Of a stretch of 64,000 nt of DNA, positions 1 to 64,000 are shown piece after piece. Under the pieces are notes generated by a model. It had not been told where the DNA came from. It searched no databases and worked only from the letters and a program-made list of their open reading frames with translations. Within the stretch, counting starts at the first letter, position 1. Every line of letters starts with the position of its first letter. The translations under genes were made by a program, and so were the position numbers. The DNA comes from Mycoplasmatota bacterium (lineage in GTDB: Bacteria; Bacillota_I; Bacilli_A; Haloplasmatales; Haloplasmataceae), in assembly GCA_018394295.1 (NCBI GenBank), contig CP074573.1, positions 1,991,156 to 2,055,155 of the forward strand, given 5' to 3'.

Positions 1-273
1 TTCTTCTTGGTTCTCGATTTGTCTTGGTATTAAAGCAACACTTGGCGCTAACTTATTATTAACAATGGGTTTACCATTTCTATCATAAATTATTCCTCTT
101 TGTCCCTCAACGGGGATATTACGACTCCACAAATCATAAGCCATATCTGTTATTTTATTACCATTTACAAATTGAACAAACGCTAGTCTAAATATTAATA
201 CTAAAACTAATAAAGAAAATAAGACCATTAAAAACTTAAGTCTTTTTTGCATAACTAATATAAAATCATTCAT
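1..273 (-). CDS. Penicillin-binding protein (class B type), N-terminal 91 residues, cut by window edge
   Basis: The minus strand holds an ATG at 273 and 91 open codons up to the window edge. The product begins with a short cytoplasmic tail, one membrane anchor at about residues 13-34, and then the stretch RGIIYDRNGKPIVNN, the typical start of the dimerisation domain of class B transpeptidases (FtsI, SpoVD, PBP2 family). These enzymes cross-link peptidoglycan outside the membrane in division or elongation complexes. The transpeptidase domain with its Ser-x-x-Lys lies outside the window, so subfamily cannot be fixed. A weak GGTGAT site lies upstream. The same strand carries rsmH and a small membrane protein about 4 kb upstream, as expected for pieces of a cell-division cluster. 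Confidence 0.85.
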   Translation of the reverse strand, partial: MNDFILVMQKRLKFLMVLFSLLVLVLIFRLAFVQFVNGNKITDMAYDLWSRNIPVEGQRGIIYDRNGKPIVNNKLAPSVALIPRQIENQEE

Positions 274-396
274 CTTTAAAAATCACCAAATTTCTCTTCT
301 ATCTCTTCTATAAATATTCAAATCAAACATAAATTATTATTGTTTAACATAAGATAAGTAAAAAGTTACAAAAATTTCATTATTCAGCAAAAATTG

Positions 397-449
397 CTAG
401 TAAATGGAATTCGATTGGTTTATAATATAATTATGATTTTATTTACTAG
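397..449. repeat. Inverted repeat around a TATAAT-rich stretch, candidate operator
   Basis: A 9-bp arm (397-405, CTAGTAAAT) is matched by its inverse (441-449, ATTTACTAG) with a TATAAT-rich spacer at 421-430 between them. It lies upstream of the lipid kinase at 506 and between divergent genes, so it could be a regulator site or chance in AT-rich DNA. No regulator is identified. Confidence 0.25.
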
Positions 450-505
450 TCGTAAGTATATTCAAATAAAATAAATTAGATAATATAGATAAAGTAGGGA
501 TTATA

Positions 506-1405
506 ATGAAACGAGCAAGAATTATATACAATCCAACATCTGGAAGAGAATTAATTAGAAAACAACTGCCTTATATTTTAGAAAGACTTGAAAAAGCAGG
601 TTATGAAGCAAGTGCACATGCAACAACTGGAGAAGGGTGTGCAAAAAAAGCAGCTAAAGTAGCGATTGAGCGAAAATATGACCTTGTAATAGCTGCTGGG
701 GGTGATGGGACAGTATTTGAGGTAATCAATGGTTTAGCCGATCAAGATTATCGTCCCACTTTTGGAATTATTCCTTGTGGTACCACAAATGACTTTGCCA
801 CAGCGCTAGGTATACCACGAGATATTATATCTGTATGTAATATTTTGTGCAGTAATGAAACTAGACCTATCGATATAGGAAAAGCTGGAGATAAATACTT
901 TATTAATGTAGCTGCAGGTGGTACTTTAACTGAAATAACATATGAGGTACCAAGCAAATTAAAGACTTTTTTCGGTCGCTTAGCCTATTATATTAAAGGA
1001 ATAGAAAAACTTCCCTTTATGACCACTAAAAAAGTACGTATAGAATATGATGATAATGTATTTGAAGGAGATATCTTATTCTTCTTAGTATGTAACACAA
1101 ATTCAGTTGGTGGATTTGAAAACTTGGCAGTTAAATCTAGAATAGATGATGGATTATTTGATTTAATCATAGTTGAAAAAATGAATTTTCCAAAACTCGT
1201 TGGTGCTGGTATTCAAACATTAAGTGGTAAACAATTAAAACATGCTAAAATTAAGTATTTCCGTGCTAAAAGAATTAAAATTGATATTGAAAAAGATACA
1301 CCTTTAAATTTAGATGGAGAATATGGTGGAATGCTTCCTTGTGAATTTATTAACTTGACTCATCACTTTAATTTATTAGCACCTAAACCAATAGAAAAAA
1401 GATAA
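506..1405 (+). CDS. YegS/BmrU-family lipid kinase (diacylglycerol kinase catalytic domain)
   Basis: The 299-residue protein has the full length of the YegS/BmrU/DgkB family, soluble kinases that phosphorylate diacylglycerol or related lipids at the membrane and recycle lipid headgroups. Visible motifs are IYNPTSG at residues 7-13, the nucleotide-binding GGDGTVFEVING at about 65-76 and CGTTNDFA at about 92-99, in the usual order; the C-terminal beta-sandwich ends with LNLDGE near 270. No membrane segment is seen. AGGGAT lies 6 nt before the ATG. A hairpin terminator follows the stop closely, so it is probably a single-gene unit. It is divergent from the PBP gene. DgkB-type specificity is likely but cannot be proven here. 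Confidence 0.9.
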   Translation: MKRARIIYNPTSGRELIRKQLPYILERLEKAGYEASAHATTGEGCAKKAAKVAIERKYDLVIAAGGDGTVFEVINGLADQDYRPTFGIIPCGTTNDFATALGIPRDIISVCNILCSNETRPIDIGKAGDKYFINVAAGGTLTEITYEVPSKLKTFFGRLAYYIKGIEKLPFMTTKKVRIEYDDNVFEGDILFFLVCNTNSVGGFENLAVKSRIDDGLFDLIIVEKMNFPKLVGAGIQTLSGKQLKHAKIKYFRAKRIKIDIEKDTPLNLDGEYGGMLPCEFINLTHHFNLLAPKPIEKR

Positions 1406-1423
1406 ATCCTAAACTATAGTAAT

Positions 1424-1450
1424 AAACGTAAGAGACCTTACGTTTTTTTA
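1424..1450 (+). terminator. Rho-independent terminator after lipid kinase
   Basis: AAACGTAAG pairs with CTTACGTTT across a 4-nt loop and is followed by a T run, 18 nt after the stop at 1405. Confidence 0.85.
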
Positions 1451-1499
1451 TTTTATAACATGTAAATATAGTCTAAATACAAAATAAGGAGAGAATGAA

Positions 1500-1865
1500 G
1501 TGAAAAAAGATACAATTAATTTATATGTAGATGATTTGAGGGATTGTCCAGAAGGATTTATTTGTGTAAGGAATTTTGAACAAGCAGTTGAATATTTAAA
1601 GAACTATAAAATTCACATTCTATCCTTAGACCATGATTTAGGCGAAGATGAGAATGGTATAATACGTAAATCAGGTTATGATTTTGTTAAATACTTTTGT
1701 GAACATGGTTTTAGGGCAGACAAAATATATATACACACTGATAATCCCGTAGGACGAGACAATATGTATTTTACTTTGTTGGCTTCACAAAAAAGAGGAT
1801 TCATAGACAAAGATATTGAAATATATTATTATCCAATAGTTAAGAATAAATATCAATCTGAATAA
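1500..1865 (+). CDS. Stand-alone cyclic-phosphate-processing receiver-like protein (cREC_REC)
   Basis: A GTG start at 1500 is chosen because AAGGAGAG lies at 1487-1494. The 121-residue product is a compact REC-like domain: LYVDDLRD at residues 8-15, SLDHDLGED at about 41-49 and GYDFVKYF at about 58-65. This spacing of acidic residues fits the cREC_REC family, which is predicted from comparative genomics to process cyclic phosphates at RNA ends; that role is family-level prediction, not shown here. It lacks an output domain and has no histidine kinase neighbour, so it is probably not a two-component receiver. It sits alone between terminators. A generic response-regulator-like domain is the alternative. 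Confidence 0.65.
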   Translation: MKKDTINLYVDDLRDCPEGFICVRNFEQAVEYLKNYKIHILSLDHDLGEDENGIIRKSGYDFVKYFCEHGFRADKIYIHTDNPVGRDNMYFTLLASQKRGFIDKDIEIYYYPIVKNKYQSE

Positions 1866-1867
1866 AA

Positions 1868-1900
1868 AAATAGGATATCCATCAATGATATCCTATTTTA
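1868..1900. terminator. Hairpin terminator, possibly bidirectional
   Basis: ATAGGATATC (1870-1879) pairs with GATATCCTAT (1887-1896), with A-rich left flank and T-rich right flank. It follows the rightward cREC gene directly and lies 130 nt beyond the leftward PIG-L gene. Confidence 0.8.
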
Positions 1901-2028
1901 TTTATGATATTATGTTAAATTTATTAGAATCGAGAATTATTCTGCGATTTATGCCACGATTTAGGGTTAAATTATTAATAGAACACTTAAACTGAACATA
2001 ATGTACAAAATATTTATTTCATTATTCT

Positions 2029-2721
2029 TTAAAACGAATCTCTAATAATTTTTTTTGCGTGTTCATCAATCATAAATGTTTGAGCACGTACTTTTCTAGC
2101 TTCACAACCACGAACAAATGATAAGTGGTCATAATACTCTAAGTATTTAAATGATTTACTATTTGTCACAAACCAATGGGTCCGTAATGCTTTTAACCAC
2201 AATTCATATCCTAATTCAATATCGACATAAACATAAGGTTTATAATCTTCTACATCTTCCCAATTTTCTGCATAGTATACTGGGCTAAAATGTGGTTTAT
2301 CTTTCCGAACAAACCCAGGGACTCCAGCATAAAACTGAGCATCTTTAACAATATAATGGGTATTGATATGATCTTTATGCATTGAGTTTTTCCAATGGGT
2401 TAATATCACATCAGGTTTATATTGACGAATTAAATCACACACTTTAAACTTAACTTCATCATTATTTGGTAGAGAACCATCTTGATAAGGAAAAATAATG
2501 GCTTCACCATTTAACATATTCGCAAAAGTATGTGCTTCTTGTTCTTTTTGTTTTCTGTATGCATCTATCGTTAGATGAGGAGGATTACCTTTTTCTCCTC
2601 CTGTTAAGGCAACTGTGATGATTTTATCTCCTTTTAATGCATGAGTAGCTAGTACCCCACCTACCGTTAATTCCATATCTCCTATATGAGCACCGATTGC
2701 CATAATTACTTTATTAGCCAT
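2029..2721 (-). CDS. PIG-L (LmbE/BshB) family deacetylase, variant active-site motif
   Basis: The 230-residue protein belongs to the LmbE/PIG-L zinc N-deacetylases, which remove acetyl groups from N-acetylglucosamine-type substrates (MshB, BshB, PIG-L). The usual AHPDDE motif reads AHIGDME near residue 12: zinc-binding His and Asp keep their spacing, but the Asp normally used as general base is Gly. The second motif HWKNSMHKDH near residue 110 keeps the third His. No signal peptide is seen, so it is cytoplasmic. The start ATG is separated by one base from the stop of the acetyltransferase at 2723, so the two are a tight operon, suggesting successive steps of acetyl removal and transfer on one amino-sugar compound. 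Substrate is unknown. Confidence 0.8.
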   Translation of the reverse strand: MANKVIMAIGAHIGDMELTVGGVLATHALKGDKIITVALTGGEKGNPPHLTIDAYRKQKEQEAHTFANMLNGEAIIFPYQDGSLPNNDEVKFKVCDLIRQYKPDVILTHWKNSMHKDHINTHYIVKDAQFYAGVPGFVRKDKPHFSPVYYAENWEDVEDYKPYVYVDIELGYELWLKALRTHWFVTNSKSFKYLEYYDHLSFVRGCEARKVRAQTFMIDEHAKKIIRDSF

Positions 2722-2722
2722 T

Positions 2723-3700
2723 TTATTTTTCCTTTCTCATTACGTAAAAAGATTTTACAATTTTAAAATCAGCCTTTTCATACATTTTTCTTGCTGGATT
2801 TTCTTCTCCTGTGAAAAGACTCATATAGCTTGCCCCTAGTTCTTTTAAGTTAAGACACAATAAGAAAAACAAAGCTTTTCCAATTCCATATGATCTAAAG
2901 TCAGGATGAACACCAATCCCTGCAAAATAACCACGACCATTATCTTCTACATAAAGTGGTCCTGTAAAACCAATCGCTTGATTTTGATAAATAGGTGTAA
3001 GGACTGGTAGGTTTTTTTCATTACTTGCTTTTGTGATTTCTTCCCTCCAACCTTCATTGCCTAATTTATCAAATAAATCGCTAAAATGATGTTTGTTCTT
3101 ATCAAAATATTCAAAAGTAATCCCTTTACTTTTCAAACTTTCAATTCTATCTTCTATTGAACTAGGAAGATTAAATTCTGATAAATTTAAATAGTAGGCA
3201 TTTTCTTTTGCGACTGCTTTATATCCATGTGTTAAGAAGAAATCATAGCTATCACTTGGATAAATAACGCCTGGAGCATTAGGGTGTTCATGTTTATTTT
3301 TATTTGGAATATACCAATTTAGATGAATTGGATTAAAGAAGCTACAATCTATTCTTTTTCTACCTTTTTCAAATAAGATTGCTTCAATATTATTTAATAA
3401 CCTAGTACCTATTCCTTTTCTACGATAATCTTCTTTTACCACAATCATCGTAATAAAACCTGGTGATTTAGCTTTGTCCTCATTTTTTAAAAACTTTTTC
3501 TTGTACAAACCAAATCCAAATCCAATAATATTTCCATCCTCAGTCGCAACAAACATACAATCTTCACAATAATTTGGATTATTTAAAAACTTTTGTGTGA
3601 AATAATCCTTATCCCATGGATGATATGGAAGTTTTTGTTCATTAAAAAGTCGACATACCTCAGTTAGGTCTTCTAGTGTAAATAGTCTTGTATTAATCAT
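2723..3700 (-). CDS. Protein with two GNAT acetyltransferase domains
   Basis: The 325-residue protein has an N-terminal GNAT domain (acetyl-CoA loop YRRKGIGTRLLN near residue 95) and a second C-terminal one (FRSYGIGKALFF near 275), about the size and layout of mycothiol synthase MshD and of many uncharacterised Bacillota proteins. GNAT domains transfer acetyl from acetyl-CoA to amines; in such tandem proteins often only one half is active. The start has the strong site GGAGGAG. It is the first gene of a two-gene unit with the PIG-L deacetylase. That pairing recalls mycothiol-type or amino-sugar metabolism, but no other thiol-pathway gene is in the window, so no pathway is assigned. Confidence 0.75.
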   Translation of the reverse strand: MINTRLFTLEDLTEVCRLFNEQKLPYHPWDKDYFTQKFLNNPNYCEDCMFVATEDGNIIGFGFGLYKKKFLKNEDKAKSPGFITMIVVKEDYRRKGIGTRLLNNIEAILFEKGRKRIDCSFFNPIHLNWYIPNKNKHEHPNAPGVIYPSDSYDFFLTHGYKAVAKENAYYLNLSEFNLPSSIEDRIESLKSKGITFEYFDKNKHHFSDLFDKLGNEGWREEITKASNEKNLPVLTPIYQNQAIGFTGPLYVEDNGRGYFAGIGVHPDFRSYGIGKALFFLLCLNLKELGASYMSLFTGEENPARKMYEKADFKIVKSFYVMRKEK

Positions 3701-3962
3701 ACGTATACCTCTCCTCCTTATTCACCTTAATTTTACCACAAAATTTGGATCATTAAGGTAATTATTAATTTTTTTATTATTTTAGCTATGTTTATGATAA
3801 ATAGCCTAGATTTATTTAATCGGCATATTATATAAAAATTAGTCATCTAACTTTATAAATTTTATGATAATAAATTCTGAAGTTTTTTCACTATTGCTTT
3901 TTCTACATTTTTATTCTAAAGTTTAAAGTATAATTATATAATTAAGATAAAGGAGGTTATGT

Positions 3963-4133
3963 ATGAAATATTTGAAAGTAATTTTGAACTTCTTACTAAT
4001 AGTCTTATTTTCTATCTCATTAATATTAGGTTTCTTAACTATTAATGGTTGTGGTTTCTTATTAGTAGGGATAATAGGATTAGGCACACAATTAACAGTG
4101 TATGTACTAAATAACAAAAAAATAACAATGTAG
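3963..4133 (+). CDS. Small membrane protein, 56 residues
   Basis: A short frame begins at ATG 3963, 6 nt behind the strong site AAAGGAGG (3949-3957), with a TATAAT box at 3929-3934. The product is almost entirely hydrophobic, with two probable membrane spans at about residues 4-27 and 30-48 and a short positively charged tail ending KKITM. No family is recognised. The ribosome site and promoter-like box support it as a real gene rather than a chance frame. Confidence 0.6.
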   Translation: MKYLKVILNFLLIVLFSISLILGFLTINGCGFLLVGIIGLGTQLTVYVLNNKKITM

Positions 4134-4284
4134 CATTATAATTAATCAAGTGATCTTTGGGAATATATACTTTAAATTAAATGCTCTGTGAAACTAATTA
4201 GTTCATGAAGCATTTTATGTTTATTAATGTCTACAATTTTATATCAATATTAACATAGCCATTATTTTTAATAGAGACAAAAAA

Positions 4285-4316
4285 AAAACCATAAAAAGAT
4301 CTCTTCTTATGGTTTT
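4285..4316. terminator. Hairpin terminator, bidirectional
   Basis: AACCATAA pairs with TTATGGTT, extended inward by a further four pairs around one mismatch. An A run lies on the left and TTTTATTA on the right, so it can serve the 56-aa gene from the left and the rsmH unit from the right. The stop codon of the 48-aa frame lies inside the stem. Confidence 0.75.
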
Positions 4317-4453
4317 ATTAGATATTGTAAATAAACAATGATAATTACACTTAATACAAATAAAATAATCCAGAGTCTCATTAAAAACAAGACTAAATTA
4401 AAGGATTGTTTTTTTTGTGTTTTCATTTTATAGGGGATAATAATTTTTTTCAT
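4307..4453 (-). CDS. 48-residue membrane protein directly behind rsmH, FtsL-like candidate
   Basis: A minus-strand frame opens at ATG 4453, 7 nt past the rsmH stop, and ends at TAA 4309-4307 within the terminator stem. It has a basic N-terminus (residues 1-16, several Lys), one strong membrane span at about 18-41 and a short tail ending YLIKP. In most Bacillota the gene behind rsmH (mraW) is ftsL, a bitopic division protein with the same orientation but normally about 100-120 residues and an outside coiled coil. Position and topology suggest a vestigial or minimal FtsL; the missing coiled coil is a serious reservation. No clear ribosome site is seen, though translation could be coupled to rsmH. 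Confidence 0.5.
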   Translation of the reverse strand: MKKIIIPYKMKTQKKQSFNLVLFLMRLWIILFVLSVIIIVYLQYLIKP

Positions 4454-4460
4454 ATAATCA

Positions 4461-5405
4461 CTATTTCTCTTTGTTTTTACAAGCGATTCTAAGTTTTGCT
4501 GAGCGAGAACGATTATTTTCTTCTAATTCCGATGGCGTTGCTATGATAACTTTCCGATTAATCAGTTTTAGAACCGTTTCTTCTTCATCTTGAGGGAGGA
4601 TAGGTAGCCCTCTTGGAATTTCTGGTTGCGTTGAATATTTTTTAAAAATATCTTTTGTTAGTTTATCTTCTAAGGAATGAAAAGTAATGACACAGATACG
4701 TCCACCAATTTTAAGTATATCAATGGCATCTTCTAAAGTTTGGGGTAGTATTTCTAATTCTTTGTTCGTTTCAATTCGTAAAGCTTGAAAGGTTCTTTTT
4801 GCCGGATGTTTTTCACGTTGACTTTTATATGGTACTGACCTTTTTATCACATCAACTAATTCTAACGTTGTTTCAATAGGTTTTTTCATTCGTGTCTTTT
4901 CAATTTCTCGGGCTATATTTTTGGCATATTTTTCTTCACCATAACGATTAATAATACGAAATAAATCTTGAAATGAATAGTCATTAACAATTTCATAAGC
5001 AGATAATGTTTGACTGACATCCATTCTCATATCAAGTCTAGCATCGTGTTTATAACTAAAACCACGTTCACCATGGTCAAATTGTGGAGACGAAACACCT
5101 AAATCAAAAATAATTCCATCTACTTGCTTTACATCCCGCTTTTCTAATTCAGTTTTTATATGTTTAAAATTACTTTTAATAATCTCATATCGGTTACTAA
5201 TTGTTTCTAAACGAGTATTTGCCGCCTCTATGGCATCAATATCTTGATCAAAGGCATATAAAAAACCTTTATCTAATTGCTTGAGGATTTCACTACTATG
5301 CCCTCCTCCGCCTAATGTACAATCAACATATATACCATTAGGGTGGATATTTAATCCTTCTATTGATTCTTTTAGTAATACACTATAATGATGAAATGTC
5401 TGCAT
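4461..5405 (-). CDS. rsmH: 16S rRNA (cytosine-1402-N4)-methyltransferase RsmH
   Basis: RsmH (MraW) uses S-adenosylmethionine to methylate C1402 of 16S rRNA in the decoding centre. The 314-residue product starts HHYSVLLKE and has the SAM-binding stretch YVDCTLGGGGHS near residue 25, DLGVSSPQFD near 102 and the late signature ITFHSLEDK near 240, all typical. The ATG at 5405 is chosen over an in-frame TTG 12 nt earlier because GGAGG at 5415-5411 fits the ATG and overlaps the TTG. The gene follows murJ on the same strand with about 50 nt between. In other Bacillota rsmH heads the division and wall cluster with ftsL and PBP genes. Confidence 0.97.
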   Translation of the reverse strand: MQTFHHYSVLLKESIEGLNIHPNGIYVDCTLGGGGHSSEILKQLDKGFLYAFDQDIDAIEAANTRLETISNRYEIIKSNFKHIKTELEKRDVKQVDGIIFDLGVSSPQFDHGERGFSYKHDARLDMRMDVSQTLSAYEIVNDYSFQDLFRIINRYGEEKYAKNIAREIEKTRMKKPIETTLELVDVIKRSVPYKSQREKHPAKRTFQALRIETNKELEILPQTLEDAIDILKIGGRICVITFHSLEDKLTKDIFKKYSTQPEIPRGLPILPQDEEETVLKLINRKVIIATPSELEENNRSRSAKLRIACKNKEK

Positions 5406-5456
5406 AATATCCTCCAACCAAATTAAGTAGTTATCCTAATTAAAATTATATCACAT

Positions 5457-7103
5457 TTATAAGATATTCGTTACATATTTGTTGCGTAATCCTATAAGTA
5501 TCTTTTTTAGTTTAAATTCACGCCCAGTGATTACATCAAGTAATCCTGTTATATAACTTATTAATAAATATATTATTGTATAAACAACTGAATTAATTAG
5601 TAGAAAAGTAAAACAATTGAGACGACTATCAAAATTTAAATCAAACTGAAAAACTATAAAATTCATAAGATAAAATAAACTACCTAATATTATATTCAGT
5701 CCAAAGATACTCACTAGCCTTCTAGTAATATATAAGTGATGAAACTTTATAGAATATTTCATTACAAATATATTGATTAAAATTGTAGTTAATAAACCAA
5801 TGGTTGTTGATAGGATAGCACCATTATAACCTAATGCTTGAATTAATGATTCATTATAAAGATATTTTATACACACACCGATTATCATTGATATAATTAA
5901 ATAACGTTGTTTATTAATCCCTTGCATCGTAGCGTTTGTGATATGATTAAAGCATAATAGGATCGCAACTGGCGCAAATGACAACAATATTCTAGATCCA
6001 TATGGATTACTTGCTTGATAAAACAAACTATATACTGCTTTAGGAAAAATCATCATGATAATAATAATTGGAACAATAATGTAGGTACAAGTTTGAAGAA
6101 CTTTGTTAATCTGTTTATTAACCATTTGATAATGCTTTTTGGTGTAAGATTCAGAAATATAAATTAACATAGAAACCCCGAGCCCCATTCCTAGACTCAC
6201 AGGAATCATGATTAACTTGTTTATTTCAAATGCATACGTTCCATAAATAATCTCTGAATTGTTAACTCCTTTTAATAAATACGCCTTATTAAAAGTTAAG
6301 GTATCGATGAAAAGATAAAGACTTGAGACAATTCCAAAGATTGCGATTGGTAGAGCATATTTAAATAATTCCTTGAACAATTGATAGGTACTTTTTTGAT
6401 GACTAACAACACTTGTTTTAAGTAGAGGATTCAATGTACTAAAAAATTTATGGAGTTGCACCCTTAATACAACATAAGCAGATAAAGCGGCAATTGTCGC
6501 ACTACTAACCGCAAAATAAATCGCTAATGTATACTTTTGATTTAATAATTTCACAATAATAAAAGCGGATAGGATAATAAACACAACACGAGTAAGTTGT
6601 TCGATAATTTGACTCATCGCAGTTGGTCTGGCTAATTTAAATCCTTGGAAAAAACCTCTTAACAAAGCAATAGATGGCACAACAATTAATGCAGTGGATA
6701 TAACTCGAATGACTAATGTGACATCATGAATATTATTGATTAATTCCGTTTTTCCACCTAACACTTGATAAGCAATTGGTTTAGAAAGGAGAAACATCAT
6801 TAAAAACATAAAAACACCGATGATAAGCATTAGGATGGTTGATTTTTTGAATATTTTATAACTTGTTAAGTAATCATTTTGTGCATTATAAATCGAAATA
6901 AACTTAGAAACCCCTAGTGGTACACCTAAGGTAGCCAAATCGATAAAAATAACATAAGGAACATAAGCATAGGAAAATAAGGCTTGTCCCTCTTGCCCGA
7001 CTAACCAAGCAAAAGGAAATACATAAATAAGACCCAAAAAGCGGGAAATAATATTACCAGCAGTTAGAATAAATGCTTGTTTTAACATTGATTTTTGACC
7101 CAT
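5457..7103 (-). CDS. murJ: Lipid II flippase MurJ, YtgP-like
   Basis: The 548-residue protein is a polytopic membrane protein of the MVF/MOP flippase superfamily with about 14 hydrophobic spans. Its N-terminus (SRFLGLIYVFPFAWLVG, then YVPYVIFIDLATLGVP, then SKFISIYN) and length match Bacillus YtgP/MurJ closely. MurJ moves undecaprenyl-linked lipid II from the inner to the outer leaflet for peptidoglycan synthesis. A SpoVB-type or polysaccharide flippase paralogue is the alternative, but the neighbour rsmH and the PBP nearby favour MurJ. The start ATG is preceded by AGGAAGGTGAT. It is likely cotranscribed with rsmH. Confidence 0.85.
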   Translation of the reverse strand: MGQKSMLKQAFILTAGNIISRFLGLIYVFPFAWLVGQEGQALFSYAYVPYVIFIDLATLGVPLGVSKFISIYNAQNDYLTSYKIFKKSTILMLIIGVFMFLMMFLLSKPIAYQVLGGKTELINNIHDVTLVIRVISTALIVVPSIALLRGFFQGFKLARPTAMSQIIEQLTRVVFIILSAFIIVKLLNQKYTLAIYFAVSSATIAALSAYVVLRVQLHKFFSTLNPLLKTSVVSHQKSTYQLFKELFKYALPIAIFGIVSSLYLFIDTLTFNKAYLLKGVNNSEIIYGTYAFEINKLIMIPVSLGMGLGVSMLIYISESYTKKHYQMVNKQINKVLQTCTYIIVPIIIIMMIFPKAVYSLFYQASNPYGSRILLSFAPVAILLCFNHITNATMQGINKQRYLIISMIIGVCIKYLYNESLIQALGYNGAILSTTIGLLTTILINIFVMKYSIKFHHLYITRRLVSIFGLNIILGSLFYLMNFIVFQFDLNFDSRLNCFTFLLINSVVYTIIYLLISYITGLLDVITGREFKLKKILIGLRNKYVTNIL

Positions 7104-7219
7104 GATATCACCTTCCTAAGATTATTTTTGGTATTTTTGCAATTTCTATGAAAATATTTTGTTAATTTTTAACAATTTCGTTATAATATAATTAAATATA
7201 AATAGAAAGTGTGATTTGA

Positions 7220-7705
7220 ATGCTTAAACCTGAAATTGATAAGACTTGTTATATAGCTGAAGGTGCCATTGTAATAGGTAATGTGCTATTAGAAAAGAAA
7301 GTATCTGTTTGGTTTAATAGTGTTATTCGGGCTGATTTAGATATTGTTAAAATTGGTGAAAACACAAATATTCAAGATTTAGTTATGATTCATACAGATA
7401 AAAACTTTCCAACGATAATAGGTAATAATTGTTCTATTGGTCATCATGTTGTTTTACATGGATGTCAAATTGGAAATAATGTTCTTGTTGGAATGAATGC
7501 GACTATTTTAAATGGAGCCCAAATTGGAAATAACTGTATTATTGGTGCCAATAGTTTAGTAACGAGTCATACAGTAATTCCTGATAATCATCTTGCTTTT
7601 GGTAATCCAGCGAAAGTTATACGAGCCTTAAAGAAAGAAGAAATCGCAAAAATCAGTGAAAATGCCAATCACTATTGTAAGTTAAGTAGAAATTATAAAT
7701 TATAA
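7220..7705 (+). CDS. Gamma-class carbonic anhydrase-like protein (left-handed beta-helix)
   Basis: The 161-residue protein is built of hexapeptide repeats (ADLDIVKIGENTNIQD, then NNCSIG and QIGNNVLVG) that form a left-handed beta-helix trimer. The three metal-binding histidines of gamma carbonic anhydrases are in place: one in VMIHTDKN and two in IGHHVVLHG. Members of this YrdA/PaaY group hydrate CO2 or remain of unknown activity; many lack the loop residues of the Cam archetype, so activity is uncertain. It is cytoplasmic and stands alone, convergent with the BI-1 gene and sharing a terminator with it. Start by ATG with GAAAGTG upstream. Confidence 0.88.
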   Translation: MLKPEIDKTCYIAEGAIVIGNVLLEKKVSVWFNSVIRADLDIVKIGENTNIQDLVMIHTDKNFPTIIGNNCSIGHHVVLHGCQIGNNVLVGMNATILNGAQIGNNCIIGANSLVTSHTVIPDNHLAFGNPAKVIRALKKEEIAKISENANHYCKLSRNYKL

Positions 7706-7712
7706 ATAAAAA

Positions 7713-7748
7713 AAAGACTACATAGGGCAAATAACCCAATGTAGTCTT
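7713..7748. terminator. Bidirectional terminator between convergent genes
   Basis: AAAGACTACAT pairs with ATGTAGTCTTT, with an inner GGG/CCC pair. It is flanked by an A run to the left and T-rich sequence to the right and lies between the stops at 7705 and 7769. Confidence 0.85.
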
Positions 7749-7768
7749 TATGTTATATGTTGCTTATA

Positions 7769-8524
7769 TTAATCTCTAAAATAACTTGAGATAATAATTA
7801 ATAAACGTAATACTTCAATATATAACCATACTAATGATACTAATAATCCAAGTGATAAATACCATTCAGATCTTTTTGGAACACCATCTTTAACAGCTAG
7901 TTTACAATTATCAAAATCAATTAATAAACTAAACGATGCTAAAATAACCATTCCCAGTGTTAAAGCGATTAAAATACCAGGGTTTTGAACTTGTAGTAAT
8001 GGTATATTAAAAAAACTTAAAATAAAGTAGAAGAAATAAAAGATACAAACACCAAATAATGCGGTATAGAATATTTTTCTAAATCTAAAGCCTACTTTAA
8101 ATAGACCTGTTGAATAAGCAATTAATAAGAAAGCGAAAATCGCAAATGTGATTAAGACAGCATCAGCAACAATTCCTGGTAAAGCAGTATTAACAATTGC
8201 TGATACAGTTCCTAAAACTAATCCTTCGCTAATCGCATATAAAATTGTAAAGAATGGTGAAGCATTTCTTGAAACACCAGCAGCTATGACAGAAATAAAT
8301 CCAACAATCATACCACCAATCATCATTCCTGGTAAATAATCTGCGAATGTTGAAAGGTTAGTCCAAATGATGAGTGAGATTCCAAAAATAATTGAAAGTA
8401 AGATTCCAGTTTTTGTCGCGATTCCAGAAAAAGTCGCTGTCTCACCTGTTACATATGAATAATTATTAGTTTCAACTGTAGATTCTATTTTATTTAATAC
8501 TGGATTTTTTGATTTAAATTCCAT
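7769..8524 (-). CDS. Bax inhibitor-1/YccA-like membrane protein
   Basis: The 251-residue protein has about 40 soluble N-terminal residues followed by seven closely spaced hydrophobic segments, ending in a polar tail. It fits the BaxI_1 branch of the BI-1 family; the N-terminal SKNPVLNKI and the GVSRNASP loop are usual for it. Bacterial homologues such as BsYetJ are pH-gated calcium leak channels, but that activity is known only for a few members. A strong AGGAGG precedes the ATG. It lies 77 nt downstream of polC on the same strand and may be read from polC transcripts. Confidence 0.88.
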   Translation of the reverse strand: MEFKSKNPVLNKIESTVETNNYSYVTGETATFSGIATKTGILLSIIFGISLIIWTNLSTFADYLPGMMIGGMIVGFISVIAAGVSRNASPFFTILYAISEGLVLGTVSAIVNTALPGIVADAVLITFAIFAFLLIAYSTGLFKVGFRFRKIFYTALFGVCIFYFFYFILSFFNIPLLQVQNPGILIALTLGMVILASFSLLIDFDNCKLAVKDGVPKRSEWYLSLGLLVSLVWLYIEVLRLLIIISSYFRD

Positions 8525-8601
8525 TTTAACAACCTCCTGTTTTTATATTATTATTATAGCACTAACTATATTATACCTCAAGAACTTAATTTCTACATCT
8601 T

Positions 8602-11600
8602 TTATAATTCAAACAAACTAATTTGATTAGAATCATTTAACCCATCTAAACAACCTAAATCAGTCAATCGTTCAATTAAAGTTTTAGATAAACTAGTTCG
8701 ATTTGATAAGTCCTCTTTAGACATAAATGGCTTCTCTTTTCTAGCTTCAACAATCGATTTAGCAACATTTCCTCCTAAACTATCTACTGCTTGAAATGGG
8801 ATAATGAGTCCTAATTTGTCTTCAGTAATCACAAATTCAGAAGCTTCTGATTTTTCTAAGTCAACTTGTTTAAAGTAAAATCCACGTTCTGTCATCTCTA
8901 AACCTATTTCTAATATGGTGATCAATGATTTTTCTTTATCAGTTGCATCATATCCTTTATCATTAATTTCTTTAATTTTATGTCTAATCGCATCATTGCC
9001 CCTTACTAAAACATTCACATCAAATGTATCTGCACGTTTTGAAAAATACGCTGCATAATAATAGATAGGCATATTAACCTTAAACCAAGCGATACGAATT
9101 GCCATTAAAACATACGCAGTTGCATGTGCTTTAGGGAACATGTATTTGATTTGCCCACATGACCAAACAAACCATTCTGGGACCTTTTTCTCACGCATAA
9201 TTTGACTGTATTTTTCCCATTTTTCTTTATTTTTACTTGCTTTTCCTTTTCGGACAAATTCCATAATATCAAATGCTTGTTTTGGTTCTAACCCATAGTA
9301 CATTAAATAAACCATGATGTCATCACGACAACCAATTAAAGATTTGAAGTCAATATGTCCAAATTCAGAGTATTTATGATTGACTAAGTCTTGCGCATTA
9401 TTCGCCCAAACATCAGTCCCATGAGATAATCCTGATATTTTAACCAGTTCCGCAAATGTCTTTGGTCTTGTTTCTTCTAACATTTTTCTGACAAAGAAGG
9501 TTCCAAACTCAGGAACACCATAACTACCTGTGTTAGATAATATTCTTTCTGGTTTTACACCAAGTGATTCTGTTGAACAGAATAACTGATACACTTTCTT
9601 ATCATCTATTGGAATATTTTGTGGTGCAATCCCTGTTAAATCTTCTAAATAACGTAACATCGTTGGGTCATCATGACCTAAAATATCTAATTTCAACAAA
9701 TTGTCATGAATTGAATGGAAATCAAAATGCGTGGTTCTAAATGCATTTTCGGTATTATCAGCAGGATATTGAATTGGTGTGATATCATAAATATCCATAT
9801 AATTAGGAACAACAATAATCCCACCAGGATGTTGACCGGTTGTTCTTTTAACTCCTTGACAAAATTGTGCAATTCGTCTTATTTCAGGTTCACGTTTTAA
9901 TTGGTTTCGTTTTTCAAAATAACCACGAACAAAACCAAAAGCTGTTTTTTCTGCGACTGTACCGATGGTTCCTGCTCTAAAGGCATAATCCATACCAAAC
10001 ACCTCTTGACAGTATTGATGAGCAATTGGCTGATATTCACCAGAAAAGTTCAAATCAATATCTGGTACTTTATCCCCTTCAAACCCTAAGAACGTTTCAA
10101 ACGGAATATCATGTCCATCTTTTTTTAGTGGTGTCTGACAATTTGGACATATGGCATCAGGTAAATCAAATCCTGAATCAACTTTATCAAGTATCTGTTG
10201 TAATTCTGTTTCATTTTCACGAATTGGATATATCTTTTTTTCTTCTTCATTCATTTTAAAACTACTAAATTGGCATTTAGGACATCGATAATGTGGTGAT
10301 AAAGGATTAACTTCAGTGATATCAAGTAAGGTAGCAACAAAACTTGATCCAACAGAACCCCGAGAACCAACTACATATCCATCATCTAATGATTTTTTAA
10401 CCAACATATGAGAAATATAATAAATAACCCCAAACCCATGTTTAATGATACTATTTAATTCTTTCTCCAAACGTATCTTGACATATTGTGGTAAGTTTTC
10501 TCCATATAAATCCTTGGCTTTATCAAAGCACTGTTTTTTTAATTCTTCATCAATACTTAAAATACCTTTATCTTTTAAGAAATCATCATTTGGGGTAAAC
10601 AATTTATCTTTAATAACCTGAATCTCTTCTATTTGACTGGCAATTTTTCGAGGATTATCAATAATTATTTCTTTCGCTAAGTCGGTAGGTAAAAAATTGA
10701 AATCGTTCATCATTTCTTCTGTTGTTCGAAAATGCATCGATGGTGTATCTTTTATAGCTGGATCTTTTAAGGGGTGTAATCCTCCCCCAGTTTGTGGAGT
10801 ATCGATATATATTTCTCGATATAATTTATCCTCTCTTGTTAAATGATGCACATCACCTGATGCGACAACTGGAATTTTTAGTTCATTACCACAACGAATG
10901 ATAGTTTTAAGTGTTTCTATAATGTAATTCATCGTTTTTTCATTTCCACTTTTATCTTCTAGATACGAATAAACTTCAGGTGGTTGTATTTCTAGATAAT
11001 CATAATATTGCGCTACTTTCTTTAATTCTTCATAACTTTTTTCAAATGCTATCTTAAAAACCTCACCATTACTACAAGAACTACCAATAAAAAGATTATC
11101 TCTATGTTCATTCAAAAAAGAACGAGTGACACGTGGTTCCCTATAGAAATGAACCGTATGTGCATCTGAAATAATTTTAAACATGTTTTTTAATCCCTCA
11201 TCGTTTTTCGCAAGGAGTGTTACATGTATAGGAATTTGATACTTATAAGCCTCATAATGTCCTACTATAGAATTAATTTCATTATGCATTTTAATTCCTT
11301 GCTTATCCATATCACGTAATAAATGGATAAATATTTCTGCGGTTGCTTTAGCATCATAAATAGCTCTATGATGTTGTGTTAAATCAACCCTAAAGAATTT
11401 ACTAAGTGCCTTTAAATTAAAGCGTTTGAGTTGATCACCAAAACGATTCCGTGCATATTCTAATGTATCAATGACAGGATTAGGACAACTTCCTAAACCA
11501 TATTTATCATAAGCATTCTCAATATGGGACATATCGAAATTGGCATTATGTGCTACTAAAATCGCATCTTCACAAAATGTTTTAAAATCTTGTAAAACAT

Positions 11601-13104
11601 CAGGAATTTCTCTAGCGATAACAAGATCTGCATCGGTAATATTGGTTAACTCAATGGTGATTGAACTTAATTTTCGGTGTGGATTACAAAATTCACTAAA
11701 TTTATCAATTTCTTGTCCGTTTTTAATTTTAACCGCGGATACTTCTATAATATCATCAAAATTAACTGAAAAACCAGTTGTCTCAATATCAAAGACAACA
11801 TAGGTTGCATCTTGTAATGAAACTTGTTTTTCATTCCAAGCAATTCTAGCCATATCTTCGACTAAATTTACTTCAACCCCATAAATCGGTTTAATATTTT
11901 TATTTTTAGTTGCTGAATATAACTCAGGTAAAGCATAAACACCATTATGGTCAGTTATGGCGATTGCTTCATGTTGATAGTGTAATGCTCTTTCAACATA
12001 TTGACTAATGGAGGTCACACTATCCATATTGGACATATTCGTATGAACGTGTAATTCAACACGTCGTTCATTATTATAACCTGGGTCTACAAGTTGTGTT
12101 TCTTGGAATTTATTATCAAGTACTTCTCCTGAATTACTAAATAAAATGACTTCTTTACGATATTCATCATATTTTGGATTTCCTTTTAATTTTACATAAT
12201 TCCCTTTTTTAAATACTGAATCATAAAATTCAATATGTTCCTCATTTTTCACAAAAGCTTTAACTGTGATCGAATCATTATAATCTGTAATCGCAAAATC
12301 AATCATATGAGTCCCTTTAGCGGTTTTTCTAGAATCACATTCAAATATATATCCTTCAATAATATATTCTACTTTAGCCACTTGTAAATCTTCTTGTGTT
12401 AAAGGAATATTAAGAATTGATTCACTTTCCCCCTTAATTGGGTAACCCACCACTTTATCATTATAAACCGTACTTCTTTTTTTACGATAAGGATACGGTT
12501 TATCAACAACTTTTTGGGTTTGAGTTTCTTCTTGATGTTCTTTTTTAATATCATTTAATTGTTGTTGAAACAAATAATCCTGTTCCTGTTTTCTTTTATT
12601 TATTTCTTCAATTGTACAATGTCCATTTTCATTTAATCGAACATCAAAGTTTACCTTTAATCCAATGGAAGCATACATTTTCTCAATCGGACCTTTAAAT
12701 TGAGATTCAAGTAATTGTTGTTCTGATTTGGTTTTAATATCTATATATAAATTTTTATCAACACATTTCACTTCATAATTATCAATTGCTTTAAAAGAGG
12801 TATCATAAATGCATAATAACCCTTGAACAACCGTAAAATAATCATAAATATCAACCTCTTCGGTATTTTCTAATTGAGCTGTGAAATAAACTTTATTTAC
12901 CCCTTTTATTTGTGTGAATCTTGTTATTAGTTGACGATAAAAGTGAAAACAAAGTTCTTTTTCTAATAAATGGGGCATAGAAAAATAAAAGTGATAAGTA
13001 CCCTCTTTTTTAGAAATTTCTAATTGTTTTAATTGACACCCATGAAATGCTTCTTCTTCAGTAAGATTTAGTTGTTCTAACAAAATACTTAATTTGTCTT
13101 TCAC
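8602..13104 (-). CDS. polC: DNA polymerase III alpha subunit, PolC type
   Basis: PolC is the replicative polymerase of low-GC Gram-positive bacteria. In order, the product has an N-terminal domain, an OB fold (about 235-330), a PHP domain opening with RVELHVHTNMS (about 350), an inserted DEDD proofreading exonuclease beginning YVVFDIETTGF (about 435) and ending with HRAIYDAKAT, a zinc-binding region with CPKC and CPNC pairs (940-990), and the catalytic PDIDLNFSGE (about 1014). At 1500 residues it is slightly longer than B. subtilis PolC. GTG 13104 is preferred because AAGGAT lies 9 nt upstream and the TATAAT at 13165-13160 would put transcription start near 13153; a TTG at 13149 would add 15 residues but has no ribosome site. 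Confidence 0.97.
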   Translation of the reverse strand: MKDKLSILLEQLNLTEEEAFHGCQLKQLEISKKEGTYHFYFSMPHLLEKELCFHFYRQLITRFTQIKGVNKVYFTAQLENTEEVDIYDYFTVVQGLLCIYDTSFKAIDNYEVKCVDKNLYIDIKTKSEQQLLESQFKGPIEKMYASIGLKVNFDVRLNENGHCTIEEINKRKQEQDYLFQQQLNDIKKEHQEETQTQKVVDKPYPYRKKRSTVYNDKVVGYPIKGESESILNIPLTQEDLQVAKVEYIIEGYIFECDSRKTAKGTHMIDFAITDYNDSITVKAFVKNEEHIEFYDSVFKKGNYVKLKGNPKYDEYRKEVILFSNSGEVLDNKFQETQLVDPGYNNERRVELHVHTNMSNMDSVTSISQYVERALHYQHEAIAITDHNGVYALPELYSATKNKNIKPIYGVEVNLVEDMARIAWNEKQVSLQDATYVVFDIETTGFSVNFDDIIEVSAVKIKNGQEIDKFSEFCNPHRKLSSITIELTNITDADLVIAREIPDVLQDFKTFCEDAILVAHNANFDMSHIENAYDKYGLGSCPNPVIDTLEYARNRFGDQLKRFNLKALSKFFRVDLTQHHRAIYDAKATAEIFIHLLRDMDKQGIKMHNEINSIVGHYEAYKYQIPIHVTLLAKNDEGLKNMFKIISDAHTVHFYREPRVTRSFLNEHRDNLFIGSSCSNGEVFKIAFEKSYEELKKVAQYYDYLEIQPPEVYSYLEDKSGNEKTMNYIIETLKTIIRCGNELKIPVVASGDVHHLTREDKLYREIYIDTPQTGGGLHPLKDPAIKDTPSMHFRTTEEMMNDFNFLPTDLAKEIIIDNPRKIASQIEEIQVIKDKLFTPNDDFLKDKGILSIDEELKKQCFDKAKDLYGENLPQYVKIRLEKELNSIIKHGFGVIYYISHMLVKKSLDDGYVVGSRGSVGSSFVATLLDITEVNPLSPHYRCPKCQFSSFKMNEEEKKIYPIRENETELQQILDKVDSGFDLPDAICPNCQTPLKKDGHDIPFETFLGFEGDKVPDIDLNFSGEYQPIAHQYCQEVFGMDYAFRAGTIGTVAEKTAFGFVRGYFEKRNQLKREPEIRRIAQFCQGVKRTTGQHPGGIIVVPNYMDIYDITPIQYPADNTENAFRTTHFDFHSIHDNLLKLDILGHDDPTMLRYLEDLTGIAPQNIPIDDKKVYQLFCSTESLGVKPERILSNTGSYGVPEFGTFFVRKMLEETRPKTFAELVKISGLSHGTDVWANNAQDLVNHKYSEFGHIDFKSLIGCRDDIMVYLMYYGLEPKQAFDIMEFVRKGKASKNKEKWEKYSQIMREKKVPEWFVWSCGQIKYMFPKAHATAYVLMAIRIAWFKVNMPIYYYAAYFSKRADTFDVNVLVRGNDAIRHKIKEINDKGYDATDKEKSLITILEIGLEMTERGFYFKQVDLEKSEASEFVITEDKLGLIIPFQAVDSLGGNVAKSIVEARKEKPFMSKEDLSNRTSLSKTLIERLTDLGCLDGLNDSNQISLFEL

Positions 13105-13193
13105 ATGTTTCACATCCTTAAAATATCCTACTTGTTCTTTTGTACTCAAATCAAAATTAATTATATCATAAATTCATCTTTTTTTTTCAACAT

Positions 13194-13221
13194 TTTACAA
13201 TAATGTAACTTGTGATATAAT
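13194..13221 (+). promoter_or_regulatory. SigA-type promoter with extended -10
   Basis: TTTACA (13194-13199), 16-nt spacer, TATAAT (13216-13221) preceded by TGA. The start of transcription would fall near 13228, giving a very short leader before AGGTGA and the ATG at 13241. Confidence 0.7.
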
Positions 13222-13240
13222 ATAAATGTGAGGTGAAACT

Positions 13241-13738
13241 ATGTTTCTTAGTCTATTTTTTAAAATTATCGCAATACTATTTTTTATCCTTTTTCTAATA
13301 AAACTGTTTAGTCCAAGATTTTTTCCATTTATTATTAAAGGATATGAAACAGTTATTAAATTTTGTAATTATACTTTTAAACTACTAATTAGAAGTTCTA
13401 TATATACCGTTAATTTATTATTCACTCGTACCGTATATATCATTGGTTTAGATCTTCTATTTGCCTTATTATTTAATATCTTATTAACCATTTATGTTTA
13501 TCCACATTATAATCTTAAAATTTGGTTCTCTTTATTTAAAACTAATTTAATTAATAGTTATGTCTTATCCTTTTTTGTATGTACCTATTTAATTGGATTA
13601 TATGAATATTTAAAGGTAAAGAAAAACATAAACATAAATATTTATAACTTTATTCAAAAGAAATTAAATAAAGCCTCTACTAAACAAGGCTCTTATACCT
13701 ACGATGATCAAACAAATAAGTATACTTACCATGATTAA
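13241..13738 (+). CDS. Uncharacterised membrane protein, 165 residues
   Basis: No family is recognised. The protein has a hydrophobic N-terminal segment (about 3-22), two further strong spans (about 68-90 and 103-125), and a polar C-terminal tail of 40 residues rich in Lys, Asn and Tyr that ends TYDDQTNKYTYHD. AGGTGA lies 5 nt before the ATG and a good promoter precedes it. The following 59-aa membrane protein begins 45 nt downstream and a strong terminator closes the pair, so they are likely one transcript. It is divergent from polC. Confidence 0.75.
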   Translation: MFLSLFFKIIAILFFILFLIKLFSPRFFPFIIKGYETVIKFCNYTFKLLIRSSIYTVNLLFTRTVYIIGLDLLFALLFNILLTIYVYPHYNLKIWFSLFKTNLINSYVLSFFVCTYLIGLYEYLKVKKNININIYNFIQKKLNKASTKQGSYTYDDQTNKYTYHD

Positions 13739-13783
13739 GAAATTAACCAAAAATCAATACTCGAAAAAGAAAGGAATAAATTT

Positions 13784-13963
13784 ATGAGTCAATTTTTATA
13801 CGTATTATTTGCGATTATCCCACTAGCAGTAATACTCCTTATAATTTATGTAATTATTCAAACATTACGTAAAAAAAATAAAGGAGATATTGACTATGGA
13901 AATTCTTCTTTAAATATTTTAGACAATGATACAACAGTAGATGATGAGCAAGAAGAAAAATAA
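13784..13963 (+). CDS. Small membrane protein with acidic tail, 59 residues
   Basis: A short frame from ATG 13784 to TAA 13963 has AAGGAA about 8 nt upstream. It encodes a single N-terminal membrane span (about residues 4-26), a basic stop-transfer patch RKKNK and an acidic tail ending VDDEQEEK. It is the last gene before the strong terminator at 13962-13996 and probably cotranscribed with the 165-aa membrane protein. No family recognised. Confidence 0.65.
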   Translation: MSQFLYVLFAIIPLAVILLIIYVIIQTLRKKNKGDIDYGNSSLNILDNDTTVDDEQEEK

Positions 13964-13996
13964 GACTGTAGGTTCATTTGGACCTACAGTCTTTTA
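13962..13996 (+). terminator. Strong terminator, target site of the following intron
   Basis: AAGACTGTAGGT (13962-13973) pairs perfectly with ACCTACAGTCTT (13982-13993), then TTTT. It overlaps the stop of the 59-aa gene. The group II intron begins two bases after the short T run, which is the insertion habit of group IIC introns. Confidence 0.9.
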
Positions 13997-13997
13997 C

Positions 13998-15861
13998 GTG
14001 TGCCAGGCATGTCTATTAACTAGGTGGTGAAAGTCCACTACACGGGAAGATGACTAAAGTGTTAGCCAAGTACAAGGGCGCCTATTGCGAAGTAGGGTCT
14101 GAAGGAAGTAGGAGGCAAAATTTTGGCTCGAGGAACACGAATCACATCAGGCGGGTATTATGGATGAGTTTGCTTAACAAAACAAAGTCCGTAGTCATCA
14201 AAGCAATAATACACGTAAATGTGGCGAGTATATGAAATGAAAGTGAATAGACTTACCCTGGGAGATCTCATGGACACGTCACGAGCGTGGTTGAAAAAGA
14301 TTTATCGTGAGAAGTCAGCAGAGCCATAGTAGGGTCCAAACCGAAGGGCGAAACAGTATGTTTAATTGTAAATGTAAATTATAAGACTATATGAACAGTA
14401 GAAAATCAGGATTACCTACCTAACTTCGATGGTATCGTAAGGAACCTAGGAGCCTTTAGGACAAACAGTATGGTCTTAACAATGAAAGGAGCAATTACTA
14501 ATGGAAAATCTTCTAGAATTAATCTTAAGTAACTGCAATTTAAATGAAGCCATCGCTAGAGTAGTGAAGAATAAAGGTGCTGCTGGAATTGATGGGATGA
14601 ATGTTGAACAAGGAAGATTACATTTTATGAAACATGGTGATGAAATTAAAAGAGCCATAAGAAATAGAAAGTATAAACCTAACCCCGTTAGGAGAGTAGA
14701 AATACCAAAACCTGATGGTGGGGTAAGACTACTAGGAATACCAACGGTTATAGATAGAATCATTCAACAAGCCATTAATCAAGTGCTATCACCAATTTTT
14801 GAGAAACAATTTAGTGACTCTAGTTTTGGATTTAGACCAAATCGAGGTTGTCATATGGCAATTGAGAGAAGTTTAATGTATTTAAATGATGGTTACAAAG
14901 TAATAGTTGATACGGATTTAGAGAAATTCTTTGATAAGGTTAACCATGATAAACTCATGCAAATATTATCTTTAACAATTAAAGATAGTGATTTAATGAG
15001 TTTGATAAGGAAATATCTAGTTAGTGGTATCATGATAAATGGAGTCGTAATAGATAGTGAGGAAGGAACACCACAAGGAGGACCATTAAGTCCATTATTA
15101 TCAAATATCATGCTTAATGAACTAGATAAAGAGTTAACTAAAAGAGGATTAAGATTTGTACGATATGCCGATGACTGTAATATATATGTAAAAAGTATAC
15201 GTGCAGGACAAAGAGTAATGGAGAGTATAACTAACTTTATTGAAAAGAAGTTAAAACTCAAAGTTAATCAGAGTAAAAGCAAAGTAGATTACTGTAATAA
15301 AGGAATCAAATTTTTAGGCTTTGGCTTTTACTACAATCCCAGGCACAGACAAGTTAGAATCAAAGTACATCCAAAATCAATTAAAAGAATAAAAGAAAAG
15401 ATTAAGAAATTAACATCTAGAAGATGGAGTATCAGTTTAGATTATCGGTTACTCAAAATAAAACAACTTATAACAGGTTGGGTTAATTATTATAAAGTAG
15501 CCGATATGAAATGGTTATTGATGAAATTAGATGAACAAATAAGATTTCGTGTAAGAATGTGTATCTGGAAAGCATGGAAAAAGATTGGGAAACGATTTAA
15601 ATCCCTAAGGAAACTAGGCGCAAGTCGTCAAAAGGCTTGGGAATACGCAAACAGTAGAAAAAGCTATGCGCGAATCGCACATAGCTTTATCTTAACAACT
15701 ACGATTACAAATAAAAGATTAGAACGTCGTGGTCTAATATCAATGACCGAATATTATTTATCTGTTAGATAACATATTGAACCGCCGTATACCGAACGGT
15801 ACGTACGGTGGTGTGAGAGGTCTGAAATGAATAGAAAACTATTTATTTCTTCCTACTCGAT
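13998..15861 (+). mobile_element. Complete group IIC intron
   Basis: The element begins with GTGTG (13998), matching the GUGYG start of group II introns, and ends ...CTACTCGAT at 15861. About 500 nt of ribozyme domains I-IV precede an intron-encoded reverse transcriptase. Domain V lies at about 15781-15812: arms ACCGCCGTA and TACGGTGGT pair, and the catalytic triad position reads CGC, the form used by class C rather than the AGC of other classes. Domain VI follows with arms GAAATGAATAG and CTATTTATTTC. The enzyme has no endonuclease domain and the insertion is directly behind a terminator stem, both class C traits. It looks intact and could be active. Ends are inferred from consensus, not from an empty site. 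Confidence 0.9.
14501..15772 (+). CDS. ltrA: Group II intron reverse transcriptase/maturase
   Basis: The 423-residue protein is encoded in domain IV of the intron. It shows GAAGIDGM and RRVEIPKPDGG in the N-terminal region, SFGFRPNRG, EGTPQGGPLSPLLSN, the catalytic RYADD near residue 222, LKLKVN, FLGFGF, and a C-terminal X (thumb) domain including GWVNYYK. It ends without a zinc-finger or HNH endonuclease domain, as in GsI-IIC and other class C enzymes of about 420 residues. It binds the intron RNA for splicing (maturase) and copies it during retrohoming. AAAGGAGC lies upstream of the ATG. All catalytic motifs are intact. Confidence 0.95.
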   Translation: MENLLELILSNCNLNEAIARVVKNKGAAGIDGMNVEQGRLHFMKHGDEIKRAIRNRKYKPNPVRRVEIPKPDGGVRLLGIPTVIDRIIQQAINQVLSPIFEKQFSDSSFGFRPNRGCHMAIERSLMYLNDGYKVIVDTDLEKFFDKVNHDKLMQILSLTIKDSDLMSLIRKYLVSGIMINGVVIDSEEGTPQGGPLSPLLSNIMLNELDKELTKRGLRFVRYADDCNIYVKSIRAGQRVMESITNFIEKKLKLKVNQSKSKVDYCNKGIKFLGFGFYYNPRHRQVRIKVHPKSIKRIKEKIKKLTSRRWSISLDYRLLKIKQLITGWVNYYKVADMKWLLMKLDEQIRFRVRMCIWKAWKKIGKRFKSLRKLGASRQKAWEYANSRKSYARIAHSFILTTTITNKRLERRGLISMTEYYLSVR

Positions 15862-15879
15862 TCAGCAGTTTGAAAACTT

Positions 15880-15906
15880 AAAAGTCATGTTATACACATG
15901 ACTTTT
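15880..15906. terminator. Terminator of ktrA
   Basis: AAAAGTCATGT pairs with ACATGACTTTT around a 5-nt loop. It lies a few nt beyond the ktrA stop on the minus strand and directly after the 3' end of the intron on the plus strand. Confidence 0.8.
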
Positions 15907-15910
15907 ACAT

Positions 15911-16573
15911 TTAAGATAACAAATATTTTTCAAATTTATCTATTGATTGATTACTACCAACAATAATAATCGTATCATTTGAATTTATCACTTCATCAGC
16001 ATCAGGTATAATAATGTTATCTTCTCTCTTTAATGCAACGATATTAATTCCAATTTTATTTCTTAAATCTAACTCTAATAAAGTTTTATTTACTATTTTC
16101 CCGGTTGCTTTTAATTCTACTAAACTATATTTTTTTGATAGTTCTAATGTTTCAGAAATAATGCGAGATGAAATTCTACGTGCAATTCTTTTTCCCATAT
16201 CCTGTTCTGGATGAATAATATCGGTTATACCGATTTTCTTCAAAACACGTTCATGATAATCATTTTGTGCCTTTACTGTAATTTCTGAGACATTTAATTC
16301 TTTTAATATTAAGGAAGTTAAGATACTTGCTTGTACATTATCTCCAATTGCGATGACGACATGATCAATATTCTTAACACCAATATTAATTAATGCTTCT
16401 TCATCCGTTGTATCACAAATAATCGCATGACTAGCAATATTAGATACTTCATTAACTCTTTCTTCATTTATATCGATGGCTAGAACTTCATTATCTAATC
16501 CAATTAATTCTTGTAATACACTTTTTCCAAATCGTCCTAGACCGATTACCGCAAATGTTTTTTTTCTTGCCAT
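15911..16573 (-). CDS. ktrA: KtrA/KtrC-type potassium transport regulatory subunit (RCK)
   Basis: The 220-residue protein has the RCK_N Rossmann domain (GLGRFGKSVLQEL with the GxGxxG nucleotide motif) and an RCK_C domain after residue about 140. VKAQNDYHERVLKKIG and IIHPEQDMGKRIA match Bacillus KtrA/KtrC closely. These cytoplasmic octameric rings bind ATP/ADP and c-di-AMP and gate the KtrB/KtrD membrane channel for K+ uptake. No KtrB gene is in the window, so the partner is encoded elsewhere, as for B. subtilis ktrC. The second ATG (16573) is taken as start because AAAGGATGG precedes it; the first ATG overlaps that site. Confidence 0.9.
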   Translation of the reverse strand: MARKKTFAVIGLGRFGKSVLQELIGLDNEVLAIDINEERVNEVSNIASHAIICDTTDEEALINIGVKNIDHVVIAIGDNVQASILTSLILKELNVSEITVKAQNDYHERVLKKIGITDIIHPEQDMGKRIARRISSRIISETLELSKKYSLVELKATGKIVNKTLLELDLRNKIGINIVALKREDNIIIPDADEVINSNDTIIIVGSNQSIDKFEKYLLS

Positions 16574-16721
16574 AATATCCATCCTTTCTGCTTATTATTA
16601 ATATCATATTACTTATTACTTGTTTTAGTCAAGCATTAATTTGTTTTTGAAACAAAATAGATGAATTAATCGCCTTAAAATCCACAATATAATTATGAAT
16701 TAAGTCACAGGAGGTTTTTAA

Positions 16722-18689
16722 ATGAATTTTGGTAAAGGTTTTTTTAAGACATTTTCACAAGGGTTAGAAAGAGAATGGATGATATCTAATGGTTTAGGAG
16801 GGTATGCTGGTAATTCAATTATCAATGCAAATTTTAGAAGTCATCATGGATATTTAATCGCATCATTAAAACCACCTGTATCTAGGGTGAATGTTTTAGC
16901 TAAAACAGATGAGGAATTAATTTTAAACAAAAACCATTACTCACTAGCGACAAATCAAATGGTTGGTTGGACAGATGAGGGGCAAAAGAGGTTACAACGT
17001 TTTTCATTTGAAGACTATCCAATCTTTCATTATCAAGTGAATGATTGTTTAATAGAAAAATCCATCGCACTAAAATATGGAGAGAACACCGTCGCAATTA
17101 CATATAAAATCAAAAATGGAAAAGATGCAGGCCAATTGGTTATAACACCTTTTTTCAACAATCGCGATTGTGGAGATACTACTCATCCATCACAAATCAA
17201 TTTTAAAACTAAAATGCTAGAGAAGGAAGTTCAATTAACCTCACTGAAACATAAAGACCTTACAATTAAGTTTAATACTTCCGATGGACAGTTTAGACAA
17301 TCAAATCAAAAATATAAAGAAAATCTGGTATACGGTTTTGACATAAAAACAGGATCAACCTCAGTCGATAATCATTTCACACCATATCAAATCGTAGTTT
17401 CTATAGATCCTTATGAAGAGAAAAATTTCTATTGTATATGTACAATAGAAAATAAAACAATTAATGAAAATGGTTTTCAAATTGTAAATGACTACAAAAA
17501 ACGGATGAATCGATTAGTTAATATAGCTAATATAAATAACAACTATGCTAATCGATTAGTTAAAGCAAGTGATCATTTTATATGTTCTAGGGAGTCGACT
17601 GAATTAAAAACAATTCTAGCTGGGTTCCCATGGTTTACTGATTGGGGACGAGATACCATGATTGCGATGCAAGGATTAACCTTAGTAACCAAAAGATTTC
17701 AAGATGCTAAAGAAATACTTCTCTCATTTTCAAAATATATTAAAAATGGTTTAGTTCCCAATATGTTTCCCGAGGAAAATCAAGAACCGCTTTATAATAC
17801 AGTTGATGCTTCTCTCTGGTATTTCCATTCAATTGACCAATATTTAAAATATACAAAGGATATTGATTTTGTAAAATCACTTTATCCAAAATTAAAAGAA
17901 ATTATTCATGCTTACGAACATGGCACTTCCTTTTCTATATACATGGATGATGATTATTTAATCCATGCAGGAAGTGGTTTAGATCAAGTGACTTGGATGG
18001 ATGTTCGTGTTAATGGATATGTTGTCACTCCAAGACATGGAAAACCCGTTGAAATTAATGCTTTATGGTACAATGCACTAAGCTTTATGAGTGAATTAGC
18101 TAATCAATTTGGTGAAGATAATCCCTATGGTGATTTAGCTGAAAAAGTTAAACAATCCTTTAATAGTAAATTTTGGAATGAGAAAGACCATTGTCTATAT
18201 GATGTCATTGATGAAAAAGATGATAGTATTAGACCAAATCAGATTTATGCAGTTAGTTTACCACGAACCATGCTAAATAAAGAAAAAGAAAAACAAATTG
18301 TAGATTGCGTCTATCAAAATTTATATAATACCTATGGACTACGTTCTTTATCTCCACAAGATCCAAAATTCATTCCAAATTATGAAGGAAAACTAATTAA
18401 TAGAGATATGGCCTATCATATGGGGACAACCTGGGGCTTTTTAATCGGCGGTTTTATAACGGCTTATTGTAAGGTAAATGACTACAATAAAGAAGCCCTA
18501 CTAAAAGCAAAATATATGCTAGAGTTATTTGAAGATCATATGAATGATGGTTGTATAAATGGCATCGCAGAAATTTTTGATGGTTTGAATCCTTCAGAAC
18601 AACGCGGTTGTTATTCACAAGCATGGAGTGTTGGTGAAGTATTACGTGCCTATGTGGAAGATGTTTTAACTCATTTAAAAGAAAAATAG
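16722..18689 (+). CDS. Glycogen debranching enzyme (amylo-alpha-1,6-glucosidase)
   Basis: The 655-residue protein has the bacterial/archaeal GDE layout: an N-terminal beta-sandwich domain (opening WMISNGLGGYAGNS near residue 20) and a C-terminal alpha/alpha-barrel of the GH133 type with FPWFTDWGRDTMIAM near 300, NTVDASLWYF near 360, GSGLDQVTWMD near 415 and RGCYSQAWSVGE near 630. It removes alpha-1,6-linked branch glucose from glycogen or branched maltodextrins in the cytoplasm. CAGGAGG precedes the ATG, with TATAAT at 16688-16693. No other glycogen gene is adjacent. Its last 150 bases have a decayed copy at 19697-19790, left by a tandem duplication. Confidence 0.93.
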   Translation: MNFGKGFFKTFSQGLEREWMISNGLGGYAGNSIINANFRSHHGYLIASLKPPVSRVNVLAKTDEELILNKNHYSLATNQMVGWTDEGQKRLQRFSFEDYPIFHYQVNDCLIEKSIALKYGENTVAITYKIKNGKDAGQLVITPFFNNRDCGDTTHPSQINFKTKMLEKEVQLTSLKHKDLTIKFNTSDGQFRQSNQKYKENLVYGFDIKTGSTSVDNHFTPYQIVVSIDPYEEKNFYCICTIENKTINENGFQIVNDYKKRMNRLVNIANINNNYANRLVKASDHFICSRESTELKTILAGFPWFTDWGRDTMIAMQGLTLVTKRFQDAKEILLSFSKYIKNGLVPNMFPEENQEPLYNTVDASLWYFHSIDQYLKYTKDIDFVKSLYPKLKEIIHAYEHGTSFSIYMDDDYLIHAGSGLDQVTWMDVRVNGYVVTPRHGKPVEINALWYNALSFMSELANQFGEDNPYGDLAEKVKQSFNSKFWNEKDHCLYDVIDEKDDSIRPNQIYAVSLPRTMLNKEKEKQIVDCVYQNLYNTYGLRSLSPQDPKFIPNYEGKLINRDMAYHMGTTWGFLIGGFITAYCKVNDYNKEALLKAKYMLELFEDHMNDGCINGIAEIFDGLNPSEQRGCYSQAWSVGEVLRAYVEDVLTHLKEK

Positions 18690-18720
18690 CCATATATTAA
18701 GAATATTATCGATTATTGAC

Positions 18721-18749
18721 TTTACATTTAATTAATTCATTGATAAAGT
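18721..18749 (+). promoter_or_regulatory. Candidate promoter of first double-GNAT gene
   Basis: TTTACA (18721-18726), 17-nt spacer, TAAAGT (18744-18749) preceded by TGA. The same arrangement is kept in the duplicated copy, but it would give a leader of only about 12 nt. Confidence 0.35.
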
Positions 18750-18767
18750 AATCTTGGAGGGGATGGT

Positions 18768-19625
18768 ATGATAACAATTACGCAGACAAATTCTTTGCAA
18801 GAGGAAGATAAAAAGACAATTATTGATGGATTAGTAAAATATAATGAAACATTTACTGGTCATTATGAGGTTAGTTATATAAAACTCATTTTAAAAGAGA
18901 AAGAGGTCATCGTTGGTGGGTTATATGGTGTTTTTATTTGGGACTGTTTATTTGTGGATGATTATTGGGTTGATGATGCTTATCGTAATCAAGGTTTAGG
19001 AAAGTACTTAATCAATCAGGCTGAAAAAATCACTTTAGAACATCAAATTGATTATATAACATTTGATGCATTTGATGAAAAATTAAAAGATTATTTCATT
19101 GATAGAGGATATCAGGTGTATGGTTATTTAAATAACCGTCCAATGGGACATCAATATTATCTTCTAGATAAACGTTTAAGTGATGATTCAATAGAAACGA
19201 TTGACTGTCCTAAAAACATCATTTTAAATAAAAATCCTAATAAGGGTGAAACTGCTCAATTTCAAGAAAAACTAAAACAAACTAAAGAGGCATTAATAGG
19301 ACAACATTCAGTTGAAAAGGTTTATGTTACTGCTAGAAATGAAAACGAAGAAATAATTGGTGGCTTAATTGGTAATATAGAGTATGATTGTTTATACATT
19401 GGAACTTTATGGGTACACGATGATTATAGAAAGAATAATTTAGGGAAAAAATTAATGACTAAGGCTGAAAAACATGCTTTAGAAAAAGGGATTAAGCAAA
19501 TCTATCTAGGTACTACTGATTTTCAAGCAAGACCATTTTATGAAAAATTGGGTTATAAAGTCTTTGCTGTTAGCGAAGATTTACCAAAAGGATTTAACGA
19601 CTACTGTATGAATAAAGTTCTATAA
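18768..19625 (+). CDS. Double-GNAT acetyltransferase, copy 1 of tandem pair
   Basis: The 285-residue protein has two GNAT folds: an N-terminal one with YRNQGLGKYLINQAEK (about 78-93) and a C-terminal one with YRKNNLGKKLMTKAEK (about 222-237). In each half, a WDCLFVDDYWVD or YDCLYIGTLWVH strand precedes the acetyl-CoA loop, so the gene itself arose by internal duplication. GNATs acetylate amines using acetyl-CoA; no substrate can be named. The strong site GGAGGGG precedes the ATG, followed downstream by a terminator. The next gene is a close paralogue of the same length with a matching upstream region. Confidence 0.85.
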   Translation: MITITQTNSLQEEDKKTIIDGLVKYNETFTGHYEVSYIKLILKEKEVIVGGLYGVFIWDCLFVDDYWVDDAYRNQGLGKYLINQAEKITLEHQIDYITFDAFDEKLKDYFIDRGYQVYGYLNNRPMGHQYYLLDKRLSDDSIETIDCPKNIILNKNPNKGETAQFQEKLKQTKEALIGQHSVEKVYVTARNENEEIIGGLIGNIEYDCLYIGTLWVHDDYRKNNLGKKLMTKAEKHALEKGIKQIYLGTTDFQARPFYEKLGYKVFAVSEDLPKGFNDYCMNKVL

Positions 19626-19631
19626 CTTTTT

Positions 19632-19673
19632 AAAAAATCTGTATTTTAATTTAATCTAAATACAGATTTTTTT
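19632..19673 (+). terminator. Terminator of GNAT copy 1
   Basis: AAATCTGTATTT pairs with AAATACAGATTT and is followed by seven T. A degraded version follows copy 2. Confidence 0.85.
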
Positions 19674-19696
19674 ATTTATGATAAACTTGACTTAAT

Positions 19697-19790
19697 ATAT
19701 GAATGATGATTGTATGCATGGAGTGTTGATGAAGTATTAGTACCAATGTTTTCATCCAAAAGATTAAGACCTAATTGGATAATTTTATTG
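19697..19790 (+). pseudogene. Remnant of the debranching-enzyme 3' end left by tandem duplication
   Basis: Bases 19697-19714 match 18539-18556 (TATGAATGATGRTTGTAT), and from 19715 the sequence GCATGGAGTGTTGRTGAAGT matches 18621-18640, with weaker similarity to the gene end after that. About 65 bases between the two blocks are deleted. The fragment lies directly upstream of GNAT copy 2, in the same position that the true gene end holds upstream of copy 1, so the duplicated unit carried it along. It has no coding potential now. Confidence 0.8.
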
Positions 19791-19799
19791 AATATTAAC

Positions 19800-19828
19800 T
19801 TTACATTTTATTAATTAATTGATAAAGT
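19800..19828 (+). promoter_or_regulatory. Candidate promoter of second double-GNAT gene
   Basis: TTTACA (19800-19805), 17-nt spacer, TAAAGT (19823-19828) with TGA before it, the duplicated counterpart of 18721-18749. Confidence 0.35.
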
Positions 19829-19847
19829 AATCTTTGGAGGGGATAGT

Positions 19848-20705
19848 ATGATTACAATTACACATACAAATGATTTGAATGAAGAAGATAAAAAAACGAT
19901 CATTGATGGATTGGTAAAACACAATGAAAAGTTTACAGGTCATTATGATGTTAGTTATGTAAAACTCATTTTGAAAGATAAAGAAGTCGTAGTTGGTGGA
20001 TTATTTGGTGCATTAACTTGGGATTGTTTATTTGTAAATGATTATTGGGTTGATGAGGCTTACCGTAATCAAGGTTTAGGAAAATATTTACTTAATCAAG
20101 CTGAAAAAATCACCTTAGAACACGATATTAATTATATGACAATTCATGCAATTGATGAAAAACTGAAAGATTTCCTTATTAATAGAGGGTATCAGGTTTA
20201 TGGATATTTAGATGACCGTCCAATTGGGCACCGATATAACTTTTTAGAAAAACATTTAAGGAATAATATCCTAAAAGAAATAAACATTCCGAATGAAATT
20301 AGTTTAGTTAAAACTCCAAGTAAAATTGAAACAGATCAATTTCAAGAACAACTAGCCCATGAAAAAGAGGCATTAGTAGGAAAACATTTTTTTGAATTTG
20401 TTTACATTATTGCGAAAAATGAAAACAGAAAATTAATCGGTGGTTTAGTTGGTTATATTGGTTATGATTATTTATATATAAGTACTTTATGGGTACATGA
20501 GGATTATAGAAAGAAAAAATTAGGGAAACAATTAGTAACTAAGGCTGAAAATTATGCCTTAGATATGAAAATAAACCAAGCCTTTTTAGGGACAACTGAT
20601 TTTCAGGCAAAACCATTTTATGAAAAATTAGGTTATGAAGTCTTTGGTGTTAATAAAAATTTACCAAAAGGATTTAACAACTACAGTATGAAAAAAATAT
20701 TATAA
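19848..20705 (+). CDS. Double-GNAT acetyltransferase, copy 2 of tandem pair
   Basis: This 285-residue protein is a paralogue of the gene at 18768, equal in length and sharing most residues in the N-terminal half (for example VDEAYRNQGLGKYLLNQAEK and INRGYQVYGYLDDRP). The C-terminal half has drifted more, and its loop reads YRKKKLGKQLVTKAE. Both acetyl-CoA loops look intact. Promoter, ribosome site and terminator regions are duplicated too, so the whole transcription unit was copied. Divergence spread over the frame without stops suggests both copies remain under selection. Substrates are unknown. Confidence 0.85.
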   Translation: MITITHTNDLNEEDKKTIIDGLVKHNEKFTGHYDVSYVKLILKDKEVVVGGLFGALTWDCLFVNDYWVDEAYRNQGLGKYLLNQAEKITLEHDINYMTIHAIDEKLKDFLINRGYQVYGYLDDRPIGHRYNFLEKHLRNNILKEINIPNEISLVKTPSKIETDQFQEQLAHEKEALVGKHFFEFVYIIAKNENRKLIGGLVGYIGYDYLYISTLWVHEDYRKKKLGKQLVTKAENYALDMKINQAFLGTTDFQAKPFYEKLGYEVFGVNKNLPKGFNNYSMKKIL

Positions 20706-20710
20706 TTTTA

Positions 20711-20750
20711 CAAAAAAATCTGTGTTCAATTTGATCTAAATACAGATTAT
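20711..20750 (+). terminator. Weak terminator of GNAT copy 2
   Basis: AATCTGTGTT and AAATACAGATT form a stem with mismatches and a broken T run. It is the decayed duplicate of 19632-19673. Confidence 0.5.
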
Positions 20751-20844
20751 TTTTGTTTTATAATAAACTTGACTTAATAAATAATAGTGCTAAAATAATA
20801 TAAATCAGTAAATAATAAATGCAGTTGTATTGAGGAGTTGTGTT

Positions 20845-22578
20845 ATGAAGAATTATTTTAAAATACTGAGATACTTAAAACCATACTGGTACATTGCGAT
20901 CCTTGCTCCAATATTTTTAATTGGAGAAGTCACTTTTTTACTATTAATCCCTAAAACATCTGGACAAATAATTGATGTAGGGATTACAGAAAAAAACCTT
21001 ACAAAAGTTGGTTATATGAGCCTAATGATGCTTTTATATACCGTCTTAAGTGTTCTTTTTGCTTTTTTAAGTAATTTCTTTGCCAATTGGGCTAGTAATG
21101 AAATGGCAAATGATTTACGAATTGAAACATTTAAAAAATCTTTAAATATGTCATTTACTAATTTAGATGAATTTAAAATTGGTAAAGTAATCACACGTGT
21201 AACTTCAGATACCAATATGTTGCGCTGGATGACAAGAAATTTTCTAAGAACGATTTTCAGGGCCCCTTACTTAATCTTTGGTTCCATATTTATGATAATT
21301 ACTTTGAGTCCTAAATTAGCTATTACGTTAATTTTCGCAATACCAATTATTTTTCTTTCAAACTATTTTATTGTTAAAAAGTCTTATCCTAAATATCGTG
21401 AAGTACAAGAAAAATTAGAAAATATCAATACTTATACACAAGAAAATTTAGAAAATATCCGTGTTGTAAAAGCATTTAATCGTTCAAAGTTTGTCAATGA
21501 TAATTTCGATCAATATATTGATGAATTACAAAACTCAACCATCAAGGCAAATGTGATTACTTCATTTAATTCACCAATTTTCATGTTTGTCATGAATATG
21601 TGTATCGTCGCTGTCTTATATATTGGTGGTTTAGATGTAATCAACCAAAAATATGATGCTGGAAATATCATTGCTTTTCTCGGTTATCTAGGTCAAATCA
21701 ATATGGCATTAAGCATGATTAATGGTCTTATTCGAATGATTCCTCGAGCTGGTGCCTCATCCTCGCGACTCGTCGAACTATTCGAAGTCAATTCTGAACT
21801 AAATGAAATAGAAACACCAATTAAAGATGTTGATATTAAAGGAGAAATAGAATTTAGAAATGTCACTTTTGCTTATAAAGGACAAAAACCTATCTTAAAT
21901 AATGTTTCGTTTAAGCTTGAAGCAGGTGAAAAACTGGGAATTCTTGGTACAACAGGATCTGGTAAGACTTCTCTGATTAGTTTAATCCCACGCTTTTATG
22001 ATGTTATAGAGGGTGAAGTACTAGTTGATGGTATTAATGTGAAAGAATATGACCTTCATACATTACGGAGTCAAATTAGTACTGTAATGCAAAAAGCGCT
22101 CCTTTTTGCTGGTTCAATAGAAGATAATATCAAATTCGGTGCGATGGAAAAAGATGAAGAAGAAGTATATTTTGCTTCTAAAAACGCAGAGGCTTATGAG
22201 TTTATTACCTCATTTTCAGATGGCTACAATACCATTTTAGGGGAGCGTGGTATTAATTTATCTGGTGGACAAAAACAACGACTAAGTATGTCTAGGTCTA
22301 TCATCACTGATCCTAAAATTTTGATTTTTGATGATAGTACAAGTGCTGTTGATATGACAACAGAACGAAAAATATTAAAGTCATTAAATAATAACTTAAA
22401 TAAATCTACAACAATCATAATTGCCCAAAGAATCCGTTCAGTGATGAATGCGGATAAAATATTAGTTTTAGAAAATGGTAGTGTAACTGGTATGGGAACA
22501 CATAATGAACTACTTCATAATAATAAACTTTATCAGTCCATCTATAAAACTCAAATGGGGGGTATGAAGGTTGAGTAA
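20845..22578 (+). CDS. ABC exporter half-transporter, degenerate-Walker-B subunit
   Basis: The 577-residue protein has an N-terminal six-helix export domain (about 1-310) fused to an ATPase domain: Walker A GTTGSGKTS near 368, signature LSGGQKQR near 471 and Walker B ILIFDDSTSAVD near 491. The catalytic Glu after Walker B is Asp here, as in the non-catalytic subunits of heterodimeric exporters such as BmrC/D and TM287/288. The ATG at 20845 is chosen with GAGGAG 8 nt upstream; an in-frame TTG at 20830 overlaps that site. It overlaps the next exporter gene by a few bases, so the two make one heterodimer. Drug, lipid or peptide export are all possible. Confidence 0.9.
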   Translation: MKNYFKILRYLKPYWYIAILAPIFLIGEVTFLLLIPKTSGQIIDVGITEKNLTKVGYMSLMMLLYTVLSVLFAFLSNFFANWASNEMANDLRIETFKKSLNMSFTNLDEFKIGKVITRVTSDTNMLRWMTRNFLRTIFRAPYLIFGSIFMIITLSPKLAITLIFAIPIIFLSNYFIVKKSYPKYREVQEKLENINTYTQENLENIRVVKAFNRSKFVNDNFDQYIDELQNSTIKANVITSFNSPIFMFVMNMCIVAVLYIGGLDVINQKYDAGNIIAFLGYLGQINMALSMINGLIRMIPRAGASSSRLVELFEVNSELNEIETPIKDVDIKGEIEFRNVTFAYKGQKPILNNVSFKLEAGEKLGILGTTGSGKTSLISLIPRFYDVIEGEVLVDGINVKEYDLHTLRSQISTVMQKALLFAGSIEDNIKFGAMEKDEEEVYFASKNAEAYEFITSFSDGYNTILGERGINLSGGQKQRLSMSRSIITDPKILIFDDSTSAVDMTTERKILKSLNNNLNKSTTIIIAQRIRSVMNADKILVLENGSVTGMGTHNELLHNNKLYQSIYKTQMGGMKVE

Positions 22579-24433
22579 ACAAAATAAAAAAGAAGAACTT
22601 ATCAATCATAAATCAAGAATCGATCTATATAAGCGGTCTACCTACAGAAAACGCAATAGCAAACCAGAAAATGGATTGGCAACTACATTACGGGTTGTTA
22701 AATATTTATATAATGAAAAAAAATGGCTTTCTATTGTCATCTCTCTAATTTTTATTTCAATTATTGTCTCTTTAAGTGGAGAACAAGTTAAACGAGTCCT
22801 TATTGATGACTTTATAAAAAAAGGTTTATCAGATGGTTTTTCATTTTATATCCTCATACTTGCTTTATTATTTGTATTTGAGATAATCACTACTTTCTTA
22901 AGTTCATATCTAATGATTGGGATTACACAAAGAACATTAAAACGGATGCGTAAAAATATTTTTACGAAATTACAATCTCTAGCCATCAGTTTCTTTGATA
23001 GGAATCGAGATGGTGACTTAATGATTCGTATCACAAATGATGTAGATAATATTAGTAATACAATGACACAAACTTTTATCTCATTTATATCAAGTATGAT
23101 GACTTTAATACTAACCATCTCATTAATGTTATGGATGAGTTGGAAATTAACAATTGTTGCTTTAATAACCATTCCCCTTATCTATTTCGCAGCAAAAAAT
23201 GTTTCAAAGGCATCTAGAAAAAGATTTAGACGTATGCGCTATGAAAATGGTGCTTTAAATGGATTTGTGGCAGAACAAATTAATGGGGCAAAAGTTATTC
23301 AATCATTTTGTCAAGAAGATGAAATCATCAAAGAATTTTCGACTGAAAGTAGACGTGTAAAAAAAATAACCATTAGTGCTCTGACTTTTGCGAGTTTAAT
23401 GAATCCTGTCATTGGCTTTTTAAATCGTCTACGTTATATCATTATTATTACAGCAGGAGCAATCCTAGCAATTAACGGAGATGAAACGGTAACTATTGGG
23501 ACAATCGCAGTTTTCCTTACCCTAGCAAATCGTTTTGGTGCTCAAATTAATAATTTAGCCAATATGTACACTGATATTCAAAATGCTTTATCAGGAGCAG
23601 AACGTATTTTTGATATTTTAGATGACCAAACCCTTATTCAAGATGCAGAAAATGGAATTGTACTAGATGAAACGAAAGGTCATGTTGTATTAGATCATGT
23701 TTCCTTTGGTTATTTAGAAGATACACCTGTTTTAAAAGATGTCTCAATTGACGCTAAACCTGGCATGAAAATTGCATTAGTAGGTCATACTGGTGCTGGA
23801 AAGACAACGATTATAAATCTTGTTACCCGTTTTTATGACATTAATGAGGGAGAAATCTTAATTGATGGAATCAATATAAAAAAGATTACTCAAGAAAGCT
23901 TATTAAATCATGTTGGTATTGTTTTACAAGATACCAACCTCTTCTCAGATACCATCTATAACAATATTCGTTTTGGAAAACTAGATGCAACTGATGAAGA
24001 GATTATAGAAGCTTGTAAATTAGCTAATTGTCATGAATTTATTATGGAGTTACCAAATCAATATAATACCGTTCTTTCAAGAAATGGTTCTAATATCAGT
24101 TATGGTCAACGTCAACTTCTATCTATTGCACGTACAATTCTTAAAAATTCTGATATTTTAATCCTTGATGAAGCGACAAGTAGCGTTGATACGATTACTG
24201 AAATGAACATCCAAAAAGCGATTGATAATTTAACCACAGATAAAACAAGTTTTGTGATTGCACATCGTTTATCAACGATAAGACATAGTGATTTAATTAT
24301 TGTCATGAATCACGGTAAGATAATTGAACAAGGAACACATGATCAATTATTAGAACAACATGGGATTTATTATCAACTTCATAACGCGAAAGATGATGAA
24401 GAATTAAAAGAATTTAATTTAGTTAATGGATAA
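22571..24433 (+). CDS. ABC exporter half-transporter, degenerate-signature subunit
   Basis: The 620-residue partner has a polar N-terminal extension of about 45 residues, a six-helix membrane domain and an ATPase domain with Walker A GHTGAGKTT near 404, Walker B ILILDEATSSVD near 529 with the catalytic Glu present, and a signature changed to ISYGQRQ in place of LSGGQ. Together with the upstream subunit this gives one complete ATP site (its Walker B plus the partner LSGGQ) and one degenerate site. Translation starts at TTG 22571 inside the preceding stop region, with GGGGGT 8 nt upstream, so the two are translationally coupled. Confidence 0.9.
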   Translation: MSKQNKKEELINHKSRIDLYKRSTYRKRNSKPENGLATTLRVVKYLYNEKKWLSIVISLIFISIIVSLSGEQVKRVLIDDFIKKGLSDGFSFYILILALLFVFEIITTFLSSYLMIGITQRTLKRMRKNIFTKLQSLAISFFDRNRDGDLMIRITNDVDNISNTMTQTFISFISSMMTLILTISLMLWMSWKLTIVALITIPLIYFAAKNVSKASRKRFRRMRYENGALNGFVAEQINGAKVIQSFCQEDEIIKEFSTESRRVKKITISALTFASLMNPVIGFLNRLRYIIIITAGAILAINGDETVTIGTIAVFLTLANRFGAQINNLANMYTDIQNALSGAERIFDILDDQTLIQDAENGIVLDETKGHVVLDHVSFGYLEDTPVLKDVSIDAKPGMKIALVGHTGAGKTTIINLVTRFYDINEGEILIDGINIKKITQESLLNHVGIVLQDTNLFSDTIYNNIRFGKLDATDEEIIEACKLANCHEFIMELPNQYNTVLSRNGSNISYGQRQLLSIARTILKNSDILILDEATSSVDTITEMNIQKAIDNLTTDKTSFVIAHRLSTIRHSDLIIVMNHGKIIEQGTHDQLLEQHGIYYQLHNAKDDEELKEFNLVNG

Positions 24434-24447
24434 TATATAGATTGTCA

Positions 24448-24473
24448 AAAGGAGGGAAATTCCCTCCTTTTTA
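24448..24473. terminator. Terminator between convergent genes
   Basis: AAAGGAGGGA pairs with TCCCTCCTTT around a tight AAT loop, with A run and T run on either side. It serves the exporter operon and the leftward membrane gene. Confidence 0.85.
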
Positions 24474-24482
24474 AAATGAAAA

Positions 24483-24797
24483 TTATTTATCTTTTGGTTG
24501 ATCATCATCGATGATATTAGATAATATTTCAACCTTTTCCTGTAATGTTTTACTTTCTTTTAACTTCTTTTGCATTTCTATTGCTTCTTTAAAATGATCA
24601 ATTGATTCTATACCTCTTCCCTTAATCGCAAATCCTACGATAATAAAAATTAATGATGCGATTCCATAATACGCTTCTTGTGAAATATCCATACTTCCAG
24701 AAAAATCAAATATCTCATCTAGGACATAAAAAATAAGTGCCAAAAAACCAGTTAAGGTTATTTTATTGGCATAAAGCCATTTAAATAACTTAATCAC
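24483..24797 (-). CDS. Small uncharacterised membrane protein, 104 residues
   Basis: The frame starts at GTG 24797 behind the strong site GGAGGTGATG. Two hydrophobic segments at about residues 12-28 and 42-58 are followed by a charged helical tail (EAIEMQKKLKESKTLQEKVE) that could form a short coiled coil. No family is recognised. It is convergent with the ABC exporter and lies 107 nt downstream of oppF, beyond the opp terminator, so it is a separate unit. Confidence 0.65.
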   Translation of the reverse strand: MIKLFKWLYANKITLTGFLALIFYVLDEIFDFSGSMDISQEAYYGIASLIFIIVGFAIKGRGIESIDHFKEAIEMQKKLKESKTLQEKVEILSNIIDDDQPKDK

Positions 24798-24865
24798 AAC
24801 ACATCACCTCCAAATTTACTTAGTATATCATACTATTTTATCTAATATTTATTCCTAAATTATCA

Positions 24866-24895
24866 AAAAAAGGAATTCAATTAATAAATTCCTTC
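24866..24895 (-). terminator. Terminator of the opp operon
   Basis: On the minus strand AAGGAATT pairs with AATTCCTT and is followed by a run of seven T, about 12 nt beyond the oppF stop at 24906. Confidence 0.8.
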
Positions 24896-24905
24896 ATTTA
24901 TATTA

Positions 24906-25970
24906 TTAATGACCACTCTTTTTCCATTCTTCTACTTCTTCTACTGTACCAAGAACAAAATGATTAGGTTCAACTTCAATCCACTGCCCTTTATTATAAT
25001 CGACTTTATTTTTATCATAATGAATCCGAGTTCTACTTTGTTCATAATCAGGGTCTGGAAGTGGAATCGCTGATAATAATGATTTAGTATAAGGATGAAA
25101 TGGGTTATCATTAATATGATCTGAAGTACCTAATTCAACTAATTTTCCTAGGTGCATTACGCCAATTCTATCTGATATATATTTTACCATCGATAAATCA
25201 TGGGCAATAAATAAATAAGTTAAGCCAAATTCTTCTTTTAAATCATTTAATAAGTTAACGACTTGAGCTTGAATTGAAACATCTAATGCTGAAATCGGTT
25301 CATCAGCGATAATAAAGTCAGGATTAGTAATTAAAGCTCTCGCTATCCCAATTCGTTGACGTTGTCCACCAGAAAACTCATGCGGATAACGACCAGCATG
25401 GTCTCTACTTAACCCTACTTTTTCAAGTAATTTAAATACTTTTTCTTCCCGCTTATCTAATCTTGCTTTATTAGATAAACCCTTTGTATCGATTAAATGA
25501 TGAACATCTATTCCTTCTGCAACAATGTCTACCACTCTTAATCTTGGGTTCAAGCTAGCCATTGGGTCCTGAAAAATCATCTGCATAGATTTTCTCAGAT
25601 CAGATTTTACAATATTATCATGTTTAGCGGTTTTTATTAATTCTTTTAAATCAGTCATTTGATCACTTTCTTCTGATTGCCCTTTTTTCATTTTTAATAT
25701 ATCTTTTTTCCATCCATCAATAGACATATGACCAACGGCAATCCGTTCCCCTTTATAAAAGATTTCTCCACCTGTTGGCTCATATAACCTAATAATACTT
25801 CTACCTGTTGTTGATTTACCACTTCCTGATTCACCAACTAATCCAAAGGTTTCTCCTTTATAGATTTCAAATGATACATCATCTACTGCTTTTACAACTG
25901 ATCCACCACCGATATGAAAATACTGTTTTAAATTCTTAACTTCTAATAAAACTTCTCTATTTTCATTCAC
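24906..25970 (-). CDS. oppF: Oligopeptide ABC transporter ATPase OppF
   Basis: The 354-residue ATPase energises oligopeptide import with OppD. It shows Walker [12 protein letters not shown] near residue 46, Q-loop [12 protein letters not shown] near 133, signature [10 protein letters not shown] near 197, Walker [13 protein letters not shown], and the C-terminal oligopeptide/dipeptide extension [12 protein letters not shown]. Between Walker A and the Q-loop there is an extra Lys/Glu-rich segment of about 45 residues ([11 protein letters not shown] and after). GTG 25970 is taken as start since AAAGGAG lies 9 nt upstream; it overlaps the oppD stop. It is the last gene of oppABCDF and is followed by a terminator. 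Confidence 0.93.
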
Positions 25971-27366
25971 GAATCGCCACTCCTTTTTTCGCATAGCGTT
26001 TTTTAATTACATTTGGCATTTCAACTTTTGGAGCATATTCATGGAGTAACCAAGTTGCTGCATAATGTGTATCGCTTATTTTAAACAAAGGTGGTTGTTC
26101 TTCAAAATCTATTTCCATCGCATAATCACTACGAAGGGCAAATGCATCACCTTTAGGTGGATATAATAAATTAGGTGGTGTTCCAGGGATTGAATATAAT
26201 CGTTCTTTTAAATCATCTTTATCAGGTTTTGAGGCAAGTAATCCCCAAGTATAAGGATGGGCTGGTTCATAAAAAACATCCCTTGATGTACCAATCTCGC
26301 ATATTTTCCCAGCGTACATAACAGCGATACGATTCGCTATATTAGCGACGACTCCTAAATCATGGGTGATAAATATGACTGCACAACCTGTTTTTTGTTG
26401 TAGATCTTTTATTAATTCAATTATTTGTGCCTGAATGGTTACATCTAAGGCAGTGGTTGGTTCATCACATATTAAAATATTTGGATTACAAGCAAGTGCT
26501 ATCGCAATAACAATTCGTTGTCGCATTCCACCAGAGAATTGATGTGGATATTGTTTCATCCTTTTTTCAGGTCGATCAATTCCAACCAAACGAATTAACT
26601 CAATTGCCTTTTTGTACACTTCATCATAAGTTAATTCTTTTAATTTATGTTTAATAATACTAAGACGTTTCCGTAACTCTTTTCTCTTCTCTTGATTTTT
26701 ACTATATCCTTTTATCTCTTGAATAAGGGATGCTTTCTCTTTTTGAAGTGCTTCTTTTTGTATGATTTTTTCTTTCTCTATTTTTTGATATTTTTCTAAA
26801 TCTGCTTTTTCTTTTTCTAATGCGTTTTTAATTAATTTATTGTTTTTATCAATCAAGCCTTTTAATTTTTTTATCATATCTTCGTCTTTTGTATTTTCTA
26901 GATCATTTTCTAATCGTTTAATATTTGAATTTAATTCTTTAATCGTTCTTTCTTTTTCTGTTTTAATACTCTTTGGTGTATAAAACATTTGATGCTTAAT
27001 GAGTGGTTCCATAATTTGTTTTCCTATTGTCATCGTTGGGTTAAGTGAAGTCATAGGGTCTTGAAAAACCATCGCTATTTCTCGTCCACGAATATGATGC
27101 ATTTGTGAATCTTTTAATTGTGCGATATCAATGACTTCTCCACTTAATTTTTTATATAGGATTTCACCACTAATAATCTCTCCATTTTCAGCTAATAACT
27201 GCATAATTGCTTTTGATGTGACTGATTTGCCAGACCCGGACTCACCAACAATCGCAAGTGTTTCTCCTCGATACAAATCAAAACTAATATCTCTTATGGC
27301 ATGAACTCTACCTGCATGCGTTTCAAAAATAACATTTAAATCATTTACCTCTAATATTTTTTCCAT
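25963..27366 (-). CDS. oppD: Oligopeptide ABC transporter ATPase OppD with coiled-coil insertion
   Basis: The protein has all OppD landmarks: Walker A GESGSGKS at 41-48, Q-loop [12 protein letters not shown] near 98, signature FSGGMRQR near 276, Walker [13 protein letters not shown] near 295, and the C-terminal oligopeptide extension [12 protein letters not shown]. At 467 residues it is about 120 longer than usual OppD. The extra length is a Lys/Glu-rich predicted coiled coil at about 125-245, inserted in the helical subdomain between Q-loop and signature. No stop or frameshift interrupts it. It ends in TGA, which shows TGA is a stop in this organism. AGGAAGGTGAT precedes the ATG, 12 nt past oppC. 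Confidence 0.93.
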
Positions 27367-27378
27367 GTTATCACCTTC

Positions 27379-28566
27379 CTATCGTCCTCTTAATCTTGGA
27401 TCAAACGAATCTCTTAAGCCATTAGCTAATAAATTAATTGCTAACAAGATTAATGATAAAATGATGGTTGGAATCCATAGCATGTATGGTAACATAACAC
27501 GTTGTGAAATTCCTCTTGTGATTAAATTCCCTAATGAAGGTTGATTTACAGGAAGTCCTAAACCAATAAATGATAAGGTTGCTTCATAGAAAATTGCAGC
27601 TGGTATATCAAATGCAGCTAATATTACTAATTGACTAATTACATTAGGTAAAATATGCTTAAAGATTAAACGTCGATTACTCGCTCCCACTGTTTTAGAG
27701 GCTAATACAAAATCGTGATCACGATATCTCAAAAACTGCGCTCGAATCATCATGGCGACATTTATCCAACCTGTTAATACCATCGCAATAACCATCGTCC
27801 AAAATCCTCGTCCTAAAATAGATGCAAGTAAAATTAATAATACAATACTTGGAATACTTCCATAGATTTCTGCAAAACGCATCATCACATTATCAATTTT
27901 AGTTCCACCATAAAAACCAGCAATAGCCCCATACAATGTACCAACAACAATGTCAAAGATTGCGACTAATATCCCAATTGATATTGAATTTCTAACCCCA
28001 TACCAAACCCGAATCCACTGGTCACGGGCACCATCATCTGTTCCAAATGGAAAATATAAGAACTTTACATTATTTTGTGCATACATGTCATGAGAAATTT
28101 TACACATTTCAATTCCCTGCTTATCTATTTCACATGACTTAATTGTATAAGTTCCTTCTTTATATTTCCATGAAGTTGCAGGATTGGTTAAATTTCTTCT
28201 CGCAATCGTTACATCTATCTTTCCATTAAACCAACCAATCCATTCAAGTCCCTTAATTCGAGGAGGTAAACTTGTCAAGTAACGTTTTTCTACCATCACA
28301 CTTGGATTATTGGGATATGGTATTTGTGGTTCAATAATAGTTGAAGTTTTTGAAACTAGGGTGATTCCCCAAGAGAGAATATATAACAATACTAGAGTTG
28401 CTAAACAAAATGAGGCAATTTTATTATGAATTAATCGTCGTAAAGAGTCTTTCCAATAACCTAAACTTTTTCCAATGATCTTTTCTGACTCAATCGATTT
28501 ATTTTTTACAATTTTAAATTTTTTACGATCTAATTTTGGTTGACTTCCAGAAATTGAATTTTCCAT
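27379..28566 (-). CDS. oppC: Oligopeptide ABC transporter permease OppC
   Basis: The 395-residue protein has a soluble N-terminus of about 45 residues, a first membrane span (about 52-72), then an outside segment of about 110 residues before the remaining five spans. The EAA-loop region containing GASNRRLIFKHILPNVI near 300 contacts the ATPases. Usual OppC proteins are 300-340 residues, so the external loop is enlarged; it contains two Cys close together (SCEIDKQGIEMC) that may pair. The terminal DSFDPRLRGR is typical. It follows oppB by 2 nt and precedes oppD. Confidence 0.93.
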   Translation of the reverse strand: MENSISGSQPKLDRKKFKIVKNKSIESEKIIGKSLGYWKDSLRRLIHNKIASFCLATLVLLYILSWGITLVSKTSTIIEPQIPYPNNPSVMVEKRYLTSLPPRIKGLEWIGWFNGKIDVTIARRNLTNPATSWKYKEGTYTIKSCEIDKQGIEMCKISHDMYAQNNVKFLYFPFGTDDGARDQWIRVWYGVRNSISIGILVAIFDIVVGTLYGAIAGFYGGTKIDNVMMRFAEIYGSIPSIVLLILLASILGRGFWTMVIAMVLTGWINVAMMIRAQFLRYRDHDFVLASKTVGASNRRLIFKHILPNVISQLVILAAFDIPAAIFYEATLSFIGLGLPVNQPSLGNLITRGISQRVMLPYMLWIPTIILSLILLAINLLANGLRDSFDPRLRGR

Positions 28567-28568
28567 TA

Positions 28569-29603
28569 TTATTCACCCCAATTTAATCTTGTTCTAAATT
28601 TTAATATAAATTTCTTAATCGATTTTATAATAAATCCTTCTCTATTATTTTTAGCTAAACGGATACGTGGGTCAATAAATCCATATAAGATATCGACAAA
28701 TAAAATGACAACCACATACATTAAACTATAGAAAAAGTTGATTCCTAAGGTAGCATAGGTTTCTTTACTTTGAGTGAAATTAACTAAATTCATCGCTAAA
28801 CCAGGAATTGAAAAGAATTGTTCAATGACTAACGTTCCGGTTATTAATCCTATTGACATTGGTCCTAAAATAGTGATTACAGGAATTAAGGCATTTCTAA
28901 TAGCATGTTTAACAATTACACTTGTTTTTGACAATCCTTTAGCTCTAGCTAATAAAATATAATCCGTACTAAATACTTCTACTAATTCCGTTCTCATATA
29001 ACGCATTATTGAGGCGATTGGACCAACTGATAAAGCAAGTACTGGCATGATTAATGCTTTGTATTGGTCTGCTAGGGTATAACCTAACTTAGGATCAGCT
29101 CGAGTAAAAGTTAACGGCAAAATATGATAATTAATCGCAAATATTTGTTGCAGAAATGCTGCAAAAACAAAAGATGGAATGGATATCCCCAAAACCCCTA
29201 TTGCCGTCAGGAGATTATCTGTGATTGAATTTCTTTTGATTGCTGATAAAGCACCTAGTATTATACCTATCGATGTACCAATAACTAGTGCTGTTGCTCC
29301 AATTTGAGCAGTTAATGGTAATCGAACTTTTATGTAATCTTGATAAATATCTTTATACGTATTCGTCGCAATTGTTCCACCAAAATCCAATTTAGTGACT
29401 TTATACATATATCGACCATATTGAACTAATACAGGATCATTTAATCCATACTTTTCTTCTAATCGTTCACGTTGAGCAGGTGATAATTTAGGGTTAGTAA
29501 AGGGTGAACCTGGCATTAAATACAAAAAGAAGAAATTGATTGTTAATATAAGGATTAATGAAATAAATATTAATACAACACGATGCCAAATATATTTAAT
29601 CAT
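28569..29603 (-). CDS. oppB: Oligopeptide ABC transporter permease OppB
   Basis: The 344-residue inner-membrane permease has the OppB/DppB layout: first span at about 9-30, an external loop with SPAQRERLEEKYGLNDPVL, then the five-span transport domain with the EAA motif ARAKGLSKTSVIVKHAIRNA near 225 and the closing DPRIRLA near 325. It forms the translocation channel with OppC. AAGGAGGAAT precedes the ATG. A hairpin lies between it and oppA, which would lower transcription of the permease genes relative to the binding protein. Confidence 0.94.
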   Translation of the reverse strand: MIKYIWHRVVLIFISLILILTINFFFLYLMPGSPFTNPKLSPAQRERLEEKYGLNDPVLVQYGRYMYKVTKLDFGGTIATNTYKDIYQDYIKVRLPLTAQIGATALVIGTSIGIILGALSAIKRNSITDNLLTAIGVLGISIPSFVFAAFLQQIFAINYHILPLTFTRADPKLGYTLADQYKALIMPVLALSVGPIASIMRYMRTELVEVFSTDYILLARAKGLSKTSVIVKHAIRNALIPVITILGPMSIGLITGTLVIEQFFSIPGLAMNLVNFTQSKETYATLGINFFYSLMYVVVILFVDILYGFIDPRIRLAKNNREGFIIKSIKKFILKFRTRLNWGE

Positions 29604-29641
29604 ATGATTCCTCCTTCATAGTAGAATTTGATATTTATAAA

Positions 29642-29680
29642 AAAGGGTATCTACAAGACAAACATCTCATAGTTACCCTT
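29642..29680 (-). terminator. Leaky terminator or mRNA-end hairpin between oppA and oppB
   Basis: On the minus strand AAGGGTA pairs with TACCCTT with a loop of about 25 nt and a T run after it. It lies in the oppA-oppB gap within an otherwise continuous operon, where partial termination would favour oppA expression. Confidence 0.55.
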
Positions 29681-29712
29681 ATAGTTTAATAAGTTCTATT
29701 TAATTATCAATA

Positions 29713-31533
29713 TTAATGATTCGCTACATTAAATTCTAAATACCAAGCGGTTGTTGATCCTCCAATTTTAGCATCTGGACGACTTGCATAACTTGCTTGA
29801 GTTGCAGAATCTCTTAGTACAGCTCGATCAATTTGACCTTGTAGATAGAGTTGCACTTCAGTTTCAGGATTAATATTTGGTTTAACTAACCACACAACTT
29901 GATTCAAATCTACTTGTTCTACATCCCAATAATGTGTATTTTTTGTAATGATATGTTTGTCATCATTTTTCCATGTTGAAAAGTAAAATGGGCCATTATA
30001 TAATACAGTTTCTGGATGTTGTGAAGTAGCATATTTAGTCATACCTTGTTCATCAGTTCCTTGAGCATTATAAAATTGCTCATTAACTGGATAGAACGAT
30101 GGGAATGACATTAACCCTAAGAAATACGTTGAATCATGAGATAAAGTCACATTTAATGTATTATCATCTACCGCTTCAATCCCCATATTATCTAAAGCAG
30201 TTTGAATGGTTTCAGTACTATCATTAGGACTTAACTTCATAATTTCACTAGAACCTACCAGACCAATGGTATCAAGCATATATTGATATGGACTAGCCTC
30301 ACGTGGATCTGCTAACATCCGCCATCCAAATACAAAATCTTGTGCTTTAACATATTGTGGTTGTCCATCTACAGTATAAACATCACCAGTTGAAGTTACC
30401 CAAGGCATTCTTCTTAAGTGAAATGTATAAGTTACTGTTCCATCTTCATTTGTAGTTTTATCCCAATTTTCAGCTGCTCCTTCAACAATAGGTGTTGCTC
30501 CTTTCGGATTATGAGAAACAGTTAATCCTTCATTAATAGATCCTAATGTAAAAAATGAGACTTGGTCTTGTGCTGTCCAAGATTTTAAATCGGGAATATT
30601 TGAAGTTCCTAATAAATTTAATGTTTTATTAAATGTACCATCATCATTTATTTTGTTTGAAACAACCCATTTATAGAAATAGTCAGGACCAACTTTTTGT
30701 CCCCATAGATTATCAATTTTTGTATTAGTTAAACTAACTGCCTTTGATTGAAATATTGGCATTACAACAACATCATCATTCACAAGTATTTTTTCTGCTT
30801 CTAATAAAGCATTAAATCTTTCTTCTCCGGTAATAACTGCAGTTTTAGCGTCGTTCACTAATTTGTCATAAGTAGGATTATTATATTTAATATTATTTAG
30901 TCCTGAATCAGATAGATATAAATCTAAAAATGTTATCGGATCTGAATAATCTGGACCCCAACCTGAGAATATGATATCAAAATCACCAGTTTGTTGTATT
31001 TGTAATTTTTCACCAAAAGTAACCACATTTAAATCAATAATAGCACCTGGTAGATTTTTTTCTACTTCAGCTTTTATATGTTCATATAATGGTGTCCATG
31101 CTTCAGAACTATGAACAAGCAATCTAAAGGTTACTGTTTTATCCCCTATATCATGTCTTTCTTTCGCAGTTTCCCATAATTCTTTTGCTTTTACCACATC
31201 ATAATGATTAAAACCAGCTGGTGCCTTCGATCCATCAGGCATGGTATAAACATTACTTTCTAATTCTGGATATTTTTGTGCTGATGCATCTCTAAAATCT
31301 ACTCCATTATATGAGTAAAAATCAAATGGAACAAAATAGTCAGCTGGAAATGAACCATTTGCTAATAATACATCCGTATAATATCCTTTGTTAATCGCTA
31401 TCGATAAAGCTTTACGTACATCTACTTCTTGGATCATGACATCATTTAAGCCACTATCTACCGGTCTTTTTCGACATCCAGCGAAAAAACCTACAATAGA
31501 TAATACAGTAAATAGACCAATTATTTTTTTCAT
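29713..31533 (-). CDS. oppA: Oligopeptide-binding lipoprotein OppA, circularly permuted
   Basis: The 606-residue protein starts with a lipoprotein signal (MKKIIGLF...GFFAGC, Cys20), so it is anchored outside the membrane and delivers peptides to OppBC. Its order is abnormal for SBP_bac_5. Residues 37-294 (VDVRKALSIAINKGYYTDVL, then SGWGPDYSDPITFLDLY, up to GPDYFYKWVV) are what normally forms the C-terminal half. Residues 297-606 (TLNLLGTSNIPDL, FHLRRMPWVTS, LYNGPFYFSTW, ending WYLEFNVANH) are the normal N-terminal half and stop where the other half should begin. Each half occurs once, so this is permutation, not duplication. ATG 31533 has GGGAGG upstream. Misassembly of tandem oppA genes is the main alternative. 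Confidence 0.88.
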   Translation of the reverse strand: MKKIIGLFTVLSIVGFFAGCRKRPVDSGLNDVMIQEVDVRKALSIAINKGYYTDVLLANGSFPADYFVPFDFYSYNGVDFRDASAQKYPELESNVYTMPDGSKAPAGFNHYDVVKAKELWETAKERHDIGDKTVTFRLLVHSSEAWTPLYEHIKAEVEKNLPGAIIDLNVVTFGEKLQIQQTGDFDIIFSGWGPDYSDPITFLDLYLSDSGLNNIKYNNPTYDKLVNDAKTAVITGEERFNALLEAEKILVNDDVVVMPIFQSKAVSLTNTKIDNLWGQKVGPDYFYKWVVSNKINDDGTFNKTLNLLGTSNIPDLKSWTAQDQVSFFTLGSINEGLTVSHNPKGATPIVEGAAENWDKTTNEDGTVTYTFHLRRMPWVTSTGDVYTVDGQPQYVKAQDFVFGWRMLADPREASPYQYMLDTIGLVGSSEIMKLSPNDSTETIQTALDNMGIEAVDDNTLNVTLSHDSTYFLGLMSFPSFYPVNEQFYNAQGTDEQGMTKYATSQHPETVLYNGPFYFSTWKNDDKHIITKNTHYWDVEQVDLNQVVWLVKPNINPETEVQLYLQGQIDRAVLRDSATQASYASRPDAKIGGSTTAWYLEFNVANH

Positions 31534-31728
31534 TAATTTAGGTTCCTCCCTTATATTTTTTAGCTTCATCAAGATATTTTAATACTAGTAAAGAGAAATC
31601 ATTACCTACAATTTATCCTGAGAAATTATAAAATTAATTCAAAATATTAGATAAATTGATATAATGGATTAAAATATATTTATACTATTAATAACTCGAA
31701 AATATAAAAAGGAAATTAAGGTGATAAA

Positions 31729-32130
31729 ATGAGTAAAAGAAATTTATTCATATTTCTTTCATTATTTATATTGTTCATTTCATTAGTTTTTACTCTAAAA
31801 ATTGAAATAACTTTGCAGAAATTTGTCGATAGTTATTTTATTATTTCAGGCTTAACAAGTAGTCTATTACTGTTTAAGTTATTATTAGATTTAGGTGTGT
31901 TTGATACATTTAGATATAGTTGGCATAAAACAAAAAAGCAAGTATTTTTTTTCGTACCTAAAGTTTGGTTTAAAGATGATGTAAATGTTGGTCCAATTCA
32001 TACTTTTGATGATTTTTTAAATTATAAAGAAAAGAAAAAATGGAGAAATTTACCTATCCTATTATTTACTTCACATGTTCATTTATTTATTGCGATGATT
32101 TTTTCACTCATAATATACTATTCTCAATAA
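31729..32130 (+). CDS. DUF3899-like membrane protein, 133 residues
   Basis: The protein has two N-terminal spans (about 5-23 and 35-56), a central soluble part with LGVFDTFRYSWHKTKKQ near 55-71, and a last span at about 110-130. The GxFDxFxYS pattern after the second span, the length and the topology fit DUF3899, a family of unknown function in Bacillota. AAGGTGAT precedes the ATG. It is divergent from oppA and has no operon partner. Family call is by motif memory only. Confidence 0.6.
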   Translation: MSKRNLFIFLSLFILFISLVFTLKIEITLQKFVDSYFIISGLTSSLLLFKLLLDLGVFDTFRYSWHKTKKQVFFFVPKVWFKDDVNVGPIHTFDDFLNYKEKKKWRNLPILLFTSHVHLFIAMIFSLIIYYSQ

Positions 32131-32222
32131 AAAAAGATAAATTTCATCTATATACTAAATTTTTCCAACTAACATTTTTTTTATATTAAATTTTGTTTTA
32201 TTATAGAATTAATAAGATTAAC

Positions 32223-32253
32223 AAGAGCAAGTTATTTCTTGCTCTTCAGTATT
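32223..32253. repeat. 31-bp hairpin direct repeat, copy A
   Basis: AAGAGCAAGTTAT...CTTGCTCTT forms a hairpin and then reads CAGTATT. It differs at one base of 31 from copy B at 34025-34055, in the same orientation, on the other side of the GLUG gene. Confidence 0.85.
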
Positions 32254-32409
32254 ATTTCAATACTTTTAATATTACTTCATAAGCAATCTCTGTTATTAAT
32301 GAAAACGTAAATACAGTGAGATTACTTCTTCTCACTCTTTTTGGTTTATGTTAAAATGCTTCTTTAAATACATCTCTAGGGTGGGCAAAGGTGAAAATTG
32401 ATATAAAGA

Positions 32410-32446
32410 TAAAATCCGCTACTAGTAATTTCTAATAACGGATTTT
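32410..32446 (-). terminator. Terminator of the GLUG-repeat gene
   Basis: AAAATCCG at one end pairs with CGGATTTT at the other, continued inward by TAG/CTA pairs with mismatches, and lies 12 nt after the stop of the leftward gene at 32459. Confidence 0.75.
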
Positions 32447-32458
32447 GAACTATCTTAT

Positions 32459-33766
32459 TTAATTATTATCTGATATTTTATATAACGTTTGACCCTCTTT
32501 ATTTTTTAATATTGGTAAGCACCCATTTTCTAGTACGCTAAAATCCCAGATATTTTCATCATAATTAAGTGTATTGATATACCAATTCTTATCTAGTAAC
32601 TCTTTTTCAGTTATAATACTACTAGTTGGAATATCATAATTTTCAATAGTTTTGCCACTATATATAAACCCTTTACTTAAGTCATAATTTCCATAGCTAT
32701 AAATATTTCCTAAAGTAAAATCAAAGGGACTATATCTATCAGATGGCAAAAATTCATTTTGATTAACATATACATCACCTAATACAAAACTGTTTCTTAT
32801 TATACCTCTACCAACTATTCCTCCAACCAAATTATTGCCAATAATAGTAGAATTACTATATGCATTTGAAATAAAACATCTTAAACAAACGTTATATCCT
32901 ACTATTCCTCCAACATAATTATTACCGTTAACTGTCCCCACAGCATACAACTTCGTAATGTTTCCACGATTCTCTCCTGAAATCCCTCCTATATAATCCT
33001 GCCCTTCTACTAGTCCAGCAAAAGATGATAGTTCGATTATACCGCTATTTTCTCCAACTAATCCACCAACAGTATCATTACCTTTAACATTTCCTTCTAC
33101 TTCAATATTAAATAGTCTACCATAATTAACTTTAGTTACTGTACCAACTCTATCTGTATTAGAATTTATATCTACATTAATAAATCTTAAATTACTTATT
33201 TGACCAGTTTTACCAACACAATAAAATAACTCTTGGTGTAAATTATTGATTGAATAACCTTTTCCATCTAGAGAACCAATAAATTTATTGTTTATATCAC
33301 ATTTATTATTTGTTTTATAACTATAGTTAGTTAAATCTATATCATTTGTTAAATAATACTTACCATCTAAATTATTATGTATTTTATAAAAATCTCTAGG
33401 TGAACTAATTGATTTAGTTGTATGCTGCTCAAAATATACTGTGGCTAAGGGAAAAACTGTAGTAAAACAATATAAGGCTAATATTAATCGCCATTTTTTA
33501 GAATTTTTTTTAACTAATATTGACTTATTATATAGTCTTTTTACTGGATCATAAACTGTATCATAAATATTATTTAATTTAGATACATACTTATTATTCA
33601 TGCTATTTAATACAATAAAAATGACAATAATAATTATAAATTCAATTATTAAACTTAACATAATAGAAATTACAAAAAAATTATTATCATAATATAAAGT
33701 AAACAAATATGCTAATGTGATTTGCATAATAAAAATTAAAACAAATATTTTACCCTTACCTTTCAT
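32459..33766 (-). CDS. Membrane-anchored protein with GLUG repeats
   Basis: The 435-residue protein has three hydrophobic segments (about 6-26, 30-52, 92-112), so the remainder is probably outside the cell. From about 175 to 315 it carries several GLUG-type repeats, each with VGGLVGEN, IGGISGEN, VGGIVGYN or similar, which form a beta-solenoid-like surface in bacterial surface proteins. The N-terminal spans replace the usual signal peptide. AAGGGGAT lies 8 nt before the ATG. It lies between two near-identical hairpin repeats and next to an intron fragment, which suggests acquisition as a block. Adhesin-like or wall-associated role is possible but not shown. Confidence 0.75.
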   Translation of the reverse strand: MKGKGKIFVLIFIMQITLAYLFTLYYDNNFFVISIMLSLIIEFIIIIVIFIVLNSMNNKYVSKLNNIYDTVYDPVKRLYNKSILVKKNSKKWRLILALYCFTTVFPLATVYFEQHTTKSISSPRDFYKIHNNLDGKYYLTNDIDLTNYSYKTNNKCDINNKFIGSLDGKGYSINNLHQELFYCVGKTGQISNLRFINVDINSNTDRVGTVTKVNYGRLFNIEVEGNVKGNDTVGGLVGENSGIIELSSFAGLVEGQDYIGGISGENRGNITKLYAVGTVNGNNYVGGIVGYNVCLRCFISNAYSNSTIIGNNLVGGIVGRGIIRNSFVLGDVYVNQNEFLPSDRYSPFDFTLGNIYSYGNYDLSKGFIYSGKTIENYDIPTSSIITEKELLDKNWYINTLNYDENIWDFSVLENGCLPILKNKEGQTLYKISDNN

Positions 33767-33924
33767 ATCTCAATCCCCTTTTTTATAATTTATATGTTTT
33801 CTTACATATTTTACCATATTTTGACATTTTATTGCTATAAATTTTCAAAAATTTACTATATAAGAAGAAAAAATGATAACTAGTCAATATAAACTTTACA
33901 TACACAAAATTGTAATTAAGAATT

Positions 33925-34022
33925 CCACGCTTCTTTCAGTTCACACCTCACGATGGATACTTTTCGCTTCCTTAGTGGTTGGTTGATGAGAACCCCCACA
34001 GTGGACTTTCTCACCTAGTTTT
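33925..34022 (-). mobile_element. Decayed fragment of a group II intron (5' part of domain I)
   Basis: Read on the minus strand, the stretch begins AACTAGGTGAGAAAGTCCACT, closely matching the domain I sequence AACTAGGTGGTGAAAGTCCACT found at about 14019 in the complete intron. Later it reads CCATCGTGAGGTGTGAACTG and then AAAGAAGCGTGG, a pattern common to bacterial group II introns (CTGAAGGAAG in the complete one). The first 15-20 nt of an intron, the reverse transcriptase and domains V-VI are absent. It lies immediately behind the hairpin at 34025, as a class C insertion would. It is a different intron type from the complete one, judging by the weak match between the blocks. Confidence 0.75.
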
Positions 34023-34024
34023 AA

Positions 34025-34055
34025 AAGAGCAAGTTATATCTTGCTCTTCAGTATT
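34025..34055 (-). terminator. 31-bp hairpin repeat copy B, terminator of the 313-aa gene
   Basis: On the minus strand AAGAGCAAG pairs with CTTGCTCTT and is followed by TT, 40 nt after the stop at 34095. It matches copy A at 32223 in 30 of 31 bases. The intron fragment begins just beyond it. Confidence 0.75.
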
Positions 34056-34094
34056 TTTACTAACGTGTTTTATTCTTTTTTTTATTACCTGTGT

Positions 34095-35036
34095 TTAGAT
34101 CATATTTTTGTTTAGAATTTCATATATAAAATGAATTGCTTGCGAATCAAACTCAGATGCTCTTAACAATTTTGCCCTATATTCATTACGAACCTCTTCA
34201 TGTGATAAATCTTTTTCTTCAAATATTTTTAGTGCATTATATAATTCTTCATGTACTTTTCCATACATATTTTTAACTTGAATTAAGACCTTATATTTTT
34301 CACTTAATTCACAAAAATATTCATATGCTAATTTCCTCATACTTTCATATGTCTTTATGTAGTATTCATTTCCCCAAGAATCAAATGAAGTATTCTCTAA
34401 AGCGTTAGCCCATTGTAAATAAGCTTGTTTTCCATTTTGATAATTGGGTTGTTCACAAAACTCAAGTTGGTTATAATGATTCAAAATTGTTTGAAGAACA
34501 TTTCGCAAGGATTCTTTTTTGGTTAAATTATTCTCTTTAATAATTGTTGTAACTGATAGAATTGGTATTTCTCTTTTACCTAATTTACCATATTCTAGAG
34601 TTACTTCACTACCATCAATTGATAAACCAAATAATAATTCTAATTCATCATCATATCCAGTTATTAATTCCCATTCTGGAATTGCTACATCCCAGACAAT
34701 AGCAGATTGATTATTATCTATGGCATTTTTTATTTGTTCTAACGCTTCATCTCTTCTTTGTTTTTCTAATTGTTCTTCATGCCATAAGCGTTGTGTGTAC
34801 TTAATTTCATACCCACAATTTATAGCACCTTTAGGTAATAATTCCCAATCAAACACACTCATTGCACTAGGGCATAGGTTTTTTTCGGTAATAATTCTAA
34901 ATGCAAATCCACTTCTTCCCGCAACTTCTGCTAAACTAGTTTTATATCCTGAGTGATTTAAACATGTATACAATGCTCTAACAAAAGAATGAGCGTTTGT
35001 CTTGTCTTTCCATGAAAGATCAATCTTTTTTTTCAT
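34095..35036 (-). CDS. Uncharacterised 313-aa protein, possible papain-like (BtrH/C39-like) fold
   Basis: No confident family. The N-terminus (SFVRALYTCLNHSGYKTSL then GRSGFAFRI) and a middle block (IKNAIDNNQSAIVWDV, then PEWELITGYDD) resemble the arrangement in C39-like/BtrH-type papain-fold proteins, where the first block carries a Cys and the second a His or substitute. Here Cys24 could be the nucleophile, but the His is not obvious. The C-terminal 130 residues are predicted helical. The start lies 2 nt after the AraC-type regulator stop, so the two are one operon and the regulator may control or sense the same compound. No signal peptide. Confidence 0.5.
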   Translation of the reverse strand: MKKKIDLSWKDKTNAHSFVRALYTCLNHSGYKTSLAEVAGRSGFAFRIITEKNLCPSAMSVFDWELLPKGAINCGYEIKYTQRLWHEEQLEKQRRDEALEQIKNAIDNNQSAIVWDVAIPEWELITGYDDELELLFGLSIDGSEVTLEYGKLGKREIPILSVTTIIKENNLTKKESLRNVLQTILNHYNQLEFCEQPNYQNGKQAYLQWANALENTSFDSWGNEYYIKTYESMRKLAYEYFCELSEKYKVLIQVKNMYGKVHEELYNALKIFEEKDLSHEEVRNEYRAKLLRASEFDSQAIHFIYEILNKNMI

Positions 35037-35038
35037 TA

Positions 35039-35896
35039 TTATTCCTCCATTTTTATTGGTATATAAATCTTTTCACTATATGATCTACTGGATTCATTAT
35101 AACTTTCAAAAGCATAAATACTAGATTGTATAAAATCAGAATCAGGTAGCCACTTCACATAAATATAATTCCATGTTTGATGAATCATCTCTACAAAATT
35201 ATACTTATCAGTTTTTGGTGATTTGAAAACAGCATACATAGATTTCGGAAACGTCAAGGTGAATAAATCCAATTTTCTTATATCCTTGTATTCAGATTCA
35301 ACACCAATATAATAATATACTTCTTCATCACTGATTACTTTACAATAACCAATATCTACTCTGTTTTTATTTATTAATCTTGTTAGATTATCATACATTT
35401 TTTTACTATGATATTTATTCCAAAATTTAGGTATATCATAATGTCTATCCCTCATATTAGTTTTAAATCTGTACGCTATAATCGTAATTTCATCCATTTT
35501 TTTAATAATAGGTTGTTTAAATTCAATTTTCGTTGTAATAAATATTGGATTAAGAAGATGTAAACTACTTTTAGTTTGGCGATATAATCCAGGAGTTACA
35601 TTGTGTTCAGAATGAAAAACTCTTATGAAATTCTCTATTGAATTGAATCCTGAATTAAATGCTATTTCTTCTAAAGACATATCTGTTTCAAGTAGTAATT
35701 TACTAGCTTCAGTTAATCTTCTTTTTCTAATATAATCCATTGGAGTATATCCTGTAACTGCTTTGAAAATCCTTAAAAAGTGATACTCACTGTACCCACA
35801 TGATTTAGCACATAATTCATTTGTTAGTTTTTCAAATAAGTGTTTTTCTATATAAAACAAGGCCTTTTCTATATGTTCTTTGTAATCCATTTCCAT
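35039..35896 (-). CDS. AraC-family regulator with GyrI-like effector domain
   Basis: The protein of about 285 residues has two helix-turn-helix units at the N-terminus (about 5-105: LCAKSCGYSEYHFLRIFK and LEEIAFNSGFNSIENFIRVF) followed by FHSEHNVTPGLYR, the AraC/XylS signature, and a C-terminal domain of about 170 residues of the GyrI/BmrR effector-binding type (YYYIGVESE and then FPKSMYAVF). Such regulators bind small hydrophobic compounds and activate nearby genes. It is cotranscribed with the 313-aa protein behind it. The start is uncertain: ATG at 35896 or 35890, each with a weak ribosome site. Confidence 0.9.
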   Translation of the reverse strand: MEMDYKEHIEKALFYIEKHLFEKLTNELCAKSCGYSEYHFLRIFKAVTGYTPMDYIRKRRLTEASKLLLETDMSLEEIAFNSGFNSIENFIRVFHSEHNVTPGLYRQTKSSLHLLNPIFITTKIEFKQPIIKKMDEITIIAYRFKTNMRDRHYDIPKFWNKYHSKKMYDNLTRLINKNRVDIGYCKVISDEEVYYYIGVESEYKDIRKLDLFTLTFPKSMYAVFKSPKTDKYNFVEMIHQTWNYIYVKWLPDSDFIQSSIYAFESYNESSRSYSEKIYIPIKMEE

Positions 35897-36024
35897 CACC
35901 AACTTTACTATAACATACTATCACTCATTTGTAATTGATTATTATTGCTACAAATAACAGCAAAAAATAGCTTTGATTATTTAATAGTTACTTGCTTTTT
36001 TAACATTATATATAGTCAATTTTT

Positions 36025-36050
36025 AAGGGAAGTCATCTTAGACTTCCCTT
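36025..36050. terminator. Hairpin terminator behind the SDR gene
   Basis: AAGGGAAGTC pairs with GACTTCCCTT around six bases. TTTT follows on the plus strand and AAAAATT on the minus strand. It lies 27 nt beyond the SDR stop. Confidence 0.7.
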
Positions 36051-36076
36051 TTCATTTGATTATGCTCATAATATCA

Positions 36077-36919
36077 CTACTGACAATTTGATATATTTAA
36101 TGGTATTGGCTGTTTTCCATCTATATCTGTATAACCATAGTCTAGTGCTATTTGTGCTGCAATCTGCTTAGTCCCACTCTTTTCCATTACATTCAAATCA
36201 GTTGCTAAGGCAGCTACTGCAAGTCCAATAAATTCTGTTGACTCAGAATTAGATAAATCAAAAAATTCTGCTGACTTCATTACTGACTCTGTTCTTACAA
36301 GTCCTGGATAAATAGTAATTACACTAATACCATTTTCTTTAAGTTCATGTGCCATTGTCTCAGTCATTTTATTGGTTGCAGCCTTTGCCATACCATAGGC
36401 AACTCCCATATCATTTCTTTCTGCTGACCAGTACGATAGGTTAATGATAAGTCCACTACCTTGACTTATCATTTCAGGTATTGTATAGCATGTAGTCACA
36501 TAATGTGCCCTCACGCCTGATTTAAACATTTTATCAAAACGACTAAGTGGTGCACTCCAGAATCCTTTTTCATTCCAAAATTCAGTTCCATTATTATAAT
36601 ATTCATAACCGCCCCAAACATTATTAACTAATACATCTATTTTTCCTTGTTCAGAAATAATTCTATCTATAACCATTTTAGTCTGTGTATCATACTCATG
36701 ATCACATTTAATACCATATCCTGTACCACCTACCTGTTTAATTTCATTCTCTGTAGCTTGTATAGAACCACTAAGTTTTACTGCGCCTTGGAATTCTTTT
36801 TCTGTTCTTCCAGTAAAGTATACAATTGCTCCAGCCTTTGCAAGTGAAATAGCAATTCCTTTTCCGATTCCTCGGGTAGCTCCTGTTATCAATACAACTT
36901 TTCCACTTAAATCAAACAT
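36077..36919 (-). CDS. Short-chain dehydrogenase/reductase, DHRS1-like
   Basis: The 280-residue protein is a classical SDR: NAD(P)-binding TGATRGIGKG near residue 12, NNVWGG near 96, catalytic Ser in NLSYWSAERNDMG and the YGMAK active-site pair near 171-175. The extended insert YYNNGTEFWNEKGFW and the following RFDKMFKSGVRAHYV are seen in the DHRS1-type branch. Substrate is unknown. ATG 36919 is chosen because AGGGAG lies 8 nt upstream; an in-frame TTG 33 nt earlier has no site. It follows thpR on the same strand with 53 nt between. Confidence 0.9.
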   Translation of the reverse strand: MFDLSGKVVLITGATRGIGKGIAISLAKAGAIVYFTGRTEKEFQGAVKLSGSIQATENEIKQVGGTGYGIKCDHEYDTQTKMVIDRIISEQGKIDVLVNNVWGGYEYYNNGTEFWNEKGFWSAPLSRFDKMFKSGVRAHYVTTCYTIPEMISQGSGLIINLSYWSAERNDMGVAYGMAKAATNKMTETMAHELKENGISVITIYPGLVRTESVMKSAEFFDLSNSESTEFIGLAVAALATDLNVMEKSGTKQIAAQIALDYGYTDIDGKQPIPLNISNCQ

Positions 36920-36972
36920 AGTTATTCTCCCTATCATATTGTAATATTTCAATCCCTCTATTTTAACTTCAG

Positions 36973-37518
36973 CTAATCTTTTAAATTGACCGTATATAAC
37001 GGCGTATATGTTAAAATATGATTTTTATCTCGCGTACTTAACATAAGCGATACTTCATTAACTAGAATATCATTATTGTAAGGAATGATTTTCAATAATG
37101 ATGATACATCATTAAAAACAACCTCTCTTGCAATCGTAATATGTGGTTTAAACTGATTATTTTTCTTGAATAAAAATTTTGCATCAATTAAGCAATTTAG
37201 CTTATTCACTAAATCAATTAGTTTGTTTTTATTTTTAAGCACATCAACATATACAATATGTTTATCTTTACGATTAAAAGAGTGAATATCACCAATTTTT
37301 ATCTTAAATGGAAGAGTTGTTTGACTCAAATCATCTAATAACTCACAAAGTAATTCAACATCGCTTTGATTGAGTTCACCTAAAAATCGTAAAGTAAGAT
37401 GAAAATTATCATATAAAGTATATCTACCTATTAAAGAAGATGTTTTTATAATTGATTGAACTTCACATAAATAATCCTTAACTTCCTTTTCAAAGTTAAT
37501 TGCGATAAATAATCTCAT
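36973..37518 (-). CDS. thpR: RNA 2',3'-cyclic phosphodiesterase ThpR (2H family)
   Basis: The 181-residue protein opens with MRLFIAINF and carries the two HxT/L motifs of the 2H phosphoesterase family: HLTLRFLGEL near residue 41 and PHITIAR near 127. The family hydrolyses 2',3'-cyclic phosphates of RNA ends to 2'-phosphate and is called ThpR (formerly LigT). The length is normal. GGTGAT precedes the ATG. No RNA ligase is nearby. It is divergent from the EF-G-like gene. Confidence 0.92.
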   Translation of the reverse strand: MRLFIAINFEKEVKDYLCEVQSIIKTSSLIGRYTLYDNFHLTLRFLGELNQSDVELLCELLDDLSQTTLPFKIKIGDIHSFNRKDKHIVYVDVLKNKNKLIDLVNKLNCLIDAKFLFKKNNQFKPHITIAREVVFNDVSSLLKIIPYNNDILVNEVSLMLSTRDKNHILTYTPLYTVNLKD

Positions 37519-37690
37519 TTTATCACCATTTTCATAAATTTATATCCAATTTTATACTTTTTTTCCTTATTTTAGGTATAAAATCAGTGTCTTTTTTTAA
37601 TAATTATAACATGACTGAATTATTTGTTTTCATAATTTTAACATTTTTTTCAAAAATATCTATTTTTTAACAACGATATAATATATAATA

Positions 37691-37729
37691 TTGACATAGG
37701 TATTAAATAATATCTAATGAAAGCGCTTT
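37691..37729 (+). promoter_or_regulatory. Promoter and palindrome upstream of the EF-G-like gene
   Basis: TTGACA (37691-37696), 16-nt spacer, TCTAAT (37713-37718). The perfect palindrome AAAGCGCTTT (37720-37729) falls right at the predicted transcription start and resembles the core of a CcpA catabolite site (TGAAAGCG..), with mismatches at the right end. Regulation by CcpA is only a suggestion. Confidence 0.55.
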
Positions 37730-37754
37730 ATATTTTTTAGGAGGGTTGATCAAA

Positions 37755-39824
37755 ATGAACACATTTGAAGCGAAAAACATTCGTAATATTGCGATATTAG
37801 GTCATCAAAGTTCTGGAAAAACATCAATATCAGAAGCGATCCTAAACGTAGCAGGAGTGATAGAAAAAAAAGGTATAGTTGAGAAAGGAACAACAGTATC
37901 AGATTATACTAAAGAAGAAAAAGGTAGAAATATCTCAATCTCCATGTCAATTTTACCAGTTGAGTATAATAATCATAAATATAATTTTTTAGATACTCCA
38001 GGTTATAGCGATTTTATCGGAGAAGTTAATAGTGCATTAAGAGTTGCTAGCGGAGTTGTGATTGTGATTGATGCGACTAAAGGTGTTGAAGTGGGGACTG
38101 AAGCAGCATGGAGATATATTCGAAGCAAAAATATTCCTGCTATCATCTTTGTCAATAAAATGGATAAAGAAAATATTAAGTTTGAAAATGTATTAAATGA
38201 AATCCGTGAGAAACTAGGAAAACGAGCTGTACCGTTTGCAACACCAATCGGTCGTAGTGAAGATTTTGAAGGATTTGTAAATGTAGTTGATATGAAAGCA
38301 CGTATTCACGATGGAGAAAAATGTGTTGACGCTGAAATTTGGGAAGAAAAACGTGAAAAAGTTGATGAACTACATGATTTAATCATTGAATCTGTAGCAG
38401 AAACTAATGATGACTTAATGGAAAAATACTTCAATGAAGAGCCATTTTCAGATGAAGAAATACATAAAGGACTACGTGAAGGAATATTAGATGGTAAATT
38501 AACACCTATTATTGTAGGATCAGCTGCTAAAAACATAGGTTTTAATACTTTACTTGATATGCTTTATGATTACATGCCTACTGCAGATGAAAATAAAGTA
38601 CCAACTGGTATTAATCCAGAATCAAATGAAAAGATAACAAGAGAAGTAGTTTATGATGCTCCATTCTCAGCAATCGTTTTCAAAACGTTGATGGACCCAT
38701 TCTTAGGTCAAATCAGTTTATTCCAAGTACGCTCTGGACATATTTCTCGTGATCAAGAAATTGTCATTGCTAACAATGGGAAAAAATTAAAAATGGGACA
38801 AATTTACTTCTTACGTGGTAAAGAACAGATTCAAGCAGAAGAAGTTGTAGCTGGTGATATAGGTATCGTAGTAAAAATGCACAATTTATTTACAAGTTGT
38901 ACAATATGTGATCCTAATTCAATAATTCAATATCGTGAAATACCAAATCCAAGTCCAACCTTCTATCTTGCAATTCATCCAAAAAACAAAAATGATGAAG
39001 ATAAATTATCAGAATCTTTAAATAAACTAAATAAAGAAGACGTGACATTTGAACTCGTTAGAAATCGTGAAACTCAACAATTTTTAATTGGTGGTCAAGG
39101 TCTTATGCATATTGAAGTTGTTATTGAAAAATTAAAAAACAACTTCAATGTTGAAGTAACAACTGATGATCCTAAAGTTGTTTATCGTGAGACAATTAAA
39201 GGAAAATCAAGTGCTGAAGGAAAACATAAAAAACAATCTGGTGGTTCTGGACAATTTGGTCATGTTCACATCCGTTTTGAACGCTGTGAAGAAGATTTCA
39301 TTTTTGAAGAAGACATATTCGGTGGAGCAGTACCGAAAAACTACTTCCCAGCAGTAGAAAAAGGATTAAGAGAAGCTTGTGAGCATGGTATCCTTGCTGG
39401 ATTTAATGTTATCGGTTTAAAAGCAACTTTATACGATGGGTCTTATCATCCAGTAGACTCTAATGAAATTTCTTTTAAATTAGCAGCACAAATCGCATTT
39501 AAAGAGGGTTGTAAAAATGCACAACCAACCATTTTGGAACCAATTATGAAAATTAAAGTAACCGTTAAAGATGAGTTTATTGGTGATATTATGGGAGACT
39601 TAAATAAACGTCGTGGTCGTTTACTTGGTATGGAACCAGCTGAATATGAAAGTTGGCAAACAATCCAAGCACACGTCCCTCAGGCAGAAGCTTTAAAATA
39701 TTCAATTGACTTAAAAGCAATGACACAAGCAAGTGGTATCTTTGCGATGGAATTTGATCATTATGAAGAAGTTCCAAGTCAAATGCAAGAGAAAATTATT
39801 AAAGCAGCTAAAGAAGAAAAATAA
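37755..39824 (+). CDS. Elongation factor G-like GTPase, non-canonical paralogue
   Basis: The 689-residue protein has the five-domain EF-G layout: GTPase domain, domain II, domain III (LMHIEVVIEKLKN), domain IV opening GGSGQFGHVHIRFE, and domain V ending with ASGIFAMEFDHYEEVP. GTPase motifs depart from true EF-G: G1 is GHQSSGKTS instead of AHIDAGKTT, and switch II is DTPGYSDF, where the catalytic His of DTPGHVDF is Tyr. G4 NKMD is kept. This fits the EF-G-like paralogues of Bacillota rather than the translocase FusA, which is usually beside rpsL/rpsG/tuf. ATG 37755 is chosen with AGGAGGG 9-10 nt upstream. It is a single-gene unit. Confidence 0.88.
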   Translation: MNTFEAKNIRNIAILGHQSSGKTSISEAILNVAGVIEKKGIVEKGTTVSDYTKEEKGRNISISMSILPVEYNNHKYNFLDTPGYSDFIGEVNSALRVASGVVIVIDATKGVEVGTEAAWRYIRSKNIPAIIFVNKMDKENIKFENVLNEIREKLGKRAVPFATPIGRSEDFEGFVNVVDMKARIHDGEKCVDAEIWEEKREKVDELHDLIIESVAETNDDLMEKYFNEEPFSDEEIHKGLREGILDGKLTPIIVGSAAKNIGFNTLLDMLYDYMPTADENKVPTGINPESNEKITREVVYDAPFSAIVFKTLMDPFLGQISLFQVRSGHISRDQEIVIANNGKKLKMGQIYFLRGKEQIQAEEVVAGDIGIVVKMHNLFTSCTICDPNSIIQYREIPNPSPTFYLAIHPKNKNDEDKLSESLNKLNKEDVTFELVRNRETQQFLIGGQGLMHIEVVIEKLKNNFNVEVTTDDPKVVYRETIKGKSSAEGKHKKQSGGSGQFGHVHIRFERCEEDFIFEEDIFGGAVPKNYFPAVEKGLREACEHGILAGFNVIGLKATLYDGSYHPVDSNEISFKLAAQIAFKEGCKNAQPTILEPIMKIKVTVKDEFIGDIMGDLNKRRGRLLGMEPAEYESWQTIQAHVPQAEALKYSIDLKAMTQASGIFAMEFDHYEEVPSQMQEKIIKAAKEEK

Positions 39825-39830
39825 AATACA

Positions 39831-39868
39831 AAACACTTAAAATAGGAAACTATTTTAAGTGTTTTTTT
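39831..39868. terminator. Bidirectional terminator
   Basis: AAACACTTAAAATAG pairs perfectly with CTATTTTAAGTGTTT around GAAA, then a T run. It lies between the convergent EF-G-like and 78-aa membrane genes. Confidence 0.9.
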
Positions 39869-40103
39869 ATTGAATATGATACCTTGGAATATGTCTAAGT
39901 AAATTTCCTAATGAACCATAGAAAAAAGTCAATAATAATATCCCAAAAATAATGAAAAAGATTAGTGCTTTAGCAAAGTTTTTTATATTTCTATTGAAAT
40001 TACCCAACGCTAAGATAATAATTATTATAAAATTAACAAAAGGAATTGTCAAAATTACAAAAACAATCATCCACTCTAATATTGTAACTTCTTCTTTTCG
40101 CAT
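39867..40103 (-). CDS. Small conserved-type membrane protein, 78 residues
   Basis: Two membrane spans (about 9-33 and 43-64) follow the N-terminus MRKEEVTILEWM, a start common to a widespread family of two-span Bacillota proteins of unknown function. GAGGTGAT precedes the ATG. It stands alone between a shared terminator and the divergent GGDEF gene. Confidence 0.7.
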   Translation of the reverse strand: MRKEEVTILEWMIVFVILTIPFVNFIIIIILALGNFNRNIKNFAKALIFFIIFGILLLTFFYGSLGNLLRHIPRYHIQ

Positions 40104-40258
40104 AAAATCACCTCTTATCTATATTATTTAACTAATATATTAAGATATTTACCAAAATGACATATGGTAAAAGTATCCAATTTACCTAAATATAGTGTTT
40201 ATTTCCTTTTTTAAAAAACTGACACCGGAAATTCTGATCTAAATATATAGAAAATTTT

Positions 40259-40288
40259 TTATTTACTTTTGTATTTTTGTGATATAAT
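40259..40288 (+). promoter_or_regulatory. Promoter of the PAS-GGDEF gene
   Basis: TATAAT at 40283-40288 preceded by TGA (extended -10), with a weak TTTATT/TTTACT -35 at 40259-40267. The leader would be about 25 nt. Confidence 0.5.
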
Positions 40289-40318
40289 TAAGGTAATAAT
40301 TACAAGGGGTTGTGATGT

Positions 40319-43042
40319 ATGTTATTTGATAAAATTAATAATTTACCGATCTCTTTTTATATCCTAGAAAACGAACGGATTATTGACTGTAATTTAAATT
40401 GTGTCAATTTATTTGGTTATGATCATAAAGAAGAGCTAATTGGATTAAAACCAACCAATTTATCTCCCTACGTTCAAGATGATGGTAAAGAGTCACTTAT
40501 AAAAGGGTCGGATTATATCAAAAAAGCTTATTCAGAAAAACATGTTAATTTTTCTTGGCGTCACTCCAAGAAAAATGGTGATACATTTTTAGCTTATATT
40601 AACTTAATCAGTATGAAAAATATTATTTTTGTACTTATCACAAATTTAGATGAGATAAAAGTATTAGACACAGCAATAAAAGATAGAGATAAAATGTATA
40701 AATTACTATTTGAAGAAAATATAAACGCTGTCTATTTAGTTGATGTGAAAACGACACAAATAATTGATGCTAATGAAGCTGCATTACAATTTTATGGTTA
40801 TGATTTAGAAACCTTTAAAAATAAAAAATTCACTGATATTTCTTTATTTGAAGACGAAGAAATATATAAAAATATTGAATTGGTTTTAACCCATAAAAGA
40901 CATTTCTTCTATTGTAAACACAAGTTAGCTAATGGCGAAATAAATGATATTGAATGTAATTGTTTTTCAACCACTATAAATGGACAAGATTATATGTTTA
41001 TTATGGCTCATGACACAACTGAAAAGATGAAACAAAATCAAATAATAAATACCTTTATCACACAATCACCCTATCCAATCGCTGTATTAGATAATACACA
41101 AAGAGTGATAAATATCAATGATAAATTTTCTGATTTATTTTTGTATACAAAAGAAGAAGTTTTAGGAGAAAATTTAAACAATTTATTGACCACTATAGAG
41201 TATAGAGATGAATATAAAAGCCATATGGATATGGTTTTTAACACAAACTTTGTTCATGTTAAAACATTACGTAAAAGAAAAGATAATTCCTTAATTAATG
41301 TGGAAATTGTAGCCTTCCCAATAACCTATAATGATAAAATTATCGGTGCTTATGTTCATTACATCGATATAACCCATAAAATAAAAGCTAATAATCAATT
41401 AAATTTATTTAAAAAAATATTAGAAAACAATAACGAAGGAATCATTATTACTGATGCAGATGGTCACATTGAATGGGTTAATCATGCCTTTACAAATATA
41501 ACTGGATTTACATTAAATGAAATAATGGGGAATACCCCACGTATATTAAAATCTAATTTGCAAAGTAAAGAATTTTATAAAAATATGTGGAAACATATTT
41601 TAAATAATAATCATTGGCATGGAGAAATTTGGAATAAAAATAAAAAAGGTGAAATCTATCCCGAATGGTTAAACATAAACGCAATTAAAAATAACCAAAT
41701 AACAACAAACTATGTTGGTATATTTAAAGATTTAAGTGAAAGAAAAATTATTGATCAAAAAATGCGTATATTGGCTCAAAAAGATGCCTTAACAGGATTA
41801 TATAATCGTGTATATTTTACCGAAAATTTAAATCGAATTATCCAGAAAGAAAAGAAAGAAACCTCTGCAGTATTATTTATTGATTTAAATCGTTTTAAAG
41901 ATATAAACGACTCTTTAGGGCATTATGCAGGGGATCAATTTTTAATTGAATTATCTAACAGATTTCAAAAATACTTTAATGGGAATAATTTAATTGCTCG
42001 TTATGGCGGAGATGAGTTTGTTATCTTATTAAAAGACTGTAAAGGGAAACAACACATCACAAGACACGCTAAAAAAATATTATCAATCATTAATAAACCA
42101 TTTATTTTTGAAGGAAATTATATAAATACATCAGCTAGTTTAGGTATCGCAATATATCCGAAAGATGGTACAAATAGTGATGAATTAATCCAAAATGCTG
42201 ATATTGCGATGTATGAAGCAAAAAATCATCTTGAGAAGAAAATTTTCTATTATTCTCCTAAAATGCGTGAATCAATTGATGAACGATTTAAAATTGCGAA
42301 TTTATTACGTTCTGCTATTGAAAACAAAGCATATAACTTAATGTATGAACCAGTTTATGATGTTTATACCAATAAAGTCATAGCGGCTGATATGATGATT
42401 AAGTGGACAAATAGCCAACTAAATGCTTATTCAAAACAAAAATATATTCAAGTAGCTATTCAAACAGGTCTAATTAATTCAATCTTTTATTCTTTATTTG
42501 ATGATATAGCTGCCAAATTATCAACATTAACATCCTTTAACCTTCCAATTTCCTTAAATATATCCATTGAACAGCTAGAACAAACACAATTTATTTCTCA
42601 TATAAAAGAAACATTGAATAAATATAAACTTAATCCATCAAATATTGAATTTGAATTTACCGGTTATCATATGAAAGATTTCTCAAATCGGATTAATAAA
42701 AACTTTAATGATTTATTAAAAATGGGGTTCAATTTTACACTCGATAATTTTGGTCAGGATAGTGCTTGTCTTGCACAAATAAAAAAATATCATATTAGAA
42801 AAATAAAATTAGACAAAAGTTTAATAAAAAACATTGATAATGATACATTTAATTATGAGCTAATTCAATTATATCGAATCGTATCGAAGGAAATGAATAT
42901 TTTATTAATCGCTAAAGGAGTTAATTTGGAAAAACAAGTTAATTCAATTAAAAATTTACAAATAGACGGTGGACAAGGGAAATACTATTCAAAACCACTT
43001 ACATTTAATCAATTAAAAAAGTTATTAAATGAAAAAAGTTAA
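40319..43042 (+). CDS. PAS-rich diguanylate cyclase with degenerate EAL domain
   Basis: The 907-residue protein has no membrane span. Four PAS domains occupy about 1-118, 120-235, 240-355 and 362-480, followed by a GGDEF domain with intact ARYGGDEFVIL near 563 and DALTGLYNR near 488, so c-di-GMP synthesis is expected. The last 250 residues are EAL-like but lack key residues: EAL reads ADM near 689, DDFG reads DNFG near 808, and the AEGVE Glu is Lys in AKGVN near 864. Phosphodiesterase activity is therefore unlikely and the domain may bind c-di-GMP or only support structure. ATG follows AAGGGG at 11 nt. It is a single-gene unit ending in a terminator. Confidence 0.93.
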   Translation: MLFDKINNLPISFYILENERIIDCNLNCVNLFGYDHKEELIGLKPTNLSPYVQDDGKESLIKGSDYIKKAYSEKHVNFSWRHSKKNGDTFLAYINLISMKNIIFVLITNLDEIKVLDTAIKDRDKMYKLLFEENINAVYLVDVKTTQIIDANEAALQFYGYDLETFKNKKFTDISLFEDEEIYKNIELVLTHKRHFFYCKHKLANGEINDIECNCFSTTINGQDYMFIMAHDTTEKMKQNQIINTFITQSPYPIAVLDNTQRVININDKFSDLFLYTKEEVLGENLNNLLTTIEYRDEYKSHMDMVFNTNFVHVKTLRKRKDNSLINVEIVAFPITYNDKIIGAYVHYIDITHKIKANNQLNLFKKILENNNEGIIITDADGHIEWVNHAFTNITGFTLNEIMGNTPRILKSNLQSKEFYKNMWKHILNNNHWHGEIWNKNKKGEIYPEWLNINAIKNNQITTNYVGIFKDLSERKIIDQKMRILAQKDALTGLYNRVYFTENLNRIIQKEKKETSAVLFIDLNRFKDINDSLGHYAGDQFLIELSNRFQKYFNGNNLIARYGGDEFVILLKDCKGKQHITRHAKKILSIINKPFIFEGNYINTSASLGIAIYPKDGTNSDELIQNADIAMYEAKNHLEKKIFYYSPKMRESIDERFKIANLLRSAIENKAYNLMYEPVYDVYTNKVIAADMMIKWTNSQLNAYSKQKYIQVAIQTGLINSIFYSLFDDIAAKLSTLTSFNLPISLNISIEQLEQTQFISHIKETLNKYKLNPSNIEFEFTGYHMKDFSNRINKNFNDLLKMGFNFTLDNFGQDSACLAQIKKYHIRKIKLDKSLIKNIDNDTFNYELIQLYRIVSKEMNILLIAKGVNLEKQVNSIKNLQIDGGQGKYYSKPLTFNQLKKLLNEKS

Positions 43043-43063
43043 ATCAATATGATTTAACTTTTT
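43033..43063. terminator. Bidirectional terminator
   Basis: AAAAAGTTAAATCA pairs with TGATTTAACTTTTT. It overlaps the stop of the GGDEF gene and precedes the stop of the leftward CpsB-type gene. Confidence 0.85.
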
Positions 43064-43069
43064 ATTATA

Positions 43070-43840
43070 TTAAAATAGTTTAAAACTCTTAGTTTTGATT
43101 TTTTGATAGTCATTTATCTTAATATCTTCATTAGAAATGACTCGTAGTGGATTATTATAAAATAAATCGTCTGCATACTTTTGGTCAAATTGTTTTTTAA
43201 TAAAATCATATCCAGCTTCTAAAATTAAAGGACGGTGTTTTAAATCATGCGCATCAGATGCGATAAAATGAACTAAACGATGTTTTAATAATTTTTTCAC
43301 GATTTTATGATTCGGATGACGATTATTTAGACTATTAACATTGACCTGCATATAATGTCCTTCTTTAACTAACTCATAAATATAATTAGGATTTTTATAG
43401 GTAATATCATACCGTTCAGGATGCGCTAAAATGACTTTATATCCATCTACTGAAAGGTTATATAAAGCTTCTTTTAAACTTAACACCCAAAAGTCATTTA
43501 AACGGTGTGTTTCAACGAGTATATAAGAAGAATTATTCAATGTTTGAAGTTTTTGATTATTTAATAAATTAGAAGTGTTTTTTGTTAAGAATATTTCACA
43601 CCCTGGGTAAACCTTAACCTTAATATCATTTGCATGAATTATTTGATTAAGATCCTCTACTTTTTTTTGAATAATCTCTCTAGTATTCTCAAACATATTT
43701 ACTTTGAAATGTGGGGTTACAATTAATTTTTCAATATGATTTTCATCAGCCATCTTCAAGAATCGAAGCGTTTCTTGTTCTGTTTTAGCACCATCATCAA
43801 TTTGAGGTAAAATATGATTATGGATATCAATAAATTTCAT
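43070..43840 (-). CDS. cpsB: CpsB/YwqE-type tyrosine-protein phosphatase (PHP fold)
   Basis: The 256-residue protein begins MKFIDIHNHILPQIDDGA and continues with LIVTPHF near 41, ILAHPERYD near 138 and ASDAHD near 194, the metal-binding motifs of the CpsB/CapC/YwqE PHP-type phosphatases. In Bacillota they dephosphorylate the tyrosine kinase that controls chain length and export of capsule or exopolysaccharide. No kinase (CpsD/YwqD) is in this gene set, which is unusual. It is the last gene of a leftward set with a heparinase-like protein and a large membrane protein. AGGTGAT precedes the ATG. Confidence 0.9.
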   Translation of the reverse strand: MKFIDIHNHILPQIDDGAKTEQETLRFLKMADENHIEKLIVTPHFKVNMFENTREIIQKKVEDLNQIIHANDIKVKVYPGCEIFLTKNTSNLLNNQKLQTLNNSSYILVETHRLNDFWVLSLKEALYNLSVDGYKVILAHPERYDITYKNPNYIYELVKEGHYMQVNVNSLNNRHPNHKIVKKLLKHRLVHFIASDAHDLKHRPLILEAGYDFIKKQFDQKYADDLFYNNPLRVISNEDIKINDYQKIKTKSFKLF

Positions 43841-43887
43841 AAATTATCACCTAGTACAATTGTACTGCTTTGCTTAATTTATGTAAA

Positions 43888-45693
43888 CTAAATTGATGAA
43901 TAAAATGAATTTATTGTTTTATTTAAAGTTTTTTGAGTTGATATTTTCTGATTTAATAGAAGATCATTTTTTGATATTTCATTGTAAGTTCTACCTCTTA
44001 AGATTGTATACGTATCTTCAATAATTTTGATATGAATGAGTTTGTCATTAGCAATAACATTGATTGAGGGTTCATTTCTTCCTAAATTAATTTGCGTCAC
44101 TATTAATTCAGTTTTACCCTTCCCATGATAAATTAATGTATGAGTGGGTTCAATCTGATTTAATTTCTGACTCATAAAACCTTTATATTGATTTTGATCT
44201 CCATAATAATAATGTGGAGTTAATAACATGGTACTATAAATTGGATTTATTTTAAAAGTGAGTTCATTGTTTAAGAAACCATAATAGTCCTTATAACCTT
44301 TTGTTTTTAATTTCAAGATTGGATTTAAATGAAAGATGATTTCATAATCATGCTTTTCTTTTGCGAAGATTTCATCAATTAATACTAATTGATTAGAAAC
44401 AAATAAAATATTTCGTTTTAGAATCACTCCTTCATATAAAGTATGAATACCACAGGCATATGTTAGACAGTCTTCTAATACCACATTAACGATACCACAG
44501 TGATTAAGTTGACATTTATCAATAGGGTAATCTTGAAAATCCACACAGATTGTATTATGTGCATAACTTCTATTAATTGCTTGACGGAAAAAATTGTCAG
44601 TTTGATAATTATACCGACCACCATCAATAAATAATGGATGTCCTTTATAAACTAAGTAAAAAGCTAAATTATCATGATGTTTATGATGAGTTGAATAAAA
44701 AGCATTATAAAAAAATAATTGATGATCTAAATCACTTGTGATTAAAAGATTTGCTTTTGGATAATAGATGTTTCTATAAACTAGATGTTTATCAATTTTC
44801 TCTTCTTTAAATAGTGATTTAAAATAGTTACTGTAAGGATGCGAATAAGATAAAAAAAGCGTTTGATTAATAGTAACATACGAACTATCCCCTATTGGAG
44901 GAAGAATTCCACCAGGTTGTGTAAAAGAATAAATAAAAAGATATAAATGATCCTGCTTCACTTTTATTTGATTTGAAAAAGTTTCTAATTCGGTAAATTG
45001 GTTGATAAAGGTGAGTAAATCATTTAACCGTAAAAACAAACGATAAGCATTTTGGATAGATTCTCCAAGAAAGGAAGATTCATCATCATCGATAAAATAA
45101 TCAAGTTGAATGGATAAACGCTTGATAGATTGGTCTATAAAAGAATTACATGCATTCTTTATATAATATTGGTTATAAAGAATTGCAGATGTTAATAAAG
45201 CAATGTCTTGATCTATACCATCAAGATGTTGCTTTTTATAGATATTATCATCACTAAGCATTTTCATATGAGATGACATCACTTCAATAAATATATCATC
45301 TAATATACATAAATCAAGTTTTTTACATATACTCAACAAATTAGATTCAACAAGTAATCTTTCAGCGATTACATGTGGATGATAACTCAGATTACAGTGA
45401 CTTCTGGGGTAATTTTCTTCATACCATGAATAAAATAAATGAAGTGCCTTTTCAATACTTTGGTCGTCTTTAAATAATTTATAATCAGTTAACAAGTAAC
45501 TTATCATCGTTAAACTATGTAGTTTATAAAGAAAATATCGATTATGATGATTATACCAAATTGTTTTTTTATACCTACATGATTTCAACTGTGGACTTAA
45601 AGCTATTTTATCACTTTTGATATCTATAACTAGCTTCTTCAATTGATTTAAACTAACATTATTCGTTAAACTAACTACATTGATATCTTGCAT
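43888..45693 (-). CDS. Heparinase II/III-like protein
   Basis: The 601-residue protein has an all-helical N-terminal half (alpha/alpha toroid, about 1-290) and a C-terminal beta-sandwich region. The core block HHKHHDNLAFYLVYKG, then FIDGGRYNY and SYAHNTICVD near 330-375 is characteristic of heparinase II/III-like lyases, which cleave uronic-acid polysaccharides by beta-elimination. There is no signal peptide, so it may act in the cytoplasm or be a polysaccharide-assembly enzyme, as seen where such proteins lie in capsule loci. It lies between the CpsB-type phosphatase and a large membrane protein, 17 nt from the latter. The ribosome site is weak. Confidence 0.82.
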   Translation of the reverse strand: MQDINVVSLTNNVSLNQLKKLVIDIKSDKIALSPQLKSCRYKKTIWYNHHNRYFLYKLHSLTMISYLLTDYKLFKDDQSIEKALHLFYSWYEENYPRSHCNLSYHPHVIAERLLVESNLLSICKKLDLCILDDIFIEVMSSHMKMLSDDNIYKKQHLDGIDQDIALLTSAILYNQYYIKNACNSFIDQSIKRLSIQLDYFIDDDESSFLGESIQNAYRLFLRLNDLLTFINQFTELETFSNQIKVKQDHLYLFIYSFTQPGGILPPIGDSSYVTINQTLFLSYSHPYSNYFKSLFKEEKIDKHLVYRNIYYPKANLLITSDLDHQLFFYNAFYSTHHKHHDNLAFYLVYKGHPLFIDGGRYNYQTDNFFRQAINRSYAHNTICVDFQDYPIDKCQLNHCGIVNVVLEDCLTYACGIHTLYEGVILKRNILFVSNQLVLIDEIFAKEKHDYEIIFHLNPILKLKTKGYKDYYGFLNNELTFKINPIYSTMLLTPHYYYGDQNQYKGFMSQKLNQIEPTHTLIYHGKGKTELIVTQINLGRNEPSINVIANDKLIHIKIIEDTYTILRGRTYNEISKNDLLLNQKISTQKTLNKTINSFYSSI

Positions 45694-45710
45694 TATATCA
45701 CTGCCTTTAT

Positions 45711-47567
45711 TTAAAACATATAAATGTTGTAATAACTAAATTCTTTTTTTGACTTACAAAGTAAATCAAGATAAGAATTAACCATCTTATTTTTATCTAC
45801 TATAATCGCATCAATATTATATTGAGTAATATTGTCAGCAAAAAGAACAACATCAATTGGTACTTTATCATTTATCGTGTAATACATTAGGAGTAACTCC
45901 TCATCTATGAAAACCTGATTATTTTCTTGAAGGTCTTGATTAGTTAATAATAAATTAATATTTTCTGTATTCACAGTAATTTCATTCAGTAAATCACTTG
46001 TGACTAAAATGTTTTTAATCTCTTTATTTTGATTTAAATAATCACTAAGGATTAATGCATCATTATCTATACGATAAAAAACATTTTGATTGGTGCTTCT
46101 AAGTGATTCTAAAGAATCATAAATCGTATGTGATACTCCAATAAATAAAAGAAGGATGATTGCTTTTTCAATAATACGTGTTTTTTTGATAAACATGTAT
46201 GTAATTGAAAATGCAAGAGGTATTAAACACATAAGATAAGTAAATTGAATGTGATGTTTGATAACAAAATAAACAGTTACTGGATTAATTAGTATCAGCA
46301 AAACGACCATTGGTAGATAAAACAATACTTTTTTAATTTGAATATCTTCTTTAGTCAGTTTAAATAAAGCATATAGACCTAATCCATAAAATAGTAGTAA
46401 TTGTGGTCTTTGATTACGATATTCTTTTTTAATTTGAAGGATAACTTCTTCATTTATGTTTAAATCAAGTTTTTTAAATAAATAATTGTATAAAAACATT
46501 AAGAAAACAACAAAGATAATTGATGAAAACAAAAGTATCTTTTGATGATGATTCTTTTTTTGATAGGTAATCAAAGAGACTGATGCAATCAGTAATAAAA
46601 ATACTATATAATAGAGGAGTTTAATGTTTGGGTGGTAACTATATATAATAAGGTGAAAAAATAATGGGAATAAGCTAACAAAGATAAGAGTAGCTAATAA
46701 TTGTGGGGTTTTATAGGCTTTAATAAGTAGAAGAGTAATGATGAATGCAATATTAATTAAAAACTGCATGAAAAGGCTTATTGGAGTCAATGCCATTGCA
46801 GTCATATTGATTAAAAAGAATAATAAGAAATTATTTTTATCCAAACGATAAAATAATACCCATTGAAAAGGTACTATCGCATATAAATAAACAGCCTCAC
46901 CTGAAAATGGATAATAGATGAATTGATAGGCATTTTGTGGTAGAAGAATATCTCTAATGCCAGAATTGACAACTGTAAAAAGCAGTAAGAAGAAAATAAA
47001 TGCATAACGACAATTTTTGGTAGAATGAAATAGCACACAAAAACATTCATAAATGGTGTACATGATCATAAATAAATGAATAAAGGTAACGACATTTACA
47101 CAATAAACGGTTGAGTTAATATTTAAAAATGAAGAATACATTAACGTATACGTTTGAAACGCAGATAAATTAATCGCTTGATTGATGTTTTGGTGAATAG
47201 TTGATAAATATTCCGATGCTTCTCCTGGAATTATAAACGCTAAGGTTAAAAAGTGATAAATATAAGCTAATATTAAAATGATTATTATATAATCAAATTT
47301 GATACTTTTTCGCCTTGTTGATAACATAAGGAAAATAAACATTATCACTATATAGATGGGAAAAAGGATATTTTCAAATAGTGTATAAGGATAATGTCTT
47401 AAAACAAAATAAACATTAATAGAATAGAAGATTAATAATGAAAATAAATACCCTATGATTAAATTCATATGCTTAAACTTAATCTTGAATAAGTGTTTAA
47501 CAACACTTCCTATTCGTTCATAAACAATTAGTTGTAATACAGCTATAATTAATAATTTAAAAAACAT
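45711..47567 (-). CDS. Large polytopic membrane protein, possible polysaccharide assembly role
   Basis: The 618-residue protein has about a dozen membrane spans over residues 1-480 and a soluble C-terminal part of about 130 residues (from YRIDNDALILSDYLNQN) that is predicted alpha/beta. The layout resembles GT-C type glycosyltransferases and the DUF6077-like membrane proteins of Bacillota, but no diagnostic motif could be confirmed. AGGTGAT precedes the ATG. It is flanked closely by the heparinase-like gene and the 83-aa gene, so it probably works in the same surface-polysaccharide process. Confidence 0.6.
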   Translation of the reverse strand: MFFKLLIIAVLQLIVYERIGSVVKHLFKIKFKHMNLIIGYLFSLLIFYSINVYFVLRHYPYTLFENILFPIYIVIMFIFLMLSTRRKSIKFDYIIIILILAYIYHFLTLAFIIPGEASEYLSTIHQNINQAINLSAFQTYTLMYSSFLNINSTVYCVNVVTFIHLFMIMYTIYECFCVLFHSTKNCRYAFIFFLLLFTVVNSGIRDILLPQNAYQFIYYPFSGEAVYLYAIVPFQWVLFYRLDKNNFLLFFLINMTAMALTPISLFMQFLINIAFIITLLLIKAYKTPQLLATLIFVSLFPLFFHLIIYSYHPNIKLLYYIVFLLLIASVSLITYQKKNHHQKILLFSSIIFVVFLMFLYNYLFKKLDLNINEEVILQIKKEYRNQRPQLLLFYGLGLYALFKLTKEDIQIKKVLFYLPMVVLLILINPVTVYFVIKHHIQFTYLMCLIPLAFSITYMFIKKTRIIEKAIILLLFIGVSHTIYDSLESLRSTNQNVFYRIDNDALILSDYLNQNKEIKNILVTSDLLNEITVNTENINLLLTNQDLQENNQVFIDEELLLMYYTINDKVPIDVVLFADNITQYNIDAIIVDKNKMVNSYLDLLCKSKKEFSYYNIYMF

Positions 47568-47592
47568 AATATCACCTAAATTTATTATGCCT

Positions 47593-47844
47593 TTAAACTT
47601 TATCTTTATGAATATAATATCGCATGACTTGTAGAATAAATTGATACGCTAAAAAATCAAAGTTTTCATGATAAATAACTTTTGTTTCGTATAACTTATA
47701 TACATAAAATAATGAGATTATCCCTCTTTCATATAATACATCTACATCTTCTTTATTATGAGTAATGTCTTTTAGACATAAGATGATCAAATAAGATTTC
47801 TCAGGCAATACATTATCCATAAAGTTAATATAATAATTATTCAT
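47593..47844 (-). CDS. Uncharacterised small protein, 83 residues
   Basis: A good site GGAGGG lies 6 nt before the ATG. The protein is soluble, rich in Tyr and Ile, with alternating strand and helix character, and ends FDFLAYQFILQVMRYY. The ending resembles the FDFLSYLLL at the end of the 68-aa protein at 48842, suggesting a shared small domain. No family recognised. It lies 25 nt upstream of the large membrane protein and is likely cotranscribed with it. Confidence 0.6.
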   Translation of the reverse strand: MNNYYINFMDNVLPEKSYLIILCLKDITHNKEDVDVLYERGIISLFYVYKLYETKVIYHENFDFLAYQFILQVMRYYIHKDKV

Positions 47845-47907
47845 AATTTCCCTCCAATTTGTAGAATGTATGTCTATATTTACGCTATATATCGACTATT
47901 TTTTTAA

Positions 47908-48753
47908 TTACTTAATATTTTTCTTAGATTCATGCTCTTCTTTGATTAAACCTAATAGTTTACTATCAATTAAAGGTGGATCTATTTGAAGTTTTTCAAC
48001 TTCAAAATTATAGTATTTTTTAATAATCTCATCATGGATTTTAATGAATTGTTTTTCTTTATCCGTCATTTTATGTTGCTTAGTTAATAATTCAATTATT
48101 TTAATCACATTAATTATCGTAATAATTACATCTAATTTATCTGTTATTAACTCTATTAGTCCAGGACTTTGAATTGTCATTTTTATTTTTAAATCCTGAT
48201 GATACACTTCTTTAAGTAATAAATGATAAAGTCCATAAAGACTTTTACATAAAATATGATCTTGTTGATTGACTTTTAAGACAAAGTGAAAAGCCGTTTC
48301 TTTTCGAAAAATAGAATATAAGTTTCTTTCAATCTCGTATTTCATTTTATTAAGACAAATGATTGGATGAGCTAAATGAATAAATTGATGAATATGATGT
48401 AATTTCTCTATTCCGAGTTCCTTTATCCAGATGACATTTTTATAAATTTTGTCCATTTCAATATAATATTGTGAAGTTATTTTGCCTATAAATAATTTTT
48501 TATTTCTTGAACTAGGAATCAAAACAATATCATCAATTTTTAATTGATTAATAAATAAATTAAGTTCTTTTTCTTTCTTCTTATTTTCCGCTATATAATT
48601 ACCTTTTTCATCTACATGAATTAATAAAGGATATAAACCCACTCTATTTTCTTCTAAATAAGAAGAATAATACTTACCATTGTTTGTTTTAATTAAGAAA
48701 TAATTTGTTTCAACATTAATTGTTGGAAATGATTTTAATATCTGATTGACCAT
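47908..48753 (-). CDS. Uncharacterised 281-aa protein
   Basis: No family recognised. Residues about 60-120 (IDDIVLIPSSRNKKLFIGKI, then VIWIKEL) look like a small beta-barrel of the PUA/SH3-like sort. Residues about 155-200 are strand-rich, and after QSPGLIELI (near 200) there is a hydrophobic stretch IITIINVIKIIELL that may be a membrane span or buried helix, then a charged tail ending ESKKNIK. AGGAGGT precedes the ATG. It is flanked by two small genes with similar C-termini, in the leftward gene set that ends with the heparinase-like and CpsB-type genes. Confidence 0.6.
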   Translation of the reverse strand: MVNQILKSFPTINVETNYFLIKTNNGKYYSSYLEENRVGLYPLLIHVDEKGNYIAENKKKEKELNLFINQLKIDDIVLIPSSRNKKLFIGKITSQYYIEMDKIYKNVIWIKELGIEKLHHIHQFIHLAHPIICLNKMKYEIERNLYSIFRKETAFHFVLKVNQQDHILCKSLYGLYHLLLKEVYHQDLKIKMTIQSPGLIELITDKLDVIITIINVIKIIELLTKQHKMTDKEKQFIKIHDEIIKKYYNFEVEKLQIDPPLIDSKLLGLIKEEHESKKNIK

Positions 48754-48841
48754 AAAAAAACCTCCTATCGTTTATTCATAATAAAAATAAACAAAAAGAA
48801 GTCTCTTGGGGAACTATTTTCCAGTTTATTTTAAATTCATA

Positions 48842-49048
48842 TTACCTAATTGCATTTATACGTAATAATAGATAACTTAAAAAATCAAACAATTGAGGAA
48901 TAAATGTAAATACTTTTACAATTGATTGACATACCTTCATGGTTTTTAATTTAATCGTATTCTTCAAATCGATTTCCTCACTCTCTTTTAAAATTAAATT
49001 TTCAAAAAATTTATGATTCAAAAGAAATAATTGATTTGGATAATACAT
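48842..49048 (-). CDS. Uncharacterised small protein, 68 residues
   Basis: ATG 49048 is taken as start because GGAGGT lies 6 nt upstream; an in-frame TTG at 49054 overlaps that site. The protein is basic with a mixed polar N-terminus and a hydrophobic C-terminal segment (FTFIPQLFDFLSYLLLRI) that could lie in or at the membrane. Its ending resembles that of the 83-aa protein at 47593. It is divergent from the hydrogenase operon and is the first gene of the leftward set. Confidence 0.55.
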   Translation of the reverse strand: MYYPNQLFLLNHKFFENLILKESEEIDLKNTIKLKTMKVCQSIVKVFTFIPQLFDFLSYLLLRINAIR

Positions 49049-49111
49049 AAGCAACCTCCAATTATATTCGCCTAATTTATCATATTAGATTAAAAAAATA
49101 ATGTTCATAAT

Positions 49112-49125
49112 TGAAAGCATTTTCA
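49112..49125. promoter_or_regulatory. Palindrome resembling a CcpA (cre) site
   Basis: TGAAAGCATTTTCA differs at one position from the cre consensus TGWAANCGNTNWCA and is nearly palindromic. It lies 12 nt upstream of the -35 box of the hydrogenase operon, so it could activate or repress. No CcpA gene is in the window. Confidence 0.4.
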
Positions 49126-49137
49126 ACTATTTCATCA

Positions 49138-49166
49138 TTGATACATATACCATTTTATGATAGAAT
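49138..49166 (+). promoter_or_regulatory. SigA-type promoter of the hydrogenase operon
   Basis: TTGATA (49138-49143), exactly 17-nt spacer, TAGAAT (49161-49166). The leader to the ATG at 49285 would be about 110 nt, longer than usual here, leaving room for regulation. Confidence 0.65.
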
Positions 49167-49284
49167 CAAGTTGTAAGAAATTGTGAATTTTTTCTCAAAT
49201 AAAAGGATAATTCGATTTATATATTAAAACAGCTAATTAAATTTCTTTAATAGTAAAAATATTTGAATTAGGAAGGGAAATAAT

Positions 49285-49536
49285 ATGAAAGTTATTAAAG
49301 TATGTATAGGAAGTGCGTGTCATTTAAAAGGTTCATATGATGTAATTGAAGAGCTAAAAAGACTTATTAAAGAGAAAAATCTAGAAGATCAAATTGAATT
49401 AAATGCAGCTTTTTGTTTAGGACATTGTGTAGAAGCTGTATCTGTTTTACGATGGGATAATAAAGTTATATCATTTTCTAGGGATAATGTTGCAGAGATT
49501 TTCGAACAAGAAATTGAAGCATATCTTAAGGATTAA
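49285..49536 (+). CDS. NuoE-like [2Fe-2S] thioredoxin-fold ferredoxin
   Basis: The 83-residue protein is a short thioredoxin-like ferredoxin with the cluster ligands CIGSAC at residues 7-12 and CLGHC near 44-48, the C-x4-C...C-x3-C pattern of NuoE/HydC-type electron carriers. It lacks the long N-terminal helix of NuoE. It probably passes electrons to or from the following iron-sulfur proteins. GGAAGGGA precedes the ATG. It is the first of four closely spaced genes, and the order resembles the TM1420-TM1422 genes of Thermotoga. Confidence 0.88.
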   Translation: MKVIKVCIGSACHLKGSYDVIEELKRLIKEKNLEDQIELNAAFCLGHCVEAVSVLRWDNKVISFSRDNVAEIFEQEIEAYLKD

Positions 49537-49539
49537 TAA

Positions 49540-51249
49540 ATGAGTGTAATTAATTTTAATCAAACGAATTGTCAAAATTGTTATGCTTGTGTTCGTGTAT
49601 GTCCTGTAAATGCAATCAAAGTGATAAAAAACCATGCTGAAATCATGGAAACTAAATGTATTGCTTGTGGAAAATGTTTAGACGTTTGTCCCAAAAATGC
49701 TAAAAAAGTTCAAAGTGAATTAGAAAAAGTTAAATGTTTTCTGAAAAATAAAGAAGAAGTTGTCGTTTCAATTGCCCCTTCATTTGTAAGTGTTTTTGCT
49801 GAAAATAGTACAAAAATAAGTACAGCATTAAAAAAAATAGGTTTTTCTTATGTAGAAGAAACAGTCGTAGGTGCTAAACTTGTAACAGAAGAATATAATC
49901 GATATATACAAAATATGAAGGATACTTCTTATATTACAAGTTGTTGTCCAACGATAAATTTATTAATACAAAAATATTATCCAGATCAAATTCCACACTT
50001 ACTACCTGTCGTATCACCTATGGTAGCACATACTAGGTTATTAAAAGCAAAGTATGGAAATAAGGTAAAAGCTGTTTTTATCGGACCTTGTTTATCAAAA
50101 AAATTAGAAGGCATCGATGAAAATACAATTGATGCTGTTTTAATCTTTGAAGAATTAATCGAACTAATTAATGAAAATTATATTGATTTTAATGAATTAG
50201 AAGAAAGCCCATTTGATGATTCCATGCCATCCTACAGAAGTTACCCATTAACGGGTGGTGTTTTACAAAATATTAAGCAGAACAAACAACAAACCTTATC
50301 TGTAAGTGGATTAACTGACTGTATTCAAACCTTAGAAGCCATTAAACAAGGAAAACATAAAAATATTACCTTTGAAATGAGTGCTTGTGAACATAGCTGT
50401 ATTAGTGGTTCGGGTATGCCTAAAGATAATGTTGATATCGTTGAAAGAAAATTGAGGGTCCTAAGATATTCATCATTAAATGATAATAAGCCCTCAGGTG
50501 AAGATAAAACAATTTATTCAGTTAATTTACAACAATCATTTCCATCATTATATACACCATTAAAAATACCTTCAGAAGAAAAAATAAAAGAGATATTAAA
50601 AACACTTGGAAAAACTGAGGTTGATGATGAATTAAATTGTGGAACTTGTGGCTACAAAACTTGTAAAGATAAAGCAATCGCTATTTATAATGGGATGGCT
50701 GAATTAAATATGTGTTTACCATTTATGAGATATCGTGCTGAAACACTAACGAATGTTATATTTGATGTAACACCAAATACTGTATTAATGATTAAAAAAG
50801 ATTTAACTATTCTTGAATTTAATCCAGCGGCAGAAACATTTTTTAACATGCAAAGAAATGATGTTATAGGATTACCTGTTTCTGTTGTTTTAGATGATGA
50901 TTTATTTAGTTATGTTGCTAAGCATAACTGTAATATCATTGGTAAAAGAATGTCTGTTAACAATAATAAATCAGTTGTTATTCAAAATATTGTTTGGATT
51001 GACTCTCATGAAGTGATGTTATGTATTCTTCATGATATTACTGACCAAGTTAAAAAACAAGAATGGATGAAAAGCCTTAAAATAAATGCCATAGATATGG
51101 CACAACAAGTAATTAATAAACAAATGATGGTTGCGCAAGAAATTGCAAGTCTTTTAGGTGAAACAACTGCTGAAACAAAAGTCACTTTAACTCATTTAAA
51201 GAAACTCATTCAACAAGAAGAGGACGATAAAGATGAATTACTTCGTTGA
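49540..51249 (+). CDS. HydS-like sensory [FeFe]-hydrogenase-family protein with PAS domain
   Basis: The 569-residue protein has two [4Fe-4S] ferredoxin motifs (CQNCYACVRVCP from residue 11 and CIACGKCLDVCP from about 40), an H-cluster domain with TSCCP near 135, GPCLSKK near 182 and ACEHSC near 282 that keeps four Cys ligands, a further four-Cys iron-sulfur region (CGTCGYKTC, about 367), and a PAS domain (about 395-490) with a helical tail. This layout is that of group C, putatively H2- or redox-sensing hydrogenases, rather than the bifurcating type. The tail would signal to the phosphatase encoded next, whose start overlaps it by 17 nt. Confidence 0.88.
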   Translation: MSVINFNQTNCQNCYACVRVCPVNAIKVIKNHAEIMETKCIACGKCLDVCPKNAKKVQSELEKVKCFLKNKEEVVVSIAPSFVSVFAENSTKISTALKKIGFSYVEETVVGAKLVTEEYNRYIQNMKDTSYITSCCPTINLLIQKYYPDQIPHLLPVVSPMVAHTRLLKAKYGNKVKAVFIGPCLSKKLEGIDENTIDAVLIFEELIELINENYIDFNELEESPFDDSMPSYRSYPLTGGVLQNIKQNKQQTLSVSGLTDCIQTLEAIKQGKHKNITFEMSACEHSCISGSGMPKDNVDIVERKLRVLRYSSLNDNKPSGEDKTIYSVNLQQSFPSLYTPLKIPSEEKIKEILKTLGKTEVDDELNCGTCGYKTCKDKAIAIYNGMAELNMCLPFMRYRAETLTNVIFDVTPNTVLMIKKDLTILEFNPAAETFFNMQRNDVIGLPVSVVLDDDLFSYVAKHNCNIIGKRMSVNNNKSVVIQNIVWIDSHEVMLCILHDITDQVKKQEWMKSLKINAIDMAQQVINKQMMVAQEIASLLGETTAETKVTLTHLKKLIQQEEDDKDELLR

Positions 51250-52393
51250 TTTTGCATCCGGTCATTTAAACAAAAATGGTGAAGAATTATGTGGTGATAA
51301 CGTAGAATTTATACGATCTAATAATCAAATCATTGGTATTTTATCTGATGGATTAGGTAGTGGTGTCAAAGCTAATATATTATCAACCTTAACTAGTAAA
51401 ATCGCAATAACCATGTTAAAAGAAGGTTTATCTATAGAAGAGGTAGTTGATACACTCATTCATACCTTACCAGTATGTAAAATAAGAGAGTTAGCTTATT
51501 CAACTTTTACCATTATAAAAGTTGATAATACCGGGCAAGTATATGTTGCTGAATTTGATAACCCTAAAGTATATTTTTTAAGAAAAGGAAAACTACTCCC
51601 TTTACCCAGAAATGAACGTGTTATCAATGGACAGAAAATCTCTGAAAGCACATTTCAACTGCATAAAGGAGACACAATCGTCTTTGTAAGTGATGGTGTC
51701 ATCCATGCTGGAGTAGGTAAAACTCTAAATTTAGGTTGGGGTTGGGATGAAGTAGCCAATTATTTAGAATTATTTATCGATGAGAATATATCTGCCAAAA
51801 ATATCACCAACCACATGTTACAGGTTGTAAATGATTTTTATTTAGGAAAACCAGGAGATGATGTCACGGTTGTTACAATAAAAGCGATACAGAAAAAACA
51901 TGCTGTTTTATTTTCTGGACCCCCAAAAGATTCAAAAGATGATCAACTAGTTGTAGAAGAATTAACGAAGAATGATTGTATAAAAATTGTTTGTGGTGGG
52001 ACTGCAGCGAATATTGTATCACGAGAATTAGATGAAGAATTAAAAACAAATTTTGAATTTTATGACCCAACAATTCCACCTACTGCATCAATAGAAGGTA
52101 TTGATCTAGTAACAGAAGGAGTTCTAACTCTTAAAGGTGTCGTAAATAAATTAAAACAAATTAATCATTTAAATGATTTAACCTTTTTAAGAAAAAACGA
52201 TGGTGCATCTAGATTAACTAAAATACTATATGAGGACTGTACAAACATTACACTTTTAATAGGTAAAGCAATAAATCCTGCTCACCAAAATCCAGATTTC
52301 CCTCAAGAATTAAGTATTAAGTTAAGTGTATTAAAAGAACTTGAAGAAGTTTTAATTCGTTTAGGAAAAATCGTAGAAGTCCAATACTACTAA
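51233..52393 (+). CDS. SpoIIE-type PP2C serine phosphatase
   Basis: The 386-residue protein begins with a PP2C/SpoIIE phosphatase domain (about 1-215): ILSDGLGSGVKAN near 35-47, FVSDGV near 160 and GDDVTVV near 203 give the metal-binding Asp residues. A C-terminal part of about 165 residues (CGGTAANIVSRELD, then EGIDLVTEGVLTL) is of unknown function but typical of phosphatases found beside HydS. It is expected to turn the HydS state into dephosphorylation of an unknown protein, possibly an anti-anti-sigma-type partner not in this window. GAGG lies 9 nt before the ATG. Confidence 0.88.
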   Translation: MNYFVDFASGHLNKNGEELCGDNVEFIRSNNQIIGILSDGLGSGVKANILSTLTSKIAITMLKEGLSIEEVVDTLIHTLPVCKIRELAYSTFTIIKVDNTGQVYVAEFDNPKVYFLRKGKLLPLPRNERVINGQKISESTFQLHKGDTIVFVSDGVIHAGVGKTLNLGWGWDEVANYLELFIDENISAKNITNHMLQVVNDFYLGKPGDDVTVVTIKAIQKKHAVLFSGPPKDSKDDQLVVEELTKNDCIKIVCGGTAANIVSRELDEELKTNFEFYDPTIPPTASIEGIDLVTEGVLTLKGVVNKLKQINHLNDLTFLRKNDGASRLTKILYEDCTNITLLIGKAINPAHQNPDFPQELSIKLSVLKELEEVLIRLGKIVEVQYY

Positions 52394-52407
52394 GGAGAGC
52401 ATACATA

Positions 52408-53871
52408 ATGAGAAAATATGATAGTCAAGTCCAAATGATTCGCTACGAAGTCATTAAAGAAATCGCAAAGCGTGTTATTAATGGTAATTTTGATAAAACA
52501 AGATATAAAATTCCTAAAGAAATTATTAGTGGAGATAAACCCATCTCAAGATGCTGTGTATATAAAGAACGTGAAATCATTTCAGAACGAATCAATTTTG
52601 CAGCAGATGATATACTTCAAGAAAATAATATAATTGAAATTATTGATATTGCTTGTGATGAATGCCCCGCTGAACGGTATAAAGTAACCGAAGCTTGTAG
52701 AGGATGTGTAGCTCATAAATGCATACAGGCTTGTCCTGTGAATGCCATTACCTTACTCAATGGTAAAGCAATAATTAATAATGATAAATGTATTAGTTGT
52801 GGTAGATGTCGTAAGGCTTGCCCGTATAATGCGATATCAGACGTTTTAAGACCCTGTATGAAAGCTTGTGCAAGTAAAGCAATTGACATTACCCAAGAAA
52901 ATAAAGTCAGTGTCAACCGCGATAAATGCACTAGCTGTGGTGCTTGTGTTTACCAATGCCCCTTCGGTGCGGTAACTGATAGAAGTGAAATCATCCCTAT
53001 ACTAAATGCACTTGAAGCATCTAAAAAGGATTTAGGTAAAAATGTTTATGCTGTCATTGCACCATCTATTGCAAGTCAGTATAATATTAAGATTAACAAA
53101 ATAGTGAATGCAATTAAGAAAATGGGATTCAAAGATGTCATTGAAGCTTCACTAGGTGCTGATATTGTGGCTTATTATGAAGCACAGGAATTTGTTGAAT
53201 CAGTTGTTAATAATAATCAACCTTGTCTCATGACATCTTGTTGCCCATCCTTTGTATATCATGTTAAAAATAACTATCCTGAATTAGCGCCTTACTTATC
53301 TACGATGGTTTCGCCGATGATTGCTATGTCAAGATTGATTAGAAAAACAGATTCAAACGCTGTTATTGTTTTCATAGGTCCTTGTACCTCTAAGAAGGTA
53401 GAAAAAAGAGAAGATGACATCAAAGATGCAACTGATTACGTGATGACCTTTGAAGAGTTAGATGCACTAATCGATGCCTATGGAATAACTATTCAAGATT
53501 GTGAAGACGATAAACTAGATAATGCTTCCTATTTCGGTCGTTTATTTGCACGTACTGGTGGGGTAAAAGATGCTGTTGAGGAAGTAATTAAAGAATTAGA
53601 CCTAACTGATATTCCTTTCAATCCTATCGTTTGTAATGGAATTAATGAAATTGATAAAGCACTCAAACTTTTGAAACTAAAAAAGAACAAATTCAATTTT
53701 ATAGAAGGAATGGCTTGTATTGGAGGATGCATTGGTGGTGCTGTTTGTTTAACACATAAAGAAAATAAATTAGTTGATCAATATGCTAAGCTAGCAATTG
53801 AAAAGAAAGTAAGTGATTCTTTAAGGGTTTTAGACTTAGAAAAACTTCAATTACATCGTAATAATCATTAA
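52408..53871 (+). CDS. [FeFe] hydrogenase, group B-like, ferredoxin-rich
   Basis: The 487-residue protein has several [4Fe-4S] motifs in its first 200 residues (CRGCVAHKCIQACP, CISCGRCRKACP, CMKACASKA, CTSCGACVYQCP) and a catalytic domain with TSCCPSF near 277, GPCTSKK near 325 and MACIGGCIGG near 434, giving the H-cluster ligands. The long N-terminal region without the histidine-ligated cluster and the short L3 fit group B hydrogenases of anaerobic Bacillota. It would evolve or take up H2 with ferredoxin. HydE/F/G maturases are not in the window and must be elsewhere if it is active. AAGGAGAG precedes the ATG; it ends the operon with a strong terminator. Confidence 0.9.
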   Translation: MRKYDSQVQMIRYEVIKEIAKRVINGNFDKTRYKIPKEIISGDKPISRCCVYKEREIISERINFAADDILQENNIIEIIDIACDECPAERYKVTEACRGCVAHKCIQACPVNAITLLNGKAIINNDKCISCGRCRKACPYNAISDVLRPCMKACASKAIDITQENKVSVNRDKCTSCGACVYQCPFGAVTDRSEIIPILNALEASKKDLGKNVYAVIAPSIASQYNIKINKIVNAIKKMGFKDVIEASLGADIVAYYEAQEFVESVVNNNQPCLMTSCCPSFVYHVKNNYPELAPYLSTMVSPMIAMSRLIRKTDSNAVIVFIGPCTSKKVEKREDDIKDATDYVMTFEELDALIDAYGITIQDCEDDKLDNASYFGRLFARTGGVKDAVEEVIKELDLTDIPFNPIVCNGINEIDKALKLLKLKKNKFNFIEGMACIGGCIGGAVCLTHKENKLVDQYAKLAIEKKVSDSLRVLDLEKLQLHRNNH

Positions 53872-53874
53872 GTA

Positions 53875-53903
53875 AAAAACGAGTTAAATTAACTCGTTTT
53901 TTT
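53875..53903 (+). terminator. Terminator of the hydrogenase operon
   Basis: AAAAACGAGTTA pairs with TAACTCGTTTTT around AAT with a T run, directly after the stop. Confidence 0.9.
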
Positions 53904-53968
53904 AAGTATTTTTATACAAGATAGATAGAATCAATTACTTAACTAAATAAAATATTTTAATTCTAATG

Positions 53969-54003
53969 ACATAAAAAACGAACGTATTCGTTCATTTTTT
54001 ATG
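53969..54003. terminator. Second long hairpin behind the hydrogenase operon
   Basis: ACATAAAAAACGAACG pairs with CGTTCATTTTTTATGT with one mismatch, then TACCC. It may back up the terminator at 53875 or end an opposing transcript. The remaining sequence between 53904 and 54153 shows no gene. Confidence 0.65.
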
Positions 54004-54153
54004 TTACCCGTCATATAAAAAGTATTTCTAGTTTATTCTATTCAAATACAAATATATTTGATATCAAAAAATAGAATCTATGGTATAAAGTGATATGCTT
54101 TTATTGAATTAATGTATGATTTAGGTGTATAAATCAAAACCTAATATGAGGTG

Positions 54154-54567
54154 ATGATCTTGGAATATTTTGATGAATTAAAAAAAGTAGATCAAAATTT
54201 TGATAATGTCCTAGGTCTATATTTTAATAATCCAAATCAAAAGTCTTATTTAATTTGCTTAGCGAATCAAAAATATAATGGATTAAATGAAAAAGAAGAA
54301 ATATCATATTATTTAGACATTATAGTTTCATTAATATCAGATTATAAAAATGGTATTTATAAAAAAATACCAGTTAGGACTATTTTATACCTTATTTCCA
54401 CTTTGTCCTATTTTGTTTATCCTAGAAGATCTTTTATAGATCAAGTACCTGGTGTTCAAATCGTCAAGAAAATAGGACTTATAAAATTCTTAATTCATTC
54501 TGTTAGAAAAGATTTAATTAAGTATGCAATTTGGAAAAGTAATCACGAAAACATCGTGGAAGTATAA
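54154..54567 (+). CDS. YkvA-like (DUF1232-type) small protein, divergent
   Basis: The product of about 137 residues has a mostly polar N-terminal half, a hydrophobic segment KIPVRTILYLISTLSYFVYP near 75-93, and then VPGVQIVKKIGLIKFLIHSVRKDLIKY. This resembles YkvA/DUF1232, in which TILYLIAALLYFISPIDLIPD is the core; here the IPD turn is altered to IDQVPG. Function of the family is unknown. The start is uncertain: ATG 54154, GTG 54151 or TTG 54160, the last best placed behind GAGGTGAT. It stands alone, convergent with the ankyrin gene. Confidence 0.55.
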   Translation: MILEYFDELKKVDQNFDNVLGLYFNNPNQKSYLICLANQKYNGLNEKEEISYYLDIIVSLISDYKNGIYKKIPVRTILYLISTLSYFVYPRRSFIDQVPGVQIVKKIGLIKFLIHSVRKDLIKYAIWKSNHENIVEV

Positions 54568-54577
54568 AACAATGAAC

Positions 54578-54606
54578 ATATGGTTTCTATATAGGAACCA
54601 TATTTT
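54578..54606 (+). terminator. Terminator of the YkvA-like gene
   Basis: ATATGGTTTC and GAACCATAT pair around CTATATAG, followed by TTTTAATT. Confidence 0.65.
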
Positions 54607-54636
54607 AATTTATATCAATTCTCTTAAATTGTAAAG

Positions 54637-54681
54637 AAAAAACTATAAAGTAAAAACCAATAATCCTGGTCCACTTTATAG
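54637..54681 (-). terminator. Terminator of the ankyrin gene
   Basis: On the minus strand CTATAAAGT pairs with ACTTTATAG, with an inner CCA/TGG, followed by TTTTTTC. It lies 18 nt beyond the stop at 54699. Confidence 0.7.
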
Positions 54682-54698
54682 ATCTAATGTTAAAATAT

Positions 54699-55304
54699 TT
54701 ATTTTTTTAATTGTTTATATTTTTTTAATAACTTCACGATTTTGTAATTTCCACATTTTGTAGCTAATATAATTGCATCATCTTTATCATTGTCAACATA
54801 ATCAATATTACTATGATATTCTAAGAGTAACTCCACAATTTCAAAATACCCTTTTGCTGATGAGATTAATAAAGGAGTATCATTGTTCTTATCAGCTATA
54901 TCAACAGATGCCCCATGTTCTAGTAGCAATCGCACTACCTCTACATGACGATTTAAGGTTGCAAACATTAAAGCTGAATTCCCCATATAATTAGTTACAT
55001 CTAAATCCGCCCCATAATCAATTAGTAATTTAACAACATGGTAATACCCATAACGAGCCGCTTCTATTAAAGCAGTGTTCCCGTAAGCATATTTACTTTT
55101 TCTAAACCCATTAATATCTGCACCTAAATCTAATAAGGTTAAAATCATATTATAATCTCCTAATTCTGCAGAAATAGTCAAAATTGGGTCTCCATCAATT
55201 TCTATGTTAACCTCACCTGTAGATTTGATGAATTCAATTTTCTTAGTAAATTCCACAATACTATCTAATGTTTGAAAGTTATTTGTATGTTTATATAGAA
55301 GCAA
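54699..55304 (-). CDS. Ankyrin-repeat protein, 201 residues
   Basis: After about 45 N-terminal residues the protein is a run of ankyrin repeats of 33 residues: YNMILTLLDLGADINGF, GNTALIEAARYGYYHVVKLL, GNSALMFATLNRHVEVVRLL, NDTPLLISSAKGYFEIVELL, and a last partial one. Such repeats bind other proteins. No signal peptide or enzyme domain is present, so it is probably a cytoplasmic adaptor of unknown role. Translation seems to begin at TTG 55304 with GGGGGA 6 nt upstream. It stands alone. Confidence 0.85.
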   Translation of the reverse strand: MLLYKHTNNFQTLDSIVEFTKKIEFIKSTGEVNIEIDGDPILTISAELGDYNMILTLLDLGADINGFRKSKYAYGNTALIEAARYGYYHVVKLLIDYGADLDVTNYMGNSALMFATLNRHVEVVRLLLEHGASVDIADKNNDTPLLISSAKGYFEIVELLLEYHSNIDYVDNDKDDAIILATKCGNYKIVKLLKKYKQLKK

Positions 55305-55459
55305 TTATAATCCCCCATTCTAAGAAAGATGCATTAAAAACAACGATATATTTATATAATACAACAAAAAAGAAGATAAAACAATCTTTTTTTATCTTAC
55401 TTAAATAAGTATTTTTTAATAAAATAATATTAATAAACCCTTTACAATATTAAAGAATA

Positions 55460-56674
55460 TTATAAAAGATGTAAAATTTTATAAATATCTTCGTTCAACT
55501 TCTTATATTGTCTATACTTTTTCGTGTTCCAATAATGATCAAGTAATAAAAAAGTATAATATTGGTATTCAGTTTTGAAAATCTGCTGTTTTATATCAGG
55601 AATTATGTATGTTTCAATGAGATGAAAAAAATGATCCTTTTCAAGTTCTTTAAAAAATAATATGGTGAATATATTCTCTTTCTTTTCATCCAAATCATTA
55701 ACAAAATCTAAATTAATATTTTTACCAATTTTTAATAAACATTTAAGATACATATAATTGGTAAAAGAATATTCCTTTGAAGTATTATCATTTATGATAC
55801 GTTCAAAATAACTTTTTGCTTGTTCATATTTTTTTAAATAGTAAGTACTATAGCCTAAATGAAAAAACAAACGTGAATAATCTTCACTTAATTCTATTAT
55901 TTTATATTGATTAATAATACGTTTTGTTCTATTGAATACATCTAGATAATGTTTATCAATCAGTAAAATTTCATTTATCATTAACTCACATCGAATCATC
56001 CGGGCGATATTTCCTTTTTGCAAAAATTTATCTACTGCTTGATACAAATAACTGAGTGCTTTAGAATAATTAAATTCATAATAATAACACCAACCATTGA
56101 AATAATCAACGAACCCATCCGTTTGATTTAATTGATATTTTTTATTGAACTTAATGATATTGATCTTTTTCCCTTCTAGATAAATTTTAAAATAATTACT
56201 TAAATAGATAAAACATAATTGACATTTTTGATGACATACTGGATAAAAGTATGTTAAATTATTAATCATATCTCGGCATTTATTATATTCACGATTAATG
56301 AATCTTAATACAAGTTCAAGTATTAATAATTCATACATACGAATGACATTTTGATTTTCTTTTTGAAGTTCATAAGTCTTTTTTATTAATACATTAAGAT
56401 TATCATATTTCAAATATAAAAAAGCATCATATACATCATCTATTAATTGATTAACACGATGATCAATTTCTGAGTCATAAACATAGCTAAGGTTGAAATA
56501 CTTTAGTAATAGATCATAAATTGAAATATGAATTGAGTCATTGCCTCTTTCAATTTTACTAATAACACTTTGGTTATAATTAACACTATTGGACAACTTC
56601 TGTTGAGAGAGGTTCTTTAATTTTCGATTGACTTTTATAATAAATCCTAATTTATACTTTAAATTAGATTCCAT
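55460..56674 (-). CDS. XRE-type regulator with TPR-like C-terminus, second of pair
   Basis: The 404-residue protein starts with an HTH_3 DNA-binding domain (about 5-60: SQQKLSNSVNYNQSVISKIERG) followed by about 330 helical residues in TPR-like pairs (for example DYSRLFFHLGYSTYYLKKYEQAKSYF). This is the plan of RRNPP-type (Rgg/PlcR) peptide-sensing regulators. ATG 56674 is chosen because GGGAGG lies 8 nt upstream; it overlaps the end of the similar gene upstream by 11 nt, so they are cotranslated. No peptide precursor gene was found nearby. A hydrolase or other target is not evident. Confidence 0.85.
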   Translation of the reverse strand: MESNLKYKLGFIIKVNRKLKNLSQQKLSNSVNYNQSVISKIERGNDSIHISIYDLLLKYFNLSYVYDSEIDHRVNQLIDDVYDAFLYLKYDNLNVLIKKTYELQKENQNVIRMYELLILELVLRFINREYNKCRDMINNLTYFYPVCHQKCQLCFIYLSNYFKIYLEGKKINIIKFNKKYQLNQTDGFVDYFNGWCYYYEFNYSKALSYLYQAVDKFLQKGNIARMIRCELMINEILLIDKHYLDVFNRTKRIINQYKIIELSEDYSRLFFHLGYSTYYLKKYEQAKSYFERIINDNTSKEYSFTNYMYLKCLLKIGKNINLDFVNDLDEKKENIFTILFFKELEKDHFFHLIETYIIPDIKQQIFKTEYQYYTFLLLDHYWNTKKYRQYKKLNEDIYKILHLL

Positions 56675-57923
56675 GACAAATTCCTCCCACACGAACTCGT
56701 AAGCAGACCTCGCTAAATTGCTTATACATCAAATATTTACGTTTTTTCCACAAAGTATCTTTCACAAGAGAGAATGCCAGTTTCATGTGCTGATAACAAT
56801 CACTATGTTGAAAAATTTGTTGAAAAAGAAAATTGAAATATTCAACAAATAAATCAATATCAATAAAATCATCATAATTGGAAAATATATCTATAATAAT
56901 TCTATTTTCCTTTATTTGATAGATTTCTTCTTTAAATAGTTGATTCTTATAATGAATGAATTCATCTCTTTGATTTGTTTTTTTAAAACAATAAAACAAA
57001 TAGGCATAATAATAGATTAAATAATCATTATTTATTCGGTTATCGATATTGTCCTTATAATACGGAATTGCATCCTTATATTGTTTTAATCCTAAATAAG
57101 ATGCTCCAATATAAGAATTACATTGAATTCTTAAATTAGGAAGCATTTGAAGTACATATTCATTAAGTGAACAAGCCTCTAAAATGTCTATCGCATCTTG
57201 ATAATTAGAGTCAAAGAAATAGATAAATCCTAGTAACCTCCTTGTTATGACCTCTTTATAGATGTTTCCACTTAATTGATAACGATTAATCAATTCCATA
57301 ATATCATGATGGGATAATCGATATCTTCTTAAAATAATATTATTATAAGCGAAAATATAATGTAAGGCATTATCACTAAGTTCTAAGGACTGTTCTATAA
57401 CACAAGCTTCTCTAAACATATGATCTGCTTCTAAATACTCTCTTTTAAGATGGTAATAATAGCCTTTTAATACTAAAAATATCATAAGAGATTTAGATTC
57501 ATAGACTGCTTCAATTTCCATTAAATACTCTATGTTTTTATTGAATTTTTTTATATTATAGATAAATAAATGATAACATGCTTCAATGAGCTTTTTTAAA
57601 TAGTAATCAGTGACATTCAATTTTAGATAAGAATTAACGCGGTCATAGATTACTTGAATTTCTTTAGCTTTTATTTCATCCATTGAATGATACATTACCA
57701 CTAATGCTTCTTCAAATCGATGGTCTTCAGCATTTAAATAAATGTTAAAACACCTTAAAGCATTATCATAATGTTCTAAGGTTATATTTGAATCACCATT
57801 TTCTATTCTACTTACTGTACTTTGATTCACATGTAAAAGTTGTGCTAATTCATTTTGAGCAAGTTTACGATATTTTCTCTCAGCTTTAATAAACGACCCA
57901 ATTAAAGTCAAATTGTTCATCAT
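56664..57923 (-). CDS. XRE-type regulator with TPR-like C-terminus, first of pair
   Basis: The 419-residue protein has the HTH_3 domain LAQNELAQLLHVNQSTVSRIENG at about 21-43 and a long TPR-like helical region with clear repeat units (IFYNAYNNIILRRYRLSHHD-type helices and SYIGASYLGLKQYKDAIPYY near 270). It is a distant paralogue of the gene it overlaps. The two together may form a hetero-oligomer or respond to related signals. GGGGGT lies about 12 nt before the tandem ATGs, so the exact start is uncertain by one codon. The upstream 190 nt show no small peptide gene. Confidence 0.85.
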   Translation of the reverse strand: MMNNLTLIGSFIKAERKYRKLAQNELAQLLHVNQSTVSRIENGDSNITLEHYDNALRCFNIYLNAEDHRFEEALVVMYHSMDEIKAKEIQVIYDRVNSYLKLNVTDYYLKKLIEACYHLFIYNIKKFNKNIEYLMEIEAVYESKSLMIFLVLKGYYYHLKREYLEADHMFREACVIEQSLELSDNALHYIFAYNNIILRRYRLSHHDIMELINRYQLSGNIYKEVITRRLLGFIYFFDSNYQDAIDILEACSLNEYVLQMLPNLRIQCNSYIGASYLGLKQYKDAIPYYKDNIDNRINNDYLIYYYAYLFYCFKKTNQRDEFIHYKNQLFKEEIYQIKENRIIIDIFSNYDDFIDIDLFVEYFNFLFQQIFQHSDCYQHMKLAFSLVKDTLWKKRKYLMYKQFSEVCLRVRVGGICHGI

Positions 57924-58075
57924 TATTGATTTGAACCCCCATTACTTAATTATAGTTTTCAAACCTTTTTTATAAATATTCGATATACCCCCTGTTATTA
58001 TCCCTTATCTATTTTACAATATTTTCCAGAAAAATTCAACTTTCACTTTGTTTATACTAATCAAATAAAGTTAAA

Positions 58076-58102
58076 AAACTTTCCTTATAAGTAAGGAAAG
58101 TT
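58076..58102 (-). terminator. Terminator of the flavoprotein gene
   Basis: AAACTTTCCTTA pairs with TAAGGAAAGTTT around TAAG. It lies 16 nt beyond the stop at 58118 on the minus strand. Confidence 0.75.
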
Positions 58103-58117
58103 TAATTTTAGTATAAT

Positions 58118-59194
58118 TTATTCAACAGCTAAAATATCAGTTTCTAACTCATTCATTAAATCTTGAACTTTAACAATTTTATTAATTCGATGAGCAGTAT
58201 CTCCACAGAAAAATAATCCATTATCAACATCGCCCTTTACTGCTTCAATTAATTTCTGTGAAATACAGTAAGGAATGTTGACTCTATCACAATGATCTAA
58301 ACTTAAACAACCATAACATTGCTCACTCAAAACATTTTCATGTTTGATTTTTTCAACTAACTGATTTGAAATTGCTCGTCCAGGTAAGCCAACAGGACTT
58401 TTAACAAGCTCTATTTGATTTTTTGAGCAGTTTACATACATTTTCTTAAAATTCTCATGTGCATCACATTCCTCTGTCGCAATAAAACGTGTTGCCATTT
58501 GGACACCACTTGCGCCTAATTTTAAGAAATGCGCAATATCAGCTCCTGTGTAAATTCCCCCTGCAACAACAACAGGAATCTGTTTATCATATTTTTCTTC
58601 ATAAAATTTAACTTCATTTAAAACCTCTAATAATACCTGATCTAAATCAACTGAGTTATTTTGTAGTTGATCTAAGGAGAACCCTAAATGGCCACCTGCT
58701 TTAGGTCCTTCAATTACAACCATATCTGCAGTTGTTTTTGACTTTCGATCCCAAACTTTTAATATTGTCTTAGCTGATCTTAAGGACGATACAATCGGAG
58801 CTATTTTGACTTTACTATTTTTTACAAGTTCTGGTAATTTTGTTGGTAAACCAGCACCAGATATGATTAAATCAATGCCTGATTGAATCGCAGTTTCAAC
58901 GTACTTTTCATAATTAGTTAATGCTACCATTATATTTAAACCAATAATACCATCTTTAACATCTTTTTTAGCCTTTTTAATATGTTTTCTTAATGCAATT
59001 AAATTTGCATTTATAGGATTTTGTTTAAATCCTTCTTCATCATATCCAATTTGTGCAGATGATATCACCCCAATTCCTCCAGCATTCGTAACTGCTGTTG
59101 CTAATTTTGAGCGTGAGACGCCAACTCCCATTCCACCTTGAATTATGGGTAATCTAGCGATTAGTTCTCCTATTTTAAGTGGTTTTATATTCAT
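58118..59194 (-). CDS. Nitronate monooxygenase-like NAD(P)H-dependent flavoprotein
   Basis: The 358-residue TIM-barrel protein has IIQGGMGVGVSRSKLATAV at about 17-36, SGAGLP near 132, GPKAGGHLG near 185, and VVVAGGIYTGADIAHFLKLGA near 232, followed by GVQMATRFIATEEC. These FMN and phosphate-binding blocks define the NMO/2-nitropropane dioxygenase and FabK superfamily. A Cys-rich segment CYGCLSLDHCDRVNIPYC near 313 is seen in a clostridial branch and may bind a metal or cluster. Oxidation of nitronates or an enoyl-ACP-reductase role cannot be separated here. AGGAGAT precedes the ATG. Confidence 0.85.
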   Translation of the reverse strand: MNIKPLKIGELIARLPIIQGGMGVGVSRSKLATAVTNAGGIGVISSAQIGYDEEGFKQNPINANLIALRKHIKKAKKDVKDGIIGLNIMVALTNYEKYVETAIQSGIDLIISGAGLPTKLPELVKNSKVKIAPIVSSLRSAKTILKVWDRKSKTTADMVVIEGPKAGGHLGFSLDQLQNNSVDLDQVLLEVLNEVKFYEEKYDKQIPVVVAGGIYTGADIAHFLKLGASGVQMATRFIATEECDAHENFKKMYVNCSKNQIELVKSPVGLPGRAISNQLVEKIKHENVLSEQCYGCLSLDHCDRVNIPYCISQKLIEAVKGDVDNGLFFCGDTAHRINKIVKVQDLMNELETDILAVE

Positions 59195-59225
59195 TTTAAT
59201 TATCTCCTATCTATGTTGTGTAATC

Positions 59226-59278
59226 TTTGATGTACTACAATATAATTATAACGCAATTATAATAGTTTGTACATCAAA
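59226..59278. promoter_or_regulatory. Imperfect palindrome upstream of the flavoprotein gene, candidate operator
   Basis: TTTGATGTAC (59226-59235) is matched by GTACATCAAA (59269-59278), with further partial symmetry inside around two TATAAT-like boxes. It lies 32-84 nt upstream of the ATG at 59194 and overlaps the likely promoter, as expected for a repressor site. Confidence 0.45.
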
Positions 59279-59420
59279 ATATTTGATATTCAAAATATTA
59301 AGCGGTATCATCTACAATTTATATTCTTTCAAATAATAAAACTATTATTAACAAAATTACTTGTCGAAATATAAACAATTATAATGGTTGGTAATTTGTA
59401 ACATGCATTAAAAAAACAAA

Positions 59421-59448
59421 AAGGTAAGATTAAATAAAATCTTACCTT
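59421..59448 (-). terminator. Strong minus-strand terminator far from any stop codon
   Basis: AAGGTAAGATT pairs with AATCTTACCTT, and the minus strand continues with TTTTTGTTTTTTT. The nearest leftward gene ends about 370 nt upstream at 59820. Confidence 0.75.
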
Positions 59449-59819
59449 AATATGCACCCCTAATCACCTTCAATTACAAGAGGTAAATTAAATCTAGAAA
59501 CAAACCTCTGAAGTATTCATTCATAATTTAACTTGATAACCCTAATTATCCATTATTTAATAATGGTTTGATGCTCTTAATGAACTTAGGAGAAACTTCA
59601 TTATGGTTTAAAACAAATTAATCATACAACTTGATAATTTAAGAATGAGCAGAGCCCTATGGTGAGGAAAATCAAATATTTTGTTACAGGAAACTAATAA
59701 TCATTAGGGTTGTAACGAAATACTAATACACCATCCTTCTTGAAAATCATAAATAATTAATTGAAGTTAATTATTAGAGTTGCACATCACTATAAAATAT
59801 GCGAATAAACAATTAAATA

Positions 59820-61148
59820 TTAGTGTTTTTGATAAATTTTTAAGTTTAATAGGTCATCTTTAATAGAGTGTCTGTATATCTCAACAATTCCTAAGATTGA
59901 ATAAAAGATTAATCCGAAATAAAAATAATCAAAACTTACATCTACTTGTTGATGAGATAAGGCACCAATAATACTAATAGTACTACACAAGACAAAAGTA
60001 TCTCTTGGTTTAAATAATACTCTAAGCCATCTTAAGACCACAATTAAAAATAAAATAAGTCCTACAATCCCTAAGGTTGCACCAATTTGAATGATAAAAT
60101 TATGATAATGACCAGACGTTGTTCCTAAATAATGATTAATCATGTACTTACTTGATTTAATACCATCACCAAACCATTTGTTTTCTAAAAATCTGTTCCA
60201 TCCTAATTCATAAAGTGAAAATCTCCCATTATCATTCACAAATTCTTTGGTTAAATATTTATCTTTAACTAGATTAAAGTAAAGATTAAACCGCTCATTC
60301 TTATAGATGATTATACATATTCCAGCAATAATCGTTCCAAAACGTAATAGGAATCTTTTTCTAACTAGTAATAAGATAAATAAGAGAAGTGAGAAAGCAA
60401 ATCCTAAAATTGCACCCCGAGAAAGAGTCAATAATAATCCGAAAATATTAAGTAAATCTAATAAAAAATAGCCGATATAATAATGTTTTTTATCTAAATA
60501 CTTATATAAGGCAATAGGAATAAGTAATACAAATATGACAGCGATAAAATTAGAATAACTAAATCCAAGGTCAACTAAATTCTTACTGTGTATGACCTTT
60601 TCAAATCCGTAGATATGGTAATTATAAAAGATTTCAGCTGATAATGTAAGCATTATAAAAGTTGCTATTTTTGAGATATCTAATAAGTGATGTTTTTTCA
60701 CTTTAAAGCGTCCATTCGTGATAATATAATAAATGGCATACCCTTCAATGACAGCCATTAAACCATAGATACCAAAACTTTTAACAGGGGTCCATAGTAG
60801 GGATAATAATTGATAAAGAAAATATACAACCAATGGAATGAATAATTTTCCCATGGCAAAATATTTATTTTTGATATTAACTAATAATACATAAAAAAAC
60901 AAAATGATAACTAAACTATAATCAATTTTAAAAGCACTGTCATTTTGTAAACTCATAATTGAGAATATACAGACAACCACAAAATAGGAAATCGATTTTT
61001 GTTTAATCATTAAATACAGAAAAATTAAACAATATACGATAAATGCATATTTATAATCATCTGTCTTATAAAACCAACAGTTTAATGTCACAATCATTAA
61101 AAATAACAACTGTAATTCTAGTTTATATTTCTTTAGTAATTTCATCAT
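59820..61148 (-). CDS. O-antigen ligase/polymerase-like membrane protein
   Basis: The 442-residue protein has about twelve membrane spans and one large outside loop at about 255-340 containing NGRFSLYELGWNRFLENKWFGDG and then SGHYHNFIIQIGATLGIVG. That loop with its NxR...W pattern and the following His-Asn pair is typical of the Wzy_C/O-antigen ligase family, which polymerise or attach lipid-linked polysaccharide on the outer face of the membrane. In a Gram-positive setting it is likely a capsule or teichuronic-type polymerase. AGAGGT precedes two ATGs. It follows the GT2 gene on the same strand after 126 nt and a hairpin. Confidence 0.88.
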   Translation of the reverse strand: MMKLLKKYKLELQLLFLMIVTLNCWFYKTDDYKYAFIVYCLIFLYLMIKQKSISYFVVVCIFSIMSLQNDSAFKIDYSLVIILFFYVLLVNIKNKYFAMGKLFIPLVVYFLYQLLSLLWTPVKSFGIYGLMAVIEGYAIYYIITNGRFKVKKHHLLDISKIATFIMLTLSAEIFYNYHIYGFEKVIHSKNLVDLGFSYSNFIAVIFVLLIPIALYKYLDKKHYYIGYFLLDLLNIFGLLLTLSRGAILGFAFSLLLFILLLVRKRFLLRFGTIIAGICIIIYKNERFNLYFNLVKDKYLTKEFVNDNGRFSLYELGWNRFLENKWFGDGIKSSKYMINHYLGTTSGHYHNFIIQIGATLGIVGLILFLIVVLRWLRVLFKPRDTFVLCSTISIIGALSHQQVDVSFDYFYFGLIFYSILGIVEIYRHSIKDDLLNLKIYQKH

Positions 61149-61247
61149 CTTAACCTCTATATAATTGCTTATTCTATTATATCATTAATTTACAGATAAA
61201 TTGTTTTTCTAAAGTGATTTTTTATATAAATAAACATACAGAATAGA

Positions 61248-61274
61248 AAACAGAGTTATTTATACAATAACTCT
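61248..61274 (-). terminator. Hairpin behind the GT2 gene
   Basis: AGAGTTATT pairs with AATAACTCT around TATAC, abutting the GT2 stop on the minus strand, with TGTTTTC after it. Confidence 0.55.
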
Positions 61275-62282
61275 TTACTTATCAGATTTTCTAATCCATT
61301 TGTTGATTATTTTTATTCTAGTAATTGATGAAACAAGTGAATGGATAATCGGATTACTAAATATTATTTTTTGACTTAAGATAAATATATATACACGATA
61401 ATCTAATCGTTTTTTATAGTAAGGATTTTTCTTAAAAGACTGAAACTCACATTTTAAATTATGCATTAATTCACAGTATACGGATAACCTTAAATCTTTA
61501 TCTTTAATAAATAAGGCTTTACTCATTTGATAAAAGTAATGTCCTATGGCCATAAATTCTAGTTCAAAATAATATTCCTTTTTTAAAGATTTAAGATGTA
61601 AAAAACTTTTATGAATGTCTAATAATCGTCTATCATATGTATTAGAAATTGACTTATCTATGACACGATAATAATAGAGAACTTCATCTACATAGGAGAT
61701 TTTTGCTTTTGATAATAATAAAGGGACGATAGAAAGGTCTTGGGCTACGGTTACATTTGGAAATGATAAATATTTTAGTAAAAAAGTATGAGTAAACATT
61801 TTATTCCAAAAAGCTGGTTTTGACATAATGACTTCCTTATGTGTTTTAGCGTAAAGAGGGAATTGATTTTTTGGAATTGGTGTTACTTCATTGTTCTTTC
61901 TTAATAATTTATTATTTTGATTAATTACTTCATAATTACACATTACTATTTCAGACTGATCTTGCTCTAGTTTTAAAAGTAGATTTTTTAGGTAATTCAC
62001 ATCTAAATAATCATCACTATCAATAAAAACAACATACTCACCATGACAACTTTCAAAACCTCTTTTTCGACACACTTGTGCCCCTTGATTACTCTCATTT
62101 TGCTCTAATATAAAACGCTTATCCACAATTGAATTTATTATTTCACAACTTTTATCAGTAGATGCATCATCAACAAAAATACATTCAAAATTTGGATAAC
62201 TTTGGTCGATAATTGATTTAATTAATTGTGATAAATAATCTTCACTATTATAAACAGGACATATTATACTAACTGTTTTCAT
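61275..62282 (-). CDS. GT2-family glycosyltransferase
   Basis: The protein of about 335 residues has the GT-A fold: VSIICPVYNSEDYL at 3-16, FVDDASTDKS near 36-45 and the metal-binding VFIDSDDYLD near 86-95, as in EpsH/CpsI-like enzymes. It adds a sugar from a nucleotide donor to a lipid-linked chain at the inner membrane face. No membrane span is evident except a possible hydrophobic helix near the C-terminus. The second ATG at 62282 fits GAGGTAA better than the one at 62285. It lies between ugd and the ligase-like gene. Confidence 0.92.
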   Translation of the reverse strand: MKTVSIICPVYNSEDYLSQLIKSIIDQSYPNFECIFVDDASTDKSCEIINSIVDKRFILEQNESNQGAQVCRKRGFESCHGEYVVFIDSDDYLDVNYLKNLLLKLEQDQSEIVMCNYEVINQNNKLLRKNNEVTPIPKNQFPLYAKTHKEVIMSKPAFWNKMFTHTFLLKYLSFPNVTVAQDLSIVPLLLSKAKISYVDEVLYYYRVIDKSISNTYDRRLLDIHKSFLHLKSLKKEYYFELEFMAIGHYFYQMSKALFIKDKDLRLSVYCELMHNLKCEFQSFKKNPYYKKRLDYRVYIFILSQKIIFSNPIIHSLVSSITRIKIINKWIRKSDK

Positions 62283-62297
62283 CATTTACCTCACTTT

Positions 62298-62322
62298 GAA
62301 AAAAGAGGGTCACCCCTCTATC
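62298..62322 (-). terminator. Hairpin at the end of ugd
   Basis: On the minus strand AGAGGG pairs with CCCTCT around GTGA, then TTTTTTC. It overlaps the ugd stop and lies 16 nt before the next gene start, so it may only partly stop transcription. Confidence 0.65.
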
Positions 62323-63610
62323 TACCGATTGAATAGTATTTGATATTTGCATCCTTCATATCTGAAACATTAAAACAATTTCTACCATCAAAAACAACAG
62401 GATATTTCATATGTTTTACAAAATCATCAGGCTGTAAATTCTTAATTTCTTTCCACTCAGTAAAGATAAAACATAAATCTGCATCTTTTAATGCTTCAAG
62501 TGCTGAATTTGTGTAATTTATCTCTTCTGGAAACAATTTTCTGAAGTTTTTAATCCCAACAGGATCATAGGCATTTATTTTCGCACGTTGCTCTAATAAT
62601 GCTCTTACATTAGGAATAGAAGGTGCTTCACGTAAATCATCTGTTCCTGGTTTAAAAGTTAATCCTAATACAGCAATCGTTAATCCTTCTAAAGATTCAT
62701 ATTCTTCCAAAGCTTTTTTATATAATTTATATTTTTGATTTTCATTAACTTCAATCGCAGCTTTAACTGTCTTTAACTCATATCCATACTGACTTGATAA
62801 CCAATGAAGGGCTTTGGTATCTTTAGGAAAACAAGAACCACCATAACCGATTCCTGCTCGTAAAAACTCTTTGCCAATTCGATTATCATAACTCATCCCA
62901 GTTGCCACATCTTCTACATTAGCACCAACGATTTCGCAAAGGTTAGCGATATCATTCATAAAAGATATTTTTAAAGCAAGGAAATCATTAGATGAGTATT
63001 TCACCATTTCTGCACTTTTTCTATTCATTACTAAAATAGGTTGATTAAATGGTGAATAAACAGCTTTTAATACCTTTTCTGCGTTTTCTGATTCAACACC
63101 AACCACAATTCGACTGGCTTGCAAAGTATCACGGACTGCAGTGCCTTGAGCTAGAAATTCTGGATTTGAAGCAACCTCAATAGAGACTGAGTGTGTTAAG
63201 CGATTTTTTATATATGATTCTACTTTATCATTAGTACCGATTGGTACGGTTGATTTTACGACAATGATTGTATCTTTTTGAACCGATTCAGCAATTTCTT
63301 TTGCAACTTGAAATACATAATCTAAATTAGCAGAACCGTCACTTCTCTCTGGTGTACCAACCCCAATAAAAATGACCTCACTATCAGAATAAGCTTCTTT
63401 GAAGTTTGTTGTAAATTTTAAACGATTTTCTCTAAGATTTTTTTGAAGGAGTGCTTCTAATCCTTCTTCATAAATTGGTGAAATACCCGCTTGCATTCTT
63501 TCAATCTTTGATTCATCTATATCAACACAAGTGACTAAATGTCCTACTTCTGCCAAACATACCCCAGTGACAAGTCCTACATACCCTGTTCCAGCAACCG
63601 CTATTTTCAT
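62318..63610 (-). CDS. ugd: UDP-glucose/GDP-mannose 6-dehydrogenase family protein (likely UDP-glucose dehydrogenase)
   Basis: The 430-residue protein has the NAD-binding MKIAVAGTGYVGLVTG start, GVGTPERSDGSANLDY near 84, NPEFLAQGTAVRD near 155, and the catalytic Cys in GYGGSCFPKDTKAL near 253, then GLTFKPGTDDLREAPS near 317. It oxidises UDP-glucose to UDP-glucuronate in two NAD+ steps. The product would supply uronic acid for the polysaccharide made by the neighbouring glycosyltransferases. TAGAGGTG precedes the ATG. UDP-glucose is the more likely substrate by similarity to TuaD/YwqF; GDP-mannose cannot be excluded. Confidence 0.93.
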   Translation of the reverse strand: MKIAVAGTGYVGLVTGVCLAEVGHLVTCVDIDESKIERMQAGISPIYEEGLEALLQKNLRENRLKFTTNFKEAYSDSEVIFIGVGTPERSDGSANLDYVFQVAKEIAESVQKDTIIVVKSTVPIGTNDKVESYIKNRLTHSVSIEVASNPEFLAQGTAVRDTLQASRIVVGVESENAEKVLKAVYSPFNQPILVMNRKSAEMVKYSSNDFLALKISFMNDIANLCEIVGANVEDVATGMSYDNRIGKEFLRAGIGYGGSCFPKDTKALHWLSSQYGYELKTVKAAIEVNENQKYKLYKKALEEYESLEGLTIAVLGLTFKPGTDDLREAPSIPNVRALLEQRAKINAYDPVGIKNFRKLFPEEINYTNSALEALKDADLCFIFTEWKEIKNLQPDDFVKHMKYPVVFDGRNCFNVSDMKDANIKYYSIGR

Positions 63611-63628
63611 ATATTAACACCTCTAAAT

Positions 63629-64000
63629 TTAATTTTTAACAAGCACTTTGTTTTGTACGTCTTCTAAATAAAAATTCTTAAATTTTTTAAAGGATTTAAT
63701 ATGGTTTTGGTATAAAAACCATCTTTTACCTCTTGTATTACTACATATCATATCCATCGATTGGTCTTCTAAGTGAATAACCTTGATATGGTAATCAAAT
63801 AAAATCTTCTTCTGTTCTCTCTTACATCTTAATGCTAGGAAATCTTCTTCTAAGAATAGAAATGTATCTGGATGCATTGCTTGTCTATTAAAATGTTCTA
63901 AGTAACTTCTTGTAAAAAACATACAACTTCCATGTAGTTTTTTAATATAACGTCTTTCAGTAGGCGCTACATTACCTTTTCCATAAAGTTTACCCATTGT
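63629..64000 (-). CDS. GT2-family glycosyltransferase, C-terminal part, cut by window edge
   Basis: The frame is open to the window edge and ends at 63629, 18 nt before ugd. The visible 123 residues include HGSCMFFTRSYLEHF, FLFLEEDFLALRC and HLEDQSMD, the arrangement found in WbbL/rhamnosyltransferase-like GT2 enzymes, where the ED pair belongs to the catalytic region. The N-terminal nucleotide-binding part lies outside. It is probably cotranscribed with ugd and the genes to the left. An internal Met at 63997 should not be taken as the real start. Confidence 0.75.
   Translation of the reverse strand, partial: TMGKLYGKGNVAPTERRYIKKLHGSCMFFTRSYLEHFNRQAMHPDTFLFLEEDFLALRCKREQKKILFDYHIKVIHLEDQSMDMICSNTRGKRWFLYQNHIKSFKKFKNFYLEDVQNKVLVKN

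Follow-up and report, generated by a model that had tools for sequence, protein, structure and literature searches.

An oligopeptide-binding lipoprotein with its two parts in swapped order, and recurrent circular permutation among its relatives

The opp operon and the order of parts in its receptor

The window analyzed here is a stretch of 64,000 nucleotides from a Mycoplasmatota bacterium of the family Haloplasmataceae (CP074573.1, positions 1,991,156 to 2,055,155), whose genome assembly comprises 3.29 Mb in two contigs. It contains an opp operon with the following genes and features:

24906..25994, minus strand: oppF ATPase (a homologous second ATPase is present in other operons)
25963..27366, minus strand: oppD ATPase with a charged insertion (ORF list; context comparison)
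27379..28566, minus strand: oppC permease with a large extracytoplasmic insertion (ORF list; context comparison)
28569..29603, minus strand: oppB permease (ORF list; context comparison with 20 operons)
29713..31533, minus strand: oppA, circularly permuted SBP_bac_5 oligopeptide-binding lipoprotein of 606 aa (ORF, translation, Pfam, reversed order against PDB chains, order test)
29716..30633, minus strand: normal N-terminal part (start of domain I, domain II, middle of domain I), residues 301-606 (canonical profile 36-305; 5kzt 13-278)
30613..30666, minus strand: new junction, from the old C-end GPDYFYKWV through a linker of about nine residues (VSNKINDDG) to the old N-start LNLLGTSNIPDL (junction profiles A1 and A3)
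30640..31443, minus strand: normal C-terminal part (domain III and the last segment of domain I), residues 31-298 (canonical profile 311-551; 5kzt 285-529)
31474..31533, minus strand: lipoprotein signal peptide, residues 1-20, with lipobox Cys20, MKKIIGLFTVLSIVGFFAGC (translation)

The oppA frame is the sole binding-protein gene of the operon, and the set meets the criteria for an Opp importer, namely two permeases and two ATPases. It starts at an ATG, and its lipobox (...VGFFAGC), terminating at Cys20, satisfies the Gram-positive lipoprotein signal criterion for OppA. The protein scores 161.3 bits against SBP_bac_5 (PF00496) relative to a cut-off of 32.4, with two stretches that together cover the profile from about 3 to 366. 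Their order is not the normal linear one of the family: profile positions 214-366 come first and 3-210 follow, each once, in a single frame without stops (whole-genome coordinates). The same reversal is seen against solved structures, in that residues 31-295 correspond to residues 285-529 of the 5kzt chain and residues 301-602 to its residues 13-278, and 6npo and PrgZ (4faj) show it too. On a canonical profile of the family the order is likewise 311-551 followed by 36-305, across a linker of nine residues, and the cut site was also viewed residue by residue. The N-terminal part closes with WYLEFNVANH, which is also the end of the protein. Chance can be ruled out as the source of this order because both parts match one family, with E-values of 3e-20 and 1e-26 against PF00496 and below 1e-27 for both against 5kzt; the family motifs NGPFYF, YWD, GWGPDYSDP and DFVFGW are all retained. 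Hence, as judged from its translation, the protein is circularly permuted: the parts occur once each in swapped order, with the old ends joined and the new ends at one site. The initial annotation had described a lipoprotein signal (Cys20) followed by the second and then the first half of SBP_bac_5, each half present once with in-frame junctions, in a gene heading oppABCDF. The ORF, Pfam, PDB and canonical-profile comparisons bear out the order, the uninterrupted frame confirms that the junctions are in frame, and oppB, oppC, oppD and oppF lie directly downstream in an intact operon, so that this description is correct in all checkable particulars.

Permuted receptors in other genomes

Every circular permutant contains the junction of the old C-end with the old N-start, and a profile of this junction is therefore usable for any cut. 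Genome-wide searches with such a profile (first A1, then A3) covered 395 genomes of the class and 392 of the phylum, as well as three families and an order, in partly overlapping sets. They amount to about 1,500 genomes, almost all from one class (1,502 genome searches, with overlaps), in addition to plasmid records. The frames were placed on a canonical profile of 555 positions built from normal-order relatives. The two-sided matches of permuted genes are clearly separated from the one-sided matches of normal-order genes: with A3, the former scored 268-401 bits and the normal-order genes no more than 218 bits; one weaker two-sided match (207 bits, genome G728) was later confirmed as permuted.

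The genome junction searches yielded 37 permuted ORFs, which fall by the position of the cut on the canonical profile into cut A (near 305/308; 18 ORFs), cut B (near 390; five) and cut C (near 477; 14). Together with the G728 gene, which has cut A, and a fourth type, cut D (156/159), these make 39 permuted OppA proteins spanning six GTDB families (f1, f3, f9, f13, f19 and f22) and one Clostridia isolate. The cut D gene came from the plasmid search; it belongs to Subdoligranulum variabile TSDC17.2-1.1 (Clostridia; OY725879.1), where it sits at the tail end of an operon with complete oppBCDF. The junction linkers range from 0 to 21 residues, and a lipobox is present in 36 of the 37 permuted proteins checked, the remaining one being truncated by a contig end. 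All of the first 20 operons examined, and later ones too, contain oppBCDF and no SBP gene other than the permuted one. The initial annotation had suggested looking for the same junction in related genomes; it is found there, including in collinear orthologues from two other genera, and its recurrence at four cut points across dozens of genomes is a larger finding than had been foreseen.

Domain boundaries are available for pneumococcal AliD (domain I, residues 29-63, 191-296 and 583-617; domain II, 64-190; domain III, 297-582; PMC11192437) and, for domain III, Salmonella OppA (270-486; PMC6305025). From the alignments, cut A, that of the window, would lie at the boundary of domains I and III; cuts B and C would fall within loops of domain III, and cut D within domain II. 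Cuts A to C conform to a rule by which new ends are confined to lobe 2 or its border, but cut D of the Subdoligranulum gene breaks it.

Among about 3,000 plasmid records with a match, of which the best-ranked were inspected, only OY725879.1 was verified as permuted; the other listed plasmid and phage matches of high coverage consist of two or three pieces over about 1.4-1.6 kb, as expected of the normal order. The rarity of permuted OppA outside the window's phylum rests on plasmid and phage records only. One Phyllobacterium match (H6), which looked permuted by tblastn, proved to be four tandem normal genes: the plasmid of Phyllobacterium sp. T1293 carries four normal-order oppA ahead of oppB (L155 2304-9001, plus strand), and the C-end of one copy with the N-start of the next mimics a permutation junction in tblastn.

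Two individual cases may be recorded here. In G728, a normal-order oppA heads one opp operon (L157 6088-7809, minus strand) and the cut A oppA tails another (L158 7075-8781, plus strand). The permuted receptor of genome G009 (L047 7376-9256, plus strand) bears an acidic STDDE repeat tail beyond its new C-end.

Route and number of the permutations

In nearly every permuted protein, the nearest normal-order relative is identical for both parts; as an example, the parts of L128 share 63.5% and 67.5% identity with the normal-order L143. This fits the duplication of one gene and excludes, for nearly all of these proteins, a chimera of two different paralogues. Permutation by duplication has been defined previously (PMC3320104), and we infer that the permuted OppA proteins were most likely formed by tandem duplication and trimming. 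Here, a tandem copy of one oppA gene would have had its C-end fused to the N-start of the next, the internal signal peptide would have been lost and the front one kept, and the outer parts would have been trimmed to leave the signal and a permuted body. The initial annotation had likewise supposed a fusion of tandem oppA genes with loss of the outer halves, a supposition that the shared nearest relatives fit and do not prove. Tandem arrays of normal oppA, such as the four ahead of oppB in Phyllobacterium, exemplify the proposed precursor arrangement and its raw material. No duplication intermediate, fused but only partly trimmed, came to light.

A recognized alternative route to circular permutation (PMC3320104) is fission followed by fusion, by which oppA would have been split into two genes that were later joined in the opposite order. 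A split might be tolerated at the domain boundary at which cut A sits; however, each of the four cut points, including the two within domain III, would require its own split, and no split half genes were found, the short ORFs with half matches lying at or near contig ends. We therefore consider this route unlikely, without ruling it out.

The number of permutation events was approached by rotating the permuted sequences to the canonical order and treeing them together with normal-order genes, with which they are intermixed in the resulting trees. In the bootstrap trees of a 54-row set, cuts A, B and C require three changes apiece; another tree of rotated sequences requires 10 changes, and a 75-row tree 12 label changes with nine switches between permuted and normal order. 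AU tests reject single clades for cut A (p=2e-77, or 2e-5 without L047), cut B (1e-8), cut C (0.002) and all permuted genes taken together (1e-6). Furthermore, different receptor forms occur among close relatives whose operons share one gene order: normal in L157 and L159, cut A in L161 and cut B in L160. Thus, the permutations seem, from these trees, to have arisen many separate times, through about nine to twelve switches. Their exact number is uncertain because of long branches (L016, L092, L158) and unresolved forks; the forks within the cut B/C clade would also be compatible with fewer events or with a reversion.

The occurrence of the same three cut points in several families, with type C alone spanning f9, f13, f19 and f22, might instead point to a few ancient permutations that were spread by horizontal transfer. 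Had genes been transferred after their permutation, however, each cut type should stay together in the gene tree. Instead, normal-order genes separate the members of A, of B and of C, and the AU tests reject the single clades. Transfer as the general explanation is accordingly improbable; for type C on its own, one event with later changes could still be accommodated, given a p of 0.002 against one clade and the unresolved forks.

Conservation, function and known counterparts

Full-length, collinear and equally permuted orthologues of the window protein are found in two other genera of Haloplasmataceae, with 72% identity in G004 (contig CALFRW010000113.1, uncultured Haloplasmataceae) and 50% in G003. 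In the comparison with the G004 protein (L007), dN is 0.20 and dS 1.35, alike in both parts, and dN/dS over the pairs tested ranges from about 0.09 to 0.26. By these estimates, both parts are under purifying selection. In genome G001, from the window's own genus, nothing matches the permuted OppA, and the only SBP_bac_5 genes are two different ones; the permuted receptor is thus not universal in that genus.

The order of parts, the lipoprotein signal, the operon, the conservation, the selective constraint on both parts and the repeated separate origins in relatives are shown by the sequences. We consider it very probable that the window OppA is a working oligopeptide receptor of an OppABCDF importer, its mature domain permuted at the boundary of domains I and III; its folding, peptide binding and delivery are inferences. 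No reliable structure is available, an AlphaFold2 model made from only four alignment rows having reached a mean pLDDT of 43.5 and a pTM of 0.33. The protein would be expected to adopt the usual two-lobed cluster C fold of OppA, because the old termini lie close together in domain I and are bridged by a short linker. By inference from the family, in the absence of binding or expression data, peptides would be bound between the lobes and then handed to OppBC.

A genuine permutation might also survive as a decaying or repurposed remnant while another OppA performs the transport, and the same genome does have OppA-like SBP_bac_5 genes of normal order elsewhere (C1:167 kb and C1:740 kb). Nevertheless, here and in the relatives an intact oppABCDF operon has no SBP gene besides the permuted one, both parts have a dN/dS well below 1 and the family motifs are kept, and we regard a remnant as highly unlikely. 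An assembly artefact, in which a tandem pair of normal oppA genes (tandem normal genes exist in Phyllobacterium, G012, G023 and G034, and a collapsed pair could mimic the junction) or a single normal gene was collapsed or swapped, is refuted for practical purposes, since three genera share the same collinear permutation along the whole protein, which excludes a local mis-assembly, three cut points recur and agree across independent assemblies even though many relatives are fragmented drafts, at least some of them metagenome-assembled, a lipobox signal precedes the permuted body in all checked proteins but the truncated one, and both parts are constrained.

For a working receptor, the main physical outcome of the permutation would be a shift of the lipid anchor from domain I to the hinge, domain III or domain II. 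In type A, that of the window, the lobes would be left with a single covalent chain crossing instead of two. One could imagine that this repeated re-siting of the anchor is a selected trait that tunes docking to OppBC or ligand capture, in which case permutation would be routine in the evolution of these receptors and not an accident. The permuted OppA proteins are most likely working peptide receptors, but their function and adaptive value are inferred; a selected re-siting is a tentative and on the whole doubtful idea, and whether the re-siting is selected or neutral cannot be told from the evidence.

The nearest precedent is TpMglB-2 (Tp0684) of Treponema pallidum, a circularly permuted glucose-binding lipoprotein that binds its ligand and changes shape on binding, and for which tethering was likewise raised as a possible cause (PMC4990184). 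Like the window OppA, it is a natural circular permutation of a tethered binding protein of an ABC importer; it differs in belonging to the type I/cluster B sugar class, hence to another family, and in having one described topology. Its permutation introduces an additional lobe crossing, where cut A would remove one. The window protein does not qualify as a TpMglB-2-like (type Ic) member, its sole Pfam match being SBP_bac_5 and its PDB matches being members of that family that bind peptides, nickel or heme. The SBP_bac_5/OppA lipoproteins (PDB 5kzt, 6npo, 1b05; pneumococcal AliD, PMC11192437) share with it the family, the lipoprotein anchor, the opp operon and the segments of all three domains, and differ in keeping the two parts in unswapped linear order. 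In the domain-swapped dimer of AliC (PMC11192437), which is unlike it as well, the swap is quaternary and the chain itself unpermuted. Among the 60 best-matching PDB chains, none has its best match across the new junction, and none is permuted. In keeping with the initial annotation, which knew of no described permuted OppA, the literature searched, outside which lay most subscription papers and all bioRxiv preprints, yielded no permuted OppA or SBP_bac_5 protein. DNA methyltransferases are cytosolic enzymes without a signal peptide or lipid anchor; in contrast to them, a permuted OppA must keep the front signal peptide and lose the internal one. Recurrent permutation of these methyltransferases, with permutation and duplication intermediates, is documented in work cited in PMC3320104.

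As a rule, a natural circular permutation is described as an individual case, set apart by long divergence. The present receptor family alone provides dozens of examples with four cut points and roughly ten switches, in effect a natural experiment on protein topology. Close pairs differ in topology yet share 64-68% identity and the operon position, and they allow tests of the tolerance of new ends, of anchor position and of the number of lobe crossings in an ABC importer, as well as of how permutation proceeds in genes with signal peptides. Annotation that is blind to domain order conceals such proteins under an ordinary Pfam label.

OppD (25963-27366, minus strand) has a charged, coiled-coil-like insertion of about 110 residues within the ATPase; its orthologue in G004 (L084, 464 aa) is equally long and that in G003 (L050, 354 aa) is shorter by about that insertion. 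OppC (27379-28566, minus strand) exceeds the textbook OppC through an insertion of about 100 residues past the first transmembrane segment, and OppC frames beside permuted genes measure 309-401 aa among the relatives. Elsewhere in the window, 32459-33766 (minus strand) encodes a membrane-anchored protein with GLUG-like repeats (GGLVGENSG, GGISGENRG).
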